DNA of 64,000 nucleotides, from positions 62,001-126,000 of the forward strand of contig NZ_CP116304.1 of assembly GCF_028010285.1 (NCBI RefSeq), written 5' to 3'. Below the pieces are notes generated by a model that was given only the letters and a program-made list of their open reading frames with translations, was not told where the DNA came from and ran no database searches. Below are positions 1 through 64,000 of the stretch, in pieces. Position numbers and translations under genes: made by a program. The stretch's first letter is position 1. Each line of letters starts with the position of its first letter. The stretch is from Pseudomonas sp. Q1-7. Lineage in GTDB: Bacteria; Pseudomonadota; Gammaproteobacteria; Pseudomonadales; Pseudomonadaceae.

Positions 1-471
1 GTAAAAACCGTTCTGACCTCGCTGCCGGCCGAGCGCTACAGCGCCAAGGCGGTCGCCACACTGTACCGGGAGCGCTGGGAGATCGAACTGGGTTTCCGGA
101 ACATCAAGAGTTCCCTGCAGCAGAATGCGGTGACCCTGCGCAGCAAGGTCAAGGCGTTGGTCTACCAGGAGGTCTGGGGATTGTTGCTGGCCTACAACAT
201 CATCCGCCGTGAGGCCGGTCAGGCGGCAGTCGCCTTCGGCCGCTCACCCGCCGACATCCGCTTCAAGCCGGTGGCTCACTATATCGCCGTGCAATTGATC
301 GTGATGGCGGCGGCCAACCCGATTTCGGCCACGGGCCGTCGCCTGTCGGAGTTGCGAGCCGGTATTGGCGGGCTGTTTCTGGATCACCGCCCCAAGCCAT
401 CAAGACCCAGGACGGTGAAGATTTCCAAGACCCGCTACCCGGTGGACCGCAAGGCTGCTCCGCTTAAGTGA
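1..471 (+). CDS. IS4-type transposase, C-terminal fragment (5' end outside window)
   Basis: The open frame enters from the left edge and ends at TGA 469-471, giving 156 residues. Near its start it carries YRERWEIELGFRNIK, the Y-R-E-type motif of IS4-family DDE transposases that contains the catalytic glutamate. The segment after it (LVYQEVWGLLLAYNIIR) matches the helical C-terminal region of that family. The N-terminal DDE residues are off-window, so whether the full gene is intact cannot be judged. A start codon inside this piece (GTG at 130) is a frame artefact, since homology begins upstream of it. Confidence 0.85.
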   Translation, partial: VKTVLTSLPAERYSAKAVATLYRERWEIELGFRNIKSSLQQNAVTLRSKVKALVYQEVWGLLLAYNIIRREAGQAAVAFGRSPADIRFKPVAHYIAVQLIVMAAANPISATGRRLSELRAGIGGLFLDHRPKPSRPRTVKISKTRYPVDRKAAPLK

Positions 472-481
472 ACAGCATTAC
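463..481 (-). repeat. terminal inverted repeat of the IS (right end)
   Basis: Read outward-in on the minus strand it is GTAATGCTGTTCACTTAAG. Both ends of the 178-bp element at 58414-58591 show the same sequence, one end exactly and the other with a single change. The next 11 bases (482-492, GCTCAATCGAG) are the predicted target duplication; the partner copy would be beyond the left window edge. Confidence 0.8.
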
Positions 482-506
482 GCTCAATCGAGCGGGCTTT
501 TTCATT
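482..506. terminator. half of a bidirectional terminator, split by the IS
   Basis: Bases 482-506 read GCTC-AATC-GAGC-GGGC followed by five T. GCTC/GAGC still pair, but the GGGC-TTTTT arm lacks its AAAAA-GCCC partner exactly where the IS begins. Restoring the partner gives an 8-bp GC-rich stem with a 4-base loop and U tracts on both strands, a normal terminator for metQ. The predicted 11-bp duplication covers the loop. Confidence 0.65.
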
Positions 507-519
507 CATGCCGAAGCAA

Positions 520-1296
520 TCAGAACGCCGGAACCACCGCGCCCTTGTACTTCTCCTCGATGAATTGCTTCACCTCGGGGCTGTGCAGGGCCGCGGCCAG
601 TTTCTGCAGGTCGGCGTTGGCCTTGTTGTCCTCGCGGGCCACCAGGATGTTCACGTAGGGCGACTCGCTGCCTTCGATGGCCAGGGCGTCCTGGGTGGGG
701 TTCAGCTTGGCTTCCAGGGCGTAGTTGGTGTTGATCAGCGCCAGGTCCACCTGGTTCAGCACGCGCGGCAGGGTCGCGGCTTCCAGCTCACGCACCTTGA
801 TGCCCTTCGGATTCTCGGCGATGTCCTTCGGGGTGGCGGTGATGCGGGTGTTGTCCTTCAGCTTGATCACGCCGGCCTTGTCCAGCAGCAGCAGGGCGCG
901 GCCGCCGTTGGTGGCGTCGTTGGGGATGACCACCTGGGCGCCTTCCGGCAGCTCGGCCAGGGACTTCACCTTGCTGGAGTAGGCGCCGAAGGGCTCGACG
1001 TGGACGCCGACCACGGACACCAGCTTCACCTTGGTCTGGCGGGCCTTGTTGAACTCGTCCAGGTAGGGCTGGTGCTGGAAGAAGTTGGCATCCAGGCGGC
1101 CTTCGGCAACCTGCACGTTGGGCTGCACGTAGTCGGTGAAGACTTTCACCTGCAGGTCCACGCCTTCCTTCGCCAGTTGCGGCTTGATGAACTCGAGGAT
1201 TTCCGCGTGGGGCACCGGGGTGGCGGCCACCTTCAGGGTGTCGGCCTGGGCGGAGAGGGTGGTCAGGGCGGCGAAGGCCACCAGCAGTTTTTTCAT
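520..1296 (-). CDS. metQ: methionine ABC transporter, periplasmic substrate-binding protein
   Basis: This 258-residue protein belongs to the NlpA/MetQ family, which binds D/L-methionine for the MetNI importer. It starts with a cleavable signal (LLVAFAALTTLSAQA, cut before Asp). The family stretch TPVPHAEILEF and the binding-site region ANFFQHQPYLDEF follow. There is no lipobox cysteine, so it should be a free periplasmic protein rather than a lipoprotein like E. coli MetQ. It is the last gene of metN-metI-metQ and its terminator has been hit by the IS on its left. Substrate is inferred from the metNI neighbours. Confidence 0.93.
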   Translation of the reverse strand: MKKLLVAFAALTTLSAQADTLKVAATPVPHAEILEFIKPQLAKEGVDLQVKVFTDYVQPNVQVAEGRLDANFFQHQPYLDEFNKARQTKVKLVSVVGVHVEPFGAYSSKVKSLAELPEGAQVVIPNDATNGGRALLLLDKAGVIKLKDNTRITATPKDIAENPKGIKVRELEAATLPRVLNQVDLALINTNYALEAKLNPTQDALAIEGSESPYVNILVAREDNKANADLQKLAAALHSPEVKQFIEEKYKGAVVPAF

Positions 1297-1324
1297 GAGC
1301 GGCTCCTTGTGGGCAGTCGTGGGG

Positions 1325-1345
1325 GCCGGCGCAACGGGCGCCGGC
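1325..1345. other. intercistronic hairpin between metI and metQ
   Basis: GCCGGCGC (1325-1332) and GCGCCGGC (1338-1345) form a perfect 8-bp stem with a 5-base loop in the metI-metQ gap. There is no U tract, so a barrier to 3' decay of the metNI message or a partial attenuator is more likely than full termination. Such hairpins often precede binding-protein genes, which need higher expression than the permease; that role is inferred. Confidence 0.5.
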
Positions 1346-1351
1346 GCCAGG

Positions 1352-2017
1352 TCATTTACGGGAAAAGTGAACCACCAGCTTGTCGCCGACGGTTTGCAGG
1401 ATCTGTACGAGCACCAGCAGCAGGACCACCGTGACCACCATCACGTCGGTCTGGAAGCGCTGGTAGCCGAAGCGGATGGCCAGGTCGCCGAGGCCGCCGG
1501 CGCCCACCACTCCGGCCATCGCGGTGTAGGACACCAGGGTGATGGCGGTGACGGTGATGGCGGCGAAGATGCCCGGCCGGGCCTCCGGCAGCAGGGCATT
1601 CCAGATGATCTGGCGGGTGGTGGCGCCCATGGCCTGGGTGGCTTCGAGGATGCCGCGATCCACCTCGCGCAGGGCGGTTTCCACCAGGCGCGCGAAGAAG
1701 GGCGTGGCGCCCACCACCAGCGGAGGGATGGCGCCGGCGACACCCAGGGAGGTGCCGGTGATGAACACGGTGAAGGGGATCATCACAATCAGCAGGATGA
1801 TGAAGGGCAGCGAACGCAGCACGTTCACCAGCAGCGACAGCAGGCCGTAGACGGCTTTCTGCTCGAACAGCTGGCGAGGGCCGGTGAGGAACAGCAGCAC
1901 GCCCAGGGGCAGGCCCAGCAGCACGGTGAACAGCAGCGAGCCGCCGAGCATCAGGAAGGTGTCGAGGGTGGCGAGCCAGATTTCGTACCAGTCGATATTG
2001 GCGAGCAGGGCGTCCAT
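1352..2017 (-). CDS. metI: methionine ABC transporter, permease
   Basis: A 221-residue inner-membrane permease of the MetI family with about five hydrophobic helices. The cytoplasmic EAA loop that docks on the ATPase is visible at EATQAMGATTRQIIWNALLP. Its ATG shares one base with the metN stop (TGATG), so the two are translationally coupled. Length is normal for the family (about 220). It forms the channel of the MetN2I2 importer. Confidence 0.95.
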   Translation of the reverse strand: MDALLANIDWYEIWLATLDTFLMLGGSLLFTVLLGLPLGVLLFLTGPRQLFEQKAVYGLLSLLVNVLRSLPFIILLIVMIPFTVFITGTSLGVAGAIPPLVVGATPFFARLVETALREVDRGILEATQAMGATTRQIIWNALLPEARPGIFAAITVTAITLVSYTAMAGVVGAGGLGDLAIRFGYQRFQTDVMVVTVVLLLVLVQILQTVGDKLVVHFSRK

Positions 2018-3024
2018 CAGCGCAGGATCTCCAGGTGCACGTCCGCCTCGCGGAAGCAGGTCAGCGCGGCGTCGATATCGCCGCCGGTCAGGGCCAGGGT
2101 CAGCTGGCCGTAGGGGGTGTCCTTGATGCGGTCGATTCGTCCCGCGAGGATGCTGTAGTCCACCCCGCTCTGGCGCGCCACGGTGCCCAGCAGCGGGGCG
2201 TAGGTCGCGTCGCCGCGGAAGGTCAGGCGCAGGATGCGGCCGCTGACATGGGCGAAATCATCGCGCTGCTCGCCTTCGTCCACGTGTTCGTCTTCCAGCA
2301 CGAAGCGCTGGGTGGTGGGGTGCTGCGGGTGCAGGAACACATCGGCCACCGCGCCCTGCTCGACGATGACGCCACCGTCCATCACCGCGACGCGGTCGCA
2401 GACCCGGCGGATCACGTCCATCTCGTGGGTGATGAGGACGATGGTCAGCTTCAGTTCGCGGTTGATCTCGGTCAGCAGTTGCAACACCTGCGCGGTGGTC
2501 TGCGGGTCGAGGGCGCTGGTGGCCTCGTCGCAGAGCAGGATTTTCGGCTGGGTGGCCAGGGCGCGGGCAATGCCGACACGCTGCTTCTGGCCGCCGGAAA
2601 GCTGCGCCGGGTACTTGCGCGCGTGGTCGCTGAGGCCGACACGGGCCAGCAGTTCGGCGACGCGGCGATCGATCTCGCTGCGGGACAGTTCGCCCGCGAG
2701 CTTCAGCGGCAGGCCGACGTTCTCGGCCACGGTCTTGGACGACAGCAGGTTGAAGTGCTGGAAGATCATCCCGACGCGCTGGCGGAAGCGGCGCAGGCCC
2801 TCGCTGTCGAGGGCGGTGACGTCGGTGCCTTCGATGACGATGCGGCCACCGGAGGGTTCCTCGAGGCGGTTGATCAGGCGCAGCAGGGTGCTCTTGCCGG
2901 CGCCCGAATGGCCGATCAGGCCGAAGACTTCGCCGCTCTGGATGGCGAGGTCGGTCGGCTGCAGGGCCGGGATTTCACGGCCTTCGACGCGATACGCCTT
3001 GTGGACGTTATGGAATTCGATCAC
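2017..3024 (-). CDS. metN: methionine ABC transporter, ATP-binding protein
   Basis: A 335-residue ABC ATPase. Walker A is GHSGAGKST (about residue 38), the signature is LSGGQKQR, and Walker B is [13 protein letters not shown]. The last 75 or so residues form the extra NIL domain that binds methionine and inhibits transport when internal methionine is high. It is the first gene of metNIQ. The upstream 165 bp carry a perfect 14-bp inverted repeat (3092-3122) that may be regulatory. Confidence 0.95.
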
Positions 3025-3091
3025 TGCGGAAACCTTGTGGGTTCGTCGTTAGCCGGATCGGCTAAAAAGCCGGCAAGTTTACCTGCTGCCA

Positions 3092-3122
3092 CATAGGCAC
3101 AGAAAATCTTTCTGTGCCTATG
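3092..3122. repeat. perfect 14-bp inverted repeat upstream of metN
   Basis: CATAGGCACAGAAA (3092-3105) and TTTCTGTGCCTATG (3109-3122) are exact complements separated by three bases. It sits 67 bp before the metN start and 67 bp after the stop of the lipoprotein gene; both genes are on the minus strand. No U run follows on that strand, so it looks more like a protein-binding palindrome or a processing hairpin than an intrinsic terminator. I do not recognise the motif. Confidence 0.6.
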
Positions 3123-3189
3123 GCTATAGCATCGGGGAATAAGCGACAGGCGGGCTCAGTGCAGTCTAGCTGCCTGTCGGCCGGCGGCC

Positions 3190-3618
3190 TCAGGACTGAG
3201 GGGCCGGCTCCAGCGGCAGGGCTTCGTTGCCCGCCTGGCGCGCCTTGTCGATGGCGCCGTTGAGGCCTTCGGTCAGCGCCGGGGCCTTGGGCATCAGGCT
3301 GCGCGCGTGGCTGAGGGCCGTGGCGGCGCCGTCCAGGTCTCCCAGTTGCAGGGCGACCTGGCTGCGCTTGAGCCAGGCATCGGCCAACTGGCGCTGGTAG
3401 TGCGCGACGCGGGCGTCCGCCGCGTTGCTGCCTTCCAGGGCCCTGAGCTGGCTTTCTGCCTCGGCCAGTTGGCCGGCCGCCAGGCTCTGGTCGAGCTGCA
3501 GGAAGCCGCTGCTCAGTGCGTCGGTGGGCGGCTCCGCGCCCTGTTGTGCGGTCTGGCAGGCGGCCAGCAGCACGGAAAGCGCGGCGATGGATAGGCAACG
3601 AGTGGCGAACGGTTTCAT
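3190..3618 (-). CDS. small outer-membrane-type lipoprotein of unknown function
   Basis: Starting at ATG 3618 gives 142 residues with a clear lipoprotein signal (SVLLAAC). A TTG 24 bases upstream is also open but would put charged residues before the signal. The mature part is alpha-helical and Ala/Leu/Gln-rich, resembling tetratricopeptide-type helix pairs (QLAEAESQLRALEG, ALQLGDLDGAATALSHARSL). From memory a homologue sits between znuB and metN in P. aeruginosa. The neighbours suggest no precise function. It may form part of the znu-side transcription unit. Confidence 0.8.
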   Translation of the reverse strand: MKPFATRCLSIAALSVLLAACQTAQQGAEPPTDALSSGFLQLDQSLAAGQLAEAESQLRALEGSNAADARVAHYQRQLADAWLKRSQVALQLGDLDGAATALSHARSLMPKAPALTEGLNGAIDKARQAGNEALPLEPAPQS

Positions 3619-3739
3619 TTCGTCAGGTCTCTGATTGCTCAAAAAATGCGCGATTGTACACGCTGCTCGGGCTTAGGACAAAAAAGCAGTGTCATTCCGG
3701 CCGCCGGGCTGGCGATTCTGTCGCCTTGCCTGGCGCCGC

Positions 3740-4525
3740 TCAGGTGCGACGCGGCAGGGCGAAACTGAAGAGGAACAGGCTCGCGGCCGACACCACGATG
3801 GACGGGCCGGCCGGGGTGTCCTCGTACCAGGACAGCGCCAGACCCGCGCACACCGCCACCAGGCCCAGCAGGCTGGCGCCCAGGGCCATCTGCTCGGGGC
3901 TGCGGGCGTGACGCTGGGCGGCGGCGGCCGGGATGATCAGCAGGGACGTGATCAGCAGCACGCCGACGATTTTCATCGCCACGGCGATGACGATGGCGAT
4001 CAGCAGCATCAGGCCGAGGCGGATCGCCGCCACCGGCAAGCCTTCCACCCGCGCCAGTTCCTCGTGCACGGTGATCGCCAGCAGCGGCCGCCAGATAAGG
4101 GTCAGCACCAGCATCACCAGGGCGCTGCCGCCGAGAATCCAGGCGAGGTCGGTCCGGCTCACTGCCAGCAGGTCGCCGAACAGATAGGCCATGAGATCGA
4201 CGCGTACCTCGCTCATGAAGCTCAGCACCACCAGGCCCAGGGACAGGGTGCTGTGGGCGAGGATGCCCAGCAGGGTGTCGGAGGCCAGCGGTTGGCGCTG
4301 CTGCAGGGTCACCAGCAGCACGGCGAGCAGCACGCAGCCGACGGTCACCGCGAGGGTGGGGCTGACGTCGAGCATCAGGCCAAGGGCCACGCCGAGCAGG
4401 GCGGCATGGGACAGGGTGTCGCCGAAATAGGCCATGCGCCGCCAGACCACGAAGGAGCCGAGGGGGCCGGCCACCAGGGCCAGGGCCAGGCCGGCGAGCA
4501 GGGCGTTGAGGAGAAAGTCAGCCAT
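3740..4525 (-). CDS. znuB: zinc ABC transporter, permease
   Basis: A 261-residue ABC-3-family permease with about eight transmembrane helices. The family start is seen at [20 protein letters not shown]. It moves zinc through the inner membrane together with ZnuA and ZnuC. It overlaps the znuC end by 8 bases and is the third gene of zur-znuC-znuB. Expression should follow Zur through the box at 5844-5856. Confidence 0.95.
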
Positions 4526-5318
4526 GGTTGCAGTCGGGGCCGTGCTTGTGGACGGGCGTGAAGCGGGTGCCGCCGGGGAAGGGGGGCTTCACCACTTCGC
4601 CATGCAGGTCGTGGGCATGGTCGTGGTGGTGGTGGTAGACGGCCAGGCTCTTGGCGTCCTGGCCGAACAGTTCGACGAAGGCCGGGTCGCCGCTGACCTG
4701 TTCCGGGTGGCCGGAGCAGCACACGTGGCGATTCAGGCAGACCACCTGGTCGGTGGCGCTCATCACCAGGTGCAGGTCGTGGGAAACCATCAGCACGCCG
4801 CAGCCGTGGCGGTCGCGCAGGCGGCCGATCAGGCGATAGAGCTCGGCTTGGCCGGCGACGTCGACGCCCTGCACCGGCTCGTCCAGCACCAGCAGCTCGG
4901 GCTCGCGCAGCAGGGCGCGGGCCAGCAGCACGCGCTGCAGCTCGCCACCGGAGATGTTTTGCAACGGGTTGTCGATCACCTGGGCCGCGCCCACTTCATC
5001 CAGCGCGGCGAGGGCGGCCTTGCGGTCAACCCCCGGCACCAGGCGCAGGAAGCGCAGCACGGTCAGCGGCAGGGTGGCGTCCACCTGGAGCTTCTGCGGC
5101 ATGTAGCCGATGTGCAGGCGCGGCTTGCGCCAGACTTCGCCGCTATCGGGCTTGAGCAGGCCGAGCACGGCGCGCACCAGGGTGGTCTTGCCGGCGCCGT
5201 TGGGGCCGATCAGGGTGACGATCTCGCCGGCCTTCACTTCCAGGCGCACATCCTGCAGCACCGGTTGGCCCGCGAAGTCGACGCCGACCCCGTCGAGACG
5301 GATCAGTACATCGCTCAT
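4518..5318 (-). CDS. znuC: zinc ABC transporter, ATP-binding protein
   Basis: A 266-residue ABC ATPase. Walker A is GPNGAGKTT (about residue 38), the signature is [17 protein letters not shown] and Walker B is [12 protein letters not shown]. The C-terminal tail is histidine-rich ([13 protein letters not shown], then [10 protein letters not shown]), typical of proteobacterial ZnuC and likely to bind zinc. It overlaps zur by 4 bases (ATGA) and znuB by 8. Confidence 0.95.
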
Positions 5319-5815
5319 GCGGCCACCTGGCAGCTGGCGCAGAGGCCGACGATCTCCACGGTCTGGCCTTCGACCACGAAGCCCACGGACGTGGCGCTCT
5401 CGACAATGGCCTGGCTGATGCTCGGTTGTTCCAGCTCGATGGCGGTCTGGCAGTTGCGGCAGATGAGGAACTGGCCCTGGTGGGCGTCGCCCGGGTGGTT
5501 GCAGCCGACGAAGGCGTTGAGCGAGGCGATGCGGTGCACCAGGCCGTTCTCCAGGAGGAAGTCCAGGGCCCGGTAGACGGTGGGCGGCGCCGCGCGGCGG
5601 CCGTCTTCCTCGGTCAGCACGCCGAGGATGTCGTAGGCGCCCAGCGGCTTGTGGCTTTGCCAGACCAGTTCCAGCACGCGCTTGCGCAGGGCGGTCAGGC
5701 GCAGGCCCTGGCGGGCGCAGATGGCATCGGCCTCGGCCAGGGCGTTGGACACGCAGTGGGAATGGTCGTGGGGACGACAGGCCAGGGGGGCCTTTACGCT
5801 GATCGGCTTGAGCAT
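5315..5815 (-). CDS. zur: zinc uptake regulator, Fur family
   Basis: A 166-residue Fur-type repressor, called Np20/Zur in Pseudomonas. The winged-helix region includes [24 protein letters not shown] and [21 protein letters not shown]. The structural zinc site has the CRNCQTAIE and LCASCQ cysteine pairs. It begins the zur-znuC-znuB operon, divergent from znuA, so it represses its own operon when zinc is sufficient. Confidence 0.95.
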
Positions 5816-5843
5816 GGCGGCGGCGACGTCAGGTGAAAGAGAC

Positions 5844-5856
5844 GTTATTCTATAAC
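5844..5856. promoter_or_regulatory. Zur box in the zur/znuA divergent promoter
   Basis: GTTATTCTATAAC is a near-perfect palindrome matching the GTTAT-TATAAC core of Zur sites in gammaproteobacteria. It is the only AT-rich patch in the 64-bp gap between the two divergent starts, so one site could control both znuA and zur-znuCB. Fur-family sites look similar, but the neighbours favour Zur. Confidence 0.85.
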
Positions 5857-5879
5857 TCTTTTACCGCCGAGTCTGTGCC

Positions 5880-6806
5880 GTGTTCCGTCTATTCGTCTCC
5901 CTTCTGCTCAGTGCCTGCGCCCTGTCGGCCCAGGCCGAGGTCCGCCTGCTGACCAGCATCAAACCGCTGCAACTGATCGCCGCCGCCGTGCAGGACGGCG
6001 CCGGCCAACCCGACGTGCTGCTGCCCCCCGGCGCCTCGCCGCACCAGTACGCCCTGCGCCCCTCGGACGTGCGCCGGGTGCGCGAGGCGGATCTGTTCTA
6101 CTGGGTCGGTCCCGACCTGGAAAGCTTCCTGCCCCGCGTGCTCCAGGGCCGCGACAAGCCCAGCGTGGCGCTGCAGGGCGAAGCCGGCATGACCCTGCGG
6201 CATTTCGAGGCCCCGCATGACGAGCACGGCGAGGATGATCACGAACATGAGCATGAGCATGAGCACGATCATGACCATCGCCCCGGCTCGCTGGACGTCC
6301 ACCTCTGGTTGCTGCCGGCCAACGCCCGGGTGATTGCCGCGCGCATGGCCGCCGACCTGGCCGCCGCCGATCCGGCCAACGCCGCCCGCTACCAGGCCAA
6401 CCTGAAGGCCTTCGAAGGTCGTCTGGAGCAACTCGACGCCCGCCTGAAGGCGCGCATGGCCAAGGTCGCCAGCAAGCCCTTCTTCGTTTTCCACGAAGCC
6501 TTCGACTACTTCGAGGCCGCCTACGGCCTGCGCCACGCCGGTGTGTTCAGCGTGGCCAGCGAAGTGCAGCCCGGCGCCCGCCACGTCGCCGCCATGCGCG
6601 AGCGGTTGCAGAAGGCCGGCCCCAGCTGTGTGTTCAATGAGCCGCCGGTACGTCCACGCCTGGCCGACACGCTCTCTGCCGGCCTGCCGGTGCGCCTGGC
6701 CGAACTGGATGCCCTGGGCCTGGCCGCGCCGGTCGCCGCCAACGGCTATGAAACCCTGCTGCAAAACCTGGGCGACGGCCTGGCGGGGTGTCTGGAAGCG
6801 CTCTGA
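5880..6806 (+). CDS. znuA: zinc ABC transporter, periplasmic zinc-binding protein
   Basis: A 308-residue ZnuA with a GTG start and a signal peptide (LLLSACALSAQA). Zinc ligands fit the usual family positions: His in PPGASPHQYAL, His in DVHLWLLP, His in FVFHEAFDYF, and an acidic residue near the C-terminus. The histidine/acid-rich loop (about residues 110-135, repeated HEHEHEHDHDH) is the extra flexible zinc-collecting loop of this family. It is divergent from zur-znuCB and lies just beside the Zur box. Confidence 0.95.
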   Translation: MFRLFVSLLLSACALSAQAEVRLLTSIKPLQLIAAAVQDGAGQPDVLLPPGASPHQYALRPSDVRRVREADLFYWVGPDLESFLPRVLQGRDKPSVALQGEAGMTLRHFEAPHDEHGEDDHEHEHEHEHDHDHRPGSLDVHLWLLPANARVIAARMAADLAAADPANAARYQANLKAFEGRLEQLDARLKARMAKVASKPFFVFHEAFDYFEAAYGLRHAGVFSVASEVQPGARHVAAMRERLQKAGPSCVFNEPPVRPRLADTLSAGLPVRLAELDALGLAAPVAANGYETLLQNLGDGLAGCLEAL

Positions 6807-6889
6807 ACGCGCTTCCACGGTTTCGCGGTATTCCAGGCGTCGTGAGCGAAGCGTCGCCTGCTAATGTGAGAGAGGGGCCGCGGGCCGTC

Positions 6890-6903
6890 TTGATGTGGAT
6901 CAG
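6890..6903. promoter_or_regulatory. possible Anr/Dnr (FNR-type) box upstream of nrdJa
   Basis: TTGATGTGGATCAG differs from the FNR-type palindrome TTGAT-N4-ATCAA only at the last base. It lies 56 bp before the nrdJa start. Control of a class II reductase by low oxygen would make sense physiologically. One such match in GC-rich DNA could be chance. No convincing NrdR box pair was seen in 6807-6958. Confidence 0.35.
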
Positions 6904-6958
6904 CGGCCGGCATTCGTGGTCATGCGAGTCTGGACTCTTCATCACGGGAGGGTAGCGG

Positions 6959-9106
6959 ATGGCCAGGACAGGGACCCCCAGGCAGGTCCAGGGCAACCAC
7001 GGCATCGCCTTGCAGGCGGCGTCGGAGGACATCTGGGACAGCAAGTACCGCCTCAAGCACAAGGACGGTACGCCGATCGACCTCACCCCGGACGCCACCT
7101 GGCAGCGCGTGGCCCGCGCCCTGGCGGACGTGGAAGCCGACAGCGCGGCCCGCGAGCACTGGTACGAGCGCTTCCTCTGGGCCCTGCGCAACGGCGCCAT
7201 CCCGGCCGGACGGATCATCTCCAATGCCGGCGCCCAGGACATCAAGCCGGCGACCTCGACCATCAACTGCACGGTCTCCGGCACCATCCTCGACTCCATG
7301 GACGACATCCTCGGCAAGGTCCATGAAGCCGGGCTCACCCTCAAGGCCGGCTGCGGCATCGGCTACGAATTCAGCACGCTGCGTCCGCGGGGCGCCTTTG
7401 TGTCCGGCGCCGGGGCGCAGACCAGCGGGCCGCTGTCGTTCATGGATATCTACGACAAGATGTGCTTCACCGTGAGCTCCGCCGGCGGCCGCCGTGGGGC
7501 ACAGATGGGCACCTTCGACGTCTGCCACCCGGACGTGCGTGAGTTCATTCGCGCCAAGCGCGAGGACGGGCGCCTGCGCCAGTTCAACCTCAGTCTGTTG
7601 GTCAGCGATGCCTTCATGCACGCGGTGGAGAACGACACCGAGTGGCCGCTGCTCTACCCGGTGCACCCCAAGGAGCGCGACGAACTGGACTTCGGCGATC
7701 CGACGCAGGTGATCTGGCGCGACTGGCCGGTGCACGAGGGCTACATCGTCCGCGAGGACGGCCTGGTGGCCTGCAAGGTGTACGGCCGCGTCCAGGCCCG
7801 GCACCTGTGGGACATGATCATGGTCTCCACCTACGACTTCGCCGAGCCGGGCTTCATCCTCATCGACCGGGTCAACGAGCTGAACAACAACTGGTGGTGC
7901 GAGGCTATCCGCGCCACCAATCCCTGCGGCGAGCAGCCGCTGCCGCCCTACGGGTCCTGCCTGCTGGGCTCGATCAACCTCACCGCCTTCGTCGAGGAGC
8001 CCTTCAGCGAAGACGCTCACTTCGACTGGGAGCGCTTCCGCGCCGTGGTGCGCGTCTTCACCCGCATGCTCGACAACGTGGTGGAGATCAACGGCCTGCC
8101 GCTGGCGCGGCAGCGCGAGGAAATCCTCGGCAAGCGCCGCCACGGCATGGGCTTCCTCGGCCTGGGTTCGGCCCTGGCGCTGTTGCGCTTGCGCTACGGC
8201 AGTACCGAAGCCTGTGTGTTCACCGAGGAGGTGGCGCGGGAGATGGCCCTGGCCGGTTGGCAGGTGGCGCTGGAGCTGGCCCGGGAGAAAGGCCCGGCGC
8301 CCATCCTGAGCCGCGACTACGAAGTGACCGCCGCCCTGCTGCGCAAGCGCCCGGAGATGGTGGACGACGGCTACAAGGTCGGCGATCGGGTGCCGGGGCG
8401 TATCCTCCACGCGCGCTATTCCCGCTACATGCAGCGGATCGCCGAGCACGCACCGGAACTGGTGGCCGAGCTGGCCGAGGTGGGCGCGCGCTTCACCCAC
8501 CACAGCTCCATCGCTCCCACCGGCACCATCAGCCTGAGCCTGGCCAACAACGCCTCCAACGGTATCGAGCCGAGCTACGCCCACCAGTATTCGCGCAACC
8601 TGATCCGCCCCGGGCGCAAGACCAAGGAGAAGATCGAGGTGTGCAGCTACGAGCTGCTGGCCTATCGCGCCCTGGTCAACCGCCAGGCCCGGCCCGACGC
8701 TGAGCATCCGACCCAGCGCCTGCCGGACTATTTCGTCAGCGCCGACGACATCCGCCCTGCCGAGCATGTGGACATGCAGGCCGCCGCGCAGCGCTGGATC
8801 GACTCCTCCATCTCCAAGACCGCCAACGTCCCCACCGACTTCGCCTTTGAGGACTTCAAGGACATCTACCTGCGGGCCTGGCACCAGGGCCTCAAGGGTT
8901 GCACCACCTTCCGCTTCAACCCGGCGGCGTTCCAGGGGGTGCTGGTGAAGGATGCGGACCTGGAGCGGACCGTCTACCGCTTCGAGCTGGAAGACGGAAC
9001 CCAGGTGGAGCTGCGCGGCAATGAAGAAGTGGAGTACGACGGCGAGGTCCACACCGCCGCCAACCTGTTCGAAGCCTTGAAGGAAGGCTACTACGGCAAG
9101 TACTGA
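6959..9106 (+). CDS. nrdJa: B12-dependent (class II) ribonucleotide reductase, large part
   Basis: A 715-residue adenosylcobalamin-dependent reductase catalytic subunit that makes dNTPs with or without oxygen. The family active-site blocks are present: STINCTVSGTI, GLTLKAGCGIGYEFS, NPCGEQPLPPYGSC and APTGTISLSL. The ATG is preceded by GGGAGGG. The protein stops before the C-terminal portion, which the next gene supplies, so the enzyme is split as in P. aeruginosa NrdJa/NrdJb. The pair is spaced by 16 bp and surely co-transcribed. Confidence 0.95.
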   Translation: MARTGTPRQVQGNHGIALQAASEDIWDSKYRLKHKDGTPIDLTPDATWQRVARALADVEADSAAREHWYERFLWALRNGAIPAGRIISNAGAQDIKPATSTINCTVSGTILDSMDDILGKVHEAGLTLKAGCGIGYEFSTLRPRGAFVSGAGAQTSGPLSFMDIYDKMCFTVSSAGGRRGAQMGTFDVCHPDVREFIRAKREDGRLRQFNLSLLVSDAFMHAVENDTEWPLLYPVHPKERDELDFGDPTQVIWRDWPVHEGYIVREDGLVACKVYGRVQARHLWDMIMVSTYDFAEPGFILIDRVNELNNNWWCEAIRATNPCGEQPLPPYGSCLLGSINLTAFVEEPFSEDAHFDWERFRAVVRVFTRMLDNVVEINGLPLARQREEILGKRRHGMGFLGLGSALALLRLRYGSTEACVFTEEVAREMALAGWQVALELAREKGPAPILSRDYEVTAALLRKRPEMVDDGYKVGDRVPGRILHARYSRYMQRIAEHAPELVAELAEVGARFTHHSSIAPTGTISLSLANNASNGIEPSYAHQYSRNLIRPGRKTKEKIEVCSYELLAYRALVNRQARPDAEHPTQRLPDYFVSADDIRPAEHVDMQAAAQRWIDSSISKTANVPTDFAFEDFKDIYLRAWHQGLKGCTTFRFNPAAFQGVLVKDADLERTVYRFELEDGTQVELRGNEEVEYDGEVHTAANLFEALKEGYYGKY

Positions 9107-9122
9107 ACACGTGGAGGCCCCT

Positions 9123-9809
9123 ATGCCCCTCAAGATCGAGCAGAAGATCAAGGGCTTCAGCCTGGTGGACCTGGACCAGGAAAAGGCCCGCAAGGCCGCC
9201 GAAGAAGCCGCCGCCGTGGTGCAGATGGACGAGACCCTGCAGCGTCCGGAAACCCTGGTGGGCGCCACCTACAAGATCAAGTCGCCGCTGTTCGAGCACG
9301 CGCTCTACGTGACCATCAACGACATCGTGCTGAACCCCGGCACTGCCTTCGAGCAGCGCCGGCCCTTCGAGATCTTCATCAACTCCAAGGGCATGGAGCA
9401 TTTTCAGTGGATCGTCGCCCTCACCCGCATCATGTCAGCGGTGTTCCGCAAGGGCGGCGACTGCACCTTCCTGGTGGAAGAGCTGAAGGCAGTGTTCGAC
9501 CCGCGCGGCGGCTACCTCAAGCGCGGCGGGGTCTACATGCCGTCGCTGGTGGCGGAAATAGGCGCGGTGCTGGAGCGTCACCTGGTGGCCATCGGCCTGA
9601 TGGAAGGCCAGAAGCTGGACGAAGAGCAGCGGCTCTACCTGGCGGAAAAGCGCGCGGCCTATGAAGCCAGCCTGGGCACCACCACCGCCGAACCCGGCGA
9701 AGGCTTCCCCGCGGGCGCCCAGCTCTGCGGCAAATGCAACACGCAGGCAGTGGTGCAGATGGACGGCTGCGCCACCTGCCTCAACTGCGGACACTCGAAG
9801 TGTGGGTGA
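9123..9809 (+). CDS. nrdJb: class II ribonucleotide reductase, C-terminal part
   Basis: ATG 9123 has GGAGG 5 bases upstream, so it is preferred over GTG 9111; this gives 228 residues. The C-terminus has the cysteine-rich end CGKCNTQAV...CATCLNCGHSKCG, which in this family carries the redox-active cysteines that re-reduce the active site and may bind zinc. It completes NrdJa in trans. Confidence 0.92.
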   Translation: MPLKIEQKIKGFSLVDLDQEKARKAAEEAAAVVQMDETLQRPETLVGATYKIKSPLFEHALYVTINDIVLNPGTAFEQRRPFEIFINSKGMEHFQWIVALTRIMSAVFRKGGDCTFLVEELKAVFDPRGGYLKRGGVYMPSLVAEIGAVLERHLVAIGLMEGQKLDEEQRLYLAEKRAAYEASLGTTTAEPGEGFPAGAQLCGKCNTQAVVQMDGCATCLNCGHSKCG

Positions 9810-9838
9810 GCCGGATCAGGCGAAGCATGCTTCGCCCC

Positions 9839-9985
9839 GGCGAACGACCGGCCATGGATGGCCGGGCCGGGGTTGAACTTGAGCAGAGGAGCAACGACAG
9901 GGATGTCTGCTGCGGATTCGATCTTTACTCGCTCGAGCATGCGTTTTGAAGGGCGAACGACCAGCCATGGATGGCCGGGCCGGGA
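9839..9985. repeat. pair of direct repeats in the nrdJb-thrB gap
   Basis: A GC-rich block beginning GGCGAACGACC and continuing with GCCATGGATGGCCGGGCCG occurs at about 9839-9871 and again at about 9951-9983, with one internal difference. Each copy is itself partly palindromic (GGCCATGGATGGCC). Between them is ordinary sequence. No gene is apparent in 9810-10120. Confidence 0.6.
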
Positions 9986-9993
9986 ATAGACCT

Positions 9994-10087
9994 GTGGGAG
10001 CGAATTCATTCGCGATTTCCGGTCAGGCGCGTGCCGATGGATGTCACGGGCAGCAGAGCTGCCCTTCGCGAATGAATTCGCTCCTAC
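9994..10087. repeat. dispersed palindromic repeat, copy 1
   Basis: The left arm GGAGCGAATTCATTCGCGA is matched by a complementary right arm at about 10066-10085, with about 50 bp between them including CAGCAGAGCTGC. The whole forms a long hairpin between the ends of the convergent nrdJb and thrB genes. Four related copies lie near 32.3, 38.7, 47.7 and 58.3 kb. Confidence 0.85.
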
Positions 10088-10120
10088 AAGGGGGCGCCCC
10101 CTGGAGGGTATTGCTGCCCG

Positions 10121-11071
10121 TCAGAGCGCAAACGGCAACGCCACCTCAATCCTCTGCCGCTGCGCCAGGCGCTTCTGGAACACATTCGGGTCATGGATCA
10201 GCACATCCTGCCCGGCGAAGGCATTGGCGGCGATCAGCCGCGACAGCCAGAAACGCACGCAGGCGATGCGCAGGGCGGTCGGCCAGAGTTCGGCCTCGGC
10301 GGCGATGAACGGGCGCAGCGCGGCATAGGCACCGAGCAGGGCACGGGCCAGTTGGCCGTCGAGGCGGCCGTCGGCGTCCGAGCACCAATCGTTCAGGCAG
10401 ATGGCCAGGTCGTAGAGCATGGGGCCGGAGCAGGCGTTGTAGAAGTCGATCACCCCGGACAGGTGCGGACCATCGAACAGCACGTTGTCCTTGAACAGGT
10501 CGGCGTGCAGGTTGGCCCGTGGCAAAGCGAGAAAGCGTTCCTTCACCTCGCCGATTTCCTTCAAGGCATCGCGCAGCAGCGGCAGCGCCGCGTCGTCCAG
10601 CTGCAGGGCGAGGCCAGGACCCTCGTCGACCATCCAGGCCAGGCCGCGATCGCTCTTGCGCTCCAGCACCCGTTCGCGGGTGGCCAGGTGCAGGCGCGCC
10701 AGGAGACGGCCAACTTCCGCGCAATGGTGGGCGTTGGGCTGGTGCACGTGCTTGCCCGGCAGGCGCGGCTGCAGCAGCGCCGGCTTCTCCGCCAGCTCGC
10801 GCAGGGCCTCGCCCGTACCTGTGCGCAGGGCGAAGGGCACCGGCAGGTCGGCCTCGTGGAGCACGTCGAGCAGTTCGATGAAGAACGGCAGGTCGTGGCT
10901 GGGGCCGCGCTCCACCAGGGTCAGGACGTATTCACCCCCTTCCAGGCTGACGAAAAAGTTGCTGTTCTCGGAGCCTTCGGCGATGCCTTGGAAATCCTTC
11001 AGCCGACCCAGCCCGTAGGGGGCGAGGAAGGCTTCCAGTTCCGGACGTTCGAGGGGGGTGAATACAGACAT
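10121..11071 (-). CDS. thrB: homoserine kinase (aminoglycoside-kinase fold)
   Basis: A 316-residue ThrB of the type found in Pseudomonas, unrelated to the GHMP-kinase ThrB of E. coli. It phosphorylates homoserine in threonine synthesis. The kinase catalytic loop is LHADLFKDNVLFDG, with the metal-binding Asp in GVIDFYNACSG. The length is normal for this family. It lies 31 bp downstream of the DUF2782 gene on the same strand. Confidence 0.92.
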   Translation of the reverse strand: MSVFTPLERPELEAFLAPYGLGRLKDFQGIAEGSENSNFFVSLEGGEYVLTLVERGPSHDLPFFIELLDVLHEADLPVPFALRTGTGEALRELAEKPALLQPRLPGKHVHQPNAHHCAEVGRLLARLHLATRERVLERKSDRGLAWMVDEGPGLALQLDDAALPLLRDALKEIGEVKERFLALPRANLHADLFKDNVLFDGPHLSGVIDFYNACSGPMLYDLAICLNDWCSDADGRLDGQLARALLGAYAALRPFIAAEAELWPTALRIACVRFWLSRLIAANAFAGQDVLIHDPNVFQKRLAQRQRIEVALPFAL

Positions 11072-11102
11072 TGGACTACCTTGTTACGGGGTTGCGCGTG
11101 CG

Positions 11103-11384
11103 CTACCAGCTGAAGATTTCCCAGGCCGGGATAAGCATGTCGGGGTTGTCCGAGCGGACGTAGTTGCTTTCGCCATCGGCGCGGACCAGGAAGTACGGCT
11201 TGCCGTTCTTCGGGGTCACCTTGATGGCGTAGAGGAAACCGTTGACGCGGTATTCCTGGATGGTCTTGTCGCCTTCCTGGCGGATGGTGACGTCCGGTTC
11301 CGCGGAGGGTTCGTCGGCGGCGAACGTGGCGACCGGGGCGATGGCCAGGAGGCTGGCGATCAACAGGCGGTTCAATGCGCGCAT
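11103..11384 (-). CDS. small secreted DUF2782-type protein
   Basis: ATG 11384 with AAGG upstream gives 93 residues; a longer frame to 11456 would overlap polA's start and precede the signal with charged residues. It has a signal peptide (LLIASLLAIAPVATFAA). The mature part includes DVTIRQEGDKTIQEYRVNGFLYAIKVTP and PYFLVRAD, matching the DUF2782 family. From memory it lies between thrB and polA in other Pseudomonas. It is divergent from polA and its function is unknown. Confidence 0.85.
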   Translation of the reverse strand: MRALNRLLIASLLAIAPVATFAADEPSAEPDVTIRQEGDKTIQEYRVNGFLYAIKVTPKNGKPYFLVRADGESNYVRSDNPDMLIPAWEIFSW

Positions 11385-11458
11385 GGTAACCTTGTCCCTT
11401 CTCGTCAATGATCGGTCCATTCTACTTCGGGTCCGGTGAATAAAGGTTGATTTCACGC

Positions 11459-14206
11459 ATGAGCCAAGCCCCCCTCGTCCTGGTGGACGGATCCTCCTAC
11501 CTGTACCGCGCCTTCCATGCCCTGCCGCCGCTGACCACCTCCGCCGGCCTGCCCACCGGTGCGGTCAAAGGTGTGCTGAACATGCTCAAGAGCCTGCGCC
11601 GGCAATACCCGGACAGCCCCTTCGCGGTGGTCTTCGATGCCAAGGGCGGCACCTTCCGCGACGCGATGTTCGCCGAGTACAAGGCCAATCGCCCGTCGAT
11701 GCCGGATGAGTTGCGGGTGCAGGTGGAGCCGCTGCATGCCAGCGTCCGCGCCCTGGGCCTGCCGTTGCTCTGCGTGGAGGGTGTGGAAGCCGACGACGTG
11801 ATCGGCACCCTGGCCCGGCAGAGCGCGGCGGCCGGCCGCCCGGTGGTGATTTCCACCGGCGACAAGGACATGGCGCAGTTGGTCGACGGGCACATTACGC
11901 TGGTCAACACCATGACCGGTAGCACGCTGGACGTGGATGGCGTGAAGGAGAAATTTGGTGTCGGTCCTGAACTCATCATCGATTACCTGGCGCTGATGGG
12001 CGACAAGGTGGACAACATCCCCGGCGTGCCCGGCGTCGGCGAAAAGACCGCCCTGGGCCTGCTCACCGGCGTGGGCGGCGGCCTGGACGTGCTCTACTCC
12101 AGCCTCGACAAGGTGCCGGCGCTGCCTATCCGCGGCGCCAAGGGCCTGCCGGCCAAGCTCGAGGAACACAAGGACATGGCCTACCTGTCCTACCAGCTGG
12201 CCACCATCAAGTGCGACGTCGAACTGAATGTCGAGATCGATTCCCTGCACCCTGGTGAGCCCGACCGCGAGGCCCTCGCCGAGCTGTACCGCACCCTGGA
12301 GTTCAAGAGCTGGCTGGATGACCTGCAGCGCCAGGCGAAGTCCGATGGTGAGCAACTGGAGCTTGTGGACGCCGCCCCGGCCAAAGACGAGGCGCGTTAC
12401 GACGTCATCCTGGAGCAGGCGCAGTTCGAGGCTTGGCTGAAGAAGCTGGAAGCCGCGCCGTTGTTCGCATTCGACACCGAGACCACCAGCATCGACGCCC
12501 AGCAGGCGCAGGTGGTGGGCGTGTCCTTTGCCGTCGAAGCCGGCGAGGCGGCCTACGTGCCCCTGGCCCACAGCTACATGGGGGTTCCCGCGCAGTTGGA
12601 CCGTGACGCCGTGCTCAAGGCCCTCAAACCGCTGCTGGAGGACCCGGCCAAGGCCAAGGTCGGCCAGCATGCGAAGTACGACATGAACGTCCTGGCCAAT
12701 GCCACCACGCCGATTGCTGTGCAGGGTATCGCCTTCGACACCATGCTCGAATCCTATGTGCTGGATTCCACCGCCACCCGCCACGACATGGACAGCCTGG
12801 CCCTCAAGTACCTCGGCCACAGCACCATCCGCTTCGAGGACATCGCCGGCAAGGGCGCCAAGCAGCTGACCTTCGACCAGATCGCCATCGAGCAGGCCGG
12901 CCCCTATGCCGCAGAAGACGCCGACGTCACCCTGCGTCTGCACCAGACCCTGTGGCAAAAGCTGGAGGCCGTTCCTTCGCTGGCCAAGGTCCTGAAGGAA
13001 ATCGAAATGCCCCTGGTGCCGGTGCTGGCGCGCATCGAGCGCAACGGTGCCTTCGTCGACGGCAAGCTGCTGGGCCAGCAGAGCCTGGAACTGGGCGAGA
13101 AGATGGTGGCGCTGGAGCGCCAGGCTTATGAGCTGGCCGGCCAGGAATTCAACCTCGGCTCGCCCAAGCAACTGGGCGCCATCCTCTATGAGAAGCTCGG
13201 CCTGCCGGTGCTGGCCAAGACCGCCACCGGGCAGCCGTCCACCGCAGAGAACGTGCTGGCCGACCTGGCCGAACAGGACTACGAGCTGCCCAAGGTGATC
13301 ATGCAGTACCGCTCCCTGAGCAAGCTCAAGAGCACCTACACGGACAAGCTGCCGGAACAGATCAACCCGCGCACCGGGCGCATCCACACCTCTTACCACC
13401 AGGCCGTGGCGGCCACCGGGCGCCTGTCCTCCTCCGATCCGAACCTGCAGAACATCCCGATCCGCACCGCCGAGGGTCGGCGCATCCGCCAGGCCTTCGT
13501 CGCGCCCAAGGGCTACAAGCTGCTGGCGGCGGACTACTCGCAGATCGAGCTGCGCATCATGGCCCACCTGGCCAAGGACGAAGGCCTGCTGGATGCCTTC
13601 CGCCACGACCGCGACGTGCACCGCGCCACCGCTTCCGAAGTGTTCGGCGTGCCGCTGGACGAGGTCAGTGGCAACCAGCGTCGCAGTGCCAAGGCGATCA
13701 ACTTCGGCCTGATCTACGGCATGAGCGCCTTCGGCCTGGCCAAGCAGATCGGCGTCGAGCGCAAGGAAGCCCAGGCCTACATCGACCGTTATTTCGCCCG
13801 TTATCCCGGTGTGCTGGCCTACATGGAACGCACCCGCGAGCAGGCCGCGCAGCAAGGTTTCGTCGAAACCCTGTTCGGCCGCCGCCTGTACCTGCCGGAA
13901 ATCCACTCGAAGAACCAGGCCATGCGCAAGGGCGCCGAGCGCACTGCGATCAACGCGCCGATGCAGGGTACCGCCGCGGACATCATGAAACGCGCCATGG
14001 TGGCGGTGGACGACTGGCTCCAGGCGAGCGGACTGGATGCCCGCGTCATCCTGCAGGTACATGACGAACTGGTGCTGGAAGTGCGCGAGGATCTGGTGCA
14101 GCAGGTCAGCGAACAGATCCGTCCGCTGATGGGCGGCGCGGCGCAGTTGGATGTGCCGCTGGTGGTGGAAGTCGGGGTGGGCGACAACTGGGACGAGGCG
14201 CACTGA
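11459..14206 (+). CDS. polA: DNA polymerase I
   Basis: A 915-residue Pol I for primer removal and repair synthesis. Domains: 5'-3' exonuclease (residues 1-290, [32 protein letters not shown]), 3'-5' exonuclease (from about 335, FDTETTSID), and polymerase ([13 protein letters not shown] for motif [10 protein letters not shown] for motif C). ATG 11459 has AAAGG 12 bases upstream; a TTG at 11447 sits too close to that site. The proofreading DTET motif is intact. Confidence 0.97.
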
Positions 14207-14221
14207 GTGCGCCTTGGGACG

Positions 14222-14257
14222 GGCATCTGTATCGGCGATGAAACAGATGCCTGGATT
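14222..14257 (+). terminator. likely polA terminator
   Basis: GGCATCTGT (14222-14230) pairs perfectly with ACAGATGCC (14243-14251), followed by TGGATTTTG. The stem lies 16 bp after the polA stop. The T run is short, so termination may be partial. Confidence 0.5.
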
Positions 14258-14310
14258 TTGCTCGAATAAGCGCTCGGATCCTGATAGCGAATTCTTTCTA
14301 AAATTAATCT

Positions 14311-14338
14311 GAACTTTCTGCAAAAGGCGGGAGTCACA
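14311..14338 (+). promoter_or_regulatory. AlgU (sigma-22)-type promoter of the ErsA-like sRNA
   Basis: GAACTT (14311-14316) and TCACA (14334-14338) are 17 bases apart, close to the AlgU/RpoE consensus GAACTT-N16/17-TCtgA. A start near 14345 would give a transcript of about 130 nt ending at the strong terminator. The envelope-stress sigma factor controls ErsA in P. aeruginosa, which fits. Confidence 0.7.
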
Positions 14339-14344
14339 CAACTG

Positions 14345-14474
14345 AATGGCTGGTGAAGCCCTTCGATGCTCCTTTTGCTGTGTTTAGTGTTGGCAGATAT
14401 CTGAACCCCGCCCTAGCGGTTCAGACTTAAACCCCGAACTTCCCCCTCCCCATACGAAGTCCGGGGTTTTTTTT
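14345..14474 (+). ncRNA. ersA: ErsA-type small regulatory RNA
   Basis: No open frame explains 14207-14483, between polA and engB, the same location as ErsA of P. aeruginosa (and Spot 42 of enterics). The predicted 130-nt RNA has a hairpin at 14401-14424 (CTGAACC/GGTTCAG). It ends in a strong terminator: AAACCCCG...CTTC with GAAG...CCGGGGTTT and eight T. ErsA is known to base-pair with mRNAs such as algC under envelope stress; its targets here are not known. The 5' end is inferred from the promoter. Confidence 0.75.
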
Positions 14475-14483
14475 GCCCGGAAT

Positions 14484-15125
14484 TCAGGCTTCGGCCTCGC
14501 CTTCTTCCTGGTCCAGTTGCAGCCAGTGCGCCAGCACCGCGTGGGCTTCCTCGATGCCCTGGCGCTTGGGCGCGGAGAACAGCTGAATGGAAACGCCGTC
14601 GCCCCAACCCTTGCGGATTTCCTGCCGCACCTTGAGCAGCGCGTTCTTCGCCGCGCCGAAGGCCAGCTTGTCGGCCTTGGTCAGCAGGATGTGCAGGGGC
14701 ATGTTGCCGGCGCTGGACCAGTCCAGCATCAGGCGGTCGAAATCGGTCAGAGGGTGGCGGATGTCCATCAGCAGCACCAGGCCTGCCAGGCTCTCACGGC
14801 TGCTGAGGTAGGCTTCCAGATGGTGTTGCCAGTGCTGCTTGAGGGGAATCGGCACCTTGGCGTAACCGTAGCCCGGCAGGTCCACCAGGCGGCGCTCCTC
14901 GTCCAGCGAGAAGAAGTTCAGCAGCTGGGTGCGGCCCGGCGTCTTCGAGGTGCGCGCCAGGTTGGCGTGGGTCAGGGTGTTCAGCGCGCTCGACTTGCCG
15001 GCGTTGGAACGCCCGGCGAACGCCACTTCCAGGCCGCTGTCCGGCGGGCATTGGTCGACTTTGGCGGCACTGATGAGGAAGCGGGCCTGTTGGCACAGAC
15101 CGAGGATCGGGTTCTTGAGTGACAT
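14484..15125 (-). CDS. engB: ribosome biogenesis GTPase EngB/YsxC
   Basis: A 213-residue single-domain GTPase needed for large-subunit assembly. G1 is [10 protein letters not shown]3 is DLPGYGYA and G4 is LTKADKL. It converges on the sRNA terminator, whose stem may also stop this gene. The start ATG 15125 lies about 65 bp from the cytochrome promoter on the other strand. Confidence 0.95.
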
Positions 15126-15192
15126 GGGGAATCCAGGGGTGCGACGCGGTGTCGCATAGGGCGGTTTCGTTTCCGTTTATGCCTCGCCAGTA

Positions 15193-15198
15193 TATAAT
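15193..15198 (+). promoter_or_regulatory. -10 element of the cytochrome c promoter
   Basis: TATAAT is a perfect -10 within TATATAATGCC, in a GC-rich gap. The -35 (about 15170-15175, TTTCCG) is weak. A start near 15205 leaves a leader of about 95 nt before ATG 15300. Confidence 0.6.
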
Positions 15199-15299
15199 GC
15201 CGCGGATTTAGTGTGCGCTTTATCCCCCAGGGTCTGGTGTCCACGGCAATGACCGACGCACGACAGAATGCGCGGCAACGCCCTCTGATGAGGTTGATC

Positions 15300-15590
15300 A
15301 TGAAGAACGTACTGCTCGTCGCTAGCCTTGCAGCGCTGTCCTTCGTCGCGCAAGCGGCCCAGGATCCGGAAGCGGTTTTCAACCGGTCCTGTGGGGCCTG
15401 TCATAGTGGTCAGCTGCCGATGGCGCCGAAGAAAGGCGACAAGGCTGCCTGGGAACCGCGCCTGGCCAAGGGCATGGATACGCTGGTGCAGAATGTCACC
15501 AATGGTTTGAACGCCATGCCGCCGAAAGGCCTGTGTATGGATTGCAGTGCCGAGGACTACAAGGCCGTCATCCAGTGGATGAGCCAATAA
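15300..15590 (+). CDS. periplasmic monohaem cytochrome c5-type protein
   Basis: ATG 15300 gives 96 residues with a signal peptide (LLVASLAALSFVAQA). The haem site is CGACH, and the Met ligand is probably in GLNAMPPKGLCMDC. The MPPKG and C...C pattern resembles cytochrome c5. An in-frame ATG at 15288 is an alternative. The first 29 codons of the longer frame precede the signal and are not plausible. It is followed after 51 bp by cytochrome c4, so both probably serve electron transfer to terminal oxidases. Confidence 0.88.
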   Translation: MKNVLLVASLAALSFVAQAAQDPEAVFNRSCGACHSGQLPMAPKKGDKAAWEPRLAKGMDTLVQNVTNGLNAMPPKGLCMDCSAEDYKAVIQWMSQ

Positions 15591-15641
15591 AGTAGCCCGG
15601 CGCATAACACCTTTACCCTTTAGCCGTAGTTGGATTAGCTG

Positions 15642-16247
15642 ATGAACAAAATAATCGTGAGTCTGCTGTTGACCCTGGGCATCACCGGCTTGGCGCACGC
15701 CGCCGGCGATGCCAAGGCTGGCCAGGCCAAGGCCGCCGTATGTGGCGCCTGCCACGGTCCGGATGGCAACAGTGCTGCCCCGAACTTCCCGAAACTGGCC
15801 GGCCAGGGTGAGCGCTACCTGCTCAAGCAGATGAACGACATCAAGGCCGGCAACCGCACCGTCCTGGAAATGACCGGCCTGCTGAACAACCTCAGTGACC
15901 AGGACATGGCCGACATCGCCGCCTATTTCTCCAGCCAGAAAGGCAGCGTCGGCGCCGCCGACCCGAAAGTGGTCGCTCGTGGCGAAGCCCTGTTCCGTGG
16001 CGGCAAGCTGGATGAGGGCATGCCGGCCTGCACCGGTTGCCACGCTCCCGACGGTTCCGGCAACGCCGCTGCCGGCTTCCCGCACCTGGGTGGCCAGCAT
16101 GCCCAGTACGTGGCCAAGCAGCTGACCGATTTCCGTGAAGGCAACCGCACCAACGATGGTGATGCCCAGATGATGCGCAGCGTCGCGGCCAAACTGAGCA
16201 ACAAGGATATCGAAGCGGTTTCCAGCTACATCCAGGGCTTACACTGA
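15642..16247 (+). CDS. cc4: dihaem cytochrome c4
   Basis: A 201-residue periplasmic protein with a signal peptide (LLLTLGITGLAHA) and two similar cytochrome domains. Haem sites are CGACH (about residue 32) and CTGCH (about residue 131). Each domain has its Met ligand region (VLEMTGLLNNLSDQDMADIAAYF and DAQMMRSVAAKLSNKDIEAVSSYI). Cytochrome c4 carries electrons from the bc1 complex to oxidases such as cbb3. Confidence 0.95.
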   Translation: MNKIIVSLLLTLGITGLAHAAGDAKAGQAKAAVCGACHGPDGNSAAPNFPKLAGQGERYLLKQMNDIKAGNRTVLEMTGLLNNLSDQDMADIAAYFSSQKGSVGAADPKVVARGEALFRGGKLDEGMPACTGCHAPDGSGNAAAGFPHLGGQHAQYVAKQLTDFREGNRTNDGDAQMMRSVAAKLSNKDIEAVSSYIQGLH

Positions 16248-16270
16248 GCATCGATGTTTGGAACCTGATC

Positions 16271-16295
16271 AAGGGTGGCCTAGGCCACCCTTTTT
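16271..16295 (+). terminator. terminator after cytochrome c4
   Basis: AGGGTGGCC and GGCCACCCT form a perfect stem around TA and are followed by TTTTT. It lies 25 bp after the stop. Confidence 0.85.
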
Positions 16296-16390
16296 CGTTC
16301 TCCGGCCCGCTACAATGGCCGGAACCCGCTGTGCCGCCGCAGGTCGAATCCTGGCCTTCGTAGCCCTATTTTCCCGTCAAGGAGTGAAGC

Positions 16391-17023
16391 ATGCGTAACC
16401 TGATCCTTTCCGCCGTTCTTGCCGGCGCCAGCCTGCTGGGCGTGAGCACCGTCCAGGCGGATGACATCGAAGCCGGCAAGCAGTATGTCGAGCTGAGCAG
16501 CCCGGTTCCGGTTTCCGTTCCCGGCAAGATCGAAGTGGTGGAGCTGTTCTGGTACGGCTGCCCGCACTGCTATCAGTTCGAACCCACCCTCAATCCCTGG
16601 GCCGACAAATTGCCGGAAGACGTCAATTTCGTGCGTATTCCCGCCATGTTCGGCGGCCTCTGGAACGTCCACGGCCAACTGTTCATCGCCCTGGAAAGCA
16701 TGAAAGTCGAGCAGAAGGTGCACAAGGCCGTGTTCGACGCCATCCATAAGGAAGGCAAGAAGCTCGCCACGCCGGAAGAGATGGCCGAGTTCCTCGCCGC
16801 CCAGGGCGTGGACAAGGACGCCTTCCTCAAGGCTTACAACTCCTTCGCCGTGAAGGGCCAGATGGAAAAGGCCAAGAAACTGGCGATGGCCTACCAGATC
16901 ACTGGCGTACCGACCCTGGTGGTCAACGGCAAGTACCGTTTCGACATCAGCTCCTCGGGTGGTCCGGAGCAGACCCTGAAGGTCGCCGAGCACCTGATCG
17001 AGAAGGAGCGCGCCGCGAAGTAA
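16391..17023 (+). CDS. dsbA: thiol:disulfide interchange protein DsbA
   Basis: A 210-residue periplasmic oxidase that puts disulfides into exported proteins. It has a signal peptide (LAGASLLGVSTVQA), the active site CPHC in FWYGCPHCYQFEP (about residue 56), and the cis-proline loop ITGVPTLVVNG. A TACAAT -10 lies at 16311-16316. The length is normal for Pseudomonas DsbA. Confidence 0.95.
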   Translation: MRNLILSAVLAGASLLGVSTVQADDIEAGKQYVELSSPVPVSVPGKIEVVELFWYGCPHCYQFEPTLNPWADKLPEDVNFVRIPAMFGGLWNVHGQLFIALESMKVEQKVHKAVFDAIHKEGKKLATPEEMAEFLAAQGVDKDAFLKAYNSFAVKGQMEKAKKLAMAYQITGVPTLVVNGKYRFDISSSGGPEQTLKVAEHLIEKERAAK

Positions 17024-17039
17024 GCGGCGCATTCGCCCG

Positions 17040-17918
17040 ATGCTGCGACGCTGGGTGAGTGAGCGGGCGGCGAACTCGTGCGACGCACGGGTGAACCCCC
17101 ATTGCGACAAGGGCAGGCTGCCCGCCGACGGCCGCCTGCGACTGCTCAGCTTCAACATCCAGGTCGGCATCAGCACCGAGCGCTACCATCACTACCTGAC
17201 CCGTGGCTGGCAGCACCTGCTGCCGCACACGGGGCGTGCCGGCAACCTCCAGCGCATTGGTGACCTGCTGGGCGACTACGACCTGGTCGCCCTGCAGGAA
17301 GTCGACGGCGGCAGCCTCCGCTCCGGCTTCATCAACCAGGTCGAGCACCTCGCCCAGCTCGGCGACTTCCCCTACTGGTACCAGCAGCTGAACCGCAACC
17401 TCGGCCGTCTGGCCCAGCACAGCAACGGCTTGCTCAGTCGCCTGCAGCCCAGCCTGCTGGAGGACCACCCCCTGCCCGGACCGCCGGGTCGCGGCGCGAT
17501 CCTGATGCGCTTCGGCAAGGGCCGCGACGGCCTCGCCGTGGTGATGATGCACCTTTCCCTTGGCGCCCGTACCCGCACGCGCCAGCTGGCCTACATCCGC
17601 GAACTGGTCGGCAGTTATCGCAACGTGGTGCTGATGGGCGATATGAACACCCACGCCAACGACCTGCTGGAGCGTTCGCCGCTGCGCGACCTTGGCCTGA
17701 TCGCGCCACAGGTCGAGGCCACCTTCCCCAGTTGGCGGCCGCAGCGCTGCCTCGACCATATCCTGCTCAGTCCCAGCCTGACGCTGGAGCGGGTGGCTGT
17801 GCTCAGCCAGCCGATATCCGATCACCTGCCGGTGGCCGTGGACATCCGCCTGCCCGCCGAGCTGCAGGCCGACATGCCCCTGGCGCTCAGCGAATCCAAG
17901 CGCGGAATGCCTGCATGA
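17040..17918 (+). CDS. endonuclease/exonuclease/phosphatase (EEP) family protein
   Basis: A 292-residue EEP-fold hydrolase. Metal and catalytic residues are in [24 protein letters not shown] and the terminal [11 protein letters not shown]. No signal peptide is visible. The substrate is unknown; the family includes nucleases, phosphatases and lipid phosphodiesterases. Its stop overlaps the GGDEF gene start (ATGA), so the two are coupled and may act together. Confidence 0.85.
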
Positions 17919-19837
17919 GTGACGACGCCCAGCGTTGGAAAGCCAAGTACCTGGAAAGCCTCGAACAGCAGGAAAAGCTCGAGAGGCGCTGGGACGCCCG
18001 TCTCGACCTGTTGCGCCGCGGCCTGGTGCGCAGTTCCCTGGCGGCCGAGGGTGCCGACAAGGCCGTCGACCAGTGCATGCGGGAACTGCGCGAGATCATT
18101 CGCGGCGAGCAGATGGACGCCGGTCTCTCGGCCCTGATTCCACGGCTGGAACGGGCCGTGCTGGATTCCGAGCAGCGCCGTCAGCAGCGCGTCGAGCAGA
18201 GCGTCAGCGCGCTGACCGGTATCGCCGCGCGCCTGCTCGAACTCGACCTGCCACGGGACGTGCGCAAGGGGCTCAAGCAATTCGCCAAGCGCATCGACGA
18301 GCGTGCCCGCCAGCCTCGTGAGTTACCCGCGTTGCTCGCCGAACTCGGCATGCTCCAGGGCCAGGCCCTGCAAGCGCTGTCCAGCGAGGACGCACAGGAG
18401 ACCAGGCCGGGCTTGCTGCAACGGCTGTTCGGCGCCTCCCGCGACGAGACGCCGGCTGATGACCTGCCGGCACCGGCGCCGGTCGACGCGGCCGAGCTCA
18501 AGCCCCCCCCGCCGGCTCTGGCGCAGGACATTACACCTGCGCCCGTCGCCAGCAAGCCTGCCGTCACCGATGCGACACCCGCCGCCGCCCCGGAGGCGGT
18601 TCCGGCTGCAGTGCCGCCGGTGGATATCGTGGCCGCCCCGGCGCGCAGCAGTGTTCTCGACAGCCTGCCGCTGGCGGCCTCTCTCATCACCGGAGACGGC
18701 GACCCCGAGTACGCCCTGCCCGGCCTGCCGGAGCCGGGCTACAGCGCCATCGCGCCCCATGTGGCGGACAGCTTGCGTTCGCTGCTCGATGAGCTGGACC
18801 TGCCCGAACACCACCAACCCCAGGCCGAGACGCTGCGCCAGCGTCTGCAGGGCGGGCTCAACTGGTACGAACTGGTGCCGGTGCTGGATGACCTGGGGGT
18901 GCTGGTGCTGGCGGTGACCGACAGCGGCCAGCGCGAATTCGCCGGCTACCTCAAGCAGCTCAACCAGCGCTTGGGGCTGTTCCTCGAACAGCTCAGCGCG
19001 GCCCAGGAAGGCTATGTCGAGTCGCTGGACAACGCCCGCGCGCTGGACGACCAGTTGCGTGAACAGGTCAGCGGCCTGCAGGCCAGCGTGCAGGACGCCA
19101 CCGACCTGGATCAGCTGAAGCACAGCCTGGAGCAGCGGCTGGACGGCCTGCTCGACACCATGAGCCGCTACCAGCAGCAGCGTGCGGTCCGCGAACATGA
19201 AGTGAGCGAACGCCTGCAGGTACTGATGACACGGGTGGCGGCCATGGAAGACGAGGCCAGGTCCTTCCACGACAACCTCGAACTCCAGCGCCAGAAGGCA
19301 CTGGTGGACCCGCTTACCGGCCTGCCCAACCGCGCGGCCTGGAACGAGCGACTGGAGATCGAGCTGGCCCGGCAGCAGCGCTACGGCGGCGAGCTGCTGC
19401 TGGCGGTGATCGACATCGACCATTTCAAGCGCATCAACGACGGCTTCGGTCACCTGGCCGGCGACAAGGTGCTGAAGATCATTGCCGGCGAGCTTGGCCG
19501 GCGCCTGCGCAAGACCGACTTCATTGCCCGTTTCGGCGGCGAGGAGTTCGTCCTGCTGCTGCCTTCGACGCCCATGGCCGGCGCCCGGCAACTGCTGGAA
19601 AACCTGCGTGCGGCCATCGAAGCCTGCCCCTTCCACTTCAAGGGGGAGCGGGTGTCCATCACCCTGTCCGCCGGGCTCACCGAACGGGTTGCCGGTGAAC
19701 CCGGCGACGTCGCCTTCCAGCGTGCCGACCAGGCGCTGTATCGGGCGAAGCACCAGGGCCGCAACCGCATCGAACTGGCCTTGCCGCCGGCACCGGACGG
19801 TGCGCCCGATTCTGCTGGCTTGCCGCAGCCGGGTTGA
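17915..19837 (+). CDS. GGDEF diguanylate cyclase (DgcH-like)
   Basis: ATG 17915 gives 640 residues. The N-terminal 60% is coiled-coil and Ala/Pro-rich linker with no membrane segment. The C-terminal GGDEF domain starts near [16 protein letters not shown]. The active site is GGEEF at residues 541-545 and the product-inhibition site RKTD (532-535) is at the correct five-residue spacing, so it should make c-di-GMP and be feedback-controlled. The order next to dsbA and the EEP gene matches PA5487/DgcH of P. aeruginosa, from memory. Confidence 0.9.
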
Positions 19838-19851
19838 ACCCGCCCGGGGAT

Positions 19852-21270
19852 TTACGCCGCACTCGGGATGTAGGGCTTCCAGGTTTCCGGAATGTGCTCC
19901 AGGCGCGGGTAGTCCAGGCCAGCGAACTGCGGTTCGCTGAGCATGAAGGGTGTGTGCCGCTGCTCGACCGGCAGGCCACGCAGTTCCGGCAGCCAGAGGC
20001 TGATGTAGGTGGCGTCCGGGTCGTACTGCCGGGCCTGGCGCAGGGCGTTAAAGGCGCGCGCGCGGTCGGGGTCGCAGGCCACGCCGGCGAGGTAGGCCCA
20101 GTTGCCCCAGTTGCTCGCCGGCTCGTAGTCCAACAAGTGCTCCTCGAACCAGGCCGCGCCATAGCGCCAGTCCTGCTGCAGGTCGTTGACCAGGTAGGCC
20201 GCCACCACCTGGCGGCCCCGGCTGGACATCCAGCCGGTCATCATCAGCTCACGCATGTTGGCGTCCACCAGGGGCATGCCGGTGCGTCCGTTGCACCAGT
20301 GCAGGTAGCGTTCATCCAGATTGTCCGGTGCCCGTGCGGTGGCCTTCAGGCCGTCGGCGCGGAACAGCGCGCTGCCGTAACGCAGCAGGGTCCAGCGGAA
20401 GAACTCGCGCCAGAGCAGGTCCACCCACAATTGCTGGGTGGATTCGCTGCGGCCGTGCTGCGCCTCCAGCCGGTGCAGCTCAGCGGCGACCCGGCGCGGC
20501 GAGAGGCTGCCGTTGGCCAGCCAGGGCGATAGCTTGGAGGAATACTCGCTGCCGAGCATGCCGTTGCGAGTCTGCTGGTATTGCAGGACGCCCTGGGTTT
20601 CCCAGAAGTAGTCGCGCAGTCGCGCCAGGGCCGCTGGCTCGCCGCCGGCGAACGGGAAGGCGGTGGTCGGCATCCCGAGGGGTTCGCCCAGGCCCAGGCG
20701 GGACAGGGTCGGCAGGGGCTCCATCAGGCTCGCGGCGCCGCTGGGCAGTGGCGGCAGGGTGTGGGGTACGGGGCGCGGCTGGAAGACGTGGAGGCGCTCC
20801 TCCATCAGGTCGCGGAACTGGTTGAACACCGAGGGCAGTTCGTCCAGCGGTCGGGGCAGCTCTTCTTCGCGCAGCAGGTTGTTGCCCTGAAATTCGGTCA
20901 GCGGCACGCCCAGGGCGTGGCGGACACGGCGCATCGTTGCGCGTTCGTAGGGGGCCATCTCGTCGAGGGTCAGGACTTCGTCCAGACCCAGATGCTCCAC
21001 CAGGGTGGGGATCACCAGCTCGGCATGCCCCTGCACCACCAGCAGCCGCGAGCCGTGCTGGCGCAGGCCGGCGTCCAGGGCTGCCAGGCTTTCCAGGAGG
21101 AAACGCGCGCGGTACACGCCCAGGCGCCGTGGCCCCAGGGGTGAAGGTCGCAGCAGGCCGGGATCGAAGACATACAGAGGCAATAGGCGATCGGCCAGGG
21201 CCGCCGCCTGGAGCGCCGGATGGTCGTCGAGCCTGAGATCCTGCTTCAACCAGAGCAACGCGCGGCGCAT
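19852..21270 (-). CDS. DASH-type cryptochrome/photolyase
   Basis: A 472-residue FAD-binding protein. The N-terminal antenna-type domain begins ALLWLKQDLRLDDHPAL; the FAD domain contains GSEYSSKLSPWLANGSLSP, LWVDLLWREFFRW, GMPLVDANMRELMMTGWMSSRGRQVVA and DYEPASNWGNWAYLAGV. The DANMREL and SSRGRQ blocks are typical of the DASH branch, which repairs cyclobutane dimers mainly in single-stranded DNA. It is divergent from the marC-type gene. A plain CPD photolyase is less likely. Confidence 0.88.
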   Translation of the reverse strand: MRRALLWLKQDLRLDDHPALQAAALADRLLPLYVFDPGLLRPSPLGPRRLGVYRARFLLESLAALDAGLRQHGSRLLVVQGHAELVIPTLVEHLGLDEVLTLDEMAPYERATMRRVRHALGVPLTEFQGNNLLREEELPRPLDELPSVFNQFRDLMEERLHVFQPRPVPHTLPPLPSGAASLMEPLPTLSRLGLGEPLGMPTTAFPFAGGEPAALARLRDYFWETQGVLQYQQTRNGMLGSEYSSKLSPWLANGSLSPRRVAAELHRLEAQHGRSESTQQLWVDLLWREFFRWTLLRYGSALFRADGLKATARAPDNLDERYLHWCNGRTGMPLVDANMRELMMTGWMSSRGRQVVAAYLVNDLQQDWRYGAAWFEEHLLDYEPASNWGNWAYLAGVACDPDRARAFNALRQARQYDPDATYISLWLPELRGLPVEQRHTPFMLSEPQFAGLDYPRLEHIPETWKPYIPSAA

Positions 21271-21537
21271 GGCGGTTTTCCTCGGCTGGGTATCCCCTAC
21301 CTACAACCTTACATGCAGCTGAAAAAGCCCATGTGGCCGTTCATCCCGGCTCGGCGTCCCCGTGTCCGATAATCGTACTGGCCCAGCGCGATCATCCGGC
21401 GCGTATAATCGCGCGCCCTTTCCACAGGCCCGCCGGGAACAGTCCGTAACAGGTTCGTCCCCGGCCCACGGGACGGCGCGCAGACGCCGACGCCAACGGC
21501 CATTACACTTCTGCCCATTGGTCAAGGGGAGCACCCC

Positions 21538-22131
21538 ATGGAAATCCTAGGCATTGCCGTCCTGATCTTTCTGGTCACCGACCCTTTCGGCAACATCGCC
21601 ATCTTCATCGCCGCCCTGAAGGGCGTCGCCCCGGAGCGGCGCCTCAAGGTGGCGCTGCGCGAGCTGCTGTTCGCACTCATCCTGCTGCTGCTGTTCCTCA
21701 CCTTCGGCGACAAGATCCTCAGCGGCCTCGGCCTGTCCAGGGAATCCATCGCCATCGCCGGCGGGATCATCCTGTTCATCATCGCCCTGCGGCTGATCTT
21801 CCCGCGCCCCGAAGGCGTGCTCGGCGACCTGCCTGGTGGCGAGCCGATGCTGGTGCCCCTGGCCACTCCGGCGGTCGCCGGTCCGTCGGCGCTGGCGGTG
21901 CTGATGACCCTGCGCAATACCCACGAGGGTGCGCTCTGGGAGCTTTACATCGCGGTCGTGCTGGCCTGGGCCTGCACCGCCCTGATCCTGCTGCAGGCCG
22001 CATTCCTGCAGCGCTTCCTCGGCGACCGAGGCCTGATGGCCGTGGAACGCCTGACCGGCATGCTGCTCATCATGCTCAGCATCGACATGCTGCTCGATAA
22101 CCTGCAAAGCATCCTGCACCTGACCCCATGA
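21538..22131 (+). CDS. MarC-family inner-membrane protein
   Basis: A 197-residue protein with about six transmembrane helices, starting EILGIAVLIFLVTDPFGNIA as in the MarC/YhgN family. VPLATPAVAGPSALAVLMTL is the second family repeat. The function is not settled in any species. The gene overlaps the amidase start by four bases (ATGA). The 267-bp gap to the cryptochrome gene contains TATAAT at 21404-21409 but no convincing -35. Confidence 0.88.
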   Translation: MEILGIAVLIFLVTDPFGNIAIFIAALKGVAPERRLKVALRELLFALILLLLFLTFGDKILSGLGLSRESIAIAGGIILFIIALRLIFPRPEGVLGDLPGGEPMLVPLATPAVAGPSALAVLMTLRNTHEGALWELYIAVVLAWACTALILLQAAFLQRFLGDRGLMAVERLTGMLLIMLSIDMLLDNLQSILHLTP

Positions 22132-22907
22132 AAACCTTGGTTCTGAGCCTTGCCCTGCTCCTGCTCGGCGGCTGCGCCGGCGGACTGCGCATCGACGACA
22201 GCCATCGCTCGGTGAGCCAGAGCAGCCGCGTGCAATACGTGGTGCTGCATTACACCTCCACCGACACGGCCAGCTCCCTGCGCCTGCTGACCCGCGATGG
22301 CGTCAGCAGCCATTACCTGATCGGCGACCATCCGGCGACCATCTACCGTTTGGTGGACGAAGACCGCCGTGCCTGGCATGCCGGGGTCAGCGAGTGGCAG
22401 GGGCGTACCTGGCTGAACGCCAGCACCCTGGGCATCGAACTGGTCAACGACGGCTACCGCGACACCCCGGCCGGACGGGTCTACCAGCCGTTCAGCGAGG
22501 CGCAGATCGACGCCCTGATCCTGCTGCTCAAGGACATCGTCCAGCGCCACAACCTGCCCTTGGGCAGCATCATCGGCCACAGCGACATCGCCCCCCAGCG
22601 CAAGGTCGATCCGGGGCCCCTGTTCCCCTGGAAGCGCCTGGCCGATGCCGGTCTGCTGCCCTGGCCGGAAGCCGGTGCGGTGGCCCGCGAGCAGGCCCGC
22701 TTCGCCGTCGCCCTGCCCACCGTGGGCTGGTTCCAGCAGCAACTCGCCCGCCAGGGCTACACCACCCCGCAGACCGGCGTGCTGGACAAGGAAACCCGCA
22801 ACGTCATCGCCGCCTTCCAGATGAAGTACCGCCAGCGTCTCTACGACGGCCAGCCGGACGCGGAAACCGCCGCGCTGCTGTTGGTGTTGAACGGGATGTC
22901 GCACTGA
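22128..22907 (+). CDS. ampDh2: lipoprotein N-acetylmuramoyl-L-alanine amidase (AmpDh2-like)
   Basis: A 259-residue peptidoglycan amidase. The lipobox is LLLGGC. The Amidase_2 domain runs from VQYVVLHYTSTDTASSL to IIGHSDIAPQRKVDPGPLF with zinc ligands His (VLHYTS), His (IGHSDI) and Asp (VDPG). The C-terminal peptidoglycan-binding domain is WFQQQLARQGY to RNVIAAFQMKYR. The lipid anchor places it in the outer membrane facing the periplasm, as for AmpDh2, which takes part in wall recycling. Confidence 0.9.
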   Translation: MKTLVLSLALLLLGGCAGGLRIDDSHRSVSQSSRVQYVVLHYTSTDTASSLRLLTRDGVSSHYLIGDHPATIYRLVDEDRRAWHAGVSEWQGRTWLNASTLGIELVNDGYRDTPAGRVYQPFSEAQIDALILLLKDIVQRHNLPLGSIIGHSDIAPQRKVDPGPLFPWKRLADAGLLPWPEAGAVAREQARFAVALPTVGWFQQQLARQGYTTPQTGVLDKETRNVIAAFQMKYRQRLYDGQPDAETAALLLVLNGMSH

Positions 22908-22983
22908 GCCCGAGCATCGAATTGGCCTGCTGCAAGACCTTCTCTTGTGTGGCGGCGAATTCATGCGGTAGCAACTGCGCGTG

Positions 22984-24759
22984 CTACACCGGCAAGGTCA
23001 GATAGAACTGCGCGCCCCGCCCTGGCCGTGAATAGAGACCGAGGCGGCCGCCGTGCAACTGCACGATTTCCTTGCACAGGGCCAGGCCCAGGCCGGCACC
23101 GCCCTTGCGGTGGCCGATCTGCACGAAGGGTTCGAAGATCCGTGCCTGCTGGCTGTAGGGTACGCCTTCGCCATCGTCCGCCACGCTCAGCAGCACCCGT
23201 TCGCCGTGGCGCCGGGCCTGCAGGCGGATGTGACCGCCGTTCGGGCTGTGGCGGATGGCGTTGCCCACCAGGTTGTCCAGCGCCCGTTCGATCTGCAGGC
23301 GATCCAGGTTCACCCGCGGCAGCGGCGGGTGCAGCTCGATCTCGATCTCGATGCCGTGCTCGCTGGCGTGGGCCTCGTAGCGCTGGCGCAGGGTGGACAG
23401 CAGTTCTTCCAGGTCGCAGGGCTCGCGCTCCAGCGCCTGCACGCCACTCTGGTAGCGGGAGAAATCCAGCAGGTCGTTGATCAGGCGCACCAGCCGCTGC
23501 ATCTCCTCGTCCACGGTGTTCAGCAGGTCGTTCTCGCGGCTGTCGGCGGCGAAGTGCAGGCGCTCGTGGAGCAGGCCGAAGGCCATCTGCATGCCGGTGA
23601 CCGGCGTCCGCAGTTCGTGGGAGGCGCGTAGCACGAATTCGTTGCGCACCCGCTCGAAGGCACGCGCCTCGGTCACATCGCGCAGCACCATCACGCAGCC
23701 CAGCAGGCGTCCGCCCTCCAGGGCGACCGGCGCCAGCCGCCAGCTCAGCAGGCGCTGCTCGCCCTCGGCCTCGATCACCAGGTCCTCGGGTTCCTGCTCC
23801 AGGGGCTCGCCGCGCAGTACCCGCTGGGTCATCTCTTCCAGGTCTGGACGCCGCAGCGCGCGGGACAGCGGTTGGCCGGTCGGAGGCCCTTCCCAGGACA
23901 ACTGCCGCTGGGCCACCGGGTTGGCATGCTGCACGCGACCCTGGCGATCCACGATCAACAGGCCGTCGTCGATGCTGTCGAGCACGGCCTTCAGGCGCTG
24001 CTGCTCGGCCAGCAGCCTGTCGATGTCGGTTTCCTTGAGCAGCCGCAAGGCCTCGGCCATCAGGCCGAAGCGGCGGATCAGCGCGGCCAGCTCGTTCACG
24101 GGCGACAGCGGCAGGGTGACCAGGAAGTCCCCCTGGCTCACCTGATCGGCTGCCTTGGCCAGGGCGTCGATGGGTTCGCCGAAGCGGCGGGCGATGCTCT
24201 GGGCGGTGATGTAGCCGACCAGCAGCACCGCGACGCCGAGCAGGCCCAGCAGGCTGGCGATCAGCACCGCGCGGTCGCGCGTGGCGTCCTCCGTGCTCCC
24301 CGCCACCGACAGCGAATGGCGTTGCAGCTCCACCATCCGGGTGCGCAACACGTCCAGGGCGTGGCTGAAGTCGTTGTCGTCCAGCAGGCCCCAGCGCAGG
24401 CTGGCCGGTTGCTGCACCACATCGAGAAAGCTCTGGTAGGCGGTGCCGATCCGCTGGAAGTGCTGCTGGGTCACCGGGTCCCTTGTCGAATCCAGGCCTT
24501 CCTCCAGCGCCGAGAGAAACTGCTGCTGGGAGGTTTCCAGCGCCGGCAGGTCGAGGCGTTCGCTCATCAGGTTGACCAATTGGTCGCCCAGGTGCTGGTG
24601 CATGCGCAGGCTGATCTGGATGGTGGTGAACGAGTGATTGATCAGGCGTTCCTGGGAGCCGGCGGCCTGCATCACGCCGACCAGCCCCAGCAGCAGGCCC
24701 ACCAGTGCCACGGTGATCAGCGCCGATATGCTCAGGAACAGCCGTGTGCGCAGTTGCAT
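22984..24759 (-). CDS. kinB: sensor histidine kinase KinB
   Basis: A 591-residue membrane kinase. TM1 is near residues 8-28, then a periplasmic domain, TM2 (LLGLLGVAVLLVGYIT) and a HAMP linker. A PAS-like domain follows (VLDSIDDGLLIVDRQGRVQHANPV), then the phospho-acceptor His at residue 381 in ASHELRTPVTG. The ATPase domain has NLVGNAIRHSPNG and GGAGLGLALCKEIV. It lies 9 bp after algB. In P. aeruginosa KinB mainly dephosphorylates AlgB and limits alginate production; the same role is inferred. Confidence 0.93.
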   Translation of the reverse strand: MQLRTRLFLSISALITVALVGLLLGLVGVMQAAGSQERLINHSFTTIQISLRMHQHLGDQLVNLMSERLDLPALETSQQQFLSALEEGLDSTRDPVTQQHFQRIGTAYQSFLDVVQQPASLRWGLLDDNDFSHALDVLRTRMVELQRHSLSVAGSTEDATRDRAVLIASLLGLLGVAVLLVGYITAQSIARRFGEPIDALAKAADQVSQGDFLVTLPLSPVNELAALIRRFGLMAEALRLLKETDIDRLLAEQQRLKAVLDSIDDGLLIVDRQGRVQHANPVAQRQLSWEGPPTGQPLSRALRRPDLEEMTQRVLRGEPLEQEPEDLVIEAEGEQRLLSWRLAPVALEGGRLLGCVMVLRDVTEARAFERVRNEFVLRASHELRTPVTGMQMAFGLLHERLHFAADSRENDLLNTVDEEMQRLVRLINDLLDFSRYQSGVQALEREPCDLEELLSTLRQRYEAHASEHGIEIEIELHPPLPRVNLDRLQIERALDNLVGNAIRHSPNGGHIRLQARRHGERVLLSVADDGEGVPYSQQARIFEPFVQIGHRKGGAGLGLALCKEIVQLHGGRLGLYSRPGRGAQFYLTLPV

Positions 24760-24768
24760 GGCCGCCGC

Positions 24769-26115
<1,347 letters not shown>

Positions 26116-26162
26116 GCTCCTCACTCCATTTCCGAGTCATAGAAGTTAGTCCAGGAAATATC

Positions 26163-26213
26163 GTGCAAGTTGCACGTGCTTTTCCTACACGCCTTGCAGC
26201 ATGCAAGTGTAGG
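26163..26213. repeat. clustered TGCAAG palindromes upstream of algB
   Basis: GTGCAAGTTGCAC (26163-26175) is a palindrome. It is followed by CCTACAC...CTTGCA-GCA-TGCAAG-TGTAGG (26184-26213), a hairpin with the same TGCAAG half sites. They are 48-98 bp before the algB start and could be operators or an upstream structure. The rest of 26116-26566 holds no convincing gene; the stretch is AT-richer than its surroundings to about 26260. Confidence 0.5.
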
Positions 26214-26566
26214 AGCAATGAGCACAAAAGCTAACGTGCTGATTGATAAGGATATTTTTAGACAGGGAAGACTGGCACAGGCCTTGCGATATGCCCCGTA
26301 CCTGAAGGCGCACCGGTCTTTCTACCTCTTGTGACCCGTGCGGCATTCCCAGGAGCACTCCGTCTGGAACAGGGAAGTTCCGGGTGCTTTTGGCGGGATG
26401 CACGTTGCCCGGCGGTCAGTTCCGTGGCGTGCACCGTGGCGTCGCCGCTGATCGAGGTGTGGATGTGACCGATTGAGTTGCCGAGGTTTTCTGCGGCGGA
26501 GCGGTTGGCATGCCGTCTGCGCATGAGTGGTTCAGGGCCGCTCGTCCGCCCACGGGAGGAGTCGAG

Positions 26567-26803
26567 ATGAAAGGGTTCCAGTGGCGTTTTTCCAGTTGGC
26601 TCACGGCTTTGCTGATCGGGCTGGTGGTGGTGCTCGGGATACTCGCGGAACATCGGTTGCGCGAACGCATCCAGCCCGCGCCGCTGCAGGTTCCCGCTAC
26701 GCAACAGGGCAGCAGCGGGGCGCCGGCGCAGGCCGACGGTGCCCTGCATGAAGTCAGCCAGCGCGCCTGGACGGGTTTCGGCAGTCCGCGGTGGGTCTTC
26801 TGA
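26567..26803 (+). CDS. small single-pass membrane protein of unknown function
   Basis: ATG 26567 follows GGGAGGAG by six bases and gives 78 residues. One membrane helix (LTALLIGLVVVLGILA, about residues 13-28) is followed by a Pro/Gln/Ala-rich tail that probably faces the periplasm. I do not recognise a family. The good ribosome-binding site and single helix support a real gene. It is followed at 133 bp by the DUF1328 gene. Confidence 0.6.
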   Translation: MKGFQWRFSSWLTALLIGLVVVLGILAEHRLRERIQPAPLQVPATQQGSSGAPAQADGALHEVSQRAWTGFGSPRWVF

Positions 26804-26935
26804 GTGGCTGGAGGCGCTGTACTTTCCACAGGTTCGCAACCTCCACCGGCATATCGCCTGGCGCCGTGTCGGTGGCCCTGGCGCAAGCGTGCCGCCGGCC
26901 GCTGCGCTGATCACCCAAGCAGAAGGAGAAAGGCC

Positions 26936-27097
26936 ATGTTGAGCTGGGCACTGACATTCCTGGTCATCGCCATCGTCGCCGCCGTACTCGGATTCGGCGG
27001 CATCGCCGGAACCGCCGCGGGCATCGCGAAGATCCTCTTCGTCATCTTCCTGGTGCTGTTCGTGGTGTCCTTCATCATGGGGCGCCGAGCGCCCTAG
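26936..27097 (+). CDS. DUF1328 (YtjA-type) small membrane protein
   Basis: A 53-residue protein with two membrane helices, starting [20 protein letters not shown], then [18 protein letters not shown], which is the DUF1328 pattern. GAAGGAGAAAGG precedes the ATG. Homologues are widespread and often stress-induced, with no known activity. The gene converges on wrbA. Confidence 0.88.
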
Positions 27098-27150
27098 ACG
27101 GGGTGGACCTGCACGCGAAGGCGAAGCCGACGCCTCCCCGCGCCCCCCCT

Positions 27151-27747
27151 TCACTGCATCCTGCTCACCAGGGTCGCCACATGCTGGCCCTGGAATTTCG
27201 CCAGGGCCAACTCCTTGGCGCTGGGCTGGCGCGAACCGTCCGAGCCGGCCACAGTGGCCGCGCCATAGGGTGAGCCGCCGCGCAGTTCGCTGATATCGGT
27301 GAGCTCCGGTGCCGAATAGGGCAGGCCGGCGAGGAGCATGCCGTGGTGGGCCAGGGTGTTCCAGAAGGACGTGATGGTGGTTTCCGAACCGCCGCCGGTA
27401 CCGGTGGAGGTGAACACGCTGCCAATCTTGCCGATCAACGCCCCCTTCACCCAGAGCCCGCCGGTCTGGTCGAGGAAGTTGCGCATCTGCGCGCTCATGT
27501 TGCCGAAGCGGGTCGGTGTGCCGAACAGGATGGCGTCGTAGTCCGCCAACTCCTGCGGGGTGGCCACCGGCGCCGCCTGGTCCAGCTTGGCGCCGGCCTT
27601 GCGGGCCACGTCCTCGGGCATGGTTTCCGGCACCCGCTTGAGGGTCACCTCCACGTCCGCCACGCCGCGCGCGCCTTCGGCGACCGCTTCCGCCATGCGC
27701 TCGATATGGCCGTACATCGAGTAATAGAGCACCAGGACCTTCTTCAT
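27151..27747 (-). CDS. wrbA: NAD(P)H:quinone oxidoreductase WrbA
   Basis: ATG 27747 with GGGAG upstream gives 198 residues. The flavodoxin-like FMN site includes [12 protein letters not shown], the family loop [10 protein letters not shown] and [12 protein letters not shown]. WrbA reduces quinones by two electrons and avoids semiquinone radicals. The first 25 codons of the longer frame are not conserved-looking. It is divergent from the gate-domain gene. Confidence 0.94.
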
Positions 27748-27936
27748 CTGCGTTCTCCCTTGATCTGCGGACGCTTGACCCGAGCGGGTCGGACCCAGAC
27801 AGCCTAGATGCCGCGCCCGCACTTTGCCGCCGCGCCCGGGGAATTGGCGCGCGGCGGCAACGCCAGGCGTGGAATTTGCCCGCGCGGCGCCCCGCTCCCG
27901 CTAGAATCCGCCTCACTGATTGCGGGGGAATTGCAC

Positions 27937-29163
27937 ATGCTCAACGGCCTTTGGCTGGGTTTCTTCCTGGTGGCGGCGGTGGCCGCGCTGGGGCGCTGGA
28001 TCGGCGGCGACCCGGGCGTCTGGGCGGCGATGGTGGACAGCCTGTTCGCCATGGCCAAGCTCTCGGTCGAGGTGATGATCCTGCTGTTCGGCACCCTGAC
28101 ACTGTGGATGGGTTTCCTGCGCATCGCCGAGAAGGCCGGCCTGGTGGACGGGCTGGGACGCATCCTGGCGCCGCTGTTCCACCGCCTCATGCCGGAGGTG
28201 CCCAAGGGCCACCCGGCCCTCGGCCTGATCACCCTCAACTTCGCCGCCAATGGCCTCGGGCTGGACAACGCCGCCACCCCCATCGGCCTCAAGGCGATGC
28301 GCGCCCTGCAGGACCTCAACCCCAGCAGCACGACCGCGAGCAACGCGCAGATTCTCTTCCTGGTGCTCAACGCCTCCTCCCTGACCCTGCTGCCGGTGTC
28401 GATCTTCATGTACCGAGCCCAGCAGGGCGCCGACGACCCGACCCTGGTGTTCCTGCCCATCCTCCTGGCCACCAGCGCCTCGACCCTGGTGGGCCTGCTG
28501 TCGGTGGCCCTGGTGCAGCGCCTGCGCCTGTGGGACCCGGTGGTGCTGGCCTACCTGGTGCCCGGTGCCCTGCTCCTGGGCGGTTTCATGGCGCTGCTGG
28601 CCGGCTTGTCCGCCACCGCCCTGGCGGCGCTGTCCTCCCTGCTCGGCAACCTCACCCTGTTCAGCATCATCCTGATGTTCCTGCTGGTGGGGGCGCTGAG
28701 GCGGGTGCCGGTCTACGAAAGTTTCGTGGAGGGAGCCAAGGAAGGATTCGACGTGGCCAGGAACCTGCTGCCGTACCTCGTCGCCATGCTCTGCGCCATC
28801 GGCGTGATGCGCGCCTCCGGCGCCCTGGACTTCGGCCTGGACGGCATTCGCGCGCTGGTGGAATGGCTGGGCTGGGACACCCGCTTCGTCGACGCGCTGC
28901 CCACCGCCCTGGTCAAGCCGTTCTCCGGCAGCGCGGCCCGCGCCATGCTCATCGAAACCATGCAGAGCCACGGCGTCGACAGCTTCCCGGCACTGATCGC
29001 GGCCACGGTGCAGGGCAGCACCGAGACCACCTTCTACGTGCTCGCGGTGTACTTCGGTTCGGTGGGCATCCAGCGGGTGCGGCACGCCGTGGGCTGTGCC
29101 CTGGCGGCGGAGCTGGCCGGCGTGCTGGCGGCGATCGGCGTCTGCTACTGGTTTTTCGGCTGA
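27937..29163 (+). CDS. nucleoside-recognition (gate) domain membrane protein, SpmA-SpmB fused
   Basis: ATG 27937 gives 408 residues with about ten helices. Two gate-domain halves are visible: SVEVMILLFGTLTLWMGFLRIAEKAGL and FDVARNLLPYLVAMLCAIGVMRASGAL. Phrases such as NFAANGLGLDNAATPIGLKAM and ATVQGSTETTFYVLAVYFGSVG match the spore maturation proteins SpmA and SpmB joined in one chain, as is usual in Gram-negatives. The transported substrate is unknown. The longer frame from 27808 lacks any signal of coding. Confidence 0.85.
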   Translation: MLNGLWLGFFLVAAVAALGRWIGGDPGVWAAMVDSLFAMAKLSVEVMILLFGTLTLWMGFLRIAEKAGLVDGLGRILAPLFHRLMPEVPKGHPALGLITLNFAANGLGLDNAATPIGLKAMRALQDLNPSSTTASNAQILFLVLNASSLTLLPVSIFMYRAQQGADDPTLVFLPILLATSASTLVGLLSVALVQRLRLWDPVVLAYLVPGALLLGGFMALLAGLSATALAALSSLLGNLTLFSIILMFLLVGALRRVPVYESFVEGAKEGFDVARNLLPYLVAMLCAIGVMRASGALDFGLDGIRALVEWLGWDTRFVDALPTALVKPFSGSAARAMLIETMQSHGVDSFPALIAATVQGSTETTFYVLAVYFGSVGIQRVRHAVGCALAAELAGVLAAIGVCYWFFG

Positions 29164-29173
29164 TCTCCAGCCT

Positions 29174-30217
29174 TCACCGGGGCTTGGGCGGCAGCTCCGA
29201 CGGCGTCACCCGGAAGCGCAGGGTGCCGATCATCTGTCCCGCCTCGGTCAGCACCTGCACCTGCCAGCGGCCCGCCGGATTGCCCGGGAAGTTCCGCTTG
29301 TGCGTCCAGGCGCGGTAGCCGGCTTCACGGCCGCCGCGGATGTCCAGGGCGATGCGGTCCACCTCGCGGCCGTTGAAGCGCCACACGTGGTAGATGCGTT
29401 CGTTCAGCCCGCGCGGGGCGTTGATCGCCGTATAGGCGTAGAGGCCCTTGCTGTGCAATTCGGCGGCGCTCACCTGCGCCACGCCCTCGCCGGGCGTGCG
29501 CCGGTGGTTGTCCAGGTTGGGCGTCACCGCCACTTCGGTGAGCCAGAGGGTCGCCGGCGGCACCCAGATCCGCGCCACCCAGCCGAGCCCGCCCAGGGCC
29601 AGGATCAGACCGGCCAGGCCCAGGACACGCCACCAGCGCTGCCCGCGGAATACCCCGAGCAGGCTGACGAAGGACAGCGCCACCGCGATGCCCAGCGCCC
29701 AGCGGTAGCTCTGCGCCGTGGTCTGCTGGAGGATCAGCGGCAGCGCCGCCAGCAGCACGGCGAACAGCGTCAGGGTGTGGTAGGCGAGGAACAGCCAGCG
29801 GCGCGGCGCCAGGTGGCGGTTATAGACCGGATCGGTGATCGAGCAGAGCGCCGCCGCCCCCAACAGGCCGGTGAACAGGGCCTGGCCGCTGTTCCAACTG
29901 GTGGTGATGGCGAAGAACGGCAGCACGAAGAACAGGCTTTCCTGGTGGATCAACTGGGTCAGGAAGCGCATCAGCGGCGGCGGCAGCTCGATGCCGAAGA
30001 GCCGCTCGACACTCCGCCGGAACAGGTTCTCCAGCATCAGCCAGACCCAGCTCACCAGCAGCAGGAGGGCGATCACCTTGGCCACCCGCGCGCCCCGCTC
30101 CACCAGGAAGAAGCTGGCCATGCCGGAACCGAAGCCGTAGAGCGCGACCAGCCGGGGATGGCGCTGCAGCAGCTCGATCAGCTTGAGCAGGTGGGGCTTG
30201 AAGGTGGACAGCAGCAT
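29174..30217 (-). CDS. DUF5924/DUF2914-type membrane protein
   Basis: ATG 30217 gives 347 residues: about six helices over the first 230 residues, then a soluble C-terminal domain (LTEVAVTPNLDNHRRTPGEG...IYHVWRFNGREVDRIALDIRGG). The latter resembles DUF2914, predicted to be a small beta domain. The role is unknown. It converges on the gate-domain gene and is divergent from the symporter gene. Confidence 0.75.
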   Translation of the reverse strand: MLLSTFKPHLLKLIELLQRHPRLVALYGFGSGMASFFLVERGARVAKVIALLLLVSWVWLMLENLFRRSVERLFGIELPPPLMRFLTQLIHQESLFFVLPFFAITTSWNSGQALFTGLLGAAALCSITDPVYNRHLAPRRWLFLAYHTLTLFAVLLAALPLILQQTTAQSYRWALGIAVALSFVSLLGVFRGQRWWRVLGLAGLILALGGLGWVARIWVPPATLWLTEVAVTPNLDNHRRTPGEGVAQVSAAELHSKGLYAYTAINAPRGLNERIYHVWRFNGREVDRIALDIRGGREAGYRAWTHKRNFPGNPAGRWQVQVLTEAGQMIGTLRFRVTPSELPPKPR

Positions 30218-30448
30218 CGGCGGCGACAGGGCTGGAAGCGACGGCGCGCAGGATACTGCCGGCCGTTCGCGCTGAGAAGGCACGATGCGGCCGGTCTGAC
30301 GGCCTGCGGCTCAGACCGGCGGCGGCCTGTCGCAATTGGCCACTCGCCCTGGCGATGTCGGTCACTGTCGCTCGCCGGGCAGGCGGCTAAGCTGCCTTGG
30401 CCCGGTGTGCGCCGAGGGCATAAGAAGAACGACAAGAGACTCCCTGCG

Positions 30449-31363
30449 ATGAACTACGACAGCAGTCAGCAACTGATACTCGGGCTGGTGCTCGCCGCGA
30501 TGATGTTCGGCGTGGCCCTGGAGCTGCGCCTGGCTCATTTCCTCCTGGTGGCGAAGCGGCCGCTGCCGGCCCTGGTCGGGCTGCTCTGCCAGTGCCTGCT
30601 GCTGCCCTGGCTGACCCTGGCGGCGACCCTCTACCTCGACCTGCGCCCCGGCCTCGAACTGGGCATGCTGCTGGTGGCCGCCTGCCCCGGCGGCAATCTG
30701 TCCAACATCATTACCCACCTGGCGCGGGGCAACACCGCGTTGTCGGTGAGCGTCACCAGCCTGTCGAGCCTGCTGGCCATCCTCAGCCTGCCGCTGAACT
30801 TCGCCGCCACCGCCAGCCTCAATCCGCATACTGCCGCGTTTCTCCATGACCAGTTGAGCCGCCTGGACGTGGATGCCAGCGGCATTGTCGGCGGCCTGCT
30901 CCTGCTGCTGGCGCTGCCGCTATTGGCGGGGATGCTGGTGGGCAACCTGGCGCCGGCCTTCTGCGCGCGCATCCTGCCCTGGTTCAAGCGCTTCGCGCTG
31001 ATCGCCTTCGGCCTGTTCCTGATCGTCGCGGCTGCGGGCAACTGGCAGTTGCTGGTGGCCAATGCCGGCTTGGTCCTGTTGGTGGTGGTCGGCCACAACG
31101 CCGGCGCCCTGCTGCTGGGCTGGGGCAGTTCGCGGCTCGCGCGCCTGGCGGACGCCGACCGCCGCGCGCTGACCATCGAAGTCGGCATGCAGAACTCCGG
31201 ACTGGCCCTGGGGCTGATCCTCACCCAGTTCGGCGGCCAGTTGGACATGGCCCTGATAGCCGGCCTGTGGGGCCTCTGGCACATCGTTTCCGGGCTGGCG
31301 CTGGTGATGCTGTGGCGGCGCAGCCCGCCCCGCGAGCAGGAGGAACTGTCGTGCGCGTCCTGA
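30449..31363 (+). CDS. bile acid:sodium symporter-family transporter
   Basis: ATG 30449 gives 304 residues with nine or ten helices. It carries ACPGGNLSNIITHLARGNTALSVS and, near the end, TIEVGMQNSGLALGL, the two crossover motifs of the BASS/SBF family. Substrate in bacteria varies (keto acids, steroids and others) and is not known here. The following epimerase gene starts 13 bases inside its end. Confidence 0.88.
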   Translation: MNYDSSQQLILGLVLAAMMFGVALELRLAHFLLVAKRPLPALVGLLCQCLLLPWLTLAATLYLDLRPGLELGMLLVAACPGGNLSNIITHLARGNTALSVSVTSLSSLLAILSLPLNFAATASLNPHTAAFLHDQLSRLDVDASGIVGGLLLLLALPLLAGMLVGNLAPAFCARILPWFKRFALIAFGLFLIVAAAGNWQLLVANAGLVLLVVVGHNAGALLLGWGSSRLARLADADRRALTIEVGMQNSGLALGLILTQFGGQLDMALIAGLWGLWHIVSGLALVMLWRRSPPREQEELSCAS

Positions 31364-32319
31364 TCACCGGCGCCGCCGGTTTCATCGGCCAGCAGTTGCT
31401 GGCTGAGCTGTCCCATCGCCATCCGGATTGGAGCCTGGTGGCGACGGACATCCGCCCGCTGTCCCGCGAGGGCCTCGGGCCCAACGTCGAGCCCGCGCTG
31501 CTGGATATCAGCCAGCCCCAGGCGGTAAGCGCCTGCGTGCGGCACTGCAAGCCCGAAGCCATCGTGCACCTGGCCTCGGTGGTGACCCCGCCGCGCGGCA
31601 TGAGTGAAGAACGCCTGCGCGCCATCGACGTCGGCGGTACTCGCGCGGTGCTCGACGCGGCCCTGGCCGAAGGCGTCGGGCAACTGATCGTGACCAGCTC
31701 CGGCGCCGCCTACGGCTACTACCCGGAAAACGCCGAGTGGATCGACGAGCAGCAGCCGCTGCGTGGCCACGACCGGTTCGCCTATGCCCGCCACAAGCGC
31801 GAGGTGGAGCTGCTGCTGGCCGAGGCGCGCGCGCACCATCCGCAGCTGCGCCAACTGGTGCTGCGCCCCGGCACCATTCTGGGCGAGCGGGTGAACAACC
31901 AGATCACCGAGTTGTTCGAGAAACGCGCGGTACTGGGCATCAAGGGGCATGACAGCCGCTTCGTGTTCATCTGGGACCAGGACGTGGTGGCGATCATCCG
32001 CGTGGGCCTGGAGCGCGGCGCGCAGGGCATCTACAACCTGGCCGGCGACGGCGCGCTGAGCATGGCCGAGATCGCCGGCATCCTCGGCAAGCCCTACCGG
32101 CCGCTGCCCGCCGGCCTGCTGCGTACCGCCCTGGCCCTGCTCAAGCCCCTGGGCCTGACCCAGTACGGCCCGGAGCAACTGGACTTCCTGCGCTACCGCC
32201 CGGTGCTGGACAACCGCAGGCTCAAGGAAGAGTTCGGCTACCGGCCAAGGTATTCCAGCCGCGAGGCCTTCCTGGCGTTTCTCGAGGCGCGGGGCATCGC
32301 CGCGCACATTTCCCAGTAG
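31351..32319 (+). CDS. NAD-dependent epimerase/dehydratase
   Basis: GTG 31351, with GCAGGAGGAA before it, gives 322 residues starting VRVLITGAAGFIGQQLL, a Rossmann NAD-binding fold of extended SDR type. The active-site region is TSSGAAYGYYPENAEWID and the YxxxK pair is YARHK. It overlaps the symporter end by 13 bases. Its stop codon lies inside a dispersed palindromic repeat. The substrate is unknown; sugar-nucleotide epimerase is only one option. Confidence 0.85.
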   Translation: MRVLITGAAGFIGQQLLAELSHRHPDWSLVATDIRPLSREGLGPNVEPALLDISQPQAVSACVRHCKPEAIVHLASVVTPPRGMSEERLRAIDVGGTRAVLDAALAEGVGQLIVTSSGAAYGYYPENAEWIDEQQPLRGHDRFAYARHKREVELLLAEARAHHPQLRQLVLRPGTILGERVNNQITELFEKRAVLGIKGHDSRFVFIWDQDVVAIIRVGLERGAQGIYNLAGDGALSMAEIAGILGKPYRPLPAGLLRTALALLKPLGLTQYGPEQLDFLRYRPVLDNRRLKEEFGYRPRYSSREAFLAFLEARGIAAHISQ

Positions 32320-32403
32320 GAGCGAATTCATTCGCGAAAGGCCGCGTAGCGGCCGCCAGGTGGGCGTGGCCACAAACCGTCATCGTGAATGAACTCGCAC
32401 CCA
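32316..32403. repeat. dispersed palindromic repeat, copy 2
   Basis: The left arm GGAGCGAATTCATTCGCGA starts right after the epimerase stop TAG (32317-32319), whose bases form part of the outer arm. The right arm near 32383-32403 is diverged (TCGTGAATGAACTCGCACCC). It lies between the convergent epimerase and AraC-type genes. Confidence 0.8.
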
Positions 32404-32418
32404 CAAACAGGATAGCTT

Positions 32419-33438
32419 TCAGCCCCGGTGCTTCTGCCGGTACTCCCCCGGCGTCAGCCCGGTCCACTGGCGGAAGGCGCGGAAGAACACGCTGGGTTCG
32501 GAGTAGCCGAGCAGCACGGCGATGTCGGCGATGGGCAGACGGCCTTCCTGCAGGTGGCGCTCGGCCAAGTGGCGGCGGGTGTCGTTGAGCAGCTGCTGGT
32601 AGCTGCTGCCTTCGTCGGCCAGGCGCCGCTGCAGGGTCCGTTCGCTCATGCCCAGCGATGAGGCCAGGGCCCCCCGGTCGGGTTCGCCGCGGGCCAATTG
32701 GGCGCCCAGCAGGGCCACCACCCGCGCCCGCAGTCCCTCGCTGGGCAAGCGTGCGAGCAGGGCCTCGGCATGCTGGCGCAGCACCGCCTGCAGGGGCGGG
32801 TTGGCCTGCTTCAGCGGTGCCGAGCGCAACCCCAGGGGCAACACCAGGGCGTAATCCTCCGCCTCGAACTCCAGCGGGCAGGCGAAGTGCTGCTGGTAAA
32901 GGGCAACGTCCGTGGGCGCGGCATGCACGAAGCAGGCTTTCAGCAGGCGTAACTCGGCCAGCAGCGGGCGCATCAGTTCCAGCCAGAAGGCCATCAGCGC
33001 CAGCACCCGGGCGCGGGTGGCCGGCAGGCCGGGGTGCAGCGGCCGGTACAGCGTCCAGAGTTCGTCGCCGCGCACTTCCAGCGCCAGGCTGCCGCCCTCC
33101 CCCACCAGGCGCTGGTAGCGCAGCTCCGCCTCCAGGGCGTCGCCCAGGGTCGGGCTGCTCTGCAGCAGGTAACCGAGCACGCTGAACTGGCCCGGCGCCA
33201 GGGCGAGGCCGATGGCCAGGCCCGGTTCGGGATGGGGCAGGCGCGTGTGGATGGTGTCCCAGAGCGCTTCCTGGGCCGTGAAGGGGATGCGTGCGTCCGG
33301 GTCGGCGAGGCGGCGCTCGTCGAGCTGGCTGGCGCGCAGCAGCGCCTCCCGGCTCAGGCCGAGCTGGGTCGCGGCATGCAGGATCGCCTGGGTCAGGCTG
33401 GCGCTGACCGACGGGCCGGAAGGGGCATGTGGTGTCAT
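32419..33438 (-). CDS. AraC-family regulator
   Basis: A 339-residue protein with an N-terminal Arabinose_bd-type sensor domain (about residues 20-205) and a C-terminal AraC DNA-binding domain (GMSERTLQRRLADEGSSYQQLLNDTRRHLA, then IADIAVLLGYSEPSVFFRAFRQWTG). The organisation is like the OruR/GbdR-type one-component regulators. The inducer and target are unknown; the nearest same-strand gene is the Na/Pi-type transporter upstream of it. Confidence 0.9.
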   Translation of the reverse strand: MTPHAPSGPSVSASLTQAILHAATQLGLSREALLRASQLDERRLADPDARIPFTAQEALWDTIHTRLPHPEPGLAIGLALAPGQFSVLGYLLQSSPTLGDALEAELRYQRLVGEGGSLALEVRGDELWTLYRPLHPGLPATRARVLALMAFWLELMRPLLAELRLLKACFVHAAPTDVALYQQHFACPLEFEAEDYALVLPLGLRSAPLKQANPPLQAVLRQHAEALLARLPSEGLRARVVALLGAQLARGEPDRGALASSLGMSERTLQRRLADEGSSYQQLLNDTRRHLAERHLQEGRLPIADIAVLLGYSEPSVFFRAFRQWTGLTPGEYRQKHRG

Positions 33439-33483
33439 GCCCGGATTCTGCCGAAGCCGCCCGTGCGCTGGGAAGAGCGCGAT

Positions 33484-35172
33484 TCAGCGATGGGAGCCAA
33501 TCTCCGGTTCGAGGTAGCGCGGCGCCTCGGTCGGCGCCTGCTCGTCCGTCACCGCCTCGGGCGCATCGGGATTGTCCAGCACCGCATAGGCGATGGCGCA
33601 GAACAGCGAGTTGAGGCGCTTCATGTCGCTGATCAGGCCCAGGTGCAGGGCGCTGGTCTCGATGCTCTGCACCACCTGCTGGTGCAGGCGCGCGACGTGG
33701 GCGTGGGCATAGCGCCGTTCGAGGATGCGGAAACGCTGCTTGGCCCGACGCAGGCGCTTGGCGTTCTCCTGGTCGCCATTAAGGAAGACCGACAGGGACA
33801 GGCGCAGGTTGTCCACCAACGCGTCGTGCAGGCTGACGATTTCCGCCAGGCCGTCATCGGAGAAGGCGTGGCCCTGGGCGTTCTTCTTGCTCTGCACGTC
33901 GTCGAGCATGCGCTCGATGATGTCCCCGGCCTGCTCCAGGTTGATGGTCAGTTCGATGATCTCCGCCCAGCGCCGGCTGTCGCGCTCGCCCAGGTCCTCG
34001 CGGGACATGCGCGCCAGGTACAGCTTGATGGCGGTGTAGAGGGCGTCGATATCGTCATCCAGCCTGTGGATATCCTTGCCCAGCAGCGGGTCGCCGCCGC
34101 GCAGCAGATGCAGCAGGTTGTTCAGCATCTGCTCGACGATATCGCCCATGCGCAGGGTTTCGCGCACCGCGTTGGCGAGGGCCAGGCTGGGGGTGTCCAG
34201 GGCGGCGGGGTCGAGGTGGCGCGGCTTGACCACGTCGTCCGGCTGCGGCCGGTCGGGCAGCAGCCAGTCGCAGAAGCGCGCCATGGGCACGGTCAGCGGC
34301 AGGCAGAGGGCGCAACGCGCGCTGTTGTAGAGCAGGTGGAAGGCGATCACCAGCTCGGCGTTGGAAATCGGCCAGCTGTCGATCCAGTTGGCCAGCGGCC
34401 CCACCAGCGGCAGCACCAGCGCGCAGCCGGCCAGCTTGAAGGCCAGGCTGCCCAGGGCCACGCGGCGCCCGGCGGGGTTCTGCAGGCTGCTGCTGAGCAG
34501 GGCCAGCACGCCGCTGCCGAGGTTGGCACCAATCACCAGGCAGAGCGCCACTTTCAGCGAGATCACCTTGGAAGCGGCCAGGGTGGCGGTGAGCAGCACG
34601 GCGGCCAGGCTGGAGTAGGAAATCATCGCGAACAGCGCGCCGGTGAGGGCGTCCAGCAAGACATCGCCGGTCAGGGAGGAAAACAGCACCTTCACCCCCT
34701 TCGCGGTGGTGATGGGCTCGGCGGCGGCGATGATCAACTGCAAGGCCAGGATGATCAGCCCAAGGCCGATGGCGACCCGGCCGAGCTGGCCCAGGCGGGT
34801 CTGCTTGCGCGACAGGAAGAAAATCACCCCGAAGAAGATCAGCAGCGGCGACAGCCACGACAGGTCGAGGGTCAGCACCCGCGCCATCAGCGCTGTGCCG
34901 ACGTCCGCGCCGAGCATGATGGCCAGGGCCGGGGCCAGCAGGATCAGGCCCTGGGCGACGAAGGAGCTGACCAGCAGGGCAGTGGCGTTGCTGCTTTGCA
35001 CCAGGGCGGTGACGCCGATGCCGGCGGCGAAGGCCAGGGACGGGCGGCGCACGCTGCGGCTGAGCAGGCGGCGCAGGTTGGCGCCGTACACGCGGAGAAC
35101 GCCCGTTCGCACGATGTGCGTGCCCCAGATGAGCAAGGCGACGGCCGAGAGGAGGTTGAGCAAGGTCAGCAT
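33484..35172 (-). CDS. Na/Pi cotransporter-family protein with PhoU-like tail
   Basis: ATG 35172, with AGGAGG 7 bases upstream, gives 562 residues; an extra TTG upstream is less likely. The N-terminal half has about nine helices and the repeated QSSNATALLVSSF and MISYSSLAAVLLTATL motifs of the NPT2-like family. The C-terminal 220 residues form a PhoU-like helical domain (LRMGDIVEQMLNNL, INLEQAGDIIERML). Family members move phosphate with sodium, some outward; direction and substrate here are inferred. Confidence 0.88.
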   Translation of the reverse strand: MLTLLNLLSAVALLIWGTHIVRTGVLRVYGANLRRLLSRSVRRPSLAFAAGIGVTALVQSSNATALLVSSFVAQGLILLAPALAIMLGADVGTALMARVLTLDLSWLSPLLIFFGVIFFLSRKQTRLGQLGRVAIGLGLIILALQLIIAAAEPITTAKGVKVLFSSLTGDVLLDALTGALFAMISYSSLAAVLLTATLAASKVISLKVALCLVIGANLGSGVLALLSSSLQNPAGRRVALGSLAFKLAGCALVLPLVGPLANWIDSWPISNAELVIAFHLLYNSARCALCLPLTVPMARFCDWLLPDRPQPDDVVKPRHLDPAALDTPSLALANAVRETLRMGDIVEQMLNNLLHLLRGGDPLLGKDIHRLDDDIDALYTAIKLYLARMSREDLGERDSRRWAEIIELTINLEQAGDIIERMLDDVQSKKNAQGHAFSDDGLAEIVSLHDALVDNLRLSLSVFLNGDQENAKRLRRAKQRFRILERRYAHAHVARLHQQVVQSIETSALHLGLISDMKRLNSLFCAIAYAVLDNPDAPEAVTDEQAPTEAPRYLEPEIGSHR

Positions 35173-35474
35173 GGCGGCCCTCCTGGCGATTTCCAAGGCC
35201 GCTGCGTCCAGGCGCGGGCCGGCAGCGGCGCAGTCAGGCGAGTGGTGGTCATCGTTCGACCGTCGCGGTCCTGGCTGATGACCGCTGTTCGCCTGGCATT
35301 CAGTTCATGTGACAAGTAAAGCCTGTCTGCATGGATTCTGCTCGTTACCGATCAAGGGTTTGGCGTGCAAAGCTGAGGTGGATTCCTTAAGTGCACCGCA
35401 ACTCGCGCATTAGGGGCGACCGGCGGCCAGCGCGGCTGCTAACCTGTGCCGACCTCAAGGACACGACGCCCGCC
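35173..35474. other. 302-bp divergent gap between the Na/Pi gene and recC
   Basis: The region includes moderately AT-rich stretches (35300-35380) that could hold the recC promoter. The minus strand has ACTTGTCACATGA near 35300, which recalls half of a Pho box, but the second half is missing. No open frame with a ribosome-binding site was seen. I see nothing else in it. Confidence 0.4.
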
Positions 35475-38400
35475 ATGCTCAACCTCTACCACGCCAACGA
35501 CCTGGAAAGCCTCGGCGAGCTGGCCTGCACCCTGCTCGCGCAACCCCAGCAGGACCCGCTGGCGCCCGCCCGTGTGGTGGTGCCGAGCCAGGGCATGGGG
35601 CGCTGGCTGACCCTGCAACTGGCGCGCAAGCAGGGCATCGCCATGCACCTGGATATCCAGCTGCCGGCGCGTTTCGTCTGGGACGTCACCCGCCTCGGGC
35701 TGGGCGAGCTGCCGCCGCAATCCGCGTTCAACCCGGTCACCCTCGGCTGGCGCCTCTACGACTGGCTCTGCGAGGCCGACAACCTCGCCCGCGCGCCGCG
35801 CCTGGCGCAGTACCTGGACGGTGGCGACGAGCGCCGCCGACTGACCCTGGCCACCCGCATCGCCGACGTCTTCGACCAGTACCTGCTCTACCGTGACGAC
35901 TGGCTGGATGCCTGGGAACGTGGCGAACGGCTCGACCTGGGTGCCGACGAGGAATGGCAGGCCCTGCTCTGGCGCGAACTCACCGCCGACGGCCACCCCC
36001 ACCGCGCCCGGCTCTTGGGCGACCTGCTGGCCCGCCTGCATGACGGCACGCCCGTCGAGGGCTTGCCCGAGCGCCTGGTGGTGTTCGGCATCAGCAGCCT
36101 GCCGCCCCATCACATGCGCGTACTGGAAGGCCTGGCGCGGCATTGCGAAGTGATCCTTTTCGCCCTCAACCCCTGCCGGGAAGCCTGGGGCGATATCCGC
36201 GACATCCGCGAGCTGGCGAAGCTGCCGGAGCCCGGCATCGACGACTGGTACCTGGATGTCGGCCACCCGCTGCTGGCCAGCCTCGGCAAGCAGGGCCGCG
36301 ACTTTTTCGACGCCCTCTTCACCCTCGGCGGCCAGGAGATCGGCGTCTACGCCGAGGACGAAGACCTGCACGACAGCAGCCTGCTGCGCGCCGTGCAGAA
36401 CGACATCCTGCGCCTGCGCACACGGCGCCCCGAGGAACGCATGGTCCTGGGCGAGGATGACCGCTCCCTGGAAGTTCACCTCTGCCATTCGCCCCTGCGC
36501 GAGGTGGAAGTGCTGCACGACCAGTTGCTGGCGCGCTTCAAGGCTGACCCCAGCCTCACCCCGGACCAGGTGGTGGTGCTGACCCCCGACATCGAACGCT
36601 ACGCCCCCTACATCGAAGCCGTGTTCGCCCCCCGCGAAGGCGTGCCGCGCATACCCTTCAGCCTCGCCGACCGCAGCCTGCGCGCCGAACTGCCGCTGGT
36701 GGAAGCCTTCCTCGCCCTGCTGGAACTGCCCCAGAGCCGCTTCGCCGCCGAGGAACTGCTGGCCTGGCTGGAACAGCCAGCCCTGGCCACCCGCGCCGGT
36801 ATCGAGAACGAAGACCTGCCGCTGCTGCGCGACTGGCTGCGGGACGCCGGCGTGCGCTGGGGCCGCGATGGCGCCCACCGCGCGCGGCTGGGGCTGCCGG
36901 AGGAAGGCGCCTTCAGCTGGCGCCAGGGCCTCGACCGCCTGCTGCTGGGCTTTGCCGCCCCGCCGCAACTGGCCGGCGACGCCCCGCCCCTGCTGGGCGA
37001 CAACTGGCCCCTGGACGCCCTGGAGGGCGCCCGCGCGCAACTGCTTGGCCGCCTCGCCGGTTTCGTCCAGCGCCTCGGCGCACTCGCCGACGACATGGCC
37101 CGCCCGCGCCCGCTGGCGGACTGGGCGGAGACTCTGCAAGGCCTGATCGACCAACTGTTCGACGAACGCGAAGCCGGCGACACCTTGCTGCTGCTGTCCC
37201 AGGCCTGCGGCGCCCTGCGCGAGCAGGCCGAGGCCGCCGGCATCCAGCGCCCGCTGGAGCTGGCGCTGGTGCGTCAGCACCTGGTCGCCGCGCTGGACCA
37301 GGGCAGCGGCGCCTCGGGCTTCCTCACCGGCGCCGTGACCTTCTGCACCATGGTGCCCATGCGCAGCCTGCCGTTCCGCCAGGTCTGCCTGCTCGGCCTG
37401 GACGACGGCGCCTTCCCGCGCCGCACCCCGGCCGCCGGCTTTGACCTGATCACCCGCAAGCCCCGCCGTGGCGACCGCGCCCGGCGCCTGGACGACCGCT
37501 ACCTGCTGCTGGAAACCCTGCAATCGGCGCGCGACGGGCTCTACCTCAGCTTCGTCGGCCGCGACCCCCGGGATAACGCCCACCTGCCGCCCTCGGTGCT
37601 GGTCAGCGAGCTGCTGGAAACCATCGACCTCACCGCCAGCGCCGGTGAGCGCAAGGCCAGCGAGCGCGTGCTGGTGGCTCATCCACTGCAGCCCTTCGCC
37701 TCGGCCAACTTCGCCACAGGCCAGCAGGCCGGTTTCGCCGCGCCCTGGTTCCGTGCCGCCCAGCGTCTGGCCGAACCGCCGCAAGCGGCCGCCGCGCCCT
37801 TCGCCCTGCCCTTGCCCGAGCCGGATGCCGACTGGCTGACCCTGGAGCCCTCGCAACTGATCCAGTGCTTCCGCCACCCGGCGCGCTTCCTCCTCGAACA
37901 GCGCCTAGGCCTGCGCCTGGCGGAAGCCGAAGAAGCCCTCGCCAGCGACGAGCCCTTCAGCCTCGAAGGCCCGGCCTGGCGCGGCTTGCGCCAGCTGGCC
38001 CTGGATGCGGTGGAGCGCGGCTGGACGGAAGAAGACGAGCGTCGCATCGCCCGCGCCGCCGGCTGGCTGCCGGTGGGTGAAGTGGGGCATGCCCTCTGGG
38101 GCCAGCTGCGCGGCCCGGTGCGCGCCTTTGCTCCGCGCCTGTTCGAGGCCCGCCCCGACGCGGTGCCGCAACCGCTGCTGGTGGATGTCGAACTGGCCGG
38201 CGTACGCATCCACGGCTGGCTCGACGGCGTCACCCCGGAAGGCCTGTTCGGCTGGCGCCTGAACCGCCTCGGCGAATGGGAGCTGGCGCCCTTCTGGCTG
38301 CGCCACCTGCTGCTCAACCTGGCGGCGACGCCGGGCATCGCCCGCGACAGCCGCCTGCTGTCACCGGCTGGCGACTGGCAGGCCGGCCCGCTGGCCAACG

Positions 38401-38720
38401 CTCGCGAGCTGCTGGAGCCCTGGCTGCACGCCTACCGTGAAGCTCTGTGCACGCCCCTGCCCCTGCTGACCAAGGCCAGCTACGGCTTCGCCCACGGCCT
38501 GCGCAAGCCCGGCCGCAAGGAACCCCTGGTCGCCGCCCGCGACAAGGCGCGCGTGGCCTGGGAGGGCATCGACTTCGGCCCCATTGGCGAGTCCCGCGAC
38601 CCCTGGTACGCCCTGGCCTTCCGCGACCGCGAGCCCCTGGGCGAACGCTTCGAACAACTGGCCGAAACCCTGCTCGGCCCGGCCCTGGATGCCCTGGCGG
38701 GAGACGATGATGAGGATTGA
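35475..38720 (+). CDS. recC: exodeoxyribonuclease V gamma subunit RecC
   Basis: ATG 35475 gives 1081 residues, a normal RecC length. The start (LNLYHANDLESLGELACTLL) and VVVPSQGMGRWLTLQLARKQGIAMHLDIQLPARF are typical. RecC has a dead helicase and nuclease fold that recognises Chi and splits the duplex in RecBCD. It is first in recC-recB-recD. The 159-bp gap to recB contains repeats rather than a gene. Confidence 0.95.
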   Translation: MLNLYHANDLESLGELACTLLAQPQQDPLAPARVVVPSQGMGRWLTLQLARKQGIAMHLDIQLPARFVWDVTRLGLGELPPQSAFNPVTLGWRLYDWLCEADNLARAPRLAQYLDGGDERRRLTLATRIADVFDQYLLYRDDWLDAWERGERLDLGADEEWQALLWRELTADGHPHRARLLGDLLARLHDGTPVEGLPERLVVFGISSLPPHHMRVLEGLARHCEVILFALNPCREAWGDIRDIRELAKLPEPGIDDWYLDVGHPLLASLGKQGRDFFDALFTLGGQEIGVYAEDEDLHDSSLLRAVQNDILRLRTRRPEERMVLGEDDRSLEVHLCHSPLREVEVLHDQLLARFKADPSLTPDQVVVLTPDIERYAPYIEAVFAPREGVPRIPFSLADRSLRAELPLVEAFLALLELPQSRFAAEELLAWLEQPALATRAGIENEDLPLLRDWLRDAGVRWGRDGAHRARLGLPEEGAFSWRQGLDRLLLGFAAPPQLAGDAPPLLGDNWPLDALEGARAQLLGRLAGFVQRLGALADDMARPRPLADWAETLQGLIDQLFDEREAGDTLLLLSQACGALREQAEAAGIQRPLELALVRQHLVAALDQGSGASGFLTGAVTFCTMVPMRSLPFRQVCLLGLDDGAFPRRTPAAGFDLITRKPRRGDRARRLDDRYLLLETLQSARDGLYLSFVGRDPRDNAHLPPSVLVSELLETIDLTASAGERKASERVLVAHPLQPFASANFATGQQAGFAAPWFRAAQRLAEPPQAAAAPFALPLPEPDADWLTLEPSQLIQCFRHPARFLLEQRLGLRLAEAEEALASDEPFSLEGPAWRGLRQLALDAVERGWTEEDERRIARAAGWLPVGEVGHALWGQLRGPVRAFAPRLFEARPDAVPQPLLVDVELAGVRIHGWLDGVTPEGLFGWRLNRLGEWELAPFWLRHLLLNLAATPGIARDSRLLSPAGDWQAGPLANARELLEPWLHAYREALCTPLPLLTKASYGFAHGLRKPGRKEPLVAARDKARVAWEGIDFGPIGESRDPWYALAFRDREPLGERFEQLAETLLGPALDALAGDDDED

Positions 38721-38752
38721 TGCCGTGCGCGCTCTTGGGGGCGAATCCATCT

Positions 38753-38854
38753 GTAGGGGCGAATTCATTCGCCAAGCGGGCCGCAGGTCCGCCCGCCGGG
38801 ACTTCGCGAATGCGCCGGCATCCCTCACCCCAACCCTCTCCCGGAGGGAGAGGG
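38753..38854. repeat. dispersed palindromic repeat (partial) plus CCCTCTCCC hairpin in the recC-recB gap
   Basis: GGCGAATTCATTCGCC (38758-38773) is the left arm of the same palindromic repeat family. Its right arm is cut short (TTCGCGAATGCGCC near 38813). It is followed by CCCTCTCCC-GGA-GGGAGAGGG at 38834-38854, a perfect 9-bp stem. The same CCCTCTCCC type sequence occurs inside the small transposon at 58.5 kb. Confidence 0.75.
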
Positions 38855-38879
38855 GGCAGTCCGTGTCGGAGGGCCGCCC

Positions 38880-41800
38880 ATGAGCCTCGACCTCCTCAAG
38901 GACCCCTTCACCGGCCGCAGCCTGATCGAGGCCAGCGCCGGCACCGGCAAGACCTGGACCCTCACCGCCCTTTACGCGCGGCTGCTGCTGGAGCGCCAGC
39001 TCAATGTCGGGCAGATCCTGGTCGTCACCTACACCACCGCCGCCACCGCCGAGCTGCGCGAGCGCATCCGCGCGCGGCTGGCGGCCCTGCTGGCCATGTA
39101 CGAAGGGGCGCCGGCGCCGGACCCGGTGCTGGCCGGGCTGCATGCGCAGTACCCCGGCGAAGACGCCCACCGCCGCCTGTTGCTGGCGGTACACGGCTTC
39201 GACGAGGCGGCCATCTTCACCATCCACGGCTTCTGTCAGCGCGCCCTGCAGGACGCCGCCTTCGAGGCCGGCGGCGACTTCGACAGCGAACTGGCCACCG
39301 ATGACCGCGAAGTACTCGATGCGCTGCTCGCCGATCTCTGGCGCCGCGAGCTGGCCGACGCCGAGCCGGCCTGGGCGCGTTTCCTGGCGCAGAAGCGCAT
39401 CACCCCCGCCTGGCTGCGCCAGCGCCTGCGCTCGCACCTGGGCAAGCCCTACCTGCGCATCGAGCCCCAGGGGCTGGAGACGGGCGACCTCTCCGCTGCC
39501 GGCGAGGCCTGGAGTCATGCCCAGGGCTTCTGGCAGCGCCAGGGCGCCGAGTGCGTGGCCGCGCTGGCGCAGCTCGATGGTCTCAACAAGCGCAGCTACG
39601 ACGCGGCCAGGTTCGCCCTCTGGCAAACCGAGCTGGACGCCTACTTCGCCGACCCGGCCGCCCTCTTCGCCCCGCCCGCCGGGCTGGAGAAGCTCGGCAG
39701 CGAAGCGCTCGCCAAGGCCACCAAAAAGGGGTTCGACGCGCCCGAGCATGCCGTCTGTGCCGCCTTGCAGCGGCTGTTCGAGGCCCTGGAAGAGGCGAAA
39801 CCGGCTGGCGAGGCGCGCCTGATCGCCCTGCAGGTGCGGCTGATCGATGCGCTCAACCAGGAGTTGCCCGCGCGCAAGGCGGCCCAGCGCCTGCTGGCCT
39901 TCGACGACCTGCTCAACCGCCTCGACGACGCCCTGCGCGGCCCGGCCGGCGAGGCCCTGGGCCAGGCCCTGCGGGATCGCTACCCGGTGGCGCTGATCGA
40001 CGAGTTCCAGGACACCGACCCGGTGCAGTACGCCATCTTCCATCGGGTTTACGAGCAGCAGGGCGACCTCTGTTTCGTCGGCGACCCTAAGCAGGCCATC
40101 TACGCCTTCCGCGGCGCGGACCTGGCCACCTACCTCAAGGCGCGCGAGGAAGCCGCGCGGCAGTACAGCCTGGACACCAACCACCGCTCCACGCCGGAAC
40201 TGATCGCCGCCCTCAACCGCGTCTTCGACCGCCCCCTGCCCTTCGCCGAACCGGGCCTGGACTACCCGCCCGTGGGCGCCAGCAGCAAGGCCCGCGCGCA
40301 ACTGGTGCTGCCGGAAACCGGCGCGCCATTGGCGCTGGTGTGGCTGGGCGACGAGCCCCTGGGCAAGGGCGAGGCCGGTGACGCCGTGGCCACCGATACC
40401 GCGCGGCGCATCGCCGGCCTGCTGGCCGCGAGCGGCCGGGGCGAGGCTTATTTCGAGGAAGATGGCCAGCGCTCGCCACTCAAGGGCGGCGATATCGCCG
40501 TGCTGGTGGCCAGCCACCGCCAGGCCGGCGACGTGGCCGCCGAACTGGCCGCCCGTGGCGTGCCCAGCGTGCGCCGGGGGCGTGACAGCGTGTGGCACAG
40601 CGAAGAGGCCGAGGAGCTGGCGGCGGTGCTGGCCGCCTACGCCGAGCCCGGCCGCGAAGGCGTGCTGCGCTATGCCCTGTCCACCCGCCTGCTGGGGCGC
40701 GACGCCCAGCAACTGGCGCGCTGCCAGGACGACGAGCACGCCTGGGACGAAGAGCGCGAAAACGCCGAGCGCTACCACCAGCTCTGGCAGCAGCAGGGCT
40801 TCATGCGAGCCTTCCGCGCCTGGCTCGACGAACAGGGCGTGGCCGAGCGGCTGATTGCCCTGCCCGACGGCGAGCGGCGCCTGACCAACCTCCTCCACCT
40901 GGCCGAACTGCTGCAAAGCGAAAGCCTCCAGCGTCCCGGCCTGGAACCGCTGCTGGCCTGGTTCAACGCCCAACGCGCGGCCGAAAGCCACGGCGACGAC
41001 GCCCTGCTGCGCCTGGAAAGCGATGCCGAGCGGGTGCAGATCGTCACCGTGCACACCAGCAAGGGCCTGGAGTATCCGCTGGTGTTCTGCCCTTACCTCT
41101 GGGACGGCGCGCTGCTGCGCCGCGATGAGGACATCACCTGCCACGCCGAGGACGGCACGCCGCTGCTCGACCTGGGTGGTGACCACTTCGACGAACACCG
41201 CGCCGGCGCCCGCCGCGAACGCTTTGCCGAGCGCCTGCGCCTGGCCTATGTGGCCCTGACCCGCGCGCGGGATCGCCTGTGGATTCACTGGGGGCCGGTG
41301 GCCGTGCCCAAGCCGAAGAAGGACGGCGAACTGCCGGAAGACGGCCTGCACAGCTGCGCCCTGGCCTGGCTGCTGCACGGCCGCGAGCTGGCGGACAGCG
41401 ATGTGCTCGGCGCCCTCGCCCGCCATCTGGCGGGCGGCGACGGCGCCGCGCTGCGCAAGGAACTGCAAAGCCTTGCCGCCAGCAGCGACGGCCATATCGC
41501 CCTGGTACCGCTGCAAGCCGAGGAGGCCAGCGCCCAGGGCGAGTCCCGCGCCTTGCCACCGGCCGCCCTGGCCAGCCTGGACCGCACGCTGGCCAGCGCC
41601 TGGCGGGTGGGCAGCTTCTCGGGCCTCGCCGCCGGCCTGCATATGGAAGCGCCGGACCGCGACAGCCTGGCGGTGCCGTCCGCCAGCGAGCCGGGCAGCG
41701 GCTTCTTCGCCTTTCCCCGTGGTGCCCGCGCCGGTACCTGCCTGCACGCGGTGCTGGAAGACTGGATGCGCGGCGAAGGCGAACTGCCGGCGCTGGTGCA

Positions 41801-42407
41801 GAAGCACCTGCAGGGCCACGGCCTGCCGGACAGTTGGACGGAGATCGCCAGCGCCCACCTGCAAGGCGTCCTGGATACCGACCTGGACGGCCAGGGCCTG
41901 CGCCTCTCCAGCCTGGCGGCCAATCGCCGGCTGCCCGAGCTGGGCTTTACCTTCCCGGTGGCCGGGCTGGACGTCGGCCGCCTGCGGACGATCCTCGCCG
42001 ACCCCGCCCACGGTCTGCCGGAGGTCATGCGCATGGCCGCCGAGCGGCTGGAGTTCGACACCCTCAAGGGTTTCATGAAGGGCTTCATCGACCTCACCTT
42101 CGAGCACGCCGGGCGCTGGTACATCGCTGACTACAAGTCCAACTGGCTCGGCCCGGACGCCGGCTTCTACGGCGGCGAGCGCCTGGAACAAGCCATCGCC
42201 GCCGAGCATTACCACCTGCAATACCTGATCTACCTGGTGGCGCTGCGGCGCTTCCTGCGCCAGCGCCTGGCCGGCTTCGGCAGCGAACAACTGGGCGGCG
42301 CCTGGTACCTCTTCCTGCGCGGCATGCCGGACGCCGGGGTGTTCTTCCATCGTCCCGCCGACAGCCTGCTGGATGCGCTGGACCTGCTGTTCGAGGAGGG
42401 CCGCTGA
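38880..42407 (+). CDS. recB: exodeoxyribonuclease V beta subunit RecB
   Basis: A 1175-residue UvrD-type helicase with a C-terminal nuclease. Walker A is ASAGTGKTWTLT (about residue 19). Helicase motifs include VALIDEFQDTDPVQYAIF, VGDPKQAIYAFRGADL and TVHTSKGLEYPLVFCP. The RecB-family nuclease motif is FIDLTFEHAGRWYIADYKSNWLG. It moves 3'-5' and carries the only active nuclease of RecBCD. Its TGA overlaps the recD ATG by one base. Confidence 0.96.
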   Translation: MSLDLLKDPFTGRSLIEASAGTGKTWTLTALYARLLLERQLNVGQILVVTYTTAATAELRERIRARLAALLAMYEGAPAPDPVLAGLHAQYPGEDAHRRLLLAVHGFDEAAIFTIHGFCQRALQDAAFEAGGDFDSELATDDREVLDALLADLWRRELADAEPAWARFLAQKRITPAWLRQRLRSHLGKPYLRIEPQGLETGDLSAAGEAWSHAQGFWQRQGAECVAALAQLDGLNKRSYDAARFALWQTELDAYFADPAALFAPPAGLEKLGSEALAKATKKGFDAPEHAVCAALQRLFEALEEAKPAGEARLIALQVRLIDALNQELPARKAAQRLLAFDDLLNRLDDALRGPAGEALGQALRDRYPVALIDEFQDTDPVQYAIFHRVYEQQGDLCFVGDPKQAIYAFRGADLATYLKAREEAARQYSLDTNHRSTPELIAALNRVFDRPLPFAEPGLDYPPVGASSKARAQLVLPETGAPLALVWLGDEPLGKGEAGDAVATDTARRIAGLLAASGRGEAYFEEDGQRSPLKGGDIAVLVASHRQAGDVAAELAARGVPSVRRGRDSVWHSEEAEELAAVLAAYAEPGREGVLRYALSTRLLGRDAQQLARCQDDEHAWDEERENAERYHQLWQQQGFMRAFRAWLDEQGVAERLIALPDGERRLTNLLHLAELLQSESLQRPGLEPLLAWFNAQRAAESHGDDALLRLESDAERVQIVTVHTSKGLEYPLVFCPYLWDGALLRRDEDITCHAEDGTPLLDLGGDHFDEHRAGARRERFAERLRLAYVALTRARDRLWIHWGPVAVPKPKKDGELPEDGLHSCALAWLLHGRELADSDVLGALARHLAGGDGAALRKELQSLAASSDGHIALVPLQAEEASAQGESRALPPAALASLDRTLASAWRVGSFSGLAAGLHMEAPDRDSLAVPSASEPGSGFFAFPRGARAGTCLHAVLEDWMRGEGELPALVQKHLQGHGLPDSWTEIASAHLQGVLDTDLDGQGLRLSSLAANRRLPELGFTFPVAGLDVGRLRTILADPAHGLPEVMRMAAERLEFDTLKGFMKGFIDLTFEHAGRWYIADYKSNWLGPDAGFYGGERLEQAIAAEHYHLQYLIYLVALRRFLRQRLAGFGSEQLGGAWYLFLRGMPDAGVFFHRPADSLLDALDLLFEEGR

Positions 42408-44236
42408 TGAGCCTGGCCGATTGGGCCCTGGGCCCGCTGGAGCGCCATTTCACCGAGAGCCTGCAGCGCCTCGACCCGCAGGCGCCGGACGCGGTACTGG
42501 CCGCCGCTGCCCTCTGCTGTCAGGCCCTGGGCGATGGCGACGTCTGCCTGCCCCTGGCGCGGATGGCCGGGCAGGCGCTGTTCGTCGAAAGCGGCGCTGG
42601 CATCCAGGCCCCCGCCCTGCCCGCCTGGCTGGCCGCCCTCGAAGCCTCGCCCCTGGTGGCCGCACCCGGCGGCTACGCGCCCCTGACCCTGGATGGCGCC
42701 CGCCTCTACCTCAGCCGTTACCACGCCTATGAGGCGCACCTGGCCGACAACCTGCTGCGACGGGCCAGCGCCCGGCCGGAGGTGGACGAGGCGCAGTTGG
42801 GCGAATCCCTCGCCCGCCTGTTCGCCCGCAACACCCAGCAGCCGGACTGGCAGCGCATCGCCGCCGCCCAGGCGGTGCGGCGCAACCTGGCGGTGATCTC
42901 CGGCGGCCCGGGCACCGGCAAGACCACCACCGTCGTGCGGCTGCTGGCCGCGCTGCTGGAGCAACCGGGCGGCCAGCGCCTGGCCATTGGCCTGGCCGCG
43001 CCCACCGGCAAGGCCGCCGCGCGCATGGCCGAAGCCATCCGCAACGCCAAGGCCGAGCTGCCGGTGAGCGACGCCATCAAGGTCGCGCTGCCGGAGGAGG
43101 CACGCACCCTGCACCGCCTGCTGGGCAGCCGGGGCGACAGCCCGCACGTGCGCCACCATGCCGACAATCCGCTGCCGCTGGATGTGCTGGTGGTGGACGA
43201 AGCCTCCATGGTCGACCTGGCGCTGATGGCCAAGCTGCTCGACGCCCTGCCGCCGCAGGCGCGGCTGATCCTCCTCGGCGACAAGGACCAGTTGGCGGCG
43301 GTGGAAGCCGGCGCGGTGTTCGCCGAACTCTGCGAAGGTCGTGGCCTGGATGCGACGGCGGCCGCCGACCTGACGCGCATCACCGGCCAGCCGGTGCCGC
43401 TGGAACAACCCCGCTCGCGCCTGGGCGACGCCGTGGTGCTGCTGACCCACAGCCACCGCTTCGCGGGTGACAGCGGCATCGGCGAACTGGCCCGGCGGAT
43501 CAATGGCGGCGATGCCCGTGGCACCCTGGAACTGCTGCGCGGCGGCCACCCGGACCTGGCCTGGAATGCCACGCCGACCCCGGCCGGCCTGCTGGAACGG
43601 CTGGAAGCGGGTTACGCGCCCTACTTCGCCGCTGTGCGGGCGGCCGACCCGGCGTCGGCCTTCGCCGCCTTCAATGGCTTCCGCGCCCTGACCGCCCAGC
43701 GTGAAGGGCCCTGGGGCGTGGGCGGCATCAACGAGGCACTGGAGGCGCGCATCAAGCGGCGCCTGAGCATTCCCGCCCGCGAGCGCTGGTATCCGGGGCG
43801 GGCGGTGATGGTGCGGCAGAACGACTACGCCCTGGGTCTGTTCAACGGCGATATCGGCCTGTGCCTGAACACCCGCCACGGCCTGCGTGTGTTTTTCGAA
43901 GGCGACGAGGGTTACCGCCCCTTCGCCCCGGCGCGTCTGCCCAGCCACGACAGCGCCTTCGCCATGACCGTGCACAAGAGCCAGGGTTCGGAATTCACCG
44001 AGGTGCTGCTGGCCTTGCCGGAGCAGCCCAGCCCCCTGCTCAGCCGTGCGCTGTTCTACACCGGCATCACCCGGGCGAAGAAGAAGGTGGAAATCTGGGG
44101 CCTGCCGGCGCGGCTGACGGAGGCGGTTGCCACCCGCGCCGAGCGTGCGGCCGGGCTGGCCGAGCGCCTGGGCGCGACGGTGCAACGCCCGGCCACACCC
44201 CCGGCACGGGATCAGGACCAGCTGAACCTGTTCTAG
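42407..44236 (+). CDS. recD: exodeoxyribonuclease V alpha subunit RecD
   Basis: A 609-residue SF1B (5'-3') helicase subunit. Walker A is GGPGTGKTTTVVRLL, Walker B is LVVDEASMVDLALM, and the later motif is FAMTVHKSQGSEFTEV. It is coupled to recB by a TGATG overlap. A normal-length, intact RecD implies a full RecBCD nuclease rather than a RecBC recombinase only. Confidence 0.96.
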   Translation: MSLADWALGPLERHFTESLQRLDPQAPDAVLAAAALCCQALGDGDVCLPLARMAGQALFVESGAGIQAPALPAWLAALEASPLVAAPGGYAPLTLDGARLYLSRYHAYEAHLADNLLRRASARPEVDEAQLGESLARLFARNTQQPDWQRIAAAQAVRRNLAVISGGPGTGKTTTVVRLLAALLEQPGGQRLAIGLAAPTGKAAARMAEAIRNAKAELPVSDAIKVALPEEARTLHRLLGSRGDSPHVRHHADNPLPLDVLVVDEASMVDLALMAKLLDALPPQARLILLGDKDQLAAVEAGAVFAELCEGRGLDATAAADLTRITGQPVPLEQPRSRLGDAVVLLTHSHRFAGDSGIGELARRINGGDARGTLELLRGGHPDLAWNATPTPAGLLERLEAGYAPYFAAVRAADPASAFAAFNGFRALTAQREGPWGVGGINEALEARIKRRLSIPARERWYPGRAVMVRQNDYALGLFNGDIGLCLNTRHGLRVFFEGDEGYRPFAPARLPSHDSAFAMTVHKSQGSEFTEVLLALPEQPSPLLSRALFYTGITRAKKKVEIWGLPARLTEAVATRAERAAGLAERLGATVQRPATPPARDQDQLNLF

Positions 44237-44321
44237 GGTGGGTCATGGCCTCGGCTTGCCGTGGAAATTTCCCAAACCCTTTTCCCGGCCTTGTTCCCAC
44301 CTGCCCACCTCCCTAACGTGC

Positions 44322-44353
44322 CCCGGTCGCGGCCAACGCCGCGACCGGGTTTG
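44322..44353 (+). terminator. terminator after recD
   Basis: CCCGGTCGCGG (44322-44332) pairs perfectly with CCGCGACCGGG (44339-44349) around a six-base loop, followed by TTT. It lies 86 bp after the recD stop. Confidence 0.75.
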
Positions 44354-44460
44354 ACGACCTGAGGCAAGCGGCGCGATGGCGCCTACGGGGCCTGCGAGAA
44401 ACGGCGGACGTTTCTGGCAGGCACCGGCTCACATGCAGTTTTCCCGGCTGCATCATCTAA

Positions 44461-44565
44461 TGGCGGATCGCGTGGGGAGACCTTCGCGGTCTGCCGGTTC
44501 CGTTTGCCCGGTTCGTCAACCCCACGCGATTCGCCACCCTTCGTTTGACGACGAGGGGTGGCGAA
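44461..44565 (+). promoter_or_regulatory. structured leader with two competing stems before the BRO-N gene
   Basis: TGGCGGATCGCGTGGGG (44461-44477) pairs with CCCCACGCGATTCGCCA (44520-44536) with one G-T wobble, enclosing smaller hairpins (AGACC/GGTCT). TTCGCCACCC (44530-44539) instead pairs with GGGTGGCGAA (44556-44565). The stems share 44530-44536, so they exclude each other. The second ends 27 bp before the gene's ATG. This could be a regulated leader or a piece of repeat DNA; no ligand class is recognised. Confidence 0.45.
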
Positions 44566-44591
44566 CCTGACCCGCGAACGGAGACGCACCC

Positions 44592-45041
44592 ATGGATGAT
44601 GCCTACACCCCCATGTTCTTCCACCGCCACGATCGCCCCCTGTGCGGCGTGATGATCGACAACCAACCCTGGTTCTCTGCCTACGACTTCGCCCGGCTGC
44701 TGGGGCTGCACCATCCCCAGGCGCTGCACCGGCGCGTGCGGCCCCACGAAACCCGACGGGTGCGCATCCGCTATGCCAGCGGCCATGAGGAAGAGATCCA
44801 TGTCATCAACGAGGCCGGCCTCTACAAGGGCCTGCTGCGCTTTGGCCACCCGGAATGCCGGCAGTTGGATGAATGGCTGACGCGGGAAGTGATCCCGACC
44901 CTGCGCGACCAGCATTCCCTGTACGGCGCTTCGCCCCGTCGCGTGGTGCTCAGCTGGCAGTCCCAGCGGTTGATGTTGCTGGAATGGCAAGGCGAGTTGT
45001 GGATGCCCTGGGAGCAGGTGCCGCGCTTCGTCGATCACTGA
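44592..45041 (+). CDS. orphan BRO-N-domain (phage antirepressor-like) protein
   Basis: A 149-residue protein whose first 105 residues match the BRO-N fold: VMIDNQPWFSAYDFARLLGL, RRVRIRYASGHEEEIHVINEAGLY and DEWLTREVIPTLR. Such domains bind DNA and are common at the start of phage antirepressors. There is no second antirepressor domain and no phage gene around it. The last 45 residues are unassigned. GGAGA lies 7 bases before the ATG. Confidence 0.8.
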   Translation: MDDAYTPMFFHRHDRPLCGVMIDNQPWFSAYDFARLLGLHHPQALHRRVRPHETRRVRIRYASGHEEEIHVINEAGLYKGLLRFGHPECRQLDEWLTREVIPTLRDQHSLYGASPRRVVLSWQSQRLMLLEWQGELWMPWEQVPRFVDH

Positions 45042-45067
45042 GCGGCACGGCAAACCCATCAATGAAA

Positions 45068-45089
45068 AAGCCCGGCAATCGCCGGGCTT
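45068..45089. terminator. bidirectional terminator between the BRO-N and repeat-protein genes
   Basis: AAGCCCGGC (45068-45076) and GCCGGGCTT (45081-45089) form a perfect stem around AATC. On the minus strand it runs into a strong T tract, so it is best for the repeat-protein gene; on the plus strand only TTC follows. Confidence 0.8.
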
Positions 45090-45109
45090 CTGGGTGGCCT
45101 GTGTCTCGA

Positions 45110-45559
45110 TCAGCCGACGCGCTGGGCCTGCAGCAGGCGGTCGGAACCGCCTTCGGCTACATCGAACGCCTTGGTGCGGTCGGAGCCACCTTCGGCGACG
45201 CGGAAGCCAGGAGTACGGTCGGAGCCGCCTTCGGCGACGCGGAAGCCAGGGGTACGGTCGGAGCCGCCTTCGGCGACGCGGAAGCCAGGGGTACGGTCGG
45301 AGCCGCCTTCGGCTACGCGGAAGCCAGGAGTACGGTCGGAACCGCCTTCGGCGACGCGGAAGCCAGGGGTACGGTCGGAGCCACCTTCGGCCACGCGGTC
45401 CAGAACCATGAAGCCACCTTCAACGGCCACCGGCTCGATGACCGGGCGGGTGGTGCTTTCCTTCGACTCGCCCAGGACCGTATGAGAGCCGACAGGAAGG
45501 GCGAAGACGGAGGTGCTCAGGGCGGCGATGAACAGGGCGGCAAAGGCTTGGGTTTTCAT
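45110..45559 (-). CDS. secreted protein with seven VAEGGSDR tandem repeats
   Basis: ATG 45559, after GAGGAGCC on its strand, gives 149 residues. A signal peptide (FAALFIAALSTSVFA) is followed by about 45 residues and then seven copies of a 13-residue repeat, VAEGGSDRTPGFR. The first five are identical in protein and the last two diverge after SDR. The DNA repeats are 39 bp with few silent changes, which suggests recent amplification. There are no cysteines or known domain. Function unknown; repeat number may vary between strains. Confidence 0.85.
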   Translation of the reverse strand: MKTQAFAALFIAALSTSVFALPVGSHTVLGESKESTTRPVIEPVAVEGGFMVLDRVAEGGSDRTPGFRVAEGGSDRTPGFRVAEGGSDRTPGFRVAEGGSDRTPGFRVAEGGSDRTPGFRVAEGGSDRTKAFDVAEGGSDRLLQAQRVG

Positions 45560-45830
45560 GATCGTGGGCTCCTCGTGGGGGCTGGAAACCGGGTACGGGG
45601 CCAATGTTACGGATGGGCTGATGATTAAAAAGTGATCACTCGCGATAGGGATCATCAACACAATCGATAGTCTTGAAAGGCCATGTAAATCAACGGCTTG
45701 CAAAATATCCGGCGAACATTCGGATGGCTGTCCGTGGTGGGCGGCCGCGCCATTCGTCTGCAATCCAGCCTGGCGGTGCAATGGGGTCAATCCTTGCCTG
45801 TGCAGCCCCAACCCGGACAAGGAGGTCAGC

Positions 45831-47678
45831 ATGGCCAAGCGCCCCGCCCCCGCCAAACCCCGCAAGAAAGCCGTTGCCAAGCCGCTGGATGTTCGCCGCG
45901 ATTCCATGGACTTCCGCGATCTCACCTATTCGGCCTCGCTGTCCCCGCTGCCGGACGAGCTCTACCCGGACTGGCCGTTGCTGCACATCCTCGACCAGGG
46001 CGAGGAAGGCGCCTGCACCGGTTTCGGCCTGGCCGCGGCGGTCAATTACCTGCGCGGCCGGCAAGGCCTGGAGGGTCGGGTGAGCCCGGCGATGCTGTTC
46101 GCCATGGCGCGTCGTTATGATCAGTGGCCGGGGGAGAACTACGACTACAGCAGCGCCCGTGGCGCCATGAAGGGCTGGCACAAGCACGGCGTCTGCCTGG
46201 ACGGCAGCTGGCCGCTGACGCACAAGGACGGGCTGACGCCGCTGATCCAGCAGGAAGCCCAGGACATCCCCCTGGGTGCCTACTTTCGGGTCTTCTCGCG
46301 GATCAACGACGTGCAGGCCGCGCTGCGTGACGTGGGCGTGCTGTTCGCTTCGGCGCGGACCCACGAAGGCTGGCGGGCGCCGCGCCGTGGCGTGATCGAC
46401 TGGAAGCCGGATGCGCCGGATGTCGGCGGTGGCCATGCCTTCGCGATCATCGGCTACACCCGCGACGGCTTCCTGGTGCAGAACTCCTGGGGAACCGACT
46501 GGGGCGGGTATCGCTACGGCCAGTCGACCCAGGCGGGGGTGGCGCTGTGGAGCTATGCCGATTTCGAGTGCAATGTCTGGGATGTCTGGGTGGCGCAGTT
46601 GGGGGTCAGGGTCAATCACGGGATCACCGATACCGCCACCCGCTATGTTTCCGATGGCGGCACCGCACGCCTGGCGTTGCTCGGCCCGCCGCAGGAAGCC
46701 ATCTACCTGCACTACCTGCACATCGATGACGGCCAGTTCGACGGCCTGGGCCAGTACGCCTCCGACCTGGCCCAGGTCGAGGCCATCATTGAAGAGCTGC
46801 AGCACAGCAAGCCCCGGCACCTGCTGTTGTATGCCCACGGCGGGCTGAACAGCGTGAATGCCTCGGCCATGCGCGCCTTCAAGTGGCGGCCGGCGTTCCG
46901 CGACAACGGCGTGCACGAGCTGCATTTCATCTGGGAAACCGGTCTGTTCGCCGAGCTGGGCGACATCCTCCTGAGCAAGCTGCCACTGGTAGGACAGCGG
47001 GTCGGCTCGGTCAGCTCCTGGTGGGACAACCAGATGGAAAGCCTGGCGCAGCCCCTGGGATTTGCCCTCTGGCAGGAGATGAAGCTGGACGCCGAACGGG
47101 CCTTCCAGCGCCGTGCGGCCGGCATGCTGGCGCTGCAGCGCCTGCTCGGCTGGCTGGCGGCCCAGGGTGCCCAGGCGCCCAAGGTGCACCTGGTAGGGCA
47201 CAGCGCCGGCGCCATCTGGCATGCACGGTTGCTGCAGGCCTGGCAGACCCTGGGCGGTCCGGTTATCCACAACCTGCTGCTGTTCGCGCCGGCCTGCACC
47301 CTGGCGCTGTACGAAGCCACCTTCCTCAAGGCGCTGGGCCAGGGCATCCGCCAGCAGACGCTATTCGTGCTCTCGGACCAGGCGGAGCAGGAGGACAACG
47401 TCGCCGGGGCCTACCGCAAGTCGCTGCTCTACCTGGTGTCCAATGCCCTGGAAGACAAGCGCAGGCGGGTGCCGCTGCTGGGCATGCAGAAGTTTCTGCC
47501 GCCCAGGCAGCCCGCGGGCAGCACCCTGGTGGTGTCCGCCAGCAGCAGCCCGGACAGCCGCAGCAGCAGCCACGGCGGCTTCGACAACGACCCGCAGACC
47601 ATGGACTGCCTGCTCCAGCGGGTGCTGGGCAGCGGCAGCTTCCGGGGTTTCAAACCGGAGGAGTTGAAGGGGTATTGA
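45831..47678 (+). CDS. papain-like (C1) peptidase domain fused to an alpha/beta hydrolase
   Basis: A 615-residue protein preceded by AAGGAGG. The first half is a C1-type peptidase domain: oxyanion Gln56 and nucleophile Cys62 (DQGEEGACTGFG), His202 (GGGHAFAIIGY) and Asn218 (VQNSWGTDWGG). From about residue 320 it becomes an alpha/beta hydrolase-like domain with LLLYAHGGLNS and a nucleophile elbow GHSAG (Ser458). No signal peptide is apparent, only a basic Lys/Pro/Ala-rich N-terminus. Both active sites look intact. The biological role is unknown; a toxin, effector or lipoprotein-processing enzyme are all possible. Confidence 0.82.
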   Translation: MAKRPAPAKPRKKAVAKPLDVRRDSMDFRDLTYSASLSPLPDELYPDWPLLHILDQGEEGACTGFGLAAAVNYLRGRQGLEGRVSPAMLFAMARRYDQWPGENYDYSSARGAMKGWHKHGVCLDGSWPLTHKDGLTPLIQQEAQDIPLGAYFRVFSRINDVQAALRDVGVLFASARTHEGWRAPRRGVIDWKPDAPDVGGGHAFAIIGYTRDGFLVQNSWGTDWGGYRYGQSTQAGVALWSYADFECNVWDVWVAQLGVRVNHGITDTATRYVSDGGTARLALLGPPQEAIYLHYLHIDDGQFDGLGQYASDLAQVEAIIEELQHSKPRHLLLYAHGGLNSVNASAMRAFKWRPAFRDNGVHELHFIWETGLFAELGDILLSKLPLVGQRVGSVSSWWDNQMESLAQPLGFALWQEMKLDAERAFQRRAAGMLALQRLLGWLAAQGAQAPKVHLVGHSAGAIWHARLLQAWQTLGGPVIHNLLLFAPACTLALYEATFLKALGQGIRQQTLFVLSDQAEQEDNVAGAYRKSLLYLVSNALEDKRRRVPLLGMQKFLPPRQPAGSTLVVSASSSPDSRSSSHGGFDNDPQTMDCLLQRVLGSGSFRGFKPEELKGY

Positions 47679-47698
47679 GGGGAAGCGCGCGATCCCTT

Positions 47699-47795
47699 GT
47701 GGGAGCGAATTCATTCGCGATGGGCAGCGCAGCTGCACTCTGAGGAGGGCTAAAGGCAGGCCTTCGGCCTGCTTCGCGAATGAATTCGCTCCTAC
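47699..47795. repeat. dispersed palindromic repeat, copy 4
   Basis: Both arms are well conserved (GGAGCGAATTCATTCGCGA and its complement), with GCAGGCCTTCGGCCTGC forming an inner hairpin. It lies between the fusion gene and the terC terminator. The inner hairpin is shared with the copy at 58267-58360. Confidence 0.9.
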
Positions 47796-47814
47796 AGGTA
47801 AGCCGTGCGCAATG

Positions 47815-47842
47815 AAAAACGGGGCCATTCGGCCCCGTTTTT
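47815..47842. terminator. bidirectional terminator downstream of terC
   Basis: AAAAACGGGGCC pairs perfectly with GGCCCCGTTTTT around ATTC. It has A and T tracts on both sides and lies 13 bp after the terC stop on the minus strand. Confidence 0.92.
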
Positions 47843-47854
47843 CATTGCTTCGGC

Positions 47855-48616
47855 TTACTGCCCAGGAATGTCCTTGCGCAATTTCACCGGGTCTTCCTTG
47901 CGGCCACGGGCGATGCGGGCGCGGATGTTCAGCGCCTCCACGGCCAGGGAGAAGGCCATGGCGAAGTAGACGTAGCCCTTTGGCACGTGGACTTCGAAGG
48001 ATTCGGCGATCAGCACGGTACCGACCACGACCAGGAAGGAGAGGGCCAGCATCTTCAAGCTCGGGTGCTTGTCGATGAAGTCGCTGATGGTGCCGGCGGC
48101 CAGCATCATCACCAGCACGGCGACGATGATCGCGGCGACCATCACCGGCACGTGGGAGACCATGCCGACGGCGGTGATCACCGAGTCCAGGGAGAACACG
48201 ATGTCGATGATGGCGATCTGGACGATGGTGCCGATGAAGTTGCGCGCCGCGCCTGAGGCGGGGGTCGCTTCTGTTTCATCTTCGCCTTCCAGGCTGTGGT
48301 ACATCTCGGTGGTGCTCTTCCACAGCAGGAACAGGCCACCGAAGAAGAGGATCAGGTCGCGACCGGAGATGCCCTGGCCGAACAGATGGAACAGGTCGTT
48401 GGTGAGTCGCATGATCCAGGTGATGGACAGCAGCAGGGCGATCCGGGTGACCATCGCCAGCGCCAGGCCGAAGAAGCGGGTGCGTGCCTGCATATGCGGC
48501 GGCATGCGCCCCACGAGGATGGCGATCATGATGATGTTGTCGATGCCGAGGACGATTTCCAGGGCGGTCAGGGTGAAGAAGGCGACCCAGATTTCCGGGC
48601 TGGTCAGCCATTCCAT
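47855..48616 (-). CDS. TerC-family integral membrane protein
   Basis: A 253-residue protein with about seven helices. The opening LEIVLGIDNIIMIAIL and the middle FSLDSVITAVGM carry the conserved acidic residues of the TerC family. Members are linked to tellurite resistance or metal (manganese) export; the substrate here is not determined. It has its own terminator at 47815-47842. Confidence 0.9.
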   Translation of the reverse strand: MEWLTSPEIWVAFFTLTALEIVLGIDNIIMIAILVGRMPPHMQARTRFFGLALAMVTRIALLLSITWIMRLTNDLFHLFGQGISGRDLILFFGGLFLLWKSTTEMYHSLEGEDETEATPASGAARNFIGTIVQIAIIDIVFSLDSVITAVGMVSHVPVMVAAIIVAVLVMMLAAGTISDFIDKHPSLKMLALSFLVVVGTVLIAESFEVHVPKGYVYFAMAFSLAVEALNIRARIARGRKEDPVKLRKDIPGQ

Positions 48617-48660
48617 GATGCGTTGATCCTCGCAAGTTTCTTGGTCTAGGGATGGAACAT

Positions 48661-48704
48661 GAACAAGCCGGAAAGAGCTTACGCAGTTTCCGGCTTGTTC
48701 AGCG
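48661..48704 (-). terminator. terminator-like stem between the CitM and TerC genes
   Basis: GAACAAGCCGGAAA (48661-48674) pairs perfectly with TTTCCGGCTTGTTC (48687-48700), a 14-bp stem with a 12-base loop. It lies 20 bp after the CitM stop on the minus strand. The outer A/T bases can act as the U tract. Confidence 0.65.
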
Positions 48705-48720
48705 TGTCATTCAGCGGCTG

Positions 48721-50028
48721 TCAGTGGGACCCGAAGAGCGGGAACACACCCAGTAGCAGGGCGGCGAGGAGGATACACAGGCAAACCATCACCGCCCACT
48801 TCAACGTGAACCGCTGGTGATCGCCGAATTCCACCTTGGCCAGGCCCACCAGCAGGTAGGTGGAGGGCACCAACGGGCTCAGCAGATGCACCGGCTGGCC
48901 TACGATAGAGGCCCGCGCCATCTCCACCGGGCTGATGCCGTAGTGGCTGGCGGCCTCGGCCAGAACCGGTAATACGCCGTAATAAAAAGCGTCGTTGGAC
49001 ATGAAGAAGGTGAACGGCATGCTCACGATCGCGGTGATCACCGCCATGTAGGGGCCCATGGACGGCGGGATGACCGCCAGCAGGCTTTTCGACATGGCGT
49101 CCACCATGCCGGTGCCGGACAGGATGCCGGTGAAGATGCCGGCGGCGAAGATCAGCCCGACCACCGCCAGGACGTTGCCGGCGTGGGCGGCGACCCGCTC
49201 TTTCTGCTGTTGCAGGCAGGGGTAGTTGACGATCATGGCGATGCTGAAGGCGATCATGAACAGCACCGGCAGCGGCAGCAGGCCGGCGATCAGGGTCGCC
49301 ATCAGGGCGGCGGTCAGGGCCGCGTTCACCCACAGCAGTTTCGGCCGGCGGGCTTCCGGGAACTGCGACACGCTGATCTCGTCATGGTTGAGCTGGTCGT
49401 CCGGCAGGTGCAGCACGCCGAGGCGCGCGCGCTCGCGTTTGCCGTAGGCCCAGGCCAGGCCGAACAGGGCCAGCGCGCCAGCGGCCATGGCCGGAATCAT
49501 CGGCACGAAGATGTCCGACGGGTCTACGTGCAGGGCGCTGGCGGCGCGGGCGGTGGGGCCGCCCCAGGGGGTCATGTTCATGATGCCGCCGGCGAGGATG
49601 ATCAGGCCGGCCATGATCAGCGGGCTCATGCCCAGACGGCTGTACAGCGGCAGCAGGGCGGCGACGCAGATCATGTAGGTGGTGGCGCCGTCGCCATCGA
49701 GGGAGACGATCAGGGCCAGGGCGGCGGTGCCCATGGAGACCTTCAACGGGTCGCCTTTCACCAGTTTGAGGATCTTGCGCACGGCCGGGTCGAACAGGCC
49801 GGAATCGATCATCAGGGCGAAGTAGAGGATGGCGAACATCAGCATCACGCCGGTGGGGGCGAGCTTGCCGATGCCTTCCAGCATCATCGGGCCGATGCCC
49901 GCGGCGAAGCCGCCGATCAGGGCGAAGGCGATGGGGACGATGATCAGGGCGATCAGGGCGGACAGGCGCTTGGTCATGATCAGGTACATGAAGCAGATGA
50001 CCATGGCAAAGCCGAGCAGAGTCAGCAT
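48721..50028 (-). CDS. CitM-family metal-citrate:proton symporter
   Basis: A 435-residue transporter with about twelve helices. Typical segments are IVPIAFALIGGFAAGIGPMMLEGI, VSLDGDGATTYMI and GGIMNMTPWGGPTARAASAL, the last being a strong CitMHS signature. Members take up citrate complexed with Mg or Ca. ATG 50028 follows GGAGAA. No two-component citrate sensor is adjacent. Confidence 0.9.
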   Translation of the reverse strand: MLTLLGFAMVICFMYLIMTKRLSALIALIIVPIAFALIGGFAAGIGPMMLEGIGKLAPTGVMLMFAILYFALMIDSGLFDPAVRKILKLVKGDPLKVSMGTAALALIVSLDGDGATTYMICVAALLPLYSRLGMSPLIMAGLIILAGGIMNMTPWGGPTARAASALHVDPSDIFVPMIPAMAAGALALFGLAWAYGKRERARLGVLHLPDDQLNHDEISVSQFPEARRPKLLWVNAALTAALMATLIAGLLPLPVLFMIAFSIAMIVNYPCLQQQKERVAAHAGNVLAVVGLIFAAGIFTGILSGTGMVDAMSKSLLAVIPPSMGPYMAVITAIVSMPFTFFMSNDAFYYGVLPVLAEAASHYGISPVEMARASIVGQPVHLLSPLVPSTYLLVGLAKVEFGDHQRFTLKWAVMVCLCILLAALLLGVFPLFGSH

Positions 50029-50287
50029 GGCGGTTCTCCGGGCGTGATTCGGGCGGGGCGGGAGGGATCAGCGCGCGGCTGGAGACGTGCGGAGGGAAGA
50101 CGGAAGGGCGCCGGAGCGGCGGCAGGAACGAAGCATGGCGATCACCAATCTTGTTGTTGTCGGGGTACCGGTCTGCGCCGGGAGTGGCGTGGATGCTAAG
50201 CCCGCAACCTTTCATCCAGCTTTCGGCGGTGATCGCTGCCGATTGTATGGGGATTCTTCGACGAACGGCGCTCAGGCCACCTTCGGC
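50029..50287. other. 259-bp gap upstream of the CitM gene
   Basis: It should hold the promoter of the CitM gene. Purine-rich stretches near 50050-50110 and a TTGTTGTTGTCGG run near 50150 are visible. I see no clear promoter pair, operator or small gene. The AEC gene stop is at 50288 on the same strand. Confidence 0.3.
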
Positions 50288-51196
50288 TCAGGTGGCGAGA
50301 AGCTGCATCACCAGCAGCAGGCTGCCGGCGGCGAGCAGCGTCTGCAGGGTGATGAGGCCGGCCATCAGGTGGCTGTCGCCGCCCAGCTGACGGGTCAGCA
50401 CGTACGCGGTGGGCGCGGTGGGCAGGGCGAAGAACAGCACCAGGATGCTGCTTTCCATGGGCGGCAGGCCGAGCGCGCGGGCCACCAGGAAGGCGAGGGC
50501 GGGCATCGCCAGTAGCCGCAGGACGCAGTTCCAGGCCAGTGCCGGCACTTCCCCGGCCAGCTCCTGCGGGCGCAGGGCGGCGCCAACGCAGAGCAGGCCC
50601 AGGGGCAGGCTGGCCACCGCCAGCAGGTTGAGCAGGCGGTCGCTGCCGCCCACCAGGCCGAAGCCGGCCAGGTTGAACAGGGCGCCGGCCAGGCAGGCGA
50701 GGATCAACGGGTTCTTCACCACCGGCAGCAGCAGGCCGCGCAGGGTGACGCCGCGTTCGGCGGTCAGGGCCCAGACCGACATCAGGTTCACGGTCGGCAC
50801 CATCAGCGCCAGCATCAGCGCGGCGATGGCCAGGCCGTCCTTGCCATGCAGGCTGCCGATGGCGGCCAGTCCCAGGTAGGTGTTGAAGCGCAGGATGCCT
50901 TGGGTGATGGCGCCGAACCGCGACGCCCCCCAGCCCAGCAGGCGCCGCGCCAGAAGCAGGGCGGCCCAGCCGATGCCGAGGCCGAGGAATACCGCCACGG
51001 CCAAGCGTGGCAGCGCGGGGTTGTCCAGCGGCGCGCTGGCCAGGCTGCTGAACAGCAGGGCGGGGAACAGGATGAAATAGTTCAGGCGCTCGGCGGCAGG
51101 CCAGAAGGTTTCGCCGGGGAAGTCCCAGCGGCGCAGGAGGTAGCCGCCGACGATCAGGGCGAAGAGCGGCCAGAGGGCTTCGAGAAGGGTGAGCAC
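50288..51196 (-). CDS. AEC (auxin efflux carrier)-family transporter
   Basis: A 302-residue protein with a GTG start and about ten helices in two five-helix halves. The first (LEALWPLFALIVGGYLLRR) and last (PTAYVLTRQLGGDSHLMAGLITLQTLLA) helices match bacterial AEC permeases, which often move malonate or other dicarboxylates. The substrate is not known. It is divergent from the GFA-type gene 102 bp away. Confidence 0.88.
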   Translation of the reverse strand: MLTLLEALWPLFALIVGGYLLRRWDFPGETFWPAAERLNYFILFPALLFSSLASAPLDNPALPRLAVAVFLGLGIGWAALLLARRLLGWGASRFGAITQGILRFNTYLGLAAIGSLHGKDGLAIAALMLALMVPTVNLMSVWALTAERGVTLRGLLLPVVKNPLILACLAGALFNLAGFGLVGGSDRLLNLLAVASLPLGLLCVGAALRPQELAGEVPALAWNCVLRLLAMPALAFLVARALGLPPMESSILVLFFALPTAPTAYVLTRQLGGDSHLMAGLITLQTLLAAGSLLLVMQLLAT

Positions 51197-51298
51197 GGCG
51201 ACATCCCGGTCAGGCAGGTGACGAGCATCTTCTGCATCCGGGCGATGTTGCGCAACCGCCTGCTAGGGTAAAAGACAGCCCGGACCCGGAGATTCGCC

Positions 51299-51700
51299 AT
51301 GGCCGAACTGCATACCGGCGGCTGCCATTGTGGGCAGTTGCGCTACGCCGTGGACGCCGCGCTGGACAACGTCGCCCACTGCCACTGTTCGATCTGCCGG
51401 CGCACCACCGGTGGCATCGTCACCACCTGGGCCACCGTGCCCCGGCAGGGTTTCCGCTGGACCCAGGGAACGCCCGCCGAATACGCCTCGTCCGCGAGCT
51501 GCATCCGCTACTTCTGCAACCGCTGCGGCAGCCAGCTGGCGCTGTTCACCCGCCTCAGCCCGGACACCCTGGACCTGACCATCGCCACCCTGGATCGGCC
51601 GGAGCAGGCCCCGGCGGACCGGCATATCTAGGTGAAGAACCGCCTGCCCTGGCTCAGCCTGGACCCGCAATTGCCGGAGGAGGACGAGGAGCAGCTGTGA
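51299..51700 (+). pseudogene. GFA-family protein with an in-frame amber codon
   Basis: The frame reads MAELHTGGCHCGQLRYAVD, then CHCSICRRTTGG and YFCNRCGSQLAL, holding the zinc cysteines of the Gfa (glutathione-dependent formaldehyde-activating-like) family. It stops at TAG 51629-51631 after 110 residues. The same frame continues as VKNRLPWLSLDP and PEEDEEQL to TGA 51698-51700. In this family a Trp usually precedes VKNRLPW, so TGG to TAG is a nonsense change. All metal-site cysteines lie before the stop, so a 110-residue product might still fold. A sequencing error cannot be excluded. Confidence 0.8.
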
Positions 51701-51701
51701 A

Positions 51702-52557
51702 TCGCGGCGTCCGGATGAACCGCGAATGGTGGATCGATGAAGCGTGATCCACCCTACGACGGCACCAGCCTCGGATTCATGGACGTGCGTAGGGTGGATG
51801 TCGCTTTTCACATCCACCCGCGGCGTTCGGATGACCCGCGAATGGTGGATCGATGAGGCGTGATCCACCCTACGACGGCACCAGCCTTGGATTCATGGAC
51901 GTGCGTAGGGTGGATGTCGCTCTTCACATCCACCCGCGGCGTTCGGATGACCCGCGAATGGTGGATCGATGAGGCGTGATCCACCCTACGACGGCACCAG
52001 CCTTGGATTCATGGACGTGCGTAGGGTGGATGTCGCTTTTCACATCCACGCCACGGCGTCCGGATGACCCGCGAATGGTGGATCGATGAGGCGTGATCCA
52101 CCCTACGACGGCACCAGCCTCGGATTCACGGACGTGCGTAGGGTGGATGTCGCTTTTCACATCCACCCGCGGCGTTCGGATGACCCGCGAATGGTGGATC
52201 GATGAAGCGTGATCCACCCTACGACGGCACCAGCCTCGGATTCACGGACGTGCGTCGGGTGGATGTCGCTTTTCACCTCCACCCGCGGCGTCCGGATGAC
52301 CCGCGAATGGTGGATCGATGAGGCGTGATCCACCCGACGACGGCACCAGCCTTGGATTCATGGACGTGCGTAGGGTGGATGTCGCTTTTCACCTCCACCC
52401 GCGGCGTCCGGATGACCCGCGAATGGTGGATCGATGAAGCGTGATCCACCCGACGACGGCTCCAGCCTTGGATTCACGGACGTGCGTAGGGTGGATGTCG
52501 CTTTTCACCTCCACCAGCGGCGTCCGGATAACCCGCGATGGGTGGATCGATACGAGG
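51702..52557. repeat. tandem array of a 116-bp palindromic unit
   Basis: The anchor CGCGAATGGTGGATCGATGA recurs (with small changes) at 51721, 51837, 51953, 52070, 52186, 52302, 52418 and 52534: steps of 116, 116, 117, 116, 116, 116 and 116 bp. Each unit contains GGTGGATC/GATCCACC and CCACCCTACG/CGTAGGGTGG pairs, so it can fold into two hairpins. The period is not a multiple of three, and frames inside it change phase, so it is not coding. It fills the gap between the GFA gene and the DUF4105 gene. Confidence 0.95.
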
Positions 52558-52615
52558 TATTCGTAGGATGGGTCGGGCGGCGTTCCGCGAGCGGAGCGAA
52601 ACCCATGATCGACGC

Positions 52616-54532
52616 TCAGGGCAGCACCAGACCGCCCGCGTCCTTGTGCAGCTGGCGCAGGTGCGCACCGATGGCTTTGAGGTTGGCCTCGGTGGCGTTC
52701 AACTCGGCCATGCGTTGAGGCGCCAGCAGGCTGCGCACCTCGCGGTCGAGGTCGTCGCTGAGTTTGCGCATGGTCTGCTGGCGACTGCGGCTCTCGGCTT
52801 CCAGGCGCTGCCATTCGGCGCTCTGCGGCAGGCCATAGCCGCCTTGCAGCATCTCCGCCGGACGGCTGAGGAAGCCGCTGTTGGCGAGCAGCTGTTCCAG
52901 GGTGCCGCCGGCCTTGGCGAAGGGCGTTTGCCCGGCCTGCTCGCGGGAACTGAGGTAATTGCGCTTGAGTTCATCCTGGGCCAGCAGCAATTGCCGGCGC
53001 TGGGCGGCCTGCTCCAGCAGGAGCAGGGCGGCGCTGGCGCGCAGGTCAGCCTTGGCGATCCAGGGCCGGCGTTGTTCGGCACTGAGCGCCAGCCAGTCCT
53101 CGACCTGTTCCTGGGGCACCCGCAGGCGTTCGCGGAGTATTCCGAACATGGCTTGGTAGCGGTCGCGGAAGGAATCGAAGCGATAGCCCAGACGCAGGGC
53201 CTCCTTGGGGTCGTCCAGGGGCGTGCGGTCGGCCACGCCACGACCTTCCAGCACTTTGAGCAGGCCGTTGGGCATGATGCTGTCGAGGTCGCGCAGGGCC
53301 GGGTGGTCGGTGCCGCTGCGCAGCAGCTTGAGGGTTTCCACCGCGCAGTTGTTGGACAGGAACCAGTAGTCGCCGTCGTAGCTCCAGTGCATCTCGGCGG
53401 CATGCTCCACCAGGTGCTCCACCTCCTCGCGGCTGAGCGTGAGCGGCACCGAAGCCAGGCTGCGCAGTTCCACCTTGGTGTATTCCTCGATCACCTGGTG
53501 CAGGGGCAGCACGAACAGGCGTGACGGATAGGCGCCGGTGAGGCCGTCCCAACTGGACAGTTGCACGTCGCCGACGAAGGCGCGGTAGGAGAGCACCAGG
53601 TGCTGGTCGAGGTCGAGGCGGCAGTCCGGCCCGCGTGGGCGGCCCGGGGCGCAGATCACCAGGCGCAACATGCTGTGGCCCCAGCGGCTGACCCAGTTCT
53701 GGTTGGCTTCGGCGAACAGGTAGTCCACTTCATAGACGCGCTCGGGGTCGAGCTTGCCCAGCGGTTGCTTGCCGAAGTCGCGGCCGGCGTTGAGGTAGGC
53801 GTAGCCGTCGTTGCACGCGGCCTGCCGGGCGGGTGCCCAGCCGAAGTGTTCGCGGTAATAACGATGCAGCGCCGGGCGTCGGCAGGCGTAGGCCGGGTCG
53901 AGGAGGAAGTACTCCATGTTCACCGCGACGAACTCGCGGGGATTGGTCAGCTCGTAAATGTCCGGGCTGCGCGCCACCTGGTGGTTGTCCTGCTCGCGCA
54001 TGCCGCGCTTGCCGACGTACTGCGGCCAGCCGGCGAGGTCGAGCAGGCGCGGGTCGTCGCTCAGGGTGAAGCGGCGCTCGGTCTGCCCGCGGCAGTCCCC
54101 GGGCAGGCCGACCAGGCCACTGCTGGACGCCCGGTTGCGGCAGCGGAACTGCCGCACCCGGTCGCTGGCGGACCAGAGGCGGGCGCGGTCGTAGAGGTGG
54201 GCCAGCTCGTGGAGCACGGTGGCGAGCAGCTCGCGGCGCACCGTGCCATGGACGCGGTTGGTCTTCTGCTGCGCCGCGCTGCCATCGGTGAGGCTGGGCA
54301 GCAGGTTGCGGTTGAGCACCAGGGCGTCGAAGCGGGTGGCGCGGCCGTAGCCGTTCTCCGGCAGGTCAACGCTCCAGCCGACTTCCACCTGCCGGTCCAG
54401 GCGCTGGACGAAAGCCGGCGGCAGGGCAGCCAGGGCTTCATCCAGCAACTGCTGGCTGGCCTGGCGTTGGGCCGGGGTCAGGTCCTCGCCATCCAGCACC
54501 AGGCGCAATTCGGCCTGGACGCTGCTGGCCAA
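52616..54532 (-). CDS. DUF4105-type periplasmic protein with HExxH motif
   Basis: A 638-residue protein. The frame called from TTG 54532 starts in the middle of a signal peptide. Reading in frame further upstream gives NAWLRLFCLGGLLLASSVQA, but no ATG, GTG or TTG starts it; a CTG at 54574 with GAGGG before it is the best candidate. An HELAH zinc-protease-type motif lies near residue 108, and the DUF4105-type region covers about 260-400 (NQNWVSRWGHSMLRL, WFLSNNCAVETLKLL). The C-terminal 200 residues are helical. It is followed in operon order by nothing; two DUF2388 genes lie upstream on the same strand. Confidence 0.78.
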   Translation of the reverse strand: MASSVQAELRLVLDGEDLTPAQRQASQQLLDEALAALPPAFVQRLDRQVEVGWSVDLPENGYGRATRFDALVLNRNLLPSLTDGSAAQQKTNRVHGTVRRELLATVLHELAHLYDRARLWSASDRVRQFRCRNRASSSGLVGLPGDCRGQTERRFTLSDDPRLLDLAGWPQYVGKRGMREQDNHQVARSPDIYELTNPREFVAVNMEYFLLDPAYACRRPALHRYYREHFGWAPARQAACNDGYAYLNAGRDFGKQPLGKLDPERVYEVDYLFAEANQNWVSRWGHSMLRLVICAPGRPRGPDCRLDLDQHLVLSYRAFVGDVQLSSWDGLTGAYPSRLFVLPLHQVIEEYTKVELRSLASVPLTLSREEVEHLVEHAAEMHWSYDGDYWFLSNNCAVETLKLLRSGTDHPALRDLDSIMPNGLLKVLEGRGVADRTPLDDPKEALRLGYRFDSFRDRYQAMFGILRERLRVPQEQVEDWLALSAEQRRPWIAKADLRASAALLLLEQAAQRRQLLLAQDELKRNYLSSREQAGQTPFAKAGGTLEQLLANSGFLSRPAEMLQGGYGLPQSAEWQRLEAESRSRQQTMRKLSDDLDREVRSLLAPQRMAELNATEANLKAIGAHLRQLHKDAGGLVLP

Positions 54533-54594
54533 CAGCAGACCACCCAGGCAGAACAGTCGAAGCCAGGCGTTCAGGGGGCTGCCCTCGCGGCCGG

Positions 54595-54918
54595 TCAGAG
54601 GGCGAGGATGCTTTCCGCCAGGGCCAGGTCGCTGGCCTCGCGGGCTTGCGGGAAGCGCTCGCGCAGAGCGCCGAAGGCCGCCTCCAACTGGGCGCCGCGG
54701 ATGTCGCCAGCGCTGGCGACGAAGCTGGCCGCGTCGTCGCGGGCGGCCATCACCACCTTCATGTCGCGGATGGAGGTGGTGGTATCGGACGTGAAGTCCA
54801 GGGAGCGGTCCAGCGCGCGGACGATGATGTTGCTGGTCGCCACCAGGGTTTGTGCCTGGGCGGCAGCGGCAATCAGGGTAAGGGCGAGGGCTGCGGCGAC
54901 AGACAGCGGGCGGCGCAT
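54595..54918 (-). CDS. DUF2388 secreted protein, copy 1
   Basis: ATG 54918 gives 107 residues: signal peptide (ALALTLIAAAAQA), then TSDTTTSIRDMKVVMAARDDAASFVASAGDIRGAQLEAAF, the DUF2388 core shared with the next gene. Ser/Thr-rich and without cysteine in the mature part. It ends only 21 bp before the likely start (54574) of the DUF4105 gene and is probably co-transcribed with it. No function is known for the family, which I know mainly from Pseudomonas. Confidence 0.87.
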   Translation of the reverse strand: MRRPLSVAAALALTLIAAAAQAQTLVATSNIIVRALDRSLDFTSDTTTSIRDMKVVMAARDDAASFVASAGDIRGAQLEAAFGALRERFPQAREASDLALAESILAL

Positions 54919-55085
54919 GGAGGCTCTCCGTAGGAAATTTCTAAGGGATTGGACGGAATTACCCTTCGGCAGTTCTCTGCTTCTGGGCATCGGGCGCGAA
55001 GGTTAGCGGAATGGCCGGTCAAGGGCCAGGCGGCACTGGGCGAGCCACCGTTGGGCCGCGCGAGGGCGCGGCCCGGAAGGCAGGG

Positions 55086-55403
55086 TCAGAGGGTCAGGAT
55101 GGCCTGGGCCAATTGCAGGTCGCTGGCAGCCAGTTGCGGCTGGACACTGCGGATGTGTTTGAACGCGGCTTCCAACTGGGCACCCCGGATGTCGCCGGCG
55201 CTGGCGACGAAGCTGGCGGCGTCGTCACGGGCGGCGAGGACGATCTTGTCGTCGCTGAAGGACGAGGTGACGTCCGACGTGGCATCCGACGTGGCGCCGA
55301 TCGCGCCGACGACGGCGTCAGTGGTGACCACGAAGCTGGTGGCCGAGGCGCTGGTGGCGAGCACCAGAAGGGCGGCGGCGCTGAGCAGGCGGAAAGAGGT
55401 CAT
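55086..55403 (-). CDS. DUF2388 secreted protein, copy 2
   Basis: ATG 55403 follows AAGGAGCC and gives 105 residues. The signal peptide is LLSAAALLVLATSASA. The core ARDDAASFVASAGDIRGAQL is identical to copy 1, while the N-terminal mature part differs (SDATSDVTSSFSDDKIVL). A tandem duplication is clear. It lies 167 bp upstream of copy 1. Confidence 0.87.
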   Translation of the reverse strand: MTSFRLLSAAALLVLATSASATSFVVTTDAVVGAIGATSDATSDVTSSFSDDKIVLAARDDAASFVASAGDIRGAQLEAAFKHIRSVQPQLAASDLQLAQAILTL

Positions 55404-55566
55404 GGGTGGCTCCTTTTGCTGACCGGAGCGGCAATGCGAGAAATGCTGCCGACTGGGTGGAAAGCCTAGTCAAGACAGGGCTTTCGGGCCAGTGCTGGCC
55501 AAGCGCTGTTACGCGCTTGGCCGCATTCCGGCTGGTGCCTCTTCCGCGTGGAGGACGAGCACCCGC

Positions 55567-55785
55567 TCAACGCCAGAAGGGGCGCTCCAGCTCCTGGTAG
55601 CGCTCGCTCGGGCTGATCCCCACGTCCGCCAGCGCGCGTGCGTCCAGCTGTGCCAGTTGGCGCCGGGTGCGGGCGTTGCGCCGCCATTGGCCGAGGGTGG
55701 CGGCCAGGCGCAGGTACCAGGGGGCTGCGGAGTGGCTGCTGCGCAGTTGGGCGGAGGTGGCAGAGGCAGTGAGGGTGCGGTCCAT
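55567..55785 (-). CDS. DUF1127 small protein, copy 1
   Basis: A 72-residue basic protein with the DUF1127 core (RQLAQLDARALADVGISPSERYQE) and the end PFWR, preceded by a hydrophobic/aromatic stretch. DUF1127 proteins in alpha-proteobacteria affect RNA turnover and phosphate or carbon responses; no role is established here. AAGGAC lies before ATG 55785. Confidence 0.85.
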   Translation of the reverse strand: MDRTLTASATSAQLRSSHSAAPWYLRLAATLGQWRRNARTRRQLAQLDARALADVGISPSERYQELERPFWR

Positions 55786-56032
55786 GACGCTTGTCCTTCC
55801 CGCTGCGGTGCGGGGATTGGCTTATGGAGGGTCATGATCGCGTTCACAAGCAAGACTGTGCAGTCACAGACAGATTGAATTGTGCTGTAGCAGATGTGTT
55901 TTTGCTGAAACTGTATTGGTCGGATGTGAGCCAGCTGTGCCGGCAGGGTAGGAAGCGGGCAGCGTCCGAGTATTGCCGCGCGGCACCGCAGTGCGGGGCT
56001 GTAGGGGTGTTTTACGGAACCGGAAACGACAA
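55786..56032. other. leader of DUF1127 copy 1, with a motif shared with copy 2
   Basis: AGTCACAG at 55862-55869 lies 77 bp upstream of the copy 1 start. The same 8 bases occur at 56396-56403, 80 bp upstream of copy 2, and both sites are followed by an AATTG run. Both leaders also have GGG-N-TTGG closer to the gene. This suggests a shared promoter or regulator site copied with the genes. The stretch is AT-richer than average and holds no gene. Confidence 0.45.
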
Positions 56033-56057
56033 AACCCGTCGCGGGCGGCGACGGGTT
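56033..56057 (-). terminator. terminator of DUF1127 copy 2
   Basis: AACCCGTCGC (56033-56042) pairs perfectly with GCGACGGGTT (56048-56057); on the minus strand TTTTG follows. It lies 44 bp after the gene's stop. Confidence 0.8.
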
Positions 56058-56100
56058 CGGTCTGCTGTGTTGCTGACGGGCTGTGCGCCCGGCGAACTGC

Positions 56101-56316
56101 TTAGCGCCAGAAGGGCTTGTTCAGTTCGGCTTCGCGCTGGGCTTCGCTGATGCCGGCGTCGGCCAGCAGGCGGGCGTCGAGCATGGCCAGTTGATGGCGG
56201 CTGGCGACGCGACGCTGCCACAGCAGCAGGGTGGAAACGGCGCGCAGGGCCCACGAGGATTTCGGGGATTGTTCGGCGCTATCGAAAATCAGGTCGGAAC
56301 TGAGGGTACGTTCCAT
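56101..56316 (-). CDS. DUF1127 small protein, copy 2
   Basis: ATG 56316, with AAGGACC before it, gives 71 residues. The core HQLAMLDARLLADAGISEAQREAELNKPFWR parallels copy 1 and shares its PFWR end. The N-terminal half is less similar. Two tandem paralogues with separate leaders suggest separate control. Confidence 0.85.
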   Translation of the reverse strand: MERTLSSDLIFDSAEQSPKSSWALRAVSTLLLWQRRVASRHQLAMLDARLLADAGISEAQREAELNKPFWR

Positions 56317-56645
56317 GGCGGCAGGTCCTTCCCGCTTGTGACGGGGCTTGGTTATCAACTGGTGCCTATGATGGACCCGGAACAGCTGCCGCTGTAGTCA
56401 CAGTTGCTCTAAATTGCTCTGGTGTTGCTTAGCATGCTTATCAACTGTTTTGTCGAAATAATGCTCAGCTGTATGGGTGTGCCATTGAATCACTCGTGAT
56501 TCAGCATATGGCAATGTTTTTTCCTGTGAATGAGCGAAACAGCAGGGCTTTTGAACGGTACAGTTGCCGATTTTCAGAAACTGTTTTTTGACCCTGTTTT
56601 CAGAATCAATACTTACAAGCCTATAACTGTTTCGCTCAGAAGCGG
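56317..56645. other. 329-bp gap between DUF1127 copy 2 and the CoA-transferase gene
   Basis: It holds the copy 2 leader to about 56403. The rest (56404-56645) is clearly AT-richer than neighbouring genes and lies just after the CoA-transferase stop. I see no open frame with a ribosome-binding site and no clear intrinsic terminator. Confidence 0.35.
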
Positions 56646-58139
56646 TCAGCTGGCCAGCATTTGACCGGTTTCTTCCAGATTGATGTGCCAGGACATCGCT
56701 TCGCGCAGCAGATGCGGGGTGTGGCCGCCCTTGGCGCAGGCTGCACTGAAGTAATCCTGCAGCGCCTGGCGGTAATCCGGGTGCACACAGTTGTCGATAA
56801 TCACGCGAGCACGCTCGCGGGGCGCCAGGCCGCGCAGGTCGGCCAGGCCCTGTTCGGTGACCAGGATGTCGACGTCGTGCTCGGTATGGTCCACGTGGCT
56901 GACCATCGGCACCACACTGGAAATGGCGCCGCCCTTGGCAATGGACTTGGTGACGAAGATGGCCAGGTGGGCGTTTCGGGCGAAGTCGCCGGAGCCGCCG
57001 ATGCCATTCATCATTTTCGTGCCACCCACGTGGGTGGAGTTGACGTTGCCGTAGAGGTCGAACTCCAGGGCGGTGTTGATGCCGATGATGCCCAGGCGCC
57101 GCACCACTTCCGGGTGGTTGGAGATTTCCTGCGGACGCAGTACCAGCTTGTCCTTGTAGCGTTCGAGGTTGCCGAACACGTCGGCGTTGCGGCGCGCCGA
57201 GAGGGTGATGGAGCTGCCCGAGGCAAAGCTGAGCTTGCCGGCGTCGATCAGGTCGAAGGTGGAGTCCTGCAGCACTTCGGAATACATGCTGAGGTTCTGG
57301 AAGGGCGACTCGATCAGGCCGCACATCACGGCATTGGCGATGCTGCCGATGCCGGCCTGCAGTGGCGCCAGGCTGTTGCTCATGCGCCCGGCATCCACTT
57401 CGCGCTTGAAGAAGGCGATCAGGTGATCGGCGATGGCCTGGGTTTCCTGGTCCGGCGGCAGCACGGTGGACAGGGAGTCCGGCTGCTCGGTGATGACGAT
57501 GGCGGCGATCTTCTCCGGTGGGATCGGGATCGCCGTGCTGCCGATGCGATCGTCCACGCGGGTCAGCGGAATCGGCGTGCGGGTGGGCCTGTAGGTGGGG
57601 ATATAGATGTCGTGCAGGCCTTCCAGGTTGGGGTTGTGCGCAAGGTTGATCTCGACGATCACCTGCCGGGCGAAGATCGCGAAGCTGGCGGAGTTGCCCA
57701 CCGAGGTGGTGGGTACGATGTGGCCCTGCTCGGTGATGGCCACGGCCTCGATCACGGCGATATCCGGCAACTTGAGCTGGTGGTTGCGCAGCAGTTCGAC
57801 GGTCTCGGACAGGTGCTGGTCGATGAACATCACCGAACCGTCGTTGATCGCCTTGCGCAGGGTGCTGTCCACCTGGAAGGGCATGCGCCGGGCCAGCACG
57901 CCGGCTTCGGTGAGTTGCTTGTCGAGGTCGTTGCCCAGGCTGGCGCCGGTCATCAGGCTGATCTGCAGTGGTTGTTCCTTGGCGCGGGTGGCCAGCGCCT
58001 GGGGCACGGCCTTGGCTTCGCCGGCGCGGGTAAAACCACTCATGCCGACGGTCATGCCGTCCTGGATCAGGGCAGCGGCCTCGGCCGCACTCATCACCTT
58101 GCTCAGCAGGGAGGGCAGGCGCACGCGATCGGAGTACAT
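56646..58139 (-). CDS. acetyl-CoA hydrolase/transferase-family protein
   Basis: ATG 58139 gives 497 residues; a TTG six codons upstream is the only alternative. It has the two-domain class I CoA-transferase form, with GMSGFTRAGEAKAVPQAL near the start and the glutamate region VTEQGLADLRGLAPRERA late. Similar Pseudomonas enzymes exchange CoA between succinate, propionate or acetate (the ScpC/Ach1 type). Which acids it uses is not known. From memory it resembles PA5445. Confidence 0.88.
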   Translation of the reverse strand: MYSDRVRLPSLLSKVMSAAEAAALIQDGMTVGMSGFTRAGEAKAVPQALATRAKEQPLQISLMTGASLGNDLDKQLTEAGVLARRMPFQVDSTLRKAINDGSVMFIDQHLSETVELLRNHQLKLPDIAVIEAVAITEQGHIVPTTSVGNSASFAIFARQVIVEINLAHNPNLEGLHDIYIPTYRPTRTPIPLTRVDDRIGSTAIPIPPEKIAAIVITEQPDSLSTVLPPDQETQAIADHLIAFFKREVDAGRMSNSLAPLQAGIGSIANAVMCGLIESPFQNLSMYSEVLQDSTFDLIDAGKLSFASGSSITLSARRNADVFGNLERYKDKLVLRPQEISNHPEVVRRLGIIGINTALEFDLYGNVNSTHVGGTKMMNGIGGSGDFARNAHLAIFVTKSIAKGGAISSVVPMVSHVDHTEHDVDILVTEQGLADLRGLAPRERARVIIDNCVHPDYRQALQDYFSAACAKGGHTPHLLREAMSWHINLEETGQMLAS

Positions 58140-58266
58140 GGGGAAAACCTCGGACAACGGTAGGAGGCGCGCAGTCTAGGGGGTGAGGGTGGGGACGGCT
58201 TCTATACCAAGGTCGAAGAAATGGCTCTATTCAGGGCCTTCTGTCGGTTCCATGGCAGAAACCAAC

Positions 58267-58360
58267 TGTAGGAGCGAATTCATTCGCGATTGAGGCGCGA
58301 AGTGACTCACGGCTTTTGGGGCAGGCCTTCGGCCTGCTTCGCGAATGAATTCGCTCCCAC
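58267..58360. repeat. dispersed palindromic repeat, copy 5
   Basis: The arms GGAGCGAATTCATTCGCGA and its complement are intact, with the inner hairpin GCAGGCCTTCGGCCTGC as in copy 4. It lies between the CoA-transferase promoter and the small transposon. A 150-residue-class open frame across it is an artefact of the palindrome. Confidence 0.9.
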
Positions 58361-58391
58361 AATGCTTCGCCCTGAGGAGTGCCAGTCCAAA

Positions 58392-58610
58392 ACAAAAACC
58401 CCGGCGCCAGGCCGTAATGCTGTTCACATAAGAAGTAACGGGACTCGATCAGTCCCCTCGCCCCTTTGGGGAGAGGGTTAGGGAGAGGGGGGAAACGACT
58501 GTTTCGCAGGGATATCAACCCTCTCCCCCAGCCCCTCTCCCATAAATGGGAGAGGGGAGCGAGTCATGCGCGCTTAAGTGAACAGCATTACGGCGCCAGG
58601 CCGGGGTTTC
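58392..58610 (-). terminator. pnt operon terminator, split by a small transposon
   Basis: Removing 58414-58591 and one 11-bp duplicate joins AAAAACCCC-GGCGCCAGGCC-GGGGTTT: a 7-bp GC stem with a five-base loop and T tracts on the pntB reading strand. It is 20 bp beyond the pntB stop. In the present sequence its arms are 178 bp farther apart. Confidence 0.85.
58414..58591. mobile_element. 178-bp non-autonomous (MITE-like) element of the IS4-type family
   Basis: The ends are 19-bp inverted repeats, GTAATGCTGTTCACWTAAG, with one mismatch. The right end equals the IS end at 463-481. Perfect 11-bp duplications GGCGCCAGGCC flank it (58403-58413 and 58592-58602). There is no open frame of note; the interior is a long imperfect palindrome of GGGAGAGGG/CCCTCTCCC tracts. 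It must have been moved by a transposase supplied from a full IS. Confidence 0.92.
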
Positions 58611-58629
58611 TGGGATCGCGGTACAGGGC

Positions 58630-60066
58630 TTAGTCGACAGCCTTGACCATGTCCTCGATCACCTTCTTGGCGTCGCCGAACACCATCATGGTCTTGTCCA
58701 TGTAGAACAGTTCGTTGTCCAGGCCGGCGTAGCCACTGGCCATGGAGCGCTTGTTGACGATGATTGTCTTGGCCTTGAAGGCTTCCAGGATCGGCATGCC
58801 GGCGATGGGCGACTTGGGGTCGTTCTTCGCCGCCGGGTTGACCACGTCGTTGGCGCCCAGGACCAGCACCACGTCGGCCTGGCCGAACTCGGAGTTGATG
58901 TCTTCCATCTCGAACACCTGCTCGTAGGGCACTTCGGCCTCGGCCAGCAGGACGTTCATGTGGCCCGGCATACGGCCGGCTACCGGGTGGATCGCGTACT
59001 TCACGTTGACACCGCGATGGCTCAGCTTCTCGGACAGCTCCATCAGCGCGTGCTGGGCACGGGCCACCGCCAGGCCGTAGCCGGGGACGATGATCACGCT
59101 GTCGGCGTTGGTCAGCAGGAAGGCGGCGTCGTCGCTGGAGCCGGACTTCACCGGACGCTGTTCCTTGCTACCCGCTGCGGCACCTGCGTCGGCTTCGGCG
59201 CCGAAGCCACCGAGGATGACGTTGAAGAAGGAGCGGTTCATCGCCTTGCACATGATGTACGACAGGATCGCACCGGAGGAGCCCACCAGGGAGCCGGCGA
59301 CGATCAGCATCGAGTTGTTCAGCGAGAAGCCGATACCGGCCGCCGCCCAGCCCGAGTAGCTGTTCAGCATGGACACCACGACCGGCATGTCGGCACCACC
59401 GATCGGGATGATGATCAGCACGCCGATGACGAAGGCCAGGGCCACCAGCAGGGCGAAGGCGCCGATGTTGCCGGTGAAGGTGAAGTACAGGCCCAGGCCG
59501 ATGATGGCCAGGCCCACCAGCAGGTTCAGCTTGTGCTGGCCGGCGAACTGCACCGGGGCACCCTGGAACAGGCGGAACTTGTACTTGCCGGACAGCTTGC
59601 CGAAGGCGATCACCGAGCCGGAGAAGGTGACGGCACCGATGGCTGCACCGAGGAACAGTTCCAGGCGGTTGCCGGCCGGGATGGCGTCGCCCAGGGCGGC
59701 GACTATGCCCAGAGACTGGGGCTCGACCACGGCGGCGATGGCGATGAACACCGCGGCCAGGCCGATCATGCTGTGCATGAAGGCCACCAGCTCCGGCATC
59801 TTGGTCATTTCCACGCGCTTGGCCATGATCGAGCCGGCGGTGCCGCCGACCAGCAGGCCGACGATCACGTAGCCGATGCCCTGGGTGGCAATGTCCGCGC
59901 CCAGCTTATAGATGAGGCCGACGGTGGTGACGACGGCGATGGCCATGCCGACCATGCCGAACAGGTTGCCGCGACGGGACGAAGTCGGGTGCGACAGGCC
60001 CTTGAGCGCCTGGATGAAGCACACCGAGGCGACGAGGTAGAGAACAGTGATCAGGTTCATGCTCAT
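58630..60066 (-). CDS. pntB: NAD(P) transhydrogenase beta subunit PntB
   Basis: ATG 60066 gives 478 residues: about nine helices, then the soluble NADP(H)-binding domain (SVIIVPGYGLAVARAQHAL, VLVLGANDVVNPAA). It works with PntA to transfer hydride between NAD(H) and NADP(H), driven by the proton gradient. It is the last gene of pntAa-pntAb-pntB, and its terminator holds the small transposon. Confidence 0.95.
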   Translation of the reverse strand: MSMNLITVLYLVASVCFIQALKGLSHPTSSRRGNLFGMVGMAIAVVTTVGLIYKLGADIATQGIGYVIVGLLVGGTAGSIMAKRVEMTKMPELVAFMHSMIGLAAVFIAIAAVVEPQSLGIVAALGDAIPAGNRLELFLGAAIGAVTFSGSVIAFGKLSGKYKFRLFQGAPVQFAGQHKLNLLVGLAIIGLGLYFTFTGNIGAFALLVALAFVIGVLIIIPIGGADMPVVVSMLNSYSGWAAAGIGFSLNNSMLIVAGSLVGSSGAILSYIMCKAMNRSFFNVILGGFGAEADAGAAAGSKEQRPVKSGSSDDAAFLLTNADSVIIVPGYGLAVARAQHALMELSEKLSHRGVNVKYAIHPVAGRMPGHMNVLLAEAEVPYEQVFEMEDINSEFGQADVVLVLGANDVVNPAAKNDPKSPIAGMPILEAFKAKTIIVNKRSMASGYAGLDNELFYMDKTMMVFGDAKKVIEDMVKAVD

Positions 60067-60068
60067 GG

Positions 60069-60383
60069 TCAGTGTTTCTCCGCGGCCGCTTTCGGCGCTT
60101 TCTTCTTGAACATTTCCAGCATGCGACGGGTGACCAGGAAGCCACCGAAGACGTTTACTGCGGCCAGGGCCACGGCCAGGGTGCCCATCGCCTTGCCCAG
60201 CGGGGTGACGGTGAGGGCGGCGGCCAGCATGGCGCCGACGATCACGATGGCCGAGATGGCGTTGGTCACGGCCATCAGCGGGGTGTGCAGGGCCGGGGTG
60301 ACGTTCCACACCACGTGGTAGCCGACGTAGATGGCCAGCACGAAGATGATCAGGTTGTAGATGCCGTCGGAAATCAGGTCCAT
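60069..60383 (-). CDS. pntAb: NAD(P) transhydrogenase alpha subunit, membrane part (alpha-2)
   Basis: ATG 60383 gives 104 residues with three helices: [40 protein letters not shown] and [16 protein letters not shown]. It supplies the membrane helices that are fused to the NAD domain in E. coli PntA but separate here. It ends 2 bp before pntB's ATG. Confidence 0.94.
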
Positions 60384-60394
60384 GGTCTCTATCC

Positions 60395-61555
60395 TTATGC
60401 GTTCTCTTTGCGCGGAGCAGTGGACGCGGCGGGAGCGCCGTTGCTGCGCACAACGTTGCCGTCGCGGCACATCAGGCACGCGGCGACGATGTCGTCTTCG
60501 AGGTTGATGGTGAGCTGGCCGTCCTTGTCGATGACCAGCTTGAGGAAGTCCAGCAGGTTGCGTGCATAGAGGGCCGAGGCGTCTGCCGGCACCATGGCCG
60601 CCAGGTTGCTGTGGCCGACGATGGTCACGCCGTGCTTGATCACCACCTGGTCGGCTTCGGTCAGCGGGCAGTTGCCACCCTGGGCTGCGGCCAGGTCGAT
60701 GACCACGGAGCCCGGCTTCATTTCGGCGACAGTGGCCTCGTGCAGCAGCGTCGGCGCCTTGCGGCCCGGAATCAGCGCGGTGGTGATGACGATGTCGGAT
60801 TGCTTGGCGCGCTCGTGCACGGCCTTGGCCTGGCGTTCCATCCAGGATTGCGGCATCGGACGGGCATAGCCGCCGACACCCTGGGCGCATTCGCGCTCTT
60901 CATCGGTTTCGAAGGGCACGTCGACGAACTTGGCGCCGAGGGACTCGATCTGCTCCTTCACCGCCGGGCGCACGTCGGAGGCCTCGATCACCGCGCCCAG
61001 GCGCTTGGCCGTGGCGATGGCCTGCAGGCCGGCGACGCCGGCGCCGAGAACCAGCACGCGGGCGGCTTTCACGGTGCCGGCGGCGGTCATCAGCATGGGC
61101 ATGAAGCGCGGGTAGTGGTTGGCCGCCAGCATCACCGCCTTGTAGCCGGCGATGTTGGCCTGGGACGACAGCACGTCGAGGCTCTGGGCGCGGGAGGTGC
61201 GCGGCGCCGCTTCGAGGGCGAAGGCGGTGATGCCGCGGGCGTTCATGCGCGCGATGGTCTCGTTGCTGAAGGGGTTGAGCATGCCGACCAGTACGGCACC
61301 GGCGCGCATGTGCGCCAGCTCGCCCTCGGTCGGGGCAACCACCTTCAGCACCAGGTCGGCGCCGAAGGCAGCCGCGTCGTTGCCAATGGTGGCGCCGACG
61401 GCCTCATAGGCGCTGTCCGGGATGCTGGCGTTGACGCCGGCACCGCTTTGCACCGTCACCTGGTGGCCCTGGCTCACCAGCTTCTTGATGGTTTCGGGCG
61501 TCGCGGCAACCCGCGTCTCGCCAGCTTGGCTTTCGAGAGGAACACCGATGTGCAC
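60395..61555 (-). CDS. pntAa: NAD(P) transhydrogenase alpha subunit, NAD-binding part (alpha-1)
   Basis: GTG 61555, with AGGAG seven bases before it, gives 386 residues starting [17 protein letters not shown]. It has the alanine dehydrogenase/PntA fold with the NAD site [22 protein letters not shown] and the family loop [13 protein letters not shown]. It continues into pntAb after 11 bp, so the alpha subunit is split into two proteins as in many alpha- and gamma-proteobacteria. Confidence 0.95.
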
Positions 61556-62102
61556 TTCAAATCTCCTGCGTGATCGATCTGGTGAACCAGTGCACTGCGG
61601 ATGGTGCTCTGGCGAGGCGGATCCGCCTTTCAACAGCCTGGTATCGCAACAGCCGAAACCTGGGTGGCGCGGCATTCTGCAATCGGAACCGCAACTGCTT
61701 CAAGCAGTTCTGGAGTAAAACTTTCTAATAACTACAAGTCATGATCCGACTTCGTATTCCCAGCTTCCGTTCCAGGCCTCGTCGTCGCTGGCGAAGCGGG
61801 TCTTTTACCGGAAATTCCGGTGTCGGGTTCCATCCCCCGGCTGAATGACTTTCCATCAAGGCAGCGCCAGTACGGGCTTGCAGTCCGTAACATCCTGCCG
61901 TTAATGGCTGTGGCACTGTTAATCAGACTTTTTAATAGTTGCCATAAGGCTGCGGAAAATGGGCCTTCTGTAGCTTTTGTAAATGCCTGACTACAGGGTC
62001 AGGAATTGCTGTGGGGGCCATTCCTACAGGCAAGCGTAGTTCGCCCGCAGGCCAGCAGCATCGCGGGCTGCGCCATTTTGTCGCGGGGCGCTGGGGAGGC
62101 GG
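61556..62102. other. 547-bp gap between pntAa and the LuxR-type gene
   Basis: It should contain the pnt promoter. The stretch 61700-61990 is AT-richer (runs such as TTTCTAATAACTA and TTTTTAATAGTTGCC) and would suit a promoter, but no clear -35/-10 pair with a factor-binding site was identified. Downstream of the LuxR-type stop there is no obvious terminator. No gene is seen. Confidence 0.35.
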
Positions 62103-64000
62103 CTAGACCAGCAACCCCAGGCTCTTGGCGCGCATCACCGCCTGGGTGCGGCGTTTCACGCCGAGCTTGCTGTTGATCTTCTTGGTGTGGGTTTTCACGG
62201 TGTTGACCGAGATGAACAGCTGGCCGCCAATCTCCAGGTTGGAGAAGCCTTCGGCCAGCAGTTGCAGCACGGCGCGCTCACGCTGGCTGAGCAGGCTGGA
62301 CGGGGCATCGGCTGTCACGCCGCCGTCCCGCAGCGGGTGATCCCGCAACAGGCCGTGCATACCCAGGCGTTCGGCCTGCTCCAGGGCCTGGCGTTCCAGC
62401 TGGCCGGCGTCGGGCCGACCCAGGGCTTGCCCGGCAGCGGCCAGGGCCAGTTGCACTTCGCACCCCAGCGGCACGAACTGCAGGGTCTGGCAACGCTCCA
62501 GCAGGGGGCGCAGCAGGGTTTCGGCCTGCTCGGGGTGGCCGCCTTCCAACTGCGCCCGTGCCAGCAGCAATTGGTTGCGCAAGGGCAGGGCGGGGTAATC
62601 CAGCGGTGCCATCCAGGCGTGCTCGCCGGTGAAGTAGCGCTGGATGCGCAGGGCCACTGGCTCGATGCGCTCCCAGCGGCCCTGGCGGGCCAGCACGCGC
62701 ATGCGTTGCAGGTGCAGCACGCCACCGTAGATGTAGCGCCAGACCTGGCGGCAATGCATCTGCCGCTCGGCTTCGCGCAGTTCCAGGAAGGCCTCGTCGA
62801 ACTGGCCGCGACGGGCGTACAGCTCCGCCAGGCCGAGGAAACCGTGCAGGACGAAGGGGTCGTGGCAGTCCTGGGCCTGCTCCAGGCCGGCCTGCAGGGC
62901 GCCCTCGGCGTCGTCCAGGCGGTCGGCGATCAGGTGCAGCTCGGCCTGGATCAGGTGCAGGCGGCCGAGCATCAGGCTGTCCACCTGCTTGCGTTGGCCG
63001 ATCAGCGCGAAGCTCTGTTCCAGCAGGCTCTGGGCGCGGCCGAACTCGCCGCGGAGCAGCAACAGGCGGATGCGGTCCAGGTTGATCAGCACCTCGAACA
63101 GCAGGCTGCCCTGGCGGCGGGCGATCTCCAGCGCCTTGTGCAGGTGCGGTTGCGCGTCCTCCGGGGCGCCGCTGGCCATGGCGACCCGCGCCAGGCTGGA
63201 GTAGCAGAACAGGATCGGCATCCAGTCGTGCTCGGGGAGGTGCTCCAGGGCCTCGCTGCAGTACTGCCGCGCGCGGGATGGGGACTGGCTGCGCAAGGCC
63301 GCAAGCACGCCTTGCAGCGCCTGGCAGTTGGCCAGCAGCTTGCGGTTGCGCTGGGCGGTGGGTTGCGGGAGGAAGTGGCCGAGCTTGGCGATGCAGGCTT
63401 CGGCTTCGTCCAGGCGCCAGGAGATCAGCAGGCCCCAGGCATTCAGGCTGAGCAGGCGTGGTGTGCTTTCCAGCAGCGCGATGGGCAGGCGTGACCGCCA
63501 GGCGAGGAGGCGGGCCAGGTGCTGTTCGCCGGTCAGCCATTCCTGGCCGAGGTGTTCCAGGTAGTTCGCCGCCGCTTCCGGCCGTCCGGCGCAGAGCGCC
63601 TGTTCGATGGCTTCCTCCACCTGGCCGCTGGCGATGAACATGCGGCAGGCACTGAGGTGCAGGCGGGAGGCGGCGGCGTCGCTGAGGCGGTGGCGCAGGG
63701 CCCGCGCCACGGCGGGCAGCACGCGGTACCAGGTGCCGTGTTCGTCCAGCGGCATGCAGAAGGCCTGGCGTGCCAGCAGGCGCTCGAAAAGTCCGGCGCC
63801 GTCGCTGTCTTCCCAGAGGTGCCGGCAGAGCTCGGCGGAGACCTTGGGCAGGTGGGCCAGGCCGAACAGGCAGTCGGTTTCCTCGGGGCTCAGGCGGTTG
63901 AGCAACTCGTGGTCGAGGTATTCCTTGAGCCAGCAGTGCTGGGCACTGGCGCTGGCCGGTGCCTTGCCGGACAGGTGCAGGCGCACGCCGGCGCACCATC
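62103..64000 (-). CDS. MalT/LuxR-type large transcriptional regulator, C-terminal part
   Basis: The frame runs off the right edge, so the N-terminal ATPase part is not visible; 632 residues are present. The middle is a long helical-repeat region (TPR-like, FYSSLARVAMASGAPEDAQPHL, LYARRGQFDEAFLELREAE). The last 65 residues are a LuxR helix-turn-helix: LSQRERAVLQLLAEGFSNLEIG and SVNTVKTHTKKINSKLGV. The organisation matches MalT-type LAL regulators, which use an N-terminal ATPase and bind a small inducer. Ligand and targets are unknown. Confidence 0.85.
   Translation of the reverse strand, partial: WCAGVRLHLSGKAPASASAQHCWLKEYLDHELLNRLSPEETDCLFGLAHLPKVSAELCRHLWEDSDGAGLFERLLARQAFCMPLDEHGTWYRVLPAVARALRHRLSDAAASRLHLSACRMFIASGQVEEAIEQALCAGRPEAAANYLEHLGQEWLTGEQHLARLLAWRSRLPIALLESTPRLLSLNAWGLLISWRLDEAEACIAKLGHFLPQPTAQRNRKLLANCQALQGVLAALRSQSPSRARQYCSEALEHLPEHDWMPILFCYSSLARVAMASGAPEDAQPHLHKALEIARRQGSLLFEVLINLDRIRLLLLRGEFGRAQSLLEQSFALIGQRKQVDSLMLGRLHLIQAELHLIADRLDDAEGALQAGLEQAQDCHDPFVLHGFLGLAELYARRGQFDEAFLELREAERQMHCRQVWRYIYGGVLHLQRMRVLARQGRWERIEPVALRIQRYFTGEHAWMAPLDYPALPLRNQLLLARAQLEGGHPEQAETLLRPLLERCQTLQFVPLGCEVQLALAAAGQALGRPDAGQLERQALEQAERLGMHGLLRDHPLRDGGVTADAPSSLLSQRERAVLQLLAEGFSNLEIGGQLFISVNTVKTHTKKINSKLGVKRRTQAVMRAKSLGLLV

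What the first reader, a model, noticed from the sequence alone, without database searches (positions are those of the whole stretch)
58403..58602. MITE-like element inserted in the loop of the pnt terminator
A 178-bp element with 19-bp inverted repeats is flanked by perfect 11-bp duplications that make up 3 bp of each stem arm plus the five-base loop of the pntB terminator. The restored site is a textbook terminator. Because the element is itself palindromic, its ends could pair and keep the host stem arms adjacent, so insertion need not abolish termination. That would make terminator loops a safe landing site.
Basis: partly seen in the sequence, partly recalled or inferred. Interest (0 to 1): 0.75.

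Follow-up and report, generated by a model that had tools for sequence, protein, structure and literature searches.

The report
Mobile DNA that targets transcription terminators
A short mobile DNA element and its apparent parent jumping gene in this bacterium have landed, nearly every time, in the middle of the hairpin signals that end genes, which tends to spare the genes themselves and may change where transcripts stop.

Summary
The element is a MITE (core window 58415-58590) in the pnt terminator, which is empty and intact in the 17 same-genus relatives searched. The genome also carries 13 full-length copies, each with a 443-aa ORF, of an IS4-subgroup insertion sequence with the same ends; one reaches into this window (1-480). 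Restored target sites are intrinsic terminators for 28 of 29 elements with duplications in this genome and 43 of 52 from other genomes, against 0.88% of window positions by the same rule. Duplications are 10-14 bp and centred on the hairpin. Terminators with A/T tracts on both sides are preferred: 58 of 68 sites versus 9 of 59 uninserted terminators. Single copies of related elements in Acinetobacter, Photobacterium and Enterobacter, and E. coli IS4 at 4 of 7 target sequences, do the same; seven distant relatives do not. I infer recognition of two inverted half-sites (AAAAAGCC|CG). That the MITE's palindrome preserves termination is not specifically supported. A 2008 survey noted 'spectacular' target-arm specificity in this subgroup; the word terminator is absent from its held text.

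The parts
58394..58402 (.). left outer arm of the pnt terminator (AAAAACCCC; read on the minus strand as GGGGTTTTT, the U-tract side for pntB)
58415..58590 (.). MITE core, TAATGC...GCATTA, 176 bp, carries no transposase
   Evidence: of the other 17 short elements in this genome, 15 align over nearly their whole length at 88-99% identity, 1201768 at 69%, and 1185242 at 73% over 59 bp
58415..58432 (.). left terminal inverted repeat, same as the left end of the IS
58573..58590 (.). right terminal inverted repeat, same as the right end of the IS
58591..58603 (.). right target-site duplication CGGCGCCAGGCCG
58604..58609 (.). right outer arm of the pnt terminator (GGGTTT)
1..471 (+). C-terminal part of the IS4-subgroup transposase (443 aa) of the full-length IS at genome 61058-62481
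463..480 (.). right terminal inverted repeat of that IS copy (CTTAAGTGAACAGCATTA)
481..504 (.). right duplication (CGCTCAATCGAGCG, 481-494) and remaining terminator arm with T-tract (GGCTTTTTCA) where that IS entered another terminator

Best explanation
The element is a non-autonomous MITE, most likely moved in trans by an IS4-subgroup transposase encoded by 13 IS copies in the same genome. The transposase selects intrinsic terminators, preferably those flanked by an A-tract on one side and a T-tract on the other. I infer that each of two transposase subunits reads one inverted half-site, AAAAAGCC|CG, and cuts about 3 bp inside the A/T tract. What lies between the two cuts (loop plus inner stem, 10-14 bp) is duplicated. 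Shown: shared ends, shared targets, centring on the hairpin dyad, preference for two-sided terminators, empty pnt site in relatives. Inferred: trans-mobilisation, half-site reading on duplex DNA, and the benefit (landing outside genes).
For: This genome: 31 paired elements, 13 IS and 18 short. 29 of 31 have a duplication: 27 exact in the inner parse and 2 more with one mismatch. 12 of 12 IS and 16 of 17 MITE sites with duplications are terminators. Other genomes: 11 of 11 IS and 32 of 41 MITE sites. Control: 562 of 63,880 window positions pass the same rule; 16 pass on both strands, against 59 of 81 sites. Hairpin arms inside the duplication differ by at most 1 nt in 67 of 69 sites. The A-tract edge is 3 bp outside the duplication in 39 of 69 sites on each side. 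Duplication length rises with A-to-T spacing: r 0.61, n 49, 0 of 20,000 permutations as large. Two-sided terminators: 58 of 68 inserted versus 9 of 59 uninserted. Transposase: PF13006 and NF033592 above cut-off; 13 of 13 full-length copies have a 443-aa ORF. MITE and IS share only about the terminal 16-25 bp at each end, mostly 19-21. E. coli IS4 lies in the adhE, mdh and raiA terminators and in a fourth hairpin with T-tract found at four loci. At raiA the duplication is 14 bp in one allele and 13 in another whose hairpin is one base shorter.
Against: 10 of 81 sites fail the rule; about four look REP-like by eye (L164, L200, L205, L239), others are weak palindromes or plain sequence (for example L159, L203). 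E. coli IS4 also uses the nanX region and yicI, which fail the rule, and ygeA, a coding site that passes only marginally, so a terminator is not strictly required there. One Aeromonas relative (L274) fails, and one E. coli plasmid relative (L277) passes only on one strand and weakly. The slope of duplication length on spacing is 0.31, not 1, so the ruler is loose. The half-site consensus partly reflects what terminators look like anyway. In one search the inserted sites come from all genomes but the uninserted terminators only from this one. Sites from different genomes were de-duplicated only by flank identity, so they are not fully independent. No empty raiA allele with the shorter hairpin was looked for.
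Confidence: 0.85

Rival explanations
1. Insertion is fairly random, and selection leaves only copies in harmless intergenic places such as terminators.
For: Terminators are common harmless places between genes (general knowledge); old copies would be filtered by selection.
Against: Selection for harmlessness would not centre the duplication on the hairpin, with inner arms equal or one base apart in 67 of 69 sites, nor prefer two-sided over one-sided terminators (58/68 versus 9/59). Nearly identical, hence recent, copies show it too.
Confidence: 0.04
2. The transposase recognises the extruded DNA cruciform (hairpin shape) rather than a duplex sequence.
For: Targets are palindromes with variable sequence and loops; some exceptions look like REP palindromes (by eye). 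IS1272 of another family is proposed to act on stem-loops (PMC5678879, passages read). Two elements (L213, L230) have exactly inverted flanks, as if a hairpin loop had flipped.
Against: Duplication length follows A-to-T spacing (r 0.63, n 54) better than loop size (r 0.27, n 69). E. coli IS4 uses sites such as yicI with little palindrome but with AAA...TTT arms. One-sided terminators are hairpins too, yet are under-used.
Confidence: 0.2
3. Target choice is coupled to transcription: the transposase is drawn to RNA polymerase paused or terminating there.
For: Terminators are the shared feature of the sites.
Against: Preference is for A/T tracts on both sides, a DNA symmetry that termination in one direction does not need. 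E. coli IS4 also enters yicI and ygeA coding sequence. No direct test was possible; gene orientation could not be called reliably.
Confidence: 0.08
4. One reading: the MITE's palindrome evolved or is kept because it preserves termination at the host terminator.
For: RNA with the MITE folds as one hairpin, -143.1 kcal/mol, z -10.4, with the terminator arms closing it next to the U-tract.
Against: Outer arms pair about as often with shuffled interiors (411 of 580) and more often in full-length IS copies (42 of 44) than in real MITEs (91 of 116). These are equilibrium folds and say nothing of folding during transcription.
Confidence: 0.2

Closest known systems
IS4 subgroup of the IS4 family (De Palmenaer, Siguier and Mahillon 2008, PMC2266710; outline, passages and sections 7 and 12 seen)
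   Different: The held text does not name the target: 'terminator' occurs 0 times (its Figure 3 is not held). Here the arms are identified as the two halves of an intrinsic terminator, MITEs are added, and duplications reach 14 bp.
IS4 of E. coli
   Same: 37% identical transposase, ends TAATGCC, 11-14 bp duplications; 4 of 7 distinct target sequences are clear terminators. The AAA-N20-TTT target rule and a reported insertion in the pheST attenuator are recalled, not read.
   Different: Three of seven are not clear terminators (nanX region, yicI, ygeA).
ISAeme15 and unnamed IS4-type elements on plasmid records of Enterobacter, Aeromonas, Photobacterium, Acinetobacter and E. coli
   Same: 56-70% identical transposases. 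Of five single copies read, three (Acinetobacter, Photobacterium, Enterobacter) sit in two-sided terminators.
   Different: Aeromonas (L274) has AAAA...TTTTT flanks but no good hairpin; E. coli plasmid (L277) passes weakly on one strand.
ISRm22 and other REP-targeting IS (PMC1525189, passages read)
   Same: An IS4-family element whose copies lie in one kind of palindrome (10/10 in its table).
   Different: REP elements, not terminators.
IS1272 (IS1182 family; PMC5678879, passages read)
   Same: Targets inverted repeats.
   Different: Replaces the stem-loop and leaves no duplication; here the hairpin is kept and its centre duplicated.

Membership tests
IS4 family, IS4 subgroup (for the full-length IS) | IS4-type transposase with N-terminal Nterm_IS4 and DDE domain | tested here: met
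   PF13006 99.1 bits (cut-off 25), PF01609 89.5 (23); NF033592 269.8 (115)
IS4 family, IS4 subgroup (for the full-length IS) | Y(2)R(3)E(6)K motif | tested here: met
   YRERWEIELGFRNIK in the translation, read by eye
IS4 family, IS4 subgroup (for the full-length IS) | ends -AATR and length 1400-1650 bp | tested here: met
   TAATGC...GCATTA, 1422 bp core
IS4 family, IS4 subgroup (for the full-length IS) | direct repeats of 10-13 bp | tested here: met
   IS and MITE copies together: 77 of 81 are 10-13 bp; 4 of 81 are 14 bp and exceed the published range
MITE of that IS | short element with the IS's terminal repeats, no transposase, same duplications and targets | tested here: met
MITE of that IS | mobilised in trans by the IS's transposase | not testable with these tools
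   needs a transposition assay
IS1272-type stem-loop replacement | target stem-loop lost, no duplication | tested here: not met
   duplications in 81 of 106 pairs; pnt hairpin bases retained and duplicated
REP-targeting IS | copies lie in REP elements | tested here: not met
   71 of 81 in terminators; about 4 of 81 look REP-like by eye; no REP search was run

The most novel reading that the evidence does not exclude
A gammaproteobacterial clade of IS4-subgroup transposases, including classical IS4, is a terminator-seeking system: it treats intrinsic terminators as its landing site, sets the length of the duplication by the size of the hairpin, and thereby spreads a shadow population of MITEs that rewires where transcription stops across a genome while mostly sparing genes.
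Probability: 0.4. Interest if true: 0.75.

Novelty: new variant of a known kind. Interest (0 to 1): 0.62.

Why it matters
A mobile element that uses a transcription terminator as its address would explain the target-arm specificity of the IS4 subgroup, which the survey text I read reports without explaining. It would give a natural route to intergenic 'safe harbours', and would make changed termination a predictable consequence of IS/MITE activity. A duplication length that varies with the target is unusual for a DDE transposase (general knowledge) and could be tested directly.

Tried and rejected
One search was a failed first parse (wrong assumption on locus orientation), replaced. Gene orientation around 14 of the 31 sites by longest open frame was unreliable in this GC-rich DNA (it mis-called pntB) and is not used. 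Rfam: 7 weak matches far below gathering scores. Solved structures: 0 matches at E up to 1. The simple terminator scan found 1 site in 58100-58800, a hairpin inside the MITE, and none at the split pnt terminator. Protein search of 369 class genomes: at E up to 1e-20, 3 besides this genome, at 26-29% identity; it scored at most 4 candidates in each genome with a match, so it undercounts copies. Ends of relatives: 7 of 27 loci gave inverted ends with a duplication, all of them distant (26-35% identity); L060, a nearer relative, gave none. All 7 were scored and 0 pass the terminator rule. L116 is a hairpin without T-tract; L263, L267 and L269 share a different target, TCTGACCC.

Rows dropped: 25 of 106 paired elements without a recognisable duplication. 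Most of these show a terminator half on each side by eye; at least L061 (125 bp) and L120 are probably false pairings, and L175 does not look like a terminator. Sampling: of the places listed I fetched 40 stretches besides the loci the tools laid; other listed places were not read, and cut its list. For E. coli, 22 IS4 loci were fetched (one from K-12, one from N32, 20 of the 60 listed hits) where one search counted 5124 places in 2574 genomes: 7 distinct target sequences, plus one truncated copy (L278) not used. Literature: ten full-text searches. In their listings and in the passages I opened I saw no statement that IS4-type elements target terminators; the library is open-licence only and most listed papers were not opened.

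Full report
What is there. The finding's element lies just downstream of pntB (minus strand, stop near 58630), before the next gene on that strand. The sequence shows TAATGCTGTTCACATAAG...CTTAAGTGAACAGCATTA flanked by CGGCGCCAGGCCG on both sides. In other copies that base changes with the target: L052 has TTAATG...CATTAA in a site with A and T there, and L061 and the copy at genome 1787588 behave likewise. So the element core is 176 bp and the duplication is 13 bp.

Empty site. A search with the pntB end hit 18 of 18 genomes of the genus group, this one included. In the 17 others the place reads CCCCGGC, 5-6 loop bases, GCCGGGG, with at least four A on its left (the U-tract side for pntB) and no insert; the T-tract on the right is short or absent in some. 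The insertion thus seems specific to this species among those sampled. The restored site folds as a hairpin with a 5-base loop ending in a U-tract.

The likely parent. A search for the 19-bp end in the whole genome gave 66 matches, 33 on each strand, and 1 for the reversed control. They pair into 31 elements. Thirteen span 1424 bp by that pattern, differ by 0-16 bases from the first, and each has a 443-aa ORF. Eighteen span 80-181 bp. Two ends are unpaired (781825, 784426). The transposase is IS4 family, IS4 subgroup and 37% identical to InsG of E. coli IS4. The MITE shares only its ends with the IS. One IS copy is cut by the window start and occupies window 1-480, in a terminator of its own.

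Targets. I restored the target of every distinct paired element with a duplication in the loci held: 81 of 106 pairs (65 exact, 16 with one mismatch). The rule demands a hairpin centred on the duplication, at least 3 GC pairs and 4 T of 6, with G-U allowed. By it, sites in this genome are terminators for 12 of 12 IS and 16 of 17 MITEs, and in other genomes for 11 of 11 IS and 32 of 41 MITEs. The same rule is met at 562 of 63,880 window positions, and on both strands at 16, against 59 of 81 sites. A stricter first rule gave 69 of 81 against 121 of 63,880. The ten failures include about four REP-like sites, judged by eye, and some plain sequence. Two of the 31 elements here (330180 and 1185242) lack a duplication but have a terminator half on each side (by eye).

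Geometry. Pooled half-sites (162) show A-rich positions -8 to -4, then G, C, C, then C, G inside the duplication. The A-tract edge lies 3 bp outside the duplication in 39 of 69 terminator sites on the left and 39 of 69 on the right; 9 and 7 have no such tract. The hairpin arms inside the duplication are equal in 47 of 69 sites and differ by 1 nt in 20. Duplication length correlates with the distance between A and T tracts (r 0.63, n 54), and less with loop size (r 0.27, n 69). With exact duplications only: r 0.61, slope 0.31, n 49, 0 of 20,000 permutations as large. Two-sided terminators make up 58 of 68 insertion sites (all genomes) but 9 of 59 uninserted terminators in 134 kb of this genome; that background comes from the window and the loci around copies, not the whole genome. 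I read this as recognition of two inverted half-sites in duplex DNA; a cruciform remains possible.

Beyond this genus. Exact ends occur in 36 of 248 family genomes, this one included. Loci with 72-74% identical transposases in Marinobacterium, Rhodanobacter and Oceanobacter show terminator-like halves at single ends (by eye). Of five plasmid-borne relatives read (56-70% identity), Acinetobacter, Photobacterium and Enterobacter sit in two-sided terminators, an E. coli plasmid copy passes weakly on one strand, and Aeromonas fails. E. coli IS4: 22 loci, 7 distinct target sequences. Four are terminators: adhE-tdk, degS-mdh, raiA-bamD, and one hairpin with T-tract found at four loci, one of them beside an IS200 tnpA and so probably the IS200 terminator. 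Three are not clear terminators: nanX region, yicI, and ygeA, which passes the lax rule marginally. At raiA the duplication is 14 bp in one allele and 13 in another whose hairpin is one base shorter. K-12's ISZ' remnant occupies the adhE terminator too, while the K-12 raiA and mdh terminators are empty and intact. Seven distant relatives (26-35% identity) whose ends could be found use other targets. In this sample terminator targeting is thus a property of a clade, not of all IS4-type elements.

Does termination survive? The minus-strand RNA with the MITE folds as one hairpin closed by the terminator arms. As a control, outer arms stay paired in 91 of 116 real MITE strand folds, 411 of 580 with mononucleotide-shuffled interior, and 42 of 44 of full-length IS. 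Minimum-energy folding therefore does not single out the MITE's palindrome, and it ignores folding during transcription. I leave the question open.

Known and new. The 2008 survey of the IS4 family reports strong target-arm specificity in the IS4 subgroup, 10-13 bp repeats and -AATR ends, and does not use the word terminator in the text held (its figure is not held). REP targeting by an IS4-family element is known, as is inverted-repeat replacement by IS1272. In ten searches of an open-licence library I saw no statement that these elements target terminators, but most listed papers were not opened. The AAA-N20-TTT rule for IS4 and an attenuator insertion are recalled, not read. I rate it a new variant of a known kind.

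Noticed in passing
L213 and L230 (unnamed relatives), flanks of the MITE: The two flanking copies are exact reverse complements instead of direct repeats, as if one hairpin loop had flipped after or during insertion; L143 is similar but mutated.
   Followed up: partly
L223 and L225 (G160): Two full-length IS copies have swapped right-hand duplications, the mark of recombination between IS copies and hence a likely rearrangement.
   Followed up: partly
L271 (E. coli K-12 tdk-adhE): The ISZ' remnant (insZ) sits in the same adhE terminator that IS4 enters in other strains.
   Followed up: yes
L199, L279, L280, L281: IS4 inserted in an identical terminator hairpin at four different E. coli loci; one is beside an IS200 tnpA, so this is probably a mobile element nested in another's terminator.
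   Followed up: partly
L263, L267, L269 (G607, G488): Distant IS4-type relatives share a different, non-palindromic target containing TCTGACCC.
   Followed up: no
window 58271-58357: A 17-bp perfect inverted repeat, GGAGCGAATTCATTCGC / GCGAATGAATTCGCTCC, a REP-like pair (label from recall) just beyond the terminator; similar letters occur there in several relatives.
   Followed up: no
genome 781825-784426 (L032, L033): Two unpaired element ends 2.6 kb apart (left with 2 mismatches, right exact) with transposase-like sequence beside the right one, probably an older, damaged copy.
   Followed up: no
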